Positions 1-35,061 of a DNA stretch of 35,061 nt are shown here, in pieces. Position numbers and translations under genes: made by a program. The stretch's first letter is position 1. Every line of letters begins with the position of its first letter. This DNA comes from Xenococcaceae cyanobacterium MO_167.B52 (GTDB lineage Bacteria > Cyanobacteriota > Cyanobacteriia > Cyanobacteriales > Xenococcaceae): positions 1-35,061 of the forward strand of contig JASJDB010000017.1 of NCBI GenBank assembly GCA_030065315.1, in the 5' to 3' direction. The notes beneath the pieces were generated by a model. It was not told the DNA's origin, made no database searches, and saw nothing but the letters and a program-made list of their open reading frames with translations.

Positions 1-41
1 GATTTTCATTCTGTTTCAAGTCTAAAGTATGGTGGTTGATA

Positions 42-80
42 AATGCGATCGCACGAAGTGAGGCACTACGCGATCGCATT
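42..80. repeat. Inverted repeat built on two HIP1 octamers
   Basis: Two GCGATCGC octamers (45-52 and 70-77) sit inside 11-base arms that are perfect reverse complements (42-52 and 70-80), separated by 17 bases. HIP1 is a highly iterated palindrome of many cyanobacterial genomes. No gene is visible in bases 1-150. The structure could fold in RNA, but there is no following T-run, so I do not call a terminator. Confidence 0.6.
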
Positions 81-153
81 ATCGGACAAAATATAGCAAT
101 TAAGCAGTATTAGAGCCGTTAAGATAAAAAAAGAATAATTAAACTTTTGATTG

Positions 154-708
154 ATGACTATGGCTGTAACTACTTACAAATGGTCGATCGCTGAATGGCA
201 TGAATTGGTAAATTCAGGTGTACTCTCTGGAAAAAAAGTTGAGTTACTGGAAGGGGAAATAGTTCAAATGAGTCCCGAAGGAATACCACATAGCTACACA
301 CAACAGTCTGTAAGCGATTATCTCAGAGAATTACTCAAAGGAAAGGCACATATTAGAGATGCCCACCCTATAACTTTAGATAATTCAGAACCAGAGCCAG
401 ATATTGCTATTGTTCGTTTACCTAGCAGTATTTACGCCCAACACCATCCTTATACAGAAGATATTTATTGGCTAATAGAAGTATCTAATCAAACTTTAGC
501 CAAAGATTTGGAGCAAAAAACTATTACTTATGCTCGTAATGGTATTGCTGAATATTGGGTAATTGACCTCAAGCATAATAAATTAATCCTTCACACTCAA
601 CCTGAAGGTAATAGTTACAATCGAGTTGTTGAGTATAAGTCTGGGGTAGTTTCACCTTTGGTTTTTCCTGATGTTGTTATTGGTTTGGATAATATTTTGT
701 TGTATTAG
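154..708 (+). CDS. Uma2 family (DUF820) putative endonuclease
   Basis: A 184-residue protein of the Uma2/DUF820 family, very abundant in cyanobacteria and assigned to the PD-(D/E)XK nuclease superfamily. Visible hallmarks, in order: KVELLEGEIVQMSPEG near the N-terminus, PEPDIAIV (candidate metal-binding Asp), YWLIEVSNQT (candidate catalytic Glu), then a Lys in the EQKTITYARNGIAEYWVID block. Length is normal for the family. A TTG at 151 opens the frame, but ATG at 154 or ATG at 160 are more likely starts; there is no clear Shine-Dalgarno sequence to decide. The gene stands alone, with about 380 bp of non-coding DNA downstream. The biological role of these proteins is largely unknown; a link to mobile DNA is often assumed. 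Confidence 0.85.
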   Translation: MTMAVTTYKWSIAEWHELVNSGVLSGKKVELLEGEIVQMSPEGIPHSYTQQSVSDYLRELLKGKAHIRDAHPITLDNSEPEPDIAIVRLPSSIYAQHHPYTEDIYWLIEVSNQTLAKDLEQKTITYARNGIAEYWVIDLKHNKLILHTQPEGNSYNRVVEYKSGVVSPLVFPDVVIGLDNILLY

Positions 709-1089
709 GATGGGTTTAGATCGAATAATAAAATTCGTCCGCTCTGGTAAACCAAAAATAGAAATCAAAAGAATCATCTATAACCTCTAATATCCAACCA
801 TCAAATCCATCTGCGTTTGCGGTGCGACCCTGCGGAATTTATAATCCGCAAAGGAACGCGCACCAAGACATCTGCGTTCATCTGTGGACTCTTATTCTCT
901 AAACTATTAGGAAAAACTACCCTATTAGTAAAAAGTCAAAACAATGACTAGAAGTACAAAACTTCCTTCAAAAGTTATCAATTTGCTCAAAGAATTAGAA
1001 AACAGAAAAGAATTACAGAGATTTTTACATATTACTAAAGTGTGTAAATAATTTTGTTGAAGCACTTACTAACTGTCGAAGCAAGAAAA
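709..1089. other. Gene-poor spacer between Uma2 gene and caspase gene
   Basis: No convincing gene. Around 805-895 is GC-richer sequence with two related ATCTGCGTT phrases (808-816 and 870-878), which looks like decayed intergenic repeat material. A short frame at 944-1051 could encode 35 residues (begins MTRSTKLPSK), without a ribosome binding site; it may be a gene remnant. Bases 1041-1073 match the 3' part of the dispersed repeat also found near 23300 and 32850. Confidence 0.5.
1041..1073 (+). repeat. Partial copy of dispersed repeat R2 (3' part)
   Basis: The stretch beginning TGTGTAAATAATTTTG and ending with CACTTACTAAC resembles the right-hand ends of the longer copies at 23222-23330 and 32776-32878. 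Only the last 30 or so bases are recognisable here. It lies just downstream of the minus-strand caspase gene. Confidence 0.4.
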
Positions 1090-3972
1090 TTACTGCCAGT
1101 GAATACAATAAGCTGCTTCTTTAGGATTGGAACTCTGATCTTTTTTGAGTTCCTCTATATATTCTTGATTAGCTTTTTGATCAACTACCCATTCCCCATT
1201 TTCGTTATCCCAGGAGCCTTTATAAAAAGCTTTTTCCCAGTAACAAGCTAATTTGATTTGAGAAGGAGTAAGATTTTTAGCTTCAATAAGGTTGGCAAAA
1301 TTGAGGTTGGCAAAATTGAGGTTGACACGATTGAGGTTAGCACCATTGAGGGTGGCACCATTGAGGTTAGCATCAAAGAGGGTGGCATGATCCAAGTCAG
1401 CACCATTGAGGTTAGCCTCACTCAGGTTAGCATGATCCAAGTCAGCGCGATTGAGGTTAGCATCACTCAGGTTGGCACGATCCAAGTCAGCGCGATTGAG
1501 GGTAGCACCAAAGAGAGTGGCACCACTGAGGTTAGCACGATTGAGGTTGGCAAAGTTGAGGGCGACAAAATTGAGGTTGGCATCACTCAGATTGGCATCA
1601 CTCAGATTAGCATCAATCAGGTTGGCACCACTGAGATTGTAAGACTTCAAACTCTTTCTAGCCTTGACTAACCTTGCCAATGCCTCAATTCTTCCTTGAC
1701 AATACTCTTTGCCTTTACAGTTTTGAATTAGTATTTTATCCTCATTCCACCATAGCTCTCTAACTATAAAATATCCGACCATAGCTGTTCCAATTAGAGA
1801 GATGACTGAAAATAGTACCAGGGATTTTATGGTTTCTCTTTTTTGATATTTACTATTTTGAGCAGCAAATTTGGCAGTTAATTTTGACGGAAGATATTTT
1901 TTCTGTTGTTGTTTTTCCGAATAGTTGGCTTCTTGTAGTCTTGTTTTTGACAATAAATAATTGGTCTTTTGTTCTGAAGATTGCGAATCTCTAGCACCAT
2001 CTTCAATCTTGGGTTTTTGTCTAAGTAAATCGCGATATTCATCTAACCATTGACGGAGCAGTATCCAATTTTTAATTAAAGCTTCATAAGCTAGAGTAAT
2101 TTCTGCTGGTTGAGCCATTTCAGAGTTGGTCTCTATAGGATTTTTAGTAACAATAAGTTTTTCATCAGCTAATTTTTGCACAACCTGATCTATTAAATCT
2201 TGGTTATGTTTAGCTATCACTAAATCTTGTTTAAAAACTCCTCTATGGTTGTTTCCAGTTCCTTTACTGAAGGCAGTTAATGAAAGAAAAATATGTTGAG
2301 CGCAATCTTGTTCTTGTTTACTTAAACTTTTATAGACATCCGTAGCTCTTTGATTTAAGGTTCCCCCAATACCTCCTAATTGAGCATAAGCACTCAATTT
2401 TAATTGATTATTCTTTCTTCTTTGCCAAAGTTGAGTTAGGGTATCTTGTAGTAGAAGTAAACTATTTGGTGACCCTTCAAGATCTTTTAGGATCTCTTCA
2501 ACTAATCCTGATTCTAAGGTTAACTTAACTTTGGCAGCAGGTTTGATAATTGCTTGTCTTAGTTCCTCGGTTTCCATTGGAGGAATAGTAATTAGGTTAG
2601 CTTGGATTATTTCACCTAATCCACCGTATTCAGGTTGTACACATTTGCCAAAGAAATCAATTCTCATCGCCAGAATTAGACCTAGTTTATTATCGGTTTG
2701 GTCTAAAGCTTCTAAGAGACAGCGAAAGAAAGTTTCTCTCTCTTTTAAATCTTGACAACGAGTAAATGCTTCCTCAAATTGATCTACAACTAAAATCACC
2801 CGATTAGCACTGCTGGCTTGGACTAATTTTCGTAATCCTTCTCCTCCTTGTTTGAGCAAAGACTCGATGTGATCTAACTGGGTCGCTCGTTCAGGATCAG
2901 ATAAATTAGAATCAAGCCAGCAAAAAGCCAGGCTTTGTAGAGGATGTTGCCCTGGCAACATAATTTTAATCTTCCAATTCTGTGAACCAGCTAGTTTTCT
3001 CCCTAACTTCAATTGGTGTAATAGTCCTGCTCTCAAAACGGATGACTTGCCGCTACCAGATGCTCCCAGAATCGCGAGAAAATTATTTTGTCCAACTTGG
3101 TCAATGAGCTGAGCAGTTAACTTTTCTCTGCCATAAAAGTATTTAGGGTCTGACTCGTTAAAATCAAAATATTCTAATCCTTTGTAGGGACAAATATCAT
3201 CATTATCTTGTCCTTTAGAAACGGAAATTGGTGTATGTAAAGTACGGGTTAGATTAATAGGTGAGCCAAAGTTAGTAGATACCAGGTTTTGTTTTTCATG
3301 GCGTAAATTCTGATTAATGAATTCCATGAGACTGTAATTAGTGATCCATTCTTGGGGACAACGATTCGGGTCTAATCCCTCTAGAAGAACTTTGGTTAGA
3401 GCGGTGTAGTTACTCTTTAAACCTTCGTAAGATGCTTCAAATGCTCTAGAAGCAGCAATGAAACACCTATCTCTGGCTTGTCCTTGTTCTCCAGGGTCAG
3501 CTTCATTAAAATTGAGTAATCCTCCACTATGACAACAATCTAACCAAATAATTTGTTGTTTTATGGGACTTTCCTGAAGTAAGCGACGTAACCATTGTAG
3601 GGATAAACCATAAAAACTAAGACTAGGATTAACGTTGCTAGTAGCTAAAAACCCTTCCTGAATAGCTAAGTCTTCTCTGATTCCATGACCAGAAAAGTAA
3701 AACAATGCAGTATCAGGAATTTGTCTGCCCTGTGGTTTAAATAGTTTAACTAAAGCTTTCTTCAGTTGAGTTAAGCTGAGTTCTTGTGTGTTTGCTATGT
3801 ATGGCTTTCCTGTATCTGGGTCAATAGCTTCAGGCAGTCGGCAAACATTAAAATCACCATACTTTTCTAGAATTTCTGCGATCGCTTTTCCATGAATAGC
3901 GGGAGTATCAAGATTACGTAACCTGTGGTCTTGATATTGATTAATGCCAACAACTAACGCATCTCTACTCAT
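1090..3972 (-). CDS. Caspase-like protease with STAND NTPase, membrane segment and pentapeptide repeats
   Basis: A 960-residue multidomain protein. Residues 1-250 form a caspase-like (metacaspase/orthocaspase, peptidase C14) domain with the dyad His96 in FYFSGHG and Cys147 in WLDCCHSGG. Residues 260-650 form an nSTAND1-type NTPase: entry motif CPYKGLEYF, Walker A GASGSGKS (303-310), Walker B VILVVDQFEE (392-401), and a winged-helix-like end with YEALIKNWILLRQWL. A hydrophobic segment at about 716-738 predicts one membrane span. Residues 778-898 are about 24 pentapeptide repeats (A-N/D-L-x-x). The last 60 residues match the tail often seen on cyanobacterial pentapeptide proteins. STAND proteins are signal-triggered switches, so I infer a sensor-triggered protease for stress, cell death or defence. 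No partner gene is adjacent. Confidence 0.9.
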   Translation of the reverse strand: MSRDALVVGINQYQDHRLRNLDTPAIHGKAIAEILEKYGDFNVCRLPEAIDPDTGKPYIANTQELSLTQLKKALVKLFKPQGRQIPDTALFYFSGHGIREDLAIQEGFLATSNVNPSLSFYGLSLQWLRRLLQESPIKQQIIWLDCCHSGGLLNFNEADPGEQGQARDRCFIAASRAFEASYEGLKSNYTALTKVLLEGLDPNRCPQEWITNYSLMEFINQNLRHEKQNLVSTNFGSPINLTRTLHTPISVSKGQDNDDICPYKGLEYFDFNESDPKYFYGREKLTAQLIDQVGQNNFLAILGASGSGKSSVLRAGLLHQLKLGRKLAGSQNWKIKIMLPGQHPLQSLAFCWLDSNLSDPERATQLDHIESLLKQGGEGLRKLVQASSANRVILVVDQFEEAFTRCQDLKERETFFRCLLEALDQTDNKLGLILAMRIDFFGKCVQPEYGGLGEIIQANLITIPPMETEELRQAIIKPAAKVKLTLESGLVEEILKDLEGSPNSLLLLQDTLTQLWQRRKNNQLKLSAYAQLGGIGGTLNQRATDVYKSLSKQEQDCAQHIFLSLTAFSKGTGNNHRGVFKQDLVIAKHNQDLIDQVVQKLADEKLIVTKNPIETNSEMAQPAEITLAYEALIKNWILLRQWLDEYRDLLRQKPKIEDGARDSQSSEQKTNYLLSKTRLQEANYSEKQQQKKYLPSKLTAKFAAQNSKYQKRETIKSLVLFSVISLIGTAMVGYFIVRELWWNEDKILIQNCKGKEYCQGRIEALARLVKARKSLKSYNLSGANLIDANLSDANLSDANLNFVALNFANLNRANLSGATLFGATLNRADLDRANLSDANLNRADLDHANLSEANLNGADLDHATLFDANLNGATLNGANLNRVNLNFANLNFANLIEAKNLTPSQIKLACYWEKAFYKGSWDNENGEWVVDQKANQEYIEELKKDQSSNPKEAAYCIHWQ
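1279..1641 (-). repeat. 15-bp tandem repeats encoding pentapeptide repeats
   Basis: This stretch of the caspase gene is about 24 tandem 15-bp units, one per pentapeptide. Neighbouring units are very similar at the DNA level (read on the plus strand, variants of TTGAGGTTAGCACCA). The similarity also keeps plus-strand frames open across it (for example 1258-1671), which are artefacts of the repeat. Confidence 0.9.
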
Positions 3973-4255
3973 GATTATAAGGCTCTAAAAAAACTTTTAT
4001 GCTCATCTTTTGATGATGTAGAGCTATTTTTTCTAGTCTTTCTAAATAATACAAAGACAGTTGAAATGAGTATATAACCCCAAGACCAAGTAAATCTTAA
4101 AGAATTTCTTAATTTATAGAAAAGAGAGAGAGAAGACAAGGAAGAGAGGGGAGTTTTTTCTATCACTTCTTTCCATACTTCCCACACTCCCTAATTTCAT
4201 TAAGTTTTTAGGCTTATATTGCGATCACAATTATCTTGAGTATTTAATTTAATCT

Positions 4256-4420
4256 TTATAAAGATGCGCCTAAACCCCCTAATAGAGGATCAATAAGAGG
4301 ATTATCTAATGAGAATTCAGATTCATCCTGGGGTTTTTGAGTCTTATTATCTTCTCCATCATTTTTATTTAGTTGAGGTGTATTTTCTCCTGTATTTTCT
4401 GAGAATATAGCGGTTCTCAT
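4256..4420 (-). CDS. Possible small hypothetical protein (54 aa)
   Basis: A 54-residue frame beginning MRTAIFSENTG, with a hydrophilic, Asn/Asp/Gln-rich middle and a hydrophobic, Gly-rich end (PLIDPLLGGLGASL). An upstream TTG at 4438 would add six residues but lies inside dispersed repeat R1, so the ATG at 4420 is preferred. There is no clear ribosome binding site and I recognise no family. It lies about 280 bp upstream of the caspase gene in the same direction. It may be a real small peptide gene or a chance frame. Confidence 0.3.
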   Translation of the reverse strand: MRTAIFSENTGENTPQLNKNDGEDNKTQKPQDESEFSLDNPLIDPLLGGLGASL

Positions 4421-4422
4421 TT

Positions 4423-4514
4423 TAATGAGATACAACAAATATCTTAGTTTTCGTTCATGGTTAATGGTTAATCGTTCATCGACTGTACCCCACTTATTTG
4501 AGAAAGGCTATAAT
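4423..4514 (+). repeat. Dispersed repeat R1, copy 1 (92 bp)
   Basis: Begins TAATGAGATACAACAAATAT and ends AGAAAGGCTATAAT. It matches 32451-32566 almost base for base, except that the other copy carries a 24-base insertion after TCGTTCAT. Both copies are intergenic. No terminal inverted repeats or coding frame are obvious. Confidence 0.85.
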
Positions 4515-4717
4515 ATCCAATCTAATTATCAAATCCCTGAATTAATCAGTAGTTACCTATCAAAACAAGAGCCAAAAAATAAATTGGGGAAATAGTAAAT
4601 TATTTAAGTATAATTACTTAAGATTAATTACCACACTTGAAATAACGTGAGTTCGTAGTTCTTCCTATTTAATTTTTCTAAACTTGGGAAATTGATCGGC
4701 AAATCAAGCAAAAGATT

Positions 4718-5359
4718 ATGGATATTAGTGAGCTAAGAGAAGAATATACTAAAGGTGGTTTGAGACGGGAAGAACTTGCTGCTGATCCTATTAAAGAATT
4801 TGAACTGTGGTTTCAACAAGCTTGTGCTGTCAACTTACCAGAACCCAATGCTATGTGTTTAGCTACAGTTTCAGCTACTGGTGAACCTTCACAGAGAATG
4901 GTGTTGCTAAAGTATTTTGACCACCAAGGATTAGTTTTTTTTACTAACTACGAAAGTACCAAAGCCCTTCAAATAGAAAAAAATCCCCAAGTATCGTTGT
5001 TATTTTTCTGGACAGCTTTACAACGTCAGGTGCGTATTACTGGTCATGCTGTCAAAATTTCTACTGCTGAATCTTTAAAATATTTTACGACTCGTCCTAG
5101 AGGTAGTCAAATTGGAGCTTGGTGTTCCCAACAAAGTAGCGTAATCTCTTCCCGTCAAATGCTGGAAATGAAATTTGATGAGATCAAACGGAAGTTTCAA
5201 AACCAAGAAGTTCCTCTACCTTCTGCCTGGGGTGGTTATCGAGTTGTACCCCACAGTTTTGAATTTTGGCAAGGCAGAACCAATCGGCTCCATGACCGCT
5301 TTTTATATTCTCGTCCAGAGGGAGAATTTGACTGGAAAATTCAAAGATTAGCTCCGTGA
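4718..5359 (+). CDS. pdxH: Pyridoxamine 5'-phosphate oxidase PdxH
   Basis: A 213-residue FMN-dependent oxidase that converts pyridoxine or pyridoxamine 5'-phosphate to pyridoxal 5'-phosphate, the last step of vitamin B6 synthesis and salvage, in the cytoplasm. Family signatures run end to end: the N-terminal LREEYTKGGL with ADPIKEFELWF, the FMN-binding PSQRMVLLKYFDHQGLVFFT stretch, RPRGSQIGAWCSQQSS in the middle, and FEFWQGRTNRLHDRF near the end, where RLHDR (190-194) belongs to the substrate-binding site. It ends WKIQRLAP, the usual C-terminus. Length is typical and the ATG at 4718 gives a full N-terminus. Transcribed alone; the neighbouring esterase faces it. Confidence 0.97.
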   Translation: MDISELREEYTKGGLRREELAADPIKEFELWFQQACAVNLPEPNAMCLATVSATGEPSQRMVLLKYFDHQGLVFFTNYESTKALQIEKNPQVSLLFFWTALQRQVRITGHAVKISTAESLKYFTTRPRGSQIGAWCSQQSSVISSRQMLEMKFDEIKRKFQNQEVPLPSAWGGYRVVPHSFEFWQGRTNRLHDRFLYSRPEGEFDWKIQRLAP

Positions 5360-5461
5360 AACTTGCAACTGCTTTCAATGAAGAACACTTATTGTTGGCT
5401 CCGTTGACTTAATTGACAAGGATTAGAGCCATCTACTTGAACTTACTGAGACTTGTCAGCC

Positions 5462-6451
5462 TTATTTATTTCCTAGTGATCGGTGTTCCTGATTATTGCG
5501 AGTGTACAGGTGGATATTTAGAAATTCTCGAATAGCTCTGTATATACGCAATATTTCACTCTTTGTAAAATCACCATGACCACCACCAGGGATAGTAATT
5601 AGTTTGTTGGAAACTTTTGCCCGTTCTAGCTTCTGGTGAAGTTGAACAGCATGGCTATATGGAACTAGAGTATCAGCATCACCATGTATGGTAATTACTG
5701 GTGGTAAATCATTTCGTACATAATTAAGGGGAGAAACACGTTCTGCAATTTCCCTGGGGTCTGTCGTACTTCCGATCCACTGTACTGCATAGTATTGTAG
5801 ATTTTCTCCTTCAAGCAAATCTTCTACATCGGTAATACCATACCAGTTCACAATTGCCGCAACCTTGAGCTGTTCCTTCCCTGGACATTGACGGTCAAGT
5901 CCAGCACTGGCAGGGATCATTCCTGTAGTAAGAGCTAGATGTCCGCCAGCTGAACCACCTGAGACAACAAGTTTATTAGTATCAAAACCATACTGGTCTG
6001 CGTTTCGGATTACCCATCTTAGAGCACAAAGACAGTCTTCCACCGCAGCTGGTGCAGGAGAGATATTAGCTAATCGGTATTGAACATTAACTACTGCCCA
6101 ACCCATTTCCAAATAAGGTAACAGACTCAAAATGCTTCCTTCCTTTACTCCAGTTACCCAACCCCCGCCATGAAAGTAAATAATTGTTGGAACTGGTTCT
6201 TCAGTATTACGCGGTGCATAGACATCAAGTTTTAATTCGACATTATTCGCTTTTAGGTAGGTGATATTTGATTTACTGCTGTAATCAAGCTGTACAGTGG
6301 ATGTCCATCTAGCTGTATCTGAAAGCTGCGCCAAAGTAGGGCTATTTATTATTAGCAACGGTAAAATGAAAGCGAATACAAACTTGGAATTGAATCTAAA
6401 CCTTTTCTGAAGCCTTAAAGCATCTTTTTTAGAGGAATCTTTTGTTAGCAC
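5462..6451 (-). CDS. Secreted alpha/beta-hydrolase (esterase/lipase-like)
   Basis: A 329-residue alpha/beta-hydrolase of the HSL/BD-FAE-like carboxylesterase type. A basic start followed by a hydrophobic segment and SPTLAQ (about residues 18-42) looks like a signal peptide, so the enzyme is probably exported. The oxyanion-hole motif HGGGW is at 94-98, the nucleophile elbow GGSAGG places Ser167, HGDAD gives catalytic Asp260 and GGGHGDF gives His292, a complete triad. The natural substrate cannot be read from sequence; short acyl or acetyl esters are likely for this family. The frame starts at GTG (6451); no in-frame ATG precedes the signal peptide. The gene lies 235 bp downstream of the gamma-glutamyltransferase-like gene, so co-transcription is uncertain. 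Confidence 0.88.
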   Translation of the reverse strand: MLTKDSSKKDALRLQKRFRFNSKFVFAFILPLLIINSPTLAQLSDTARWTSTVQLDYSSKSNITYLKANNVELKLDVYAPRNTEEPVPTIIYFHGGGWVTGVKEGSILSLLPYLEMGWAVVNVQYRLANISPAPAAVEDCLCALRWVIRNADQYGFDTNKLVVSGGSAGGHLALTTGMIPASAGLDRQCPGKEQLKVAAIVNWYGITDVEDLLEGENLQYYAVQWIGSTTDPREIAERVSPLNYVRNDLPPVITIHGDADTLVPYSHAVQLHQKLERAKVSNKLITIPGGGHGDFTKSEILRIYRAIREFLNIHLYTRNNQEHRSLGNK

Positions 6452-6686
6452 TTGTTTAATAGCCTTCTTTAAGTAGCCAAAGACTTTTATAATTTAGTTT
6501 ATAGCTATAGTACGATTTAATCAGTTTAATTTGCTAACAATAAATTGAATTATTAATAAAAAAACGGAAAGTTAGGGAGAATCCCAATCCTCAATTTCCC
6601 ATCCCTAATTACCAATCTCCATCAGCAGCCAAGTCTCTAACCATACCAATTCTCGAAAATAACAAAAGACTTAATTTTTGAGCGAA

Positions 6687-8225
6687 CTAGTTTTCTCCTA
6701 AAGCAACTGCTCCACTACGACGGGGATCGGCAGCAGCAGTTAACCCCTGATTAGGATGACCTAATGCAGCTTGAACTCCGCCGAAATACATGGAAATTCC
6801 TGGAAATTGACGACTCGGTAAACTTAGGTTTGCTACATTTAAGCCTGATTCATAAGCGATCGCAGGAGTCTTTTCAAAAACTTCAAAATGGAGTCGAGGA
6901 TGGGATATGGCTTGATCTAGAGGCAAGTCTAGAGTAATACAATTAAATAATACTTGGGCGATCGCAGTAGTAATCCGAGAAGCACCAGGAGAACCAATTG
7001 CCAGCACTCTGCCATCTTGATGACGACAAATAGTAGGTGCCATATTGGAAATAAGGCGAGTTCCACAAGACAGGTGCCGTAATCCTTGGGGATGTAGTTC
7101 AATTTCCCCCAGGGAGTTATTTAACCATAAACCTGTACCTCCAGCCATTACCCCTGAACCATATCCCGAAGAAGCTGAGATGGAGCAAGCTAAACCATCA
7201 CTATCTACAGCGGAGATGTGGATTGTGGAGGGGGATTTAGTTAACTGTTGCCAATTATCTTGGGCTGCTATTTCTAGCAGTTTAGCTGCTTCTTGCTCGA
7301 TTTTTGACTCTGCTACTCCTTCTAAATAATTACCGCGATATTGCAATACTGCTTGTTGAATTTCTGCTATTGCTTTTACCGTTGCGCCATCCCATTGCTT
7401 CAGGGATTTTTGATCTAGTAATAATAGCATTGCTGCCAAACAAGTACCCCCTACTGCGGGTGCAGGATTGGTCGCAACTTGCCAATCTCCAAAATTAATT
7501 AGGGTTGGCGATCGCTCTATTGCTTGATAGTGAATTAAATCTTCTAGGGTGAGAAGTCCCTGATTGGCTTGAATTTCGGCGGTAATTTTTTCCCCTAACT
7601 CTCCACCATATAAAACACCTACTCCTTCCTGGGCGATCAGCTCCAAACTCTGGGCTAGTTGAGTCAGTTTTACCCGCTCTCCCAACTGTAAATGACTACC
7701 ATCAGCTTTATGAACCACTTGATGACTGTCAGGATGCCAACCAAAAATCACTTGATGGGTATAGGAAAAATATTCTGCTGCTACTGGAGAGACAGGAAAA
7801 CCTTGACTTACTTGTTGTTGTGCAGGAACAACCATTTCTGACCAAGGAAGATTGCCATATTGCTGCGCTGCTAAATTCAAACCCGCAAACATTCCAGGAG
7901 TAGCTACAGAACCATAACCAACCAAGGTACTTGTACCACCACCATAGTCAAAAAAAGCTTCTTTCATACCACTGCCAAACTTTCTAGAAGTTAGACCCCT
8001 TCCTGGCATTTCTCCATAGGCATCAATCACTACTGGGTCTTTTTCCTTAGACCAAATAGTGATAAAACCGTTAGCACCAGGAGCAATAATTCCCAGATTG
8101 GTACACATAGAACTGATGGTAGCTGCGATCGCTGCATCAACCGCATTACCTCCCCGATTAGCTACAGCAGCACCAGCATCCACTACAATCTGAGCATCGG
8201 AGGCAATAATAACTTTTCTGGACAT
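6687..8225 (-). CDS. Gamma-glutamyltransferase family protein
   Basis: A 512-residue member of the Ntn-hydrolase gamma-glutamyltranspeptidase family, which cleaves gamma-glutamyl bonds such as that of glutathione. Seen: the N-terminal GGNAVDAAIAA block, PGMFAGL, the self-processing site STIHISAVDSDG where Thr334 aligns with the nucleophile that becomes the N-terminus of the small subunit (E. coli Thr391), and the GSPGASRI glycine motif at 411-418. It is a little shorter than typical GGTs and has no signal peptide, so it may be cytoplasmic or an acylase-like relative. It starts 9 bp after the end of the response-regulator gene on the same strand, so the two are probably co-transcribed. Confidence 0.9.
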   Translation of the reverse strand: MSRKVIIASDAQIVVDAGAAVANRGGNAVDAAIAATISSMCTNLGIIAPGANGFITIWSKEKDPVVIDAYGEMPGRGLTSRKFGSGMKEAFFDYGGGTSTLVGYGSVATPGMFAGLNLAAQQYGNLPWSEMVVPAQQQVSQGFPVSPVAAEYFSYTHQVIFGWHPDSHQVVHKADGSHLQLGERVKLTQLAQSLELIAQEGVGVLYGGELGEKITAEIQANQGLLTLEDLIHYQAIERSPTLINFGDWQVATNPAPAVGGTCLAAMLLLLDQKSLKQWDGATVKAIAEIQQAVLQYRGNYLEGVAESKIEQEAAKLLEIAAQDNWQQLTKSPSTIHISAVDSDGLACSISASSGYGSGVMAGGTGLWLNNSLGEIELHPQGLRHLSCGTRLISNMAPTICRHQDGRVLAIGSPGASRITTAIAQVLFNCITLDLPLDQAISHPRLHFEVFEKTPAIAYESGLNVANLSLPSRQFPGISMYFGGVQAALGHPNQGLTAAADPRRSGAVALGEN

Positions 8226-8234
8226 ATTAGTAGA

Positions 8235-8924
8235 TTAACTTTTAGTTGAGGAATCAAGTTTGATCATTCGGTATCCTACACCATGAACAGTCTCAATAAA
8301 ATCATCTGCTGCACCAACAGCTTTTAACTTTTTACGTAAACTTCTGATATGGAATTTTACGGTATCTTCTTCTGGCGGGTCTTCCAGAGACCAAACACTG
8401 TCAATAATGGCATGACGACTTAAAACTTTTCTGCCATTTCTGAGGAGTAATTCTAAAAGACTGTATTCTTTGGGGGTGAGATGTATAGTTTGGTCAGAAT
8501 AACTAACTTCATAGGTACTAGGGTCAAATTGTAACTTACCCCATTCCAGAATGGGGGGGGTTGAACTACCTCGACGTAAGAGGGCGCGAATGCGAGCAAA
8601 CAATTCTCCTAAATCGACTGGTTTAATGATATAGTCATCTGCCCCTGCATCCAATCCCATAATTTTATCGCTTACTGTATCCAAAGCAGTAATCATCAGG
8701 ATTGGCATTTGATGTCCTTGCGATCGCAATTTATGACATAAATCGATGCCATTAAAGTCGGGAAGCATCACATCAAGCAATAGCAAATCATAATCTAAAG
8801 CTTTAATATGGTCTAAGGCTGACTCTCCATCTGAAGCTACATCAACAACATATCTTTGGTCAGTAATTGCCTCTGCCAAAGTCTCAGCTAAATTAAAATC
8901 ATCTTCAACTAAAAGAATCCGCAT
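8235..8924 (-). CDS. OmpR/PhoB-family response regulator
   Basis: A 229-residue two-component response regulator. The receiver domain has the acidic pair Asp8/Asp9 (LVEDD), phospho-acceptor Asp51 (LLLLDVMLP), Thr79 and Lys101 (IIKPVDL). The C-terminal winged helix carries LTPKEYSLLELLLRNGRKVLSR and the final VHGVGYRM hairpin. The open frame extends to a TTG at 8975, but the family start MRILLVEDD corresponds to ATG at 8924. It resembles the cyanobacterial RppA/ManR/NrsR group, but I cannot assign one. No histidine kinase is adjacent, so the partner is elsewhere. It leads a likely two-gene unit with the gamma-glutamyltransferase-like gene. Confidence 0.92.
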   Translation of the reverse strand: MRILLVEDDFNLAETLAEAITDQRYVVDVASDGESALDHIKALDYDLLLLDVMLPDFNGIDLCHKLRSQGHQMPILMITALDTVSDKIMGLDAGADDYIIKPVDLGELFARIRALLRRGSSTPPILEWGKLQFDPSTYEVSYSDQTIHLTPKEYSLLELLLRNGRKVLSRHAIIDSVWSLEDPPEEDTVKFHIRSLRKKLKAVGAADDFIETVHGVGYRMIKLDSSTKS

Positions 8925-9256
8925 TGTGGAAAGTTTTACTTTTACGAAGTCGAAGAGATCTCTTCGACCAACCAACCTCTAACTTACAAGAAAAGTGTGG
9001 ACGATTTGGGGTTTTTGCAAAAATATTTTGCAACCCAGTTTTCCACTAGGGTAAGACTTGATTATCATCTTTTCCGATTTTTTCACGGTTTCCTCACCAG
9101 TTTCCTCCCCCTTAATTTGTTAAGTTGTTAACTCAGATAACTCTATCAATTACTATCATTGCGTCTTGACTAGTGTTTGCTTAGAGTTAGAGTCTTGAAT
9201 GCCAAAACTTGACAAATTCTGATATACATCTTTAATTTGATCGCAAAACTAATAAT
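8925..9256. other. Divergent promoter region (response regulator / cpcL)
   Basis: This 332-bp gap separates the divergent response-regulator and cpcL genes and must hold both promoters. The only clear element is a perfect inverted repeat at 9015-9033. A TTGACA at 9209-9214 could be a -35 element for cpcL, but no good -10 follows at 17 bases. No open frame of note. Confidence 0.5.
9015..9033. promoter_or_regulatory. Candidate operator: perfect 8-3-8 inverted repeat
   Basis: TTGCAAAA and TTTTGCAA flank a 3-base spacer, giving a 19-base site typical in size for a dimeric regulator. It is about 90 bp upstream of the response-regulator start and 225 bp upstream of cpcL. The binding protein is unknown. 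Confidence 0.35.
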
Positions 9257-9997
9257 ATGGCAATTCCTTTACTAGAATATTCTCCTTCCAGTCAGAATCA
9301 ACGAGTTCTGAACTACGAAATTCCTGGCGATGAACAGTCTCGGATTTATAGTGCTGAAAACTTGCTCTCAGATGGACGAACTCAAGACCTGATTTGGGCA
9401 GCATATCGACAAATTTTCAATGAACAACAACTTTTGTCTAGCAATCGAGATAAAGCCTTAGAATCTCAACTTAGGGCTGGACAAATTACAGTAAAAGACT
9501 TTATTCGTGGCTTAGTACTCTCTGAAACTTTTAGACGACGTAATTACGAACCCAATAGTAACTATCGCTTTGTGGAGATGTGCATCCAAAGGGTTTTGGG
9601 GCGCAATGTTTATAGTGATCGCGAAAAACTAGCTTGGTCGATTGTCCTAGCTACCAAAGGATTAGCTGGTTTTGTCGATGATTTATTAAACAGCAAAGAG
9701 TATCTCGATAATTTTGGCGATGATATTGTTCCTTATCAACGCAGAAGGATCTTACCCCAACGAGCAGAAGGAGAACTTTCCTTCGCCAGAATGCCCCGTT
9801 ACGGAGCAGATTATCGTTCTAAATTAGAAGCATTGGGCTATTTTGCTCATAAACCAGGGGATTATTATGGCAAACCCTACTATCCACCCCAACAAGTATT
9901 ACTAGTTGGCAAAATTTTAGCCATAGGTGGAGCAGCTTTTTTAGGTTTAATTACGGTTGCTGTTGCCTTATCAGCTTGGGGTTTAATTAGCCTTTAA
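9257..9997 (+). CDS. cpcL: CpcL (CpcG2-type) membrane-anchored phycobilisome rod linker
   Basis: A 246-residue phycobilisome linker. Residues 15-165 form the Pfam00427-type linker domain ([66 protein letters not shown]). In place of the core-binding tail of CpcG1, the C-terminus ends in a long hydrophobic helix at about 216-243 ([28 protein letters not shown]). That is the hallmark of CpcL, which anchors rod-only phycobilisomes in the thylakoid membrane, in studied strains next to photosystem I. The conventional CpcG paralogue is 16 kb away at 25414-26163. The gene is monocistronic, ending at a strong terminator. Confidence 0.93.
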
Positions 9998-10030
9998 TCC
10001 AGTTTTTGATTCTTCTTTTTAATTCCTCCC

Positions 10031-10065
10031 CAGGACTGTCCTCGATGAAGCAGTCCTGTTTTTTT
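10031..10065 (+). terminator. Intrinsic terminator after cpcL
   Basis: An 8-bp perfect stem (CAGGACTG at 10031-10038 with CAGTCCTG at 10051-10058), a 12-base loop and seven T residues directly after it. It lies 33 bp past the cpcL stop and separates it from the kinase gene. Confidence 0.9.
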
Positions 10066-10119
10066 GCTTTGATAAACTTTATGAGGGGTGTAATATTAAG
10101 TACAACTAGCTAGTATTTT

Positions 10120-12798
10120 ATGGATCGACAAATTATTCTTGTCTTGAATTTGCTTGATTCTCTTAACCCTATGATTAGTCTTGGCTCAGGATTTGTGGTT
10201 TTGTTGGGAGTTTACTTTTTCCTTCAGCGACAAATTCAACGTCGTCGCCAAGCGGAGATTGTTTTATATCAGCAAAGTGAAAGAGAAAGACTAGTTAATC
10301 AAATTGCTCAACAAATTCGCCAATCTTTAGACTTAGAATCAGTATTAAACACTACAGTAACAGAGGTTAGAAAATTTTTAGATTGCGATCGCGTTTTAAT
10401 TTATCGCATTTGGGAAAATGGTACGGGTAGTACCATCACTGAGAGAGTGTTACCTCCCTATCCTGCGATTTTAGATCAAACTTTCCCCGAAGAGGTTTTT
10501 CCTACTGAGTATCATCAAGCTTATATTCAGGGAAAAAGTCGTACTATTACCAATATTGACCAAGACGATGTAGAAGATTGTTTAGCCGAATTTATTAAAC
10601 AATTTGGGGTACAAGCCAAATTAGTAGTCCCCATTATTCAAGAAGTCAGAGAAATAGCTGAATCGGAAAATAACCAACCTAAATCACCTTATCTTTGGGG
10701 ACTCTTAATTGCTCACCAATGTAGTGCAACTCGACAGTGGCAACCTTTAGAAGTTGATTTAATGAAACAGTTAGCCACTCAAGTTGCGATCGCAATTCAG
10801 CAATCAGAACTTTATCAACAACTCCAACAACTCAATAGTCAACTAGAGAATAGAGTTAAAAGACGCACTCAAGAACTAGCTAAAACTAATCAAGCTCTAA
10901 AAGCCGAAATTATAGAGCGTCAACGGACAGAAATAGCCCTACGTCATACCAATCACACCCTACAATCTCTGATCGCTGCTTCTCCCCGCGCTATTTTTAC
11001 CCTCGATCTTCAAGAGCGAGTTAAAATATGGAATCCTGCTGCGGAAAAAATGTTTGGGTGGACTGAAGCCGAGGTCTTAGATTGTCCCAATCCTGTGATC
11101 TCTGAAGCTGAAGTTACTGATTACAAACTAGTTCGGCAAAGTATCTTACAAGGAATAACTCCACCTAGTTTAGAAATACGCCGTCCTAAAAAAGATGGTT
11201 CCATGATTGATATTGTCTTTTCTGCTGCACCTCTAACAGATAGTGAAGACAATATTAGTGGCATAGTAGCTGTGGTTGCTGATATCACCGAACAACGTCA
11301 ACAAGCCGAAAAAGTTAGATTATTGCAATCAGTCGTAGTAAACACCAATGATGCCATTCTGATTACGGAAGCCGAACCGATTGATGAGCCAGGACCCAGG
11401 ATTATCTATGCTAACGAAGCCTTTACTCGCACCACTGGCTATACCTTAAAAGAAATTCTTGGTAAAACTCCCCGCATTCTTCAAGGACCAAAAACTAATC
11501 GTCAAGCCTTAGCTAAAGTCCGTAAGGCTCTATTGAACTGGGAATCAGTCACTGTAGAAACCATCAACTATCGTAAAGATGGTTCTGAGTTTTGGGTAGA
11601 GTTTAGTATCGTAGCTGTGGCTAATAAAGAAGGTAAATATACTCATTGGATTTCTGTACAACGGGATATCACCGAACGCAAACGTACGGAACAAGCTCTA
11701 CGCCAAAGTGATGAACGCTTCCGTAGAGTCGTAGAAAATGCTTTAGATATCATTACTATTATTGATGTCAAAGGCTACATTCATTATGCTAGTCCTTCTT
11801 TTAAGAAAGTTTTAGGCTATTCCCCAGAAGAATTAGTAGGCAAAAACTTTTTTAAGCCTATTCACAGCAATGATCTAGTCAAAGCCTCTCAAAATATCAT
11901 TAATGTGTTTCATAGTTCTCAACCCCCCCTGCCCATAGAATTTCGCTATCAACACCACAATGGTTCTTGGCTCACACTAGAAGCTGTCAGCCAAAAATTT
12001 ATTGATAATGCTCCAGAGCCAAGAATTATGATTAATTGTCGCGACATAACCGAAAGAAAACGGCTTTATGACATGGAATTGGCGTTAGAAAGAGAAAGGG
12101 AATTGAGCATTATTAAAACTCGTTTTTTCTCTATGGCATCCCATGAATTTCGCACTCCTCTTAGTACAGTATTGGCAGCAGCCCAATTGATGGAAAATTC
12201 CCCTAATATTTGGCAGGACTCCCCAAAAAGACTACGTAACTTACATCGTATTCAAAATTCTGTCAAACATATGGTTCAGTTGCTGGACGATATTTTAACT
12301 ATTAATCGTGCGGAAACTGGCAAACTAGAGTTTAATCCCAAACCTTTGCCCTTAAAGCAATTTTGTCGTCAGTGCGTTGAAGAAATGCAGCTTAGTGCGG
12401 GAAGTAAACACATCATCACCTTTGTTGCCCCTACACAAGAAGTTCATGCCTTATTAGATGAAAAGCTATTACGCTCAATTTTAGCTAATTTGCTCTCTAA
12501 TGGGATTAAGTATTCTCCTCAAGGAGGACAGATTCTGGTCTCTTTGGAATTTACTCTAGATAATATTCAAATTAGAATTCAAGACCAAGGAATTGGAATT
12601 GCTCCAGAAGATCAAGCAAGACTATTCCAGCCTTTTCATCGTGGTCAAAATGTGCGTCGTATCCCAGGTACGGGACTAGGACTAGTAGTAGTACAAAAGT
12701 GTATTGATTTACATGGCGGAACTATCAATATTGCTAGTGAACAAGATCAAGGCACAATTGTCACAGTTACTTTACCTTTGAGCAATTCAACATTGTAA
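10120..12798 (+). CDS. GAF-PAS3 sensor histidine kinase
   Basis: An 892-residue histidine kinase. A hydrophobic N-terminal stretch (about 14-34) suggests one membrane anchor. A GAF domain follows (about 65-230, CDRVLIYRIW, FGVQAKLVVPI, LWGLLIAHQC), then a coiled coil, three PAS/PAC modules (about 279-395, 398-520, 525-650), a HisKA domain with phospho-acceptor His675 in MASHEFRTPL, and an HATPase domain with N794 (N box), DQGIGIAPED and GTGLGLVV. There is no receiver domain, so it must signal to a separate regulator; the orphan response regulator at 8235-8924 is a nearby but unproven candidate. The GAF domain has a Cys (154) where cyanobacteriochromes attach bilin, but not the following His. 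Confidence 0.92.
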   Translation: MDRQIILVLNLLDSLNPMISLGSGFVVLLGVYFFLQRQIQRRRQAEIVLYQQSERERLVNQIAQQIRQSLDLESVLNTTVTEVRKFLDCDRVLIYRIWENGTGSTITERVLPPYPAILDQTFPEEVFPTEYHQAYIQGKSRTITNIDQDDVEDCLAEFIKQFGVQAKLVVPIIQEVREIAESENNQPKSPYLWGLLIAHQCSATRQWQPLEVDLMKQLATQVAIAIQQSELYQQLQQLNSQLENRVKRRTQELAKTNQALKAEIIERQRTEIALRHTNHTLQSLIAASPRAIFTLDLQERVKIWNPAAEKMFGWTEAEVLDCPNPVISEAEVTDYKLVRQSILQGITPPSLEIRRPKKDGSMIDIVFSAAPLTDSEDNISGIVAVVADITEQRQQAEKVRLLQSVVVNTNDAILITEAEPIDEPGPRIIYANEAFTRTTGYTLKEILGKTPRILQGPKTNRQALAKVRKALLNWESVTVETINYRKDGSEFWVEFSIVAVANKEGKYTHWISVQRDITERKRTEQALRQSDERFRRVVENALDIITIIDVKGYIHYASPSFKKVLGYSPEELVGKNFFKPIHSNDLVKASQNIINVFHSSQPPLPIEFRYQHHNGSWLTLEAVSQKFIDNAPEPRIMINCRDITERKRLYDMELALERERELSIIKTRFFSMASHEFRTPLSTVLAAAQLMENSPNIWQDSPKRLRNLHRIQNSVKHMVQLLDDILTINRAETGKLEFNPKPLPLKQFCRQCVEEMQLSAGSKHIITFVAPTQEVHALLDEKLLRSILANLLSNGIKYSPQGGQILVSLEFTLDNIQIRIQDQGIGIAPEDQARLFQPFHRGQNVRRIPGTGLGLVVVQKCIDLHGGTINIASEQDQGTIVTVTLPLSNSTL

Positions 12799-13193
12799 TA
12801 TATTCTGAGAAATAGTATAATTCAACAGGTTAAATAGAATTAATAAATATTCCAGAAGAAACAGATAAATTTTGTGATTAAAATAAATATTAGAAGCTTT
12901 AGTTAATCACTTGTTTTACTACTGTTTTATTAAATATTCCTAGATACTAAATTCTATATTTCTTTTACAATAAAAGTTGTATAATTACTAAAATCACTCA
13001 AATCAAACTATAATACGCTCAATCAAGTTCCTAAGTATCTGAACTAAAAAACTTTTCTAGGTAATCGTTGTTGTTACAAATTTAAAATCATCGAATCTTA
13101 ATAAAAATTGCGATATTTTTTCTGAAAAAGATTCTTCAGGATGATAAATCTTAGTACAATTCATTGATTTTAAAATGTTTTTAAATAATTCAA
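12799..13193. other. AT-rich spacer before the diguanylate cyclase gene
   Basis: No gene, RNA or repeat is recognisable in these 395 bases. The sequence is very AT-rich and presumably holds the promoter of the following gene; I cannot pick out convincing -35/-10 elements. Confidence 0.4.
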
Positions 13194-15026
13194 ATGAAAA
13201 AAAACTTTCATTTATCGCTACATCACATTTTAATTATCTCCTTTGTTTCCCAGGTTTTAATAGCAGTTGGTTTAACTAGCTATTTTTCTTGGAAAAATGG
13301 TCAAAAAACAGTGGAAGCAATGGCGATGCGCTTGAGTAGAGAGGTGACATCTCATACACAGCAACATATTAATGATTACCTGAAAATCCCTACGTTATTT
13401 CTCAAGATTAATCGTATCTTTGCCCAGTACAAATATTTAAATATTGATAATAATCAAGAATTGCGAAATGTTTTTTGGCGGGAAGCGCAAATTGATCCCA
13501 AAATAGATACTATTTATTTTGGCAGTGAAACAGGAGATTTTATCGAAATAGAGCTGAAAAATCCCCCGAAAATTTACCTCAGAACTAGTGCCACTGCTCC
13601 GTATTGGGAAATTTATCGTCTTAATGAAGAAGGACAAAAAACTGATAAAATTGAACGCAAAAAATATGATCCTAGAGAGCGACCTTGGTATCGAGCAGCA
13701 ATTGAACAAAAAAAATTAACCTGGTCGCCAATTTATCTATTTACAGATCCACCTGTACTAGGTATTACCCCAGCAATACCCCTGTTTGATAGTAAAACTG
13801 GTAATCCTCAAGGAGTAATGGCAATTGACTTAACTTTAGAAGATATTAGTGAGTTTTTAAGTAGTTTAAAAATTAGCTCTTCTGGCAGAGTTTTTATTAT
13901 TGAAAAATCTGGAGAAATTATTGCTACTTCTACTGGTAATCCTGTAGTTATTGAGACCAAAAATGGTAACAAACGTCTAAACTATCAAAATAGTAAAGAT
14001 GATTTGATTCATAATACTGCCCAGTTTTTAAGCCAAAAGTTTAATGATTTCAATAGTATAGATGAGCAGCAACAATTAATATTTAAGCTTAATCGAGACC
14101 GCTATTTTATTCAAATTCATACTTTAAACAACCATCCAGGTTTAGATTGGCTGATTATTACTGTGATTCCTGAATCAGATTTTATGGAACATATTTGGAC
14201 GAATATGTACACAACCTTAACCCTAAGTTCTTTGGCAGCAATATCTGCCGTTGGATTAGGTGCGATCGCAAATAAATGGATTGCCAAATCTGTAACTCGT
14301 CTTTCTCAAATGGCAAAATCTTTAGCTAATGGAACCATAAATCAAATTGAAATTCAGTCCAAAATTGAAGAGTTAGATATTTTTACCCAATACTTTAACT
14401 CTATGGCATTAAGGTTACAAACTTCGATGGAGAGTTTAGAGGCTGCCGATCTCAGATGTGAACAAGAAATTGCCAAACGAACTAAATTTTTACAACAGAC
14501 TAATCAAGAGTTAAATCGCCTGGCTCATACAGACAGTTTGACTCAAATTTATAATCGTTATCATTTCGACATAGTTCTAGAACAAATTTGGCAACAGGCA
14601 ATTAGAGATAGACAAGAAATAGCCATTTTGTTGTTTGACGTTGATTATTTTAAACTCTATAACGACACCTATGGACATCCAGCAGGAGATGAATGTTTGA
14701 AAAAAGTAGCAACAGCAATTAGCAATGCCCTCAATCGAGGACAAGATATAGCAGCGAGATATGGTGGTGAAGAATTTGCCGTTATCTTACCTAACACTAA
14801 AGTTGCAGGTGCATTTCTGGTGGCAGAAAGAATTAAAGAAGCAATAGCTGAGTTAAGAATAATTCACGAGACATCAGCGATCGAAAATTATGTAACAGTT
14901 AGTTGTGGTGTTGCCAGTTTATTAGCTAGTAATGCCTTTAAGGCGACAGATTTAGTTAGTCGGGCGGATCGAGCCTTATATCAAGCTAAACTTTTGGGGA
15001 GAAACTGTATTTTTATTGGGAGTTGA
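13194..15026 (+). CDS. dCache-HAMP-GGDEF diguanylate cyclase
   Basis: A 610-residue membrane sensor that should make cyclic di-GMP from two GTP. Helix 1 (about 11-29) and helix 2 (about 340-362) bracket an extracytoplasmic dCache domain containing the typical YDPRERPWYRAA and LFTDPPVLGITPAIPL segments, which binds small ligands in other members. A HAMP-like linker follows, then the GGDEF domain from about 445. The active-site motif GGEEF (524-528) is intact, and RGQD (515-518) five residues before it is a product-inhibition I-site. Predicted: a ligand-controlled, feedback-inhibited cyclase. It follows the kinase gene after 395 bp, so it probably has its own promoter. Confidence 0.93.
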   Translation: MKKNFHLSLHHILIISFVSQVLIAVGLTSYFSWKNGQKTVEAMAMRLSREVTSHTQQHINDYLKIPTLFLKINRIFAQYKYLNIDNNQELRNVFWREAQIDPKIDTIYFGSETGDFIEIELKNPPKIYLRTSATAPYWEIYRLNEEGQKTDKIERKKYDPRERPWYRAAIEQKKLTWSPIYLFTDPPVLGITPAIPLFDSKTGNPQGVMAIDLTLEDISEFLSSLKISSSGRVFIIEKSGEIIATSTGNPVVIETKNGNKRLNYQNSKDDLIHNTAQFLSQKFNDFNSIDEQQQLIFKLNRDRYFIQIHTLNNHPGLDWLIITVIPESDFMEHIWTNMYTTLTLSSLAAISAVGLGAIANKWIAKSVTRLSQMAKSLANGTINQIEIQSKIEELDIFTQYFNSMALRLQTSMESLEAADLRCEQEIAKRTKFLQQTNQELNRLAHTDSLTQIYNRYHFDIVLEQIWQQAIRDRQEIAILLFDVDYFKLYNDTYGHPAGDECLKKVATAISNALNRGQDIAARYGGEEFAVILPNTKVAGAFLVAERIKEAIAELRIIHETSAIENYVTVSCGVASLLASNAFKATDLVSRADRALYQAKLLGRNCIFIGS

Positions 15027-15084
15027 GCACAACTATAGCGGTTGTTGTACTGGAGAAGTATAGTAACATTAGGCTTTTTGTTCA

Positions 15085-15167
15085 TGCGCTTGCGCTTGCG
15101 CTTGCGAAGCTGTACCCGCAGGGGCAGCGGTATACTTTAGGACATCGTTGATTGTTGATTGTTGATT
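15085..15167. repeat. Two short tandem repeats (TGCGCT x3.7; GTTGATT x3)
   Basis: 15085-15106 is a hexamer, TGCGCT, repeated three times plus four bases. 15147-15167 is the heptamer GTTGATT three times. Heptameric short tandem repeats are common in cyanobacterial spacers. They lie between the cyclase gene and sbcD. Confidence 0.85.
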
Positions 15168-15239
15168 GGGTGTACATCATAAACTGTAAGAACTTGCTAT
15201 AAATGGTTAAGCTTTATGCAGATCTTAATATAAATTCTG

Positions 15240-16463
15240 ATGGCTATTAAAATATTGCATCTTTCGGATATTCATATGGGGAGTGGCTTTTCTCACGGGA
15301 AAGTTAATCCTGAGACGGGAATAAATACTAGACTAGAAGACTTTGTTAAGACGTTAAGCATTTGTATTGATCGGGCGATCAATGAACCAGTGGATGTGGT
15401 TTTGTTTGGGGGAGATGCTTTTCCTGATGCTACCCCTGCTCCCTATATTCATGAAGCCTTTGCCAGTCAGTTTCGGCGTTTAGCAGATGCCAAAATTCCG
15501 ACTATTTTACTAGTGGGGAATCACGATCAACATTCCCAAGGTAGCGGTGGTGCTAGTTTGTCTATTTATCGCACTTTGGTTGTACCAGGATTCATTGTAG
15601 GAGACAGTATCACTACCCATAGAATTAGTACTAGTAATGGGGATATTCAAGTTATTACCTTGCCTTGGCTAAATCATTCCACTTTACTAACTCGCCCTGA
15701 GACTGAAGGTTTATCCCTAGGAGAAGTTAGCCAGTTATTGTTAGAGCGATTGCAACCAGTATTAGAAGGAGAAATGCGCCGTCTCGATCCCACAATTCCT
15801 ACAGTGTTACTAGGACATTTAATGGCAGATCGGGCTAACTTAGGAGCAGAAAGATTTTTAGCAGTGGGTAAAGGTTTTACAATTCCTGTTTCATTCCTGA
15901 TTCGTCCTGAATTAGATTATGTAGCCTTGGGTCATGTTCATAAACATCAAAACCTCAATCCAGCTAATACTCCTCCCATAATCTACCCAGGAAGTATTGA
16001 TCGGGTTGATTTTAGTGAAGAGAAAGAAGACAAAGGCTATGTGATGGTAAATGTAGCTAAAGGCAAAGTAGCATGGGAATTCAATCCTTTACCAGTGCGG
16101 ACTTTTCTTACTATTACCGTTGATGTTTCCGAATCCGAAACACCTGAATCCCAAATATTAGATGCGATCGCAAAATTAGAAATTAGTGATGCTGTAGTCC
16201 GTCTTACTTACAAATTGCGTTCCGAACAATTAGAGCTTATTAGTAATGCAACTTTAGATCAAGCCCTAAAAGCAGCTCATACTTATACAATTCGCCCTGA
16301 ATTAGTCAGTCAGTTAGCCCGTCCCCGCCTTCCTGAATTAGGCTTAGGCAATACCCTTGCTCCCCTGGAGGCTTTGACAGCCTATCTTGATAACCGAGAA
16401 GATTTAAGAGAAATCGCCTCAGATATGCTCGAAGCAGCACAAGAATTGTTAGAAACTATTTAA
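15240..16463 (+). CDS. sbcD: SbcD-like exonuclease subunit (metallophosphoesterase)
   Basis: A 407-residue calcineurin-like phosphoesterase of the SbcD/Mre11 group, the nuclease half of the SbcCD complex that processes hairpins and double-strand ends in DNA repair. Metal-binding motifs appear in order: LSDIHMG (Asp10, His12), LFGGDAF, LVGNHDQHSQG, LLGHLMA and LGHVHKHQ. The remaining C-terminal part matches the SbcD capping and SbcC-binding region in size. The ATG at 15240 starts directly at the first motif, as expected. No sbcC lies in the window; in cyanobacteria the two genes are often apart. It is followed by 189 bp before the giant phosphatase gene. Confidence 0.88.
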   Translation: MAIKILHLSDIHMGSGFSHGKVNPETGINTRLEDFVKTLSICIDRAINEPVDVVLFGGDAFPDATPAPYIHEAFASQFRRLADAKIPTILLVGNHDQHSQGSGGASLSIYRTLVVPGFIVGDSITTHRISTSNGDIQVITLPWLNHSTLLTRPETEGLSLGEVSQLLLERLQPVLEGEMRRLDPTIPTVLLGHLMADRANLGAERFLAVGKGFTIPVSFLIRPELDYVALGHVHKHQNLNPANTPPIIYPGSIDRVDFSEEKEDKGYVMVNVAKGKVAWEFNPLPVRTFLTITVDVSESETPESQILDAIAKLEISDAVVRLTYKLRSEQLELISNATLDQALKAAHTYTIRPELVSQLARPRLPELGLGNTLAPLEALTAYLDNREDLREIASDMLEAAQELLETI

Positions 16464-16503
16464 TAACCCAAGTTGCGAGTTAGCATAAGGAAGAAAATTA
16501 AAC

Positions 16504-16533
16504 CTTAGAGTTTTTTTAACCTAAGAGTAACTA
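16504..16533 (+). promoter_or_regulatory. Weak Pho-box-like array upstream of the giant phosphatase gene
   Basis: Three 8-base units spaced by 3 bases: CTTAGAGT, TTTAACCT, AGTAACTA. The middle one fits the cyanobacterial Pho-box unit (C/T-TTAA-C/T-C/T-A/T) fully; the outer two match about 5 of 8 positions. It lies about 120-150 bp upstream of the start codon. A further isolated unit CTTAACCC is at 16559-16566. The link to phosphate control is inferred. Confidence 0.3.
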
Positions 16534-16652
16534 AGCATTAATCTCAATGTCACTGTAGCTTAACCCAATAACATTATTGTTTTACTTATTATTTGATTTC
16601 TGATCAAAAAATCAATTGAAAAATTGAGCTTATATTAAGTATTCTTAAAACA

Positions 16653-19600
16653 ATGATAAGTAACGTTCGTTTTGCTCCTTTGAATGTCTTCCTAAATCGC
16701 AACATAGAGGGAGGTTTAATTACAGATTTATCTACTAGACTTTATTGGGATATTCCTGTAAAAATTGATGGGGAAGAAGACCGTAACAGCAGACACAATA
16801 ATGATGAGATTTCTTTTTGGGCAGATTACGTAACAGCTCGAAAGAATGATTATATCTATGATGAGTTGTTCCGTTTAATTGGAGATTTAGATCCTGCTTT
16901 ATTGCCTGTAGGATATCCTAGGTCTGACCACCGTTTATTTTATGTAGATAAAGATAAAGATGTTGTTGCAGAAGATCGGGATAATAACCTTAAAACTGTT
17001 ACTAATATTGAGTTTCTTGGGGAAGTAAGCTTTGCTACCGGTTTGATTTTAGAGCAACCAGTAACAGTTAATAATATTGAATTTATCGGGGAAGGCAATA
17101 TTGCAACAGGAACTTTATTTCAAGATACAGAAGTGGGAGGCATTTCTGGTTTAACTTATGATGCTACTAGTGATACTTATTATGCTCTATCAGATGACAG
17201 GGGTAATAGAAATGATCCTCGCTTTTACACTGTAGATATCGATTTATCTGACGGTAGTTTAGATCAAGGGGATGTGGAGTTTCAAGAAGCTAAGACCTTA
17301 CTTGATTTTACAGGAGAAGCTTTTGAACTGGGCACTATCGACCCTGAAGGAATTGCTTTAGCTAATGACGGCACGCTTTTTATTTCCTCAGAAGGGGATG
17401 CAAATAACTCCATTCCTCCCTTTGTTAAACAGTTTAGTCTTGACGGACAAGTTTTTGACCGATTGCCAATACCTCGGAAATTTAGACCCCGTGCTAATGG
17501 AAATCGTGGAATTCGCAATAATCAAGCTTTTGAAAGTTTAACTATCACCCCTGATAATCGTTTTCTTTATACTGCGACAGAAAATGCTTTAATTCAAGAT
17601 GGAGAAAAATCATCTTTAGAAGAGGGAAGTCCTGTTAGGATACTAAAGTTTGATTTAGAAACAAGAAAAGCAGTAGGAGAATTTCTTTATTTTACCGACC
17701 CGATTCCCGTTACACCTGATCCTGTTGATGGCTTTGCTGATAATGGGTTGGTAGAGTTACTAGCCATAGATAATACGGGTACATTCCTCGCTTTAGAACG
17801 TTCTTTTGCTGTAGGTGTAGGAAATAATATTAGATTGTATGAAGTTAATCTTCAGGGTGCAACGGATATTAGCGGTGTTAGAAGGTTAACTAGAAGAAAT
17901 GGGGAATTAAAAGATGTCGATGCAGTAGTAGAAAAACGACTAATACTAGATTTTAGCGACTTAGGAATTATTCTAGATAATAGCGAAGCAGTATCTTTTG
18001 GGGAAACATTACCCGATGGCAGACAAAGTATTATTGTTACTAGCGATAATAATTTTAATGATGCCCAAAAAACCCAATTTCTAGCTTTTGCTATAGATAC
18101 AAAAACTATTCCTGCTATTACCCCTACTACAGAAACACCTCCAGAAATCAGATTTGGTAGTCCCGATAATCCCGATCCTAATAATGCCCCAGATGCAGAT
18201 GATCCCGCAATCTATGTTCATCCTGATAATTCCGAGGAGAGTTTTGTTATTACAACTTTCAAGAATGGTGGTTTGAGGGTTTATGACTTAGAGGGAAAAG
18301 AATTACAGAGTATTACTCCTGAAGATATTCGTTATAACAATGTAGATATTGCTTATGATGTCAACTATTCAGGGCGAATTATAGGGGGAGAAATAAAAAT
18401 TGATTTTGCTGTTGTATCTGATAGAGCTAACGATACATTAGCATTCTTTTCTATTGACCCAGAAACAAAAAGATTGAGTAAATGGAAAGAAGGATTTGAA
18501 TTTCCCGAATCCATTTTTGGTATAGACGACGGAGAAGCAACTGCTTATGGTCTAGCGACTTACACCAGTCTTGTAGATGGTAAAAATTATGTTTTCGTTT
18601 CCCAAGCTGACGGAAATAAAATCGCCCAAATAGAATTTAACCCAACTTTTGGTGCTGGGGACGAACCAATAGTTAATGCGAAAGTAGTCCGTATTATTGA
18701 AGTACCCGTTCCTGAAGGGGAAGAGCCAGAAGACTTTCAGGTAGAAGGAATGGTGGTTGATCGCGAAACAGGCTATCTTTATGTAGGACAAGAGGAATTC
18801 GGTATTTGGAAATATAACGCTGAACCTAAGGACAACATGGCACCTCTACTAGTTGATTCTGTAGAAGGTGACAACATCACAGCCGATGTAGAAGGATTAA
18901 CGATTTACTATGGTGAAGATGGCAATGGTTACTTACTCGCATCATCCCAAGGAAATAATACTTTTGCCATTTATGACCGCGCTGGAAGTAATAGTTATTT
19001 GGGAAGCTTTGCCGTTGAAGGAGTAGAAGAATCGGATGGAGCAGATATAATTAATGTTCCTCTGGGGGATAGTTATCCTGCGGGATTATTAGTAGTGCAA
19101 GATGGTTCCAATACTCCTCAAGTGGTCTTCCCTGACCCTGAAGATGGCGAAATTCAGAACTTTAACACCAATTTCAAATACGTTTCCCTTGCTGATTTTG
19201 CTGACATTTTTCCCAACTTACCTAAATACGATCCTAATGCTTTTGATCCTCGCAATCCCCAAGCGAGAACTTTAGTTAATGGTCTTGCCTCTGGAGATAC
19301 GACCCAAGATTCTACTGTTCTTTGGGCGCGTAGCACAGTCTTAGGAGATATCACTTTTGAATATAGTACTGATAGCAATTTCAATACTATCCTTGGCACA
19401 ATTAACACTCAAGTTATAGATACCACCCTTCCTATAAAAGTAGAAGTTATAGGCTTAGAAGCAGCAACAGATTACTATTACCGTGTCACTGATGCAGCAG
19501 GAGACAGTGAAATAGGAGAATTTACCACCTCCACAGAAATGGGAACAAACTTAGGTTTACGCTTTGGTGTAGCAGGAGACTGGCGTGGAGAATTAGCCCC

Positions 19601-22600
19601 TTATCCCGCAATTAGTAATGTACCTGAACGAGAGTTAGCCTTTTTTGTCGAACATGGAGATACTATCTATGCTGATGATGGTTCTGATGCAGTATTAAAT
19701 CCTGATGGCACTCAAAAATCACAAGTAGAAACAATTGAGGAATATCGAGCAAAACATAGTGAAGTTTACAGCCATCGCCTCGGTTATAATGTTTGGGCTG
19801 ATTTACGTGCCTCTACTTCTATTTTGGCAACAATTGACGACCACGAAGTAACTAATGACTTTGCTGGTGGTGCAGATGCTTCAACCGATAGTAGATTCCC
19901 TGAAACAGAAGGTTTAATTAACGATACTCAACTCTTTGAAACGGGGCTACAAGCTTTTCAAGAATATAACCCTCTACGAGATGAATTCTATGGTGAAACA
20001 GGAGACGAAGTTACCGCAGGAGAAAGAAAACTCTATCGTTACAATACCTATGGTAGCGACGCAGCAAGTTTTATTTTAGATACTCGTTCCTTCCGAGATG
20101 AAGGGTTGACTCCTGCTTCAGATATTACTAATCCCGAAGAAATCGGCAGAGTTTTGACTGAATCTATCACTTTAGACCGAACTTTACTAGGTAAAGCCCA
20201 ACTAGAGAACTTAAAGCAAGACTTAGTTACAGCAGATAAGGCAGGAATAACTTGGAAATTTATTATGGTTCCTGAACCTGCACAAAATCTCTTCCCAGGT
20301 ATCAATGTGGATAGCTATGAAGGTTATCTCAATGAGAGGGCAGAAATTCTCAGCTTTATTGAAGATAACGATATTGATAACGTTGTCTTTGTTGCTGCGG
20401 ATGTTCATATGACATCGGTAAATAATCTTACCTATCAAACTGAACCTCTTGGGGAACAAATAGCTACTAGTGTTTTTGAAATTACTACAGGTGCGGTAGC
20501 CTACGATCCTCCTACAGGAGAATTTTTAGCCAACTTCTTTACTGCTACTAATCCCGAACTCCAAGCCTTATACGATTCTCTTCCTATAGCTCCTGATCCT
20601 GACAACATCCCTAATGACAAAGATGATTTGGTTAAACAAGCTATCAATGACACCTTACTAACACCACTTGGTTTCGATCCTATTGGGTTAGATAGTAACT
20701 TACCTCAAGCAGAAGGCTTAATTGATGCAGAACTTCTCCAAGGAGATTATTACGTAGGACATAGTTACAGTTGGACAGAGTTTGATATTGATGCAGATAC
20801 TCAACAGCTACGAGTAACTACTTATGGTGTTGATAGTTACTCTGAAGCAGAAATTTTAGCTAATCCTAATGCTATTAACGATTTAACTCCCATCGTCTTA
20901 AGCGAATTTGTGGTTAATCCTACTATTGAAGAACCAGAAGCCCTAGATATTCTCTTAGTAAACGATGATGGTTTTGAAGCTGAAGGAATTGATGTTATCT
21001 ACGAAGGTTTAGTCGCAGCAGGATATGACGTTACCCTAGTCGCACCAAAAGCACAACAAAGTGGAAAAGGTACATTAATTAATGTTGAATCTATCTTCCA
21101 ACCTGTAGAAGTTGTTGAGTTTGAAGAGAATAAATGGTTTGTGGATGGTAGTCCCATAGTTACCACTCTCGCAGGATTAGACTTTATTCTCGATGGAGAA
21201 GAACCAGATTTAGTAATTTCGGGAATTAATGAAGGGGCAAATATTGGCGCAAATATTGCGATTTCCTCTGGTACTGTTAGTGCAGCTACCACCGCTACTA
21301 GAAGAGGGATTCCTGCGATCGCAATTAGTGCCAATGGTGACGCTCAAAACCTAAGCGAATCCTATGAAGTGGGTACGGAATTAGTTCTCGATTTAATTGA
21401 GGAGTTACAAGCCACTCAAGCACCAGGAGCAGAATTACTACCCGAAGGAGTAGGATTGAGCGTTAATATTCCCGAAAATCGCTCTGGTGGAGTCGCTTTA
21501 ACCGAATTAGATCAAACTTCTAACATTAATCTGAGCTTTGGAGAACTTCCTGAAGGTTTTGGCGAAGGTGCAGGAGTATTATTTAGCTTTAACGAGCCAA
21601 TTTCTCCCGATGAAATAAACGATCCTACCTCCGAAGGGGAAAACTTCCTCGCTGGCAATATTACCATAACTCCGATCGATGGTAGTTGGGTAGCTGATAG
21701 CAGCATCAGAGAAAGTATCCAATCTCGTTTCTTAGCGGAAATTGCGCTCACTAAAGTTACACCCTTAAACATCCTCTTAACTAATGATGATGGTTTTGAA
21801 GCAGAAGGAATCAAAACTATCTATAATGCTTTAACCGCAGCAGGACATAATGTTATTTTAGTCGCACCCGAAGCACAACAAAGCGGTACTGGTACGGCTT
21901 TAGATGTAGATGCTATCTTGCAACCTACAGAAGTGGTCAACTTTCAAGAGAATAAATGGTATGTTGACTCGGGAGTAAGAACTACTACCTGGGCTGGTTT
22001 AGACTTCATCCTAGAAGAAACCCCTGATTTAGTTATCTCTGGTATCAATGAAGGAGAAAATATCGGTGCTGGTGGTGCAGTTTCCTCTGGTACTGTCAGT
22101 GCAGCCGTTACCGCCATTTTAAGAGACGTTCCAGCGATCGCAGTTAGTGCTGGTATCGATTTAACTGACCCCGAAAGAACCGCTACTGGGGTTGCCTATG
22201 AAGAAGGTTCGGAATTTATTACCCAGTTAATTGCCCAATTGCAGGCTACTCAAGGAGATTCTGAGACAATTCTTCCTGAAGGTATTGGCTTGAGTGTTAA
22301 TATCCCCGTCCGTTTCCCTCAAGGCGTTGAGAGTATTCAAGGAGTAGCCTTTACCGAACCCGACGGGATAGAACCTTTTATCATTGATTTTGGTGAAGTA
22401 GAAGGCGGTGCTGGGTTGCGTTTTGCCCCCTTCCAGTTAACCGATGGTATTACTATTGCTCCTCTATCCGAAGGAGGAAAATTCCTCTCTGGTTTTATTA
22501 CTGTAACTGCAATTGACGGAAACTGGACGGCAAACAGTGAACAAGTGGCAGCGATAGGAGATCGTATTGACTCTCTATTACTTCCACCAGAAGTATCTGA

Positions 22601-22955
22601 GGAAACTATTTTTGGTACTCTCAATGATGACATTATCAAGATCAATGGCTCAAACAATTTAGTATTGGCTGGTATTGGTGATGACACTGTTAATTTATTT
22701 GCCAGTGGCGGAAATAATACCGTTTATGGTGGTGTTGGTTATGATATCTTCCAACCTAGTACCGAATTCCCCGATACTATTGCTGATTTTGAACTTGGCG
22801 GGGATGTAATTGGTATTGCTGGTGCTAGTTTTGAAGATTTAACTATTACTGCTGATGGAAATAATGTTGTAATTGGTTTGGCTGGTAAGGATATTGCCTT
22901 TTTAGTTGGTGTTAATGCTAATGACTTAACTGTTGACAGTTTTGCTTTTAGTTAA
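16653..22955 (+). CDS. Giant RTX-tailed phosphatase: phytase-like, beta-propeller phytase, PhoD and two SurE domains
   Basis: A 2100-residue protein. Residues 1-115 are unassigned. About 119-485 is a phytase-like esterase domain (VGGISGLTYD at 161-170, IDPEGIAL). About 496-820 is a beta-propeller (3-)phytase domain with DADDPAIYVHP at 514. About 860-1420 is a PhoD alkaline phosphatase with its N-terminal Ig-like part (VNGLASGD, LWAR) and metal motifs AGDWRGE (Asp976), EHGDTIYADD (Asp1003), DDHEVTNDF (1062-1070), AADVHM (Asp1250, His1252). Two SurE nucleotidase domains follow: NDDG Asp1438/1439 with SGINEG Asn1526, and NDDG Asp1712/1713 with SGINEG Asn1799. About 1985-2100 is an RTX calcium-binding tail ending in a typical cyanobacterial type I secretion terminus. 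No N-terminal signal peptide. Inferred role: extracellular phosphate release from phytate, phosphodiesters and nucleotides. Confidence 0.93.
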   Translation: MISNVRFAPLNVFLNRNIEGGLITDLSTRLYWDIPVKIDGEEDRNSRHNNDEISFWADYVTARKNDYIYDELFRLIGDLDPALLPVGYPRSDHRLFYVDKDKDVVAEDRDNNLKTVTNIEFLGEVSFATGLILEQPVTVNNIEFIGEGNIATGTLFQDTEVGGISGLTYDATSDTYYALSDDRGNRNDPRFYTVDIDLSDGSLDQGDVEFQEAKTLLDFTGEAFELGTIDPEGIALANDGTLFISSEGDANNSIPPFVKQFSLDGQVFDRLPIPRKFRPRANGNRGIRNNQAFESLTITPDNRFLYTATENALIQDGEKSSLEEGSPVRILKFDLETRKAVGEFLYFTDPIPVTPDPVDGFADNGLVELLAIDNTGTFLALERSFAVGVGNNIRLYEVNLQGATDISGVRRLTRRNGELKDVDAVVEKRLILDFSDLGIILDNSEAVSFGETLPDGRQSIIVTSDNNFNDAQKTQFLAFAIDTKTIPAITPTTETPPEIRFGSPDNPDPNNAPDADDPAIYVHPDNSEESFVITTFKNGGLRVYDLEGKELQSITPEDIRYNNVDIAYDVNYSGRIIGGEIKIDFAVVSDRANDTLAFFSIDPETKRLSKWKEGFEFPESIFGIDDGEATAYGLATYTSLVDGKNYVFVSQADGNKIAQIEFNPTFGAGDEPIVNAKVVRIIEVPVPEGEEPEDFQVEGMVVDRETGYLYVGQEEFGIWKYNAEPKDNMAPLLVDSVEGDNITADVEGLTIYYGEDGNGYLLASSQGNNTFAIYDRAGSNSYLGSFAVEGVEESDGADIINVPLGDSYPAGLLVVQDGSNTPQVVFPDPEDGEIQNFNTNFKYVSLADFADIFPNLPKYDPNAFDPRNPQARTLVNGLASGDTTQDSTVLWARSTVLGDITFEYSTDSNFNTILGTINTQVIDTTLPIKVEVIGLEAATDYYYRVTDAAGDSEIGEFTTSTEMGTNLGLRFGVAGDWRGELAPYPAISNVPERELAFFVEHGDTIYADDGSDAVLNPDGTQKSQVETIEEYRAKHSEVYSHRLGYNVWADLRASTSILATIDDHEVTNDFAGGADASTDSRFPETEGLINDTQLFETGLQAFQEYNPLRDEFYGETGDEVTAGERKLYRYNTYGSDAASFILDTRSFRDEGLTPASDITNPEEIGRVLTESITLDRTLLGKAQLENLKQDLVTADKAGITWKFIMVPEPAQNLFPGINVDSYEGYLNERAEILSFIEDNDIDNVVFVAADVHMTSVNNLTYQTEPLGEQIATSVFEITTGAVAYDPPTGEFLANFFTATNPELQALYDSLPIAPDPDNIPNDKDDLVKQAINDTLLTPLGFDPIGLDSNLPQAEGLIDAELLQGDYYVGHSYSWTEFDIDADTQQLRVTTYGVDSYSEAEILANPNAINDLTPIVLSEFVVNPTIEEPEALDILLVNDDGFEAEGIDVIYEGLVAAGYDVTLVAPKAQQSGKGTLINVESIFQPVEVVEFEENKWFVDGSPIVTTLAGLDFILDGEEPDLVISGINEGANIGANIAISSGTVSAATTATRRGIPAIAISANGDAQNLSESYEVGTELVLDLIEELQATQAPGAELLPEGVGLSVNIPENRSGGVALTELDQTSNINLSFGELPEGFGEGAGVLFSFNEPISPDEINDPTSEGENFLAGNITITPIDGSWVADSSIRESIQSRFLAEIALTKVTPLNILLTNDDGFEAEGIKTIYNALTAAGHNVILVAPEAQQSGTGTALDVDAILQPTEVVNFQENKWYVDSGVRTTTWAGLDFILEETPDLVISGINEGENIGAGGAVSSGTVSAAVTAILRDVPAIAVSAGIDLTDPERTATGVAYEEGSEFITQLIAQLQATQGDSETILPEGIGLSVNIPVRFPQGVESIQGVAFTEPDGIEPFIIDFGEVEGGAGLRFAPFQLTDGITIAPLSEGGKFLSGFITVTAIDGNWTANSEQVAAIGDRIDSLLLPPEVSEETIFGTLNDDIIKINGSNNLVLAGIGDDTVNLFASGGNNTVYGGVGYDIFQPSTEFPDTIADFELGGDVIGIAGASFEDLTITADGNNVVIGLAGKDIAFLVGVNANDLTVDSFAFS

Positions 22956-23087
22956 CTGAATGCTTTCTTTTGAAGATAATGCTGCCAATACGGTTATATC
23001 ATTTCCCTCTAAGTTTGCCAGAGATGATTGGCGCCTAGGCTCCCTTGCGCCGAAATTAATGTATGGGATATCTAGAGTGATTTGATA

Positions 23088-23121
23088 TCACCTAGATGTT
23101 TAGATGTTGAGGTGAATTTTT
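23088..23121 (+). terminator. Weak candidate terminator after the giant phosphatase gene
   Basis: A 6-bp stem, TCACCT (23088-23093) with AGGTGA (23110-23115), a 16-base loop and a T5 run after one or two bases. It is 130 bp past the stop codon. The long loop and short stem make it marginal, and GTGAT/ATCAC nearby could compete. Confidence 0.3.
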
Positions 23122-23221
23122 ATGCAAGTATTACAAAATACAGAAATTTATACATTATTTAAAATAAATTAATAAACAGAAATATTTTTACAATTAATTA
23201 CTACTGTTAGTCATGGCAACA

Positions 23222-23330
23222 TAAGTAGTTATGCAAAATTAATTTGATAGTTGAGATAGGCAGGAGGCAGGAGGCAGGAGGCAGTAGTGATTAGAGAATA
23301 TACAAATAATTTTGCCCAGGTACTTAGCTA
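23222..23330 (+). repeat. Dispersed repeat R2, with GGCAGGA tandem heptamers
   Basis: Starts TAAGTAGTTATGCAAAATTA and ends near TACTTAGCTA. It aligns along its length with 32776-32878, with the middle differing: here the heptamer GGCAGGA is repeated 3.7 times (23259-23284). A shorter relative of the heptamer array is at 26315-26326. Confidence 0.65.
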
Positions 23331-23347
23331 ACAATTGGAGACATAGT

Positions 23348-23590
23348 ATGGGTGAAGTGGCTTTTTTTAATTTCTCCAAAACTACTGAATCAAGAATCTA
23401 GTGGTTATTAAGAATGGGGATTGCCTGGGAGTTCATTGGACATGGAGCTTTCGGCATCATTACTAAAGAGGGTTGGCTCCCTTACTTTGCGGTCTGGGGC
23501 ATTTGAGTTTATTGAGCGGGGAGCAAGCTATGCTGCTCCAGTTGTTCTCGCCTTAATTATGAGACTTGCCCGAAAATCTACCTACAAGTC
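23348..23590 (+). pseudogene. Decayed membrane-protein gene (unidentified)
   Basis: From the ATG at 23348 the frame reads MGEVAFFNFSKTTESRI, hits a TAG (23399), continues WLLRMGIAWEFIGHGAFGII and TKEGWLPYFAVWGI, and hits TGA. A one-base shift then continues FEFIERGASYAAPVVLALIM. The two parts together look like a coherent hydrophobic membrane protein, broken by a stop and a frameshift. I do not assign a family with confidence; a small integral-membrane (DoxX-like or related) protein is possible. Confidence 0.5.
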
Positions 23591-23848
23591 TGTGACGATC
23601 CCCTTAAGGGTGAAATCAAAAGGCGAAAATCAAAAGTCCTAAAGGATCCCTAAAGGGTACACCTTCGGATAACCGCGACCCATTTCAAAAGTAATTTATC
23701 CAACTCGAAACCGCTCCTAATTTTACTCCTTATTCAGAAATACAAGTAATTGAAGAATCAGAAGCGGTTTCTTGCTCCCATCAATCCCAGAGTTAATCTA
23801 GCACAAGTAATATCATTGGGAATTAATTAATATTTTTTGAGAAAAATC

Positions 23849-25306
23849 ATGACAAACTTATTACAAGATAATTCAATAGACAAAAATAGTTTAAGAAAAG
23901 ATTGGTCTAAAGGCTATCAATCTCAACCAAATGAATATAATTATTGGATTGATGAAGATGAAATTGAAGGAACTATTCCTAATGCCTTACAAGGAACACT
24001 ATTTCGCAACGGCGTTGGCTCATTAGAAGTCAACGGAGAAAAAATAGGGCATCCTTTCGATGGAGATGGAATGGTTTGTGCTATTACTTTCGATCAAGGA
24101 AAAGCTCATTTTAAAAATAGATATGTTCATACAGAAGGCTATCTAAAGGAACAAAAAGCAGGAAAAATACTTTATCGTGGTTTTGGGACACAAAAGAAAG
24201 GAGGATGGTTAGCGAATGTTTTTGATACTGAATTCAAAAATACAGCCAACACTAACGTCATTTATTGGGGAAATAAGTTATGGGCAATGTGTGAAGGAGG
24301 AAAACCTTATCAGTTAGACCCTAAAACATTAGATACTATTGGTGAGGATAATATTAATGGTCTGTTGGAAGAGAATGACCGCTTTTCAGCTCATCCAAAA
24401 ATTATCGATAATACTTTTACAAACTTTGGAATCAGGGGCGTTACAACTCAAACTCTTGTTATATTTGAATTAGATAATCAGGGCAGAAAAGTTAAAAAGC
24501 ATTCACATCCCTTAAAAGACTTCGCCATCCTACATGATATGTTAGTTACCCCTAACTACTACATATTCATACAACATCCTTTTATAGTAAAAGGCTTACC
24601 ATTTCTTTTCGGATTTAAAACAATAGAAGAATGCTTGGATTTTAATCCAAAACAACCTACTAAATTTATTATAGTTTCTCGTCACAAAAAGCATAAAACA
24701 GAAATATTAAAAACCAAGGCTTTTTTTGGATTTCATCACTGTAATGCCTGGGAAAAAAATGGCAAAATTTATATAGAATCAATTCGCGATGACGATTTTC
24801 CTAAAACACAACCAGGAATTTTTGATTCTGAAAAAGTTAAGATTGACGATTTTCCTAATGGTGAATTATGGAAATTCGAGTTAAATCTATTTGATAAAAC
24901 CGTATTTGCTGAAAGAATAGAAGAAAGAGTATGTGAGTTTCCCTCTGTTCATCCAAGCTGGATCGGAAAAGAACATCGTTATGTCTATACAAATACTGTT
25001 TTTACTCCAGCATTGAATGGTCCACTACAAACAATCATGAAAATAGATAAACATTCAAAAACAAAACAGTTATGGAATGGAAGCTCAAGAGAATTTGCTG
25101 GTGAACCTGTTTTTGTACCCCATCCTAATGGAATTGAAGAAGATGATGGATGGCTAATATCTGTTGTCTATGACGCAGCAAAACATTGTTCTTACCTTCT
25201 TATTTTAGATGCTAAGAATATTAACAAGGAAGTCGCTAAAATATACTTAAAACATCATATACCTTACGGATTTCATGGCAACTGGGTATCAAAAATATTT
25301 CTCTAA
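23849..25306 (+). CDS. Carotenoid oxygenase (apocarotenoid-cleaving, RPE65/ACO family)
   Basis: A 485-residue non-heme iron dioxygenase of the carotenoid cleavage family, which splits double bonds of carotenoids or apocarotenoids; cyanobacterial members such as Synechocystis ACO make retinal from apocarotenals. The four iron-binding histidines are visible: His182 in FSAHPKI, His229 in ILHDML, the His296/297 pair in GFHHCNAWE and His476 in GFHGNW near the C-terminus. Other family marks are GTLFRNGVG and HPFDGDGMV. A TTG at 23837 would extend the frame by four residues; the ATG at 23849 is preferred. Cleavage position and substrate cannot be decided. It is isolated, downstream of degraded DNA and convergent with cpcG. 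Confidence 0.93.
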   Translation: MTNLLQDNSIDKNSLRKDWSKGYQSQPNEYNYWIDEDEIEGTIPNALQGTLFRNGVGSLEVNGEKIGHPFDGDGMVCAITFDQGKAHFKNRYVHTEGYLKEQKAGKILYRGFGTQKKGGWLANVFDTEFKNTANTNVIYWGNKLWAMCEGGKPYQLDPKTLDTIGEDNINGLLEENDRFSAHPKIIDNTFTNFGIRGVTTQTLVIFELDNQGRKVKKHSHPLKDFAILHDMLVTPNYYIFIQHPFIVKGLPFLFGFKTIEECLDFNPKQPTKFIIVSRHKKHKTEILKTKAFFGFHHCNAWEKNGKIYIESIRDDDFPKTQPGIFDSEKVKIDDFPNGELWKFELNLFDKTVFAERIEERVCEFPSVHPSWIGKEHRYVYTNTVFTPALNGPLQTIMKIDKHSKTKQLWNGSSREFAGEPVFVPHPNGIEEDDGWLISVVYDAAKHCSYLLILDAKNINKEVAKIYLKHHIPYGFHGNWVSKIFL

Positions 25307-25413
25307 TTAGAGGGTAGTCGCACATTTACAACATAATTTAGCTTCAAAGACAAACTACTCTGCAAATACGCAACTCCCTCTAAAAACGAGTTATCAGATG
25401 TGGTTACTTAAGA

Positions 25414-26163
25414 TTATTTCCGATAAGGAACTTTATCTAAGCTGATATTCATTGCCGAAACTCTAGGAGGAGTATTGGCTCTAGTAGGCAAACTACGAGC
25501 CATATTTAGATATAAAGCAGGAGATCCTGCTTTGGGCTTTTTATCTTGAGGAACAAAACGGCGTACTTCTGATTGCCAAATAATTTGAGGAAAGCCTAGG
25601 ATTGCACGATAGTATTCATCGTAGCGAGGAGATTTGATATTAAAGGGCATTTCTCCTCCATCACGAGAAGCAAGCACACGACGACGCTGATAAGGTACAG
25701 TGTCGTAACCGAAGTTTTCCATGTACTCTTCACTATCTAGAAGTTGATCGATGAAACCTTCTTTTCCTTTAGTTGCAACTACAATTGACCAAGCAATTTT
25801 TTCTTTTTCGCTATAAACATCACGTCCTAAAATTCTTTGAACGCACTGTTCTACAAAGCGATAGTTGCTATTTTTAGAGTAGAAACTGTTATTGAAAGTG
25901 TTTGACAATAGTAGTCCACGGATAAAGTCTCTTACTGTGATTTGACCACTACGTAATTGAGACTCAAGGAATCTCTCACGATCTGCTTTGAAAGCATGAA
26001 AGAAAATTTGACGATATGCTGCTTCAATTAAATCGCCCATATCACCAGGAGAAAGTAAATTCTCCGCAGAGTAAATTTTGGGTTGAGCGTCACCACCAAC
26101 GTCGTATCCAGAGACACGAGAATTTTGTGTTACTGGCTTATAATTCAACAGAGGAATAGACAA
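25414..26163 (-). CDS. cpcG: CpcG (CpcG1-type) phycobilisome rod-core linker
   Basis: A 249-residue linker joining phycocyanin rods to the allophycocyanin core. The linker domain covers about residues 15-165 ([76 protein letters not shown]). The C-terminal 80 residues are hydrophilic ([14 protein letters not shown], ending LDKVPYRK), the soluble core-attaching tail of CpcG1, unlike the membrane helix of the CpcL paralogue at 9257-9997. Translation begins at TTG: the family N-terminus [10 protein letters not shown] starts there, and a strong GGAGG lies 7 bases upstream. It stands alone, not in a cpc operon, as is common for cpcG. Confidence 0.95.
25514..25545 (+). other. Terminator-like hairpin inside the 3' part of cpcG
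   Basis: AAAGCAGG (25514-25521) and CCTGCTTT (25526-25533) form a perfect 8-bp stem with an AGAT loop; GGGC and then T5 follow on the plus strand. It lies within cpcG coding sequence, antisense to it, 208 bp past the convergent carotenoid-oxygenase gene. It could end read-through from that gene, or be chance. Confidence 0.35.
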
Positions 26164-26170
26164 GTCAAGA

Positions 26171-26175
26171 CCTCC
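26171..26175 (-). promoter_or_regulatory. Ribosome binding site that fixes the TTG start of cpcG
   Basis: On the minus strand GGAGG precedes TTG by seven bases. Together with the conserved linker N-terminus this supports a TTG start for a highly expressed protein; the next in-frame ATG is too far inside the linker domain. Confidence 0.8.
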
Positions 26176-26387
26176 AAAGTATCTTGCAAAATATTAAAAA
26201 ACTTAATCTCGATCATACGTTAGTAGGGGACTTTCTATTAAGGATGGTTACAAAATATTACAGATTAGCAGGAGATATTTAAGTTTTGGGTCAAAAGAAG
26301 CCAGCATCGCAGCAGGCAGGAGGCAGAAGGTTAAGTTGTCGCTGAGAAACATAGTTAATGTTTTCTGTCTCCTTGCCCGAAGGGAGA

Positions 26388-28769
26388 TCAAAAACTTTTT
26401 AGGACTTCACTACTGGCTATTAACCAAGACTTCCCTCGACGTATTAACTGATAACGCACAATCAGATTATCACTGTTGGATTTAAAAGCATTTGATCTTC
26501 CTTTTTGGTAGTACTGGGTTTTTTCTTGGACTTTTGCCTCTATAGTGGCTTGATTTGGCTTATTTGCCCCATAATTTACTTTTAGGATTTCTACGTTATG
26601 TTGATACTGGCGATAAATATTATTACTTTTGTCCTGTAGAGCAATCCCGCGCCACTTACCAATTTGGGATGGAGCAAGAATTTTATTGAGCTGATCAATG
26701 TTGTGTTGATTGCCTAAAGCTAGGGATTTGGTTTTAAGCCAAGTCTCTACTACGTTTTTTGCGATCGCATCATCTAAAATTACTGGTTTTTCTGAAACTG
26801 GGGGCTTAATTTCAGGCTGAGATAGATCTAATGCTGGGGATTCGCTCTTGGGAGTAGATTCCGATTTTGAGATTGGAATATTTGAGGTAGATTCTGAAGC
26901 CAGTTTCAATAAATTACGAGTAAAGACAAATCCTAAACTGCCCAAGCCTAAAATTAATCCTAAGGATAGCAAGCTACTTTTAATTAAACTGGCAGAAGTT
27001 GGTTGGCGATGGGTGATTCGTTTTTTCTTAGGGTGTTTATTACCACCTAATGCAGATGAATGCTTTGGATTTGGGTTTTGTGGCAAAGTGACCGGTCTTT
27101 TTTCCATAGTTGCAGTAGAACTGACAGATTTAGTCTTAAAAGTGGGTTTGCTCCAAGAATTACTATTACCTTGAACAGATTTAGCAACGGGTTTTTTGGC
27201 AGGTTTATGCCAAGACCCCCAGTTCCCAAATGATCCTTTCTTGGGTGTTGATACAGTCTGTTCGACCTCAACTGGAGATTTATTTTGAGAGGATTTAGCA
27301 ACTGGAGATAGTTGGTCTAAATAACGCTGTACTTTTTGATCAGCGAAATATTGATCCAAAGTAACTTGACAATTTTCTAGATCTCTAAACTGAGATAACA
27401 CTTCTCTTAAAAGCCATTTTTCACCATAAAAGCACAGTCCTGGCAATAAATCTGGAGAATTTTGGGAATACTGCCTAATTAATTCCACCGTTGCCTTCTC
27501 TTGACTTTGCTCAATGGCATTTTGAGCCTCTTGTGTCTGCCCCAAAAGCAAAGAACATACTGCTTGTTCCCAATGCACTTCCTCTTGACCTTCTCGCAAA
27601 ACTTTCAGCATAGCTTGGGCTTTTAAAATTAGATTGGGCTGTTTCGTAGCATAACCTTGTGCCAAAAGAGCATACATCGCCAAATAAGTCCCCACAAAAG
27701 AAGCTCGTTTAGCTTCTGTTTCAAACAATTCTATTTGTTCTGTAGTGGTTAAATAATTACGAACTTGTTGAATAAAACCGAGGAATTTATCAAATTTAAG
27801 TCCTGAATAGTCTTCCCCTTTCCCCTCAATTCCTTGCCTTTGCTGTAGCATTTCTTTGAGCAACTCTACTCCTGTAGCCCTTTGGGGAGAATTAGCTGGA
27901 TTATTAGCTAATAAATCTAAAATACGATAGGGTCTGAGCTTATATAAATCCGTTGTTAGTTCTTCTTGTAGCATATAAAATAATTCTTCTTGTTGTAATA
28001 AATTAAACCCCATTTGAGCAGAGCAAGCAGCAGTTTCATAATCTTGGATGCGCCATTTTTCCCTGCCCAACTCTAGATAAGATAAAGTCATAGCCAGAAC
28101 AAGATCTTTTCTGGGATTAATGCCATTAGATGTTGAATTATTTGCTGCTGAAGCCAAGTTTGTTTGGCTAGTCACCAGAGTAGCCAACTCTGTTTTAAAC
28201 TGGTTGATATAAACCGAGTCATTAAGATATTGATTTCCTAGTCTAATAACCTGTTCATATTCTGCTAGTTCCTGGAGAATAATGAGGGCACCTACTAACA
28301 GTTTTGGGGAGATTTCAATAGTAGGATAGACGGAATAGGATTCTGCTGTTAAAGCTAGCTGATTTTGAGGAGATGAATTATTATTAGGCTTTTCTGATGC
28401 TGGGGTTTGAGATCGCTCTTGTGGTAAATTCTGAGATGTTTTTAAAGATACAGATTCATCTAAAGAACGATTTATTCTACCTGAAGTTTTACCGTTTTTC
28501 GTTTCTGGGGAGCCAGGAGTTGCAGTAATAGAACTTGGTTCTTGTTTCAATTTAGTCAGGAATTTCCCATCATATTCTGCCCGTTGAATCTCATCGGATA
28601 AAACATCATAAGCCTGCTGCAATAAACTTTGACGAGCCTCAATGGCGATTGCAGTATATTCACGACGCGGTTTCTGCTGAATTCGATCTTCATAGGCGCG
28701 GTCAATTTGTTCTTTATTGGCTTTGATCGGAACGGTCAGAATCCTATAATAATCGAGGGAAATATGCAC
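26388..28769 (-). CDS. ftn2: Cell division protein Ftn2/ZipN (ARC6 homologue)
   Basis: A 793-residue inner-membrane division protein, the cyanobacterial ancestor of chloroplast ARC6, which tethers FtsZ and recruits other divisome parts. The N-terminus (MHISLDYYRILTVPIKANKEQ to LSDEIQRAEYDGKF, about 1-70) is a J-like domain lacking the HPD motif, as in other Ftn2 proteins. A long helical cytoplasmic region and a basic, Ser/Pro/Lys-rich linker (about 490-590) follow. One membrane helix lies at about 597-620, and the periplasmic end (about 670-793, VVETWLKTKSLALG to SWLIASSEVLKSF) is the ARC6-like IMS domain. It starts at GTG, with AGGAAG six bases upstream. It is divergent from the kinase-minCDE gene row. 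Confidence 0.93.
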   Translation of the reverse strand: MHISLDYYRILTVPIKANKEQIDRAYEDRIQQKPRREYTAIAIEARQSLLQQAYDVLSDEIQRAEYDGKFLTKLKQEPSSITATPGSPETKNGKTSGRINRSLDESVSLKTSQNLPQERSQTPASEKPNNNSSPQNQLALTAESYSVYPTIEISPKLLVGALIILQELAEYEQVIRLGNQYLNDSVYINQFKTELATLVTSQTNLASAANNSTSNGINPRKDLVLAMTLSYLELGREKWRIQDYETAACSAQMGFNLLQQEELFYMLQEELTTDLYKLRPYRILDLLANNPANSPQRATGVELLKEMLQQRQGIEGKGEDYSGLKFDKFLGFIQQVRNYLTTTEQIELFETEAKRASFVGTYLAMYALLAQGYATKQPNLILKAQAMLKVLREGQEEVHWEQAVCSLLLGQTQEAQNAIEQSQEKATVELIRQYSQNSPDLLPGLCFYGEKWLLREVLSQFRDLENCQVTLDQYFADQKVQRYLDQLSPVAKSSQNKSPVEVEQTVSTPKKGSFGNWGSWHKPAKKPVAKSVQGNSNSWSKPTFKTKSVSSTATMEKRPVTLPQNPNPKHSSALGGNKHPKKKRITHRQPTSASLIKSSLLSLGLILGLGSLGFVFTRNLLKLASESTSNIPISKSESTPKSESPALDLSQPEIKPPVSEKPVILDDAIAKNVVETWLKTKSLALGNQHNIDQLNKILAPSQIGKWRGIALQDKSNNIYRQYQHNVEILKVNYGANKPNQATIEAKVQEKTQYYQKGRSNAFKSNSDNLIVRYQLIRRGKSWLIASSEVLKSF

Positions 28770-28775
28770 GGTTAG

Positions 28776-28781
28776 CTTCCT
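28776..28781 (-). promoter_or_regulatory. Ribosome binding site supporting the GTG start of ftn2
   Basis: AGGAAG on the minus strand ends six bases before the GTG at 28769. The resulting N-terminus, MHISLDYYRIL, matches the usual Ftn2 start. Confidence 0.65.
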
Positions 28782-28990
28782 ATGTACCAGATGGTATTTA
28801 AACGACTCCAGCTACTAAATGAATACAGAATCTTATTAACTTTTGTTACTGTGTAATGTTAATTAGATAAATGTACTTTCTAATAATGCCAAAGATTTTT
28901 GGGAAAGTCTGGAATTAAGTAAAAATATTTAGAATTAATTAAGAAAATTGATAAAGTGCTTCATGAACCAACCTCTAAGAGTTAGAAAAT

Positions 28991-30316
28991 ATGAGTCAAA
29001 ATCAAGCAAAAATTATTGTTCTCGATGACGATCCTACTGGTTCGCAAACGGTTCACAGTTGTCTGTTACTAATGAGCTGGGATGTCCCAACTCTGAAGAT
29101 AGGGCTACAAGATGCTGCACCAATCTTGTTTATTCTCACTAATACTAGGGCTATCGCCCCATCTCTGGCAGCTCAAGTCACCCAAGAAGTTTGTCAAAAC
29201 TTAAAAATTGCGATCGCAGAATTGGGAATTCAGGATTTTTTGATCGTAAGTCGGTCTGATTCTACCTTAAGGGGTCATTATCCTATCGAAACCAATGTTA
29301 TTGCCCAAGAACTAGGTGGTTTTGATGCTCATTTTCTCACCCCTGCTTTTTTTGAAGGAGGTAGAGTTACCATTGATAGCGTTCATTACTTACTAATTGA
29401 TGGAGTAAAAACCCCTGTTGATCAAACAGAATTTGCCCAAGATTCTGTATTCGGCTACAGTCATAGCTATTTACCAGATTATGTGGCTGAAAAAACCCAA
29501 AATTCTATTACGGCTAAGGAAGTAGAGCGAATTACTTTAGAAGATATCCGCACCCAAGGAGTAGAAGAGAAGTTACTATCCCTTACTAATAATCAATGTG
29601 TAGTAGTGGATGGAGAAACTCAAGCTGATTTTGACAAGTTTGCCCAAGGGGTTTTGGCTGCCACTAAACAAGGTAAACGCTTCCTATTCCGCTCTGCTGC
29701 CAGTCTTCTAACATCCTTAGCTCAATTGGGCGACCAACCAACACCACCAGAAGCTATGGCAAACTATAAACCTAGTGACAAGCCGGGAGTGATTTTAGTT
29801 GGCTCCCATGTCCGCAAAACCACTGAACAATTAAGAAAATTATTAGAAGAATCGGACACAGTAGGCATTGAAATAGATGTTAAAGCCTTAAGAGATGATC
29901 CCTCATCTAGGGATAATATCTTACAAAAAACTCTGGCACTAGTTAATACAAGCTGGCAAGGAGGAAAAACTCCCGTAGTTTATACTTCCCGTGAAGAATT
30001 AACCTTTACTGATGTTCAACAACGTCTTAAATTTGGTAAAACCGTGTCTGCTTTATTAATGGATGTGGTGCGAGGATTACCCTCAAAAATTGGATTCTTA
30101 ATTAGTAAAGGGGGCATCACTTCTAATGATGTGCTATCGGATGGCTTAAACCTAACCACCGCCAGACTTCTAGGGCAAATATTACCTGGGTGTTCTGTAA
30201 TTCGTACAGGAGCAGATCACCCTCAATTTCCCAATCTACCCGTAGTTTTATTTCCAGGCAACGTGGGAGAGAACCATAGTTTGGCAACTGGGTTTAAATA
30301 CTTAAGAAATTCCTAA
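28991..30316 (+). CDS. Putative four-carbon acid sugar kinase (DUF1537 family)
   Basis: A 441-residue member of the two-domain family that includes the bacterial OtnK/DtnK kinases, which phosphorylate C4 acid sugars such as threonate or erythronate. The N-terminal sugar-binding domain starts IIVLDDDPTGSQTVHS and includes VSRSDSTLRGHYPIE and FLTPAFFEGGR. The C-terminal nucleotide-binding domain shows GVILVGSHVRKTTEQL, ISKGGITSNDVLSDGL and PVVLFPGNVGENHSL. No dehydrogenase, isomerase or aldolase of the known C4 pathways is nearby, so the substrate is open. It precedes minC by 28 bp on the same strand and is probably the first gene of the min operon. Confidence 0.85.
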   Translation: MSQNQAKIIVLDDDPTGSQTVHSCLLLMSWDVPTLKIGLQDAAPILFILTNTRAIAPSLAAQVTQEVCQNLKIAIAELGIQDFLIVSRSDSTLRGHYPIETNVIAQELGGFDAHFLTPAFFEGGRVTIDSVHYLLIDGVKTPVDQTEFAQDSVFGYSHSYLPDYVAEKTQNSITAKEVERITLEDIRTQGVEEKLLSLTNNQCVVVDGETQADFDKFAQGVLAATKQGKRFLFRSAASLLTSLAQLGDQPTPPEAMANYKPSDKPGVILVGSHVRKTTEQLRKLLEESDTVGIEIDVKALRDDPSSRDNILQKTLALVNTSWQGGKTPVVYTSREELTFTDVQQRLKFGKTVSALLMDVVRGLPSKIGFLISKGGITSNDVLSDGLNLTTARLLGQILPGCSVIRTGADHPQFPNLPVVLFPGNVGENHSLATGFKYLRNS

Positions 30317-30344
30317 TCTTTTGCCATAGCCAACTTACGCTACT

Positions 30345-31202
30345 ATGTCCTTGAGAAATAACCCTATAACCCCAATTTATGGAATGGTTGCCGATCCCAA
30401 GTTATCTTTAGATTTGCCTAGCGATACTCCTCTCTTGCCTGTAGTGGAAAAATATTCCCAAATCCGTCTCAAGAGCGAAGATAATAGACTGTTTTTACTC
30501 CTCCCAATTGAAAGCGAACTGGAACAAGAATTATCTTGGGCAGAATTATGGCAAGAACTTAAACACTATTTGCAAGGACGAGAAAAATCTTGGTCTGCGG
30601 GAGATTCTGTATCTTTAATTGCTCAAGATCAATTACTAGATGTTCAACAATTACAGACCATCGCTGAAATTTTAGCAGAAGTAGACTTGGTTCTAGAAAC
30701 TGTGGCGACAACCCGTCGTCAAACAGCAGTTGCTGCTGCTACTGGAGGTTACTGCGTAGAACAAAATAAACTGTCTCAATTGTCTTTGACCTCTAGCACT
30801 GAAACTTCTGAGGAAAATCTAGCAGAACCCCTTTACTTTAACCAAACAGTACGTTCAGGGGTAGAATTACGTCATGAAGGGACTATTATAATCTTTGGTG
30901 ATATCAATCCTGGGGGGGTAGCGATCTCTGCTGGTGATATTTTTGTTTGGGGACGCTTGCGAGGCATGGCTCATGCTGGAGCAAAGGGCAATCGGCAATC
31001 TCGAATTGTTACCCTCCAAATGGATTTTACCCAACTACGTATTGCTGACTCCGTGGCACGATATCCTAAATTTTTGCCCAAAAGTGAACAACCAGAAATC
31101 GCTTTCATTAGTGAAGAAGGAATTAGTTTAGCAAAGGCAATGGATTTTGCCAAAACCCACGAATTTTCTGAACTTAAAAGTGTCTGGTTAGATCGACCAT
31201 AA
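30345..31202 (+). CDS. minC: Septum site-determining protein MinC
   Basis: A 285-residue inhibitor of FtsZ assembly that, with MinD, blocks division away from midcell. Residues 20-120 form the N-terminal FtsZ-inhibiting domain. A variable linker follows, then the C-terminal beta-helix dimerisation and MinD-binding domain (about 165-270), recognisable by VRSGVELRHEGTIIIFGDIN, GGVAISAGDIFVWGRLRGMAHAG and the QMDFTQLRIADSVARYP block. This N-terminal region is divergent from the enterobacterial form, as is usual in cyanobacteria. Gaps are 28 bp to the kinase gene and 50 bp to minD, consistent with one transcript. Confidence 0.95.
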   Translation: MSLRNNPITPIYGMVADPKLSLDLPSDTPLLPVVEKYSQIRLKSEDNRLFLLLPIESELEQELSWAELWQELKHYLQGREKSWSAGDSVSLIAQDQLLDVQQLQTIAEILAEVDLVLETVATTRRQTAVAAATGGYCVEQNKLSQLSLTSSTETSEENLAEPLYFNQTVRSGVELRHEGTIIIFGDINPGGVAISAGDIFVWGRLRGMAHAGAKGNRQSRIVTLQMDFTQLRIADSVARYPKFLPKSEQPEIAFISEEGISLAKAMDFAKTHEFSELKSVWLDRP

Positions 31203-31252
31203 ATCAATAAATATAAAAAACCCAACTAATACAATTTTTTTTAATAATATCT

Positions 31253-32050
31253 ATGAGTCGCATAATTGTTGTTACTTCTGGTAAAGGTGGAGTAGGTAAA
31301 ACTACAGTTACATCGAATTTAGGTGCAGCATTGGCAAAACTCAATCGTAAAGTGGCTCTACTAGATGCAGACTTTGGACTGAGAAACCTAGATTTGCTCT
31401 TAGGACTAGAAGAAAGAGTAGTTTATACCGCTCTGGATGTACTAGCAGGAGATTGTCGTTTAGCTCAAGCTTTAGTAAAAGATAAACGTTTAAATGGGCT
31501 GGTGTTATTACCAGCAGCCCAAAACCGCAATAAGGAAGCTGTATCTCCCGAAGATATGAAAAAAATTGCTAGTGCTTTAGCTAAAGGTTATGACTATATT
31601 ATCGTCGATTGTCCTGCGGGTATTGAACTAGGATTTCGCAATGCTATCTCCGCAGCTAAGGAAGCTCTAATCGTTACTACACCAGAGATTGCAGCAGTGA
31701 GAGATGCTGATCGAGTTATTGGACTTCTAGAAGCTGAAGGTATTCATAAAATTAGCTTAATCGTTAATCGTGTCAAGCCCAAAATGGTAGAAGACAACAA
31801 AATGATGAGTGTAGATGATGTGTTAGAGTTGCTCGCGGTTCCTTTGATTGGAGTAATTCCTGACGATGAAAGGGTAATTGTAGCAACCAACAAAGGAGAA
31901 CCTTTGGTAATTGGGGAGGAAAAGTGTCTTCCTGCCAATTCTTTTATGAATATTGCCAAACGTCTCGAAGGAGAAAAAGTACCCTTTATTGATCTAATGA
32001 GCGAAAACGATAATATACTAAGTCGGTTACGCCGAATGTTTGGAGGCTAA
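31253..32050 (+). CDS. minD: Septum site-determining ATPase MinD
   Basis: A 265-residue ParA/MinD-family ATPase that cycles between cytoplasm and membrane and carries MinC. The deviant Walker A motif SGKGGVGKTT (9-18) includes the signature Lys11 and Lys16; a Walker A' LLDADFGLRNLDLLLG and a Walker B YIIVDCPAG follow. The last residues, DNILSRLRRMFGG, form the amphipathic membrane-targeting helix. Length and start are standard. It lies between minC (50 bp) and minE (21 bp). Confidence 0.98.
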   Translation: MSRIIVVTSGKGGVGKTTVTSNLGAALAKLNRKVALLDADFGLRNLDLLLGLEERVVYTALDVLAGDCRLAQALVKDKRLNGLVLLPAAQNRNKEAVSPEDMKKIASALAKGYDYIIVDCPAGIELGFRNAISAAKEALIVTTPEIAAVRDADRVIGLLEAEGIHKISLIVNRVKPKMVEDNKMMSVDDVLELLAVPLIGVIPDDERVIVATNKGEPLVIGEEKCLPANSFMNIAKRLEGEKVPFIDLMSENDNILSRLRRMFGG

Positions 32051-32071
32051 ACTCTCAGCTATAAAATAATT

Positions 32072-32425
32072 ATGATCAACGAAATTTTAGATATGCTTTT
32101 TCTGCGTAATAGCAATAAAAATAGTCGGCAAGAAGCTAAAAGACGCTTACAATTAGTTATTGCCCATGACCGCGCCAGCCTCAATCCTGAACTTGTAGCC
32201 TCTATGCGAGAGGAAATTTTGGATGTAGTAGCTCGTTATGTGGAAATTGACCGAGAACAAGTAGAGTTTGGTTTGGAAAACAGCGAGCGTATTACAGCTC
32301 TCATCGCTAGTTTACCCATTCGTAAAGTTAAACGAGTTGTCAAACCACAGTCCTCATCAGAAGCTCCTAATAGTGATTCTGATGATCAGGATCTTGAAGA
32401 TAATGATCTGATTATGGAACTGTAA
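32072..32425 (+). CDS. minE: MinE, cell division topological specificity factor
   Basis: A 117-residue protein that stimulates MinD ATPase and sets Min patterning. The N-terminal segment [13 protein letters not shown] gives the membrane- and MinD-interacting part; [39 protein letters not shown] is the conserved core (quoted by its ends: AKRRLQ at about 24 and RYVEID at about 62). The C-terminus is acidic and Ser-rich (about 90-117), longer than in E. coli (88 residues) and of the length seen in cyanobacteria. Last gene of the min row. Confidence 0.96.
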
Positions 32426-32450
32426 ACTACCCACCGCTTATTAACTCACC

Positions 32451-32566
32451 TAATGAGATACAACAAATATCTCGGGTTTCGTTCATATGCGAATCGGCAT
32501 CCTTTAGGATGGTTAATGGCTAATCGTTCATCGACTGTACCTCACTTATTTGAGAAAGGATAGTAT
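32451..32566 (+). repeat. Dispersed repeat R1, copy 2 (116 bp, with 24-bp insertion)
   Basis: Starts TAATGAGATACAACAAATAT, like copy 1 at 4423-4514, and ends AGAAAGGATAGTAT. The 24 extra bases after TCGTTCAT contain the short palindrome ATCCTTTAGGAT. Apart from that the two copies differ at only a handful of positions. Confidence 0.85.
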
Positions 32567-32775
32567 TTCTAGGATTAAGTTGAAAAAGATTGCTGCAAAA
32601 TTACTGGGAGCAAATGACCCAAGTAGTAAGCAGATTAGACAAGACTGCGAATATTTGAAGAATCAGAAAAAGTAAACTGAAGTAAACTGTAGTCATTTTA
32701 AGACACAATTGCAATCACTACACATTTCGATTTTTCCAAAATAGTCAAATAGGTTGCTTTCTGTAAAATGGTACT

Positions 32776-32878
32776 TAAGTAGTTGTCCCAAATTAATTAC
32801 ATAGTTGGGAGAGGGAACAGGCAATAGGCAATACAAGGGTATCTAATGTGTAAATAATTATGCTTAGGTACTTACTGC
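32776..32878 (+). repeat. Dispersed repeat R2, copy 2
   Basis: Begins TAAGTAGTTGTCCCAAATTA and ends with TTAGGTACTTACTG. It aligns with 23222-23330; the heptamer array of that copy is replaced by a degenerate AGGCAATAGGCAATA. It ends 15 bases before the antitoxin start. Confidence 0.65.
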
Positions 32879-32893
32879 ATATAAAAATTCAAC

Positions 32894-33106
32894 ATGACTA
32901 GTATCAATCTTGATAATTTGAGTGACCATGTTAGTCATCAATTAGAGCAGAGAGCAGCAATCAAAGGTTGCTCCATCAAATCTGAATTAGATTCAATTTT
33001 AAAAATTATTTTTGCTACACAAAATCCCAAAAAATCACTAAAAGAGTTACTTCTTGCTATGCCAGATGTAGGAGAAGATATGGATTTTATTCGTTACACG
33101 AAATGA
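32894..33106 (+). CDS. Solitary FitA-like ribbon-helix-helix antitoxin
   Basis: A 70-residue protein resembling FitA/VapB-type antitoxins. The N-terminus (SINLDNLSDHVSHQLEQRAA, then KGCSIKSELDSILK) fits the ribbon-helix-helix DNA-binding fold, and LLAMPDVGEDMDFIRY fits the C-terminal toxin-binding tail that ends such antitoxins. Normally a PIN-domain RNase toxin overlaps the end of the gene. Here ATGAAAAGATATTATTTT begins at the expected place but stops after eight codons, and pabB follows. So the antitoxin is orphaned. It could act in trans or be a remnant. Confidence 0.65.
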   Translation: MTSINLDNLSDHVSHQLEQRAAIKGCSIKSELDSILKIIFATQNPKKSLKELLLAMPDVGEDMDFIRYTK

Positions 33107-33175
33107 AAAGATATTATTTTTATTTATAATCCTTTCGATATAAACTAAGAATTTAGTCTTTCTTTTCTTCGTTTT

Positions 33176-34549
33176 ATGAGCTACTGGCGATCGCAAAAAT
33201 TAAAAAATCGCACTGGTACAGAAATTTTTGAACAGTTATATAGTCAGGAAAAGATCGCAACTTTATTAGAAAGTCCTTTTCCGACTCCCACAGATTATCC
33301 CCATTTATCCCGTTATTCTATATGTGGTGGCGCGCCCATAACTATCAAGGGAAAGCTGCAACTATATACCCCATTATTAGGACAAGTTCTACCCTTTTTA
33401 CAATCATTGCTATCACAAAAAACAGCATCTAATCCAGAAATAGATCATCTTCCTTTTACTGGTGGTTGGTTGGGATGGTTTAGTTACGATTTGGCTTGGG
33501 AAATCGAAAAACTCCCTAATATTAATCCTGATCCTCTTCCTTTTCCTGTCGCATATTGGTATCAACCATCAACCTTTGCTGTTTTAGATCACCAAGAACA
33601 AATCCTCTGGTTATTCGCAACCTCTCCCCAACAACTAGACGAGCTAGAAACCAAACTTAACTCTCCCCAATCCCCCCAGTCTCCCTTGTCTCCCTTGTCT
33701 CCCCAGTCTCCCTTATCTCCCATCGCCTACCTAACACCTCAAGAAGACTACGAAACAGCAGTTAGAAAAGCCAAACAACATATTAAAGCAGGAGATATCT
33801 TTCAAGCAAATTTATCTTTGAGGTTTCAAACTACTACTAATGCTGATAGTTGGAGTATTTATAAAACTCTACATCAAATTAATCCTTCCCCTTTTGCTTG
33901 TTATTTGCGATCGCCTTGTGGTATAATAGTCAGTTGTTCTCCAGAAAGACTAGTAGCTCTGCAAGGAAATACAGCCCAAACTCGACCTATTGCAGGAACG
34001 AGAAGCAGAGGAATTAACCTACAACAAGATCGAGAATTAGCAGCAGAATTACTGGCGAATGCTAAAGAGAGAGCTGAGCATATTATGCTACTGGACTTAG
34101 AGCGCAATGATCTCGGAAAAGTCTGTCAATGGGGTTCAGTAGCGGTGGACGAACTATTAGTAATAGAGCGATATAGTCATGTAATGCACCTGGTAAGTAA
34201 TGTAATTGGAAAACTCAAACCAGAATCTAATTCTATAGATTTAATTCGGGGAATGTTTCCTGGAGGAACAATTACTGGTTGTCCGAAAGTGCGATGTATG
34301 GAAATTATCGAAGAGTTAGAGCCAGTAAAGCGCAGTCTATTTTATGGTTCTTGTGGTTATATCGACAAAAGGGGCAATTTAGACTTAAATATCTTAATTC
34401 GTACCCTACTATATACTAGTGATGGCACAAAAAATACTGTTTATGGACAAGTGGGAGCAGGAATTGTAGCTGACAGCGATCCTGAGCGAGAATGGTATGA
34501 ATCTTTGAACAAAGCAGAAGCACAGTTAACTGCACTAAAGTTAGTTTAG
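33176..34549 (+). CDS. pabB: Chorismate-binding synthase, PabB/TrpE type (probable aminodeoxychorismate synthase component I)
   Basis: A 457-residue enzyme of the chorismate-utilising family. The N-terminal domain (about 1-155, GGWLGWFSYDLAWEIEKLP) and the catalytic domain (about 185-457) are clear: AGDIFQANLSLRF, PIAGTRSRG (271-279), HIMLLDLERNDLG, GMFPGGTITGCPKVR, and the closing GQVGAGIVADSDPEREWYE. Its size and GWLGWFSYDLAWE block suggest PabB (folate pathway), but residue 273 is Ala, where E. coli PabB has the catalytic Lys (PIKGT), which is the anthranilate synthase pattern. Both are possible. Between the domains lie seven 9-base repeats (33662-33724). Its 3' end faces the next gene with a 6-bp gap. 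Confidence 0.85.
   Translation: MSYWRSQKLKNRTGTEIFEQLYSQEKIATLLESPFPTPTDYPHLSRYSICGGAPITIKGKLQLYTPLLGQVLPFLQSLLSQKTASNPEIDHLPFTGGWLGWFSYDLAWEIEKLPNINPDPLPFPVAYWYQPSTFAVLDHQEQILWLFATSPQQLDELETKLNSPQSPQSPLSPLSPQSPLSPIAYLTPQEDYETAVRKAKQHIKAGDIFQANLSLRFQTTTNADSWSIYKTLHQINPSPFACYLRSPCGIIVSCSPERLVALQGNTAQTRPIAGTRSRGINLQQDRELAAELLANAKERAEHIMLLDLERNDLGKVCQWGSVAVDELLVIERYSHVMHLVSNVIGKLKPESNSIDLIRGMFPGGTITGCPKVRCMEIIEELEPVKRSLFYGSCGYIDKRGNLDLNILIRTLLYTSDGTKNTVYGQVGAGIVADSDPEREWYESLNKAEAQLTALKLV
33662..33724 (+). repeat. Seven in-frame 9-bp repeats in pabB (Ser-Pro-Gln/Leu)
   Basis: Units such as TCTCCCCAA, TCTCCCTTG and TCTCCCCAG follow each other seven times in the reading frame, coding SPQ, SPQ, SPL, SPL, SPQ, SPL, SPI at residues 163-183. 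They fill the linker between the two enzyme domains, so they may be tolerated as a spacer. Confidence 0.92.
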
Positions 34550-34555
34550 CTGATA

Positions 34556-35061
34556 TTAAACATCATCTAAAAATTTGCTCACACAGGAAACAGTTAATAT
34601 ATTTTCTGGCTCACCTTCAAAGGGAATAGCTAAATCATAAACTTGGGTTTCAATCTCTTTGCTGACTCTAGATATTGCAGTCAAATTGCCTTTGACTAGA
34701 ACCACACAAAAGAAAGTCTTGTTGTAGCGAGAAACAAAGTCTCTATCGCGAACAATATCACAAATAACTTTAGAGATATTTTTTAAGGTCGCACTAATAA
34801 TTTTGTCTGAATAAGTATTGGAGTATTTGTAAAAGTTATTAATTTCAATCGTTAATAGAGGTAATTCTTCCACAGAAAATTCTTCTTGTAATGTGTCAAG
34901 AAAAACCTCTAAATAGTAGCGATTAGGTAAAGAAGTTTCCTTGTCAAAAAACATACTGGTTTTAGCCTTACGATCCAAAAAATTACTTAAAGCTATAGCA
35001 GAACAAGATGCAGACAAAATACTAGGAATACTGGGCAACCACCATCCTTGCAAAAATAAAC
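34556..35061 (-). CDS. C-terminal part of a CHASE2-like / degenerate GGDEF protein (runs off the window)
   Basis: Only the last 168 codons are present; the frame is open to the window edge, so the start lies outside. The first part (LQGWWLPSIPSILSASCSAIALSNFL) looks like the end of a CHASE2 sensor, where G-W-x-P-x-x-P and a following membrane helix are usual. The rest is GGDEF-like: DKETSLPNRYYLEVFLD resembles the conserved D-x-L-T-G-L-P-N-R start, and LPLLTIEINNFYKYSNTYSD resembles the usual metal-binding loop. The GGDEF motif itself is replaced by YNKTFF, so cyclase activity is unlikely. It may act as a binding or regulatory domain. Confidence 0.65.
   Translation of the reverse strand, partial: LFLQGWWLPSIPSILSASCSAIALSNFLDRKAKTSMFFDKETSLPNRYYLEVFLDTLQEEFSVEELPLLTIEINNFYKYSNTYSDKIISATLKNISKVICDIVRDRDFVSRYNKTFFCVVLVKGNLTAISRVSKEIETQVYDLAIPFEGEPENILTVSCVSKFLDDV

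Follow-up and report, generated by a model that had tools for sequence, protein, structure and literature searches.

Cyanobacterial orthocaspases that join a caspase domain to AAA_16, TM, WD40 or pentapeptide domains have been described previously (PMC7475262, PMC8283722, PMC3501461, PMC2853523), and membrane orthocaspases acting as initiator-like proteases with sensors on the outside are also prior art (PMC7475262). The orthocaspases Ava_0039, Ava_3079 and GEI7407_1667 resemble the protein analysed here in that they combine a His/Cys caspase, a P-loop NTPase, a membrane helix and C-terminal repeats proposed to lie outside. Pentapeptide fusions are already listed in orthocaspase surveys, whereas partner genes, the swapping of sensors between sisters and a Cys-capped solenoid as topology evidence are absent from these surveys and are added by the caspase-nSTAND1 family described below. 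Another related arrangement is the EACC1 two-gene membrane system (system 4, PMC7159879), in which an N-terminal caspase with a highly variable C-terminus is likewise accompanied by a 5′ gene for a small membrane protein. Trypco1 pairs with trypsin-like peptidases in VMAP/MoxR systems (PMC7159879) and is described elsewhere as an adapter near DGR targets (DGR clade 5A; PMC10907252). In Canu, a bacterial caspase proteolytically activates its partner in phage defence (PMC12799240).

The window, i.e., the whole stretch of 35,061 nucleotides analysed here, derives from an assembly of 5.25 Mb in 449 contigs (79% complete; G000). We identified one gene of this type in it, with the following features.

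1090..3972, minus strand: caspase-nSTAND1-TM-pentapeptide gene encoding 960 aa, a single ORF with an ATG start, domains by Pfam
3298..3960, minus strand: caspase domain (aa 5-225; PF00656, 2.9e-12), MALT1-like fold
3685..3687, minus strand: codon of the catalytic His96, in GHG (95-97), conserved among relatives
3532..3534, minus strand: codon of the catalytic Cys147, in DCCHSG, conserved among relatives
1966..3189, minus strand: nSTAND1 NTPase (aa 262-669; PF20703, 3.5e-109)
3043..3066, minus strand: Walker A motif GASGSGKS (303-310), Lys309 in 72/72 aligned sequences
2776..2793, minus strand: Walker B motif LVVDQF (394-399), Asp397 in 72/72 aligned sequences
1762..1821, minus strand: membrane helix (~aa 718-737), by hydropathy and a family-wide Lys/Arg bias
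1699..1719, minus strand: Cys752/Cys758 pair ahead of the solenoid, recurrent in relatives
1288..1641, minus strand: pentapeptide solenoid (~aa 778-895), by PF00805, DNA repeat arrays and a solenoid model
1093..1287, minus strand: C-terminal cap with the Cys910/Cys956 pair, by cysteine comparison with relatives

The preliminary description had read this gene as a protease with an intact His96/Cys147 dyad, joined to a STAND NTPase whose Walker motifs are intact and further to a membrane helix and a long pentapeptide solenoid. Our analysis confirmed the first three elements: Peptidase_C14 scored 47.2 bits against a curated Pfam cut-off of 21.4, nSTAND1 scored 366 bits against 27.1, the dyad and Walker residues lie in the motifs listed above, and the strongest hydrophobic stretch of the protein coincides with residues 718–737. 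The solenoid is likewise present (Pfam Pentapeptide, 5.7e-25), but it is of moderate length rather than long, with ~24 pentapeptides forming six coils, and is shorter than those of several relatives. The DNA beneath it consists of repeat arrays with periods of 15 and 45, and a plus-strand ORF opposite the repeat (1258–1671) is most simply read as a by-product of these arrays. DNA mimicry of the Qnr/MfpA type was considered for the solenoid and found to be unsupported, the solenoid being Asn-rich and merely mildly acidic. The AlphaFold2 model of the protein reached a mean pLDDT of 80.9 and a pTM of 0.45, so the domain arrangement is not fixed by it. In Foldseek comparisons, this model matched the MALT1 caspase domain (3v4o, TMt 0.69), Cdc6/Orc1 AAA+ proteins and several pentapeptide solenoids, among them that of the lumenal Rfr protein (2g0y; TMt 0.75, rmsd 0.8). 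A sequence profile search returned no solved structure for this caspase subfamily.

With C14 above its cut-off and the His/Cys dyad intact, the window protein would be classed among the cyanobacterial orthocaspases. It also matches the nSTAND1 profile and carries Walker A and B, but lacks the motifs LGEGTEDTRR and HEALIRxW in their family form. In contrast to the EACC1 system, its caspase falls below the NF047832 cut-off (89.9 vs 140 bits); the 152-aa membrane protein that accompanies some relatives stays below every Pfam cut-off in its intact homologues; and caspase-nSTAND1 loci most often carry a divergent Trypco1 gene instead. Where an adjacent EACC1 gene would lie, the window has only a remnant of the 152-aa gene. 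As in the Trypco1 conflict systems, Trypco1 adjoins a peptidase gene in caspase-nSTAND1 loci, but here it is divergent to that gene and usually occurs without MoxR; within the window, no adjoining MoxR, vWA or VMAP genes of the ternary VMAP/MoxR system were found. Canu shares the bacterial caspase of MALT1-like fold, which there acts on a separately encoded partner, whereas the window gene has an NTPase and a membrane-anchored solenoid instead. Pfam matches of the window gene and its near neighbours included no MBL-fold nuclease or Ig-like domain, and the gene is not a Canu member.

Matches to the protein were identified in 59 of 100 related genomes, only a minority of them aligning from residue 1 through both domains, and further named loci came from scans of genome contigs and plasmids. 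The window genome itself contains a paralogue with 66–70% identity on contig C183, where the contig ends and the sequence breaks off near residue 138. The preliminary description had named loss of the dyad among orthologues as grounds for abandoning its reading; the dyad is kept in 55/56 of the aligned single-caspase sequences, the window copy included. The C-terminus following this core is changeable. Pentapeptides alone are found in the window protein, L041, L040, L059, L061, L062, L064 and L077, combined with thioredoxin in L039 and with PDZ in L044, and other members end in an FGE-sulfatase domain (L043), TPR (L068), WD40 or several membrane helices (L052). The thioredoxin domain of the same-genus relative L039 (L039:1640-4864) lies behind the pentapeptide part and carries a CGSC motif. 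In a quick tree with SH-aLRT support only, two pairs of sisters with starred support differ at this end, namely L043 (FGE) and L044 (pentapeptide plus PDZ), and L059 (pentapeptide) and L143 (WD40). A constant core with a C-terminus that changes even between sister genes is a new observation, and the same logic of constant core and variable sensor is found in conflict systems.

Large WD40 relatives (L082-L113, e.g., L085:2823 and L105:1885) contain two tandem caspase domains, the first with intact motifs (FSGHG, LDACHSG) and the second degenerate; the protein L003 on contig C32 of the window genome has the tandem layout too, and a common divergent ORF (243–410 aa) lies upstream of the tandem-caspase genes L094, L105 and L113. 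We had considered this clade of ~1700-aa proteins as caspases with dead dyads and no partners, and rejected this because the proteins are tandem caspases with an intact first copy; a strong tie between dyad and partner was therefore dropped. True dyad losses are found in L090, L139 and L161, all without a recognised partner, whereas L140 and L159, relatives of L139, retain both dyad and partner. An association of dyad loss with partner absence is thus suggestive only.

Of the 58 intact single-caspase loci, 44 have a recognised partner directly upstream of the caspase gene; owing to relatedness among the loci, the counts are not independent. Trypco1 is the partner in 26/58 loci, always divergent and with 98 bp as the median gap, where chance would give ~0.03 loci; it is also found divergently upstream in several plasmid relatives. 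An unnamed divergent pair of genes takes this position in 14/58 loci (among them L083:6468-8470, L093, L074, L080, L141, L048, L051, L055 and L056). It encodes a ~160-aa protein and a protein of 435–515 aa with C-terminal membrane helices; for the larger protein we found no Pfam or NCBIfam match and a best PDB match to CorA that is weak (E 0.007) and based on a poor model (pLDDT 63). The co-directional 152-aa membrane protein is the partner in 4/58 loci, counting the window remnant, and in L039 and L040 its gene ends 2–4 bp ahead of the caspase ATG. The remaining 14/58 loci have no recognised partner, and no fourth partner common to them was found. The association of caspase-nSTAND1 genes with upstream partners is newly noticed here, and the divergent pairing with Trypco1 was not found in the main text of the two papers identified that name Trypco1.

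The topology of the protein was predicted from hydropathy, charge and cysteines. Among the 42 relatives that have a helix, 39 carry more Lys and Arg in the 15 residues before it than after it, and most pentapeptide members carry two pairs of cysteines past the helix, one ahead of the solenoid and one in the cap. A second pentapeptide group also has cysteine pairs, at a different spacing, and L040, L059, L062 and L064 are without one or both. In the lumenal Rfr32, a disulfide is found within the C-terminal cap (PMC8145042). Because of the positive-inside bias and the cysteine pairs around the solenoid, the solenoid is predicted to be extracytoplasmic, i.e., in the periplasm or the thylakoid lumen, and the cysteine-capped solenoid as putative evidence of topology is new. 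Together with the constant core and swappable C-terminus, these features support the arrangement of effector, switch, membrane and sensor that had been proposed from the window sequence, whereas the accompanying idea of triggered death or defence remains at the level of plausibility.

The genes around the window copy are of the housekeeping type, including pdxH, an esterase, gamma-glutamyltranspeptidase, a response regulator, phycobilisome linkers and similar genes, and a defence island at this site was rejected on these grounds. PADLOC returned a generic caspase model and two weak partial NTPase matches for the window. Elsewhere in the window, 16653–22955 encodes a 2100-aa multi-phosphatase fusion with phytase-like esterase, phytase, PhoD and SurE domains. 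The earlier suggestion was to look for the same architecture and its neighbours in defence islands. The architecture recurs in relatives, and the chromosomal neighbours of seven of them gave single matches, such as TIR, CHAT and a type I specificity subunit, among 56 proteins, a thin defence-like signal. Conjugative or mobilizable plasmids carry other relatives in Acaryochloris, Gloeothece and elsewhere; on the conjugative plasmid pREC3 of Acaryochloris (L159:11723-14247), MoxR ATPase and FGE-family genes of the sort known from ternary conflict systems lie near a pair of Trypco1 and caspase-pentapeptide genes. No relatives were confirmed on viral contigs, and four phage records gave partial matches only. 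The caspase gene is absent at the pdxH neighbourhood of three relatives (G001, G003 and G007), as far as these were fetched. The gene is accessory, being patchy, sometimes carried on conjugative plasmids and missing beside pdxH in these three relatives, and it does not behave as the conserved essential housekeeping gene that would have spoken against the original reading.

Based on these comparisons, we hypothesised that the genes form a family of accessory, membrane-anchored caspase-STAND switches in cyanobacteria, in which an outer signal passes through the NTPase to the caspase under the control of a partner, with the window copy most likely a decaying member; we regard this account as evenly balanced between being right and wrong. 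The caspase and NTPase would lie on the cytoplasmic side, and the solenoid would be exposed to the periplasm or the thylakoid lumen. A ligand, or a signal of damage, reaching the solenoid would lead to nucleotide exchange and clustering of the NTPase, and the clustered caspase domains would become active and cleave cytoplasmic targets, resulting in cell arrest or death. The upstream partner of the relatives, whether Trypco1, the unnamed pair or the 152-aa protein, would probably restrain the protease, couple to it or be cut by it. A conflict or signalling switch is plausible for the family, as is a role in defence or death. That these genes constitute a two-part membrane switch not described before, in which one of several interchangeable partners holds the protease back or serves as its substrate while the extracytoplasmic sensor is swapped freely, is put forward tentatively, as slightly short of an even prospect.

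The housekeeping neighbours of the window gene and the thin defence signal around its relatives would also fit a membrane signalling protease that serves stress or cell-envelope physiology instead of death or defence, its solenoid scaffolding or sensing the state of the envelope or lumen; cyanobacterial pentapeptide proteins have physiological roles, as with HglK at septa (PMC8145042), and RfrA likewise. The patchy distribution, plasmid carriage and swapping of sensors are less easily reconciled with such a role, as are the partnership with Trypco1, a protein of conflict systems (PMC7159879), and the single plasmid copy that lies next to MoxR/FGE genes, and we consider it unlikely, if far from negligible. 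The caspase could alternatively act in processing and release the C-terminal domain or the partner as the effector, the partner giving the signal and the variable C-terminus being the payload. Kaur et al. (2020) proposed auto-proteolytic deployment of effectors where caspase proteins vary at the C-terminus and a 5′ gene encodes a small membrane protein (PMC7159879), and the 152-aa gene of L039 and L040, which ends just ahead of the caspase ATG, is in accordance with this. However, pentapeptide, WD40 and TPR domains are binding modules and not known killers, the solenoid is predicted to lie across the membrane from the protease, and the EACC1-associated caspase model remains below its cut-off, which together make this the most improbable of the readings considered. 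Three further features concern the state of the window copy.

3975..4121, minus strand: remnant of the decayed 152-aa membrane partner, by tblastn with the L039/L040 partner; profile match 1.1e-11
2242..2271, minus strand: eroded nSTAND1 motif (aa 568-577), LGEGTEDTRR in the family and FSKGTGNNHR in the window, by point changes with no frameshift
2065..2097, minus strand: eroded nSTAND1 motif (aa 626-636), DVAHEALIRxW in the family and TLAYEALIKNW in the window, by alignment with the family

The remnant occupies the normal position of the partner (tblastn) and consists of aa 24–47 at 4047–4118, with 83% identity to the L039 partner, and aa 131–149 at 3986–4042 in another frame; the remainder is missing. 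A profile search at full sensitivity found no trace of Trypco1 in the upstream gap of 746 bp, the remnant there being that of the 152-aa partner, and no Trypco1 was found in the 79% complete assembly. Contigs C217 and C253 of the window genome also contain fragments of the 152-aa partner, as does G002:C156, whereas on G008:C133 (L152:6716-7186) it is intact and adjoins no caspase gene. The window protein departs from the family at 21 of 199 conserved columns, compared with 3 of 194 in L039, its closest relative, and at most 5.6% in every other member; both nSTAND1 motifs are largely kept in the C183 paralogue and relatives, and a frameshift behind the odd segment was ruled out. In relative-rate tests the window copy evolved faster than L039 (p 0.0002–0.001), with a weak difference from the C183 paralogue (p 0.01–0.09).

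Because its partner is fragmentary and conserved nSTAND1 motifs are eroded, the window copy, although its family is live, is probably in decay or has become independent of a partner, most likely the former; a less eroded paralogue lies on C183. The window copy's dN/dS below 0.3, open frame and intact dyad and Walker motifs imply that decay is recent or partial at most. The same signs of constraint would suit a copy that has changed function and works without a partner, the fast change in nSTAND1 being adaptation and not decay. The changes cluster, however, at positions conserved elsewhere in the family, partner fragments persist where the partner normally lies, and further partner remnants occur elsewhere in the genome, so this possibility strikes us as rather unlikely. 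In a further relative, L156 (G017:C36), a stop codon lies just past the helix with the pentapeptide part in frame and readable behind it; loss is therefore recurrent.

With its partner decayed and nSTAND1 eroded, the window copy is a poor test case, and intact relatives are the suitable material. If the proposed switch is correct, cyanobacteria would own an outside-in caspase switch, in which an exchangeable domain on the far side of the membrane acts by way of an NTPase on an inner protease that a small partner also controls, and Trypco1, for which we found no tested function in the literature, would gain a concrete and testable role.
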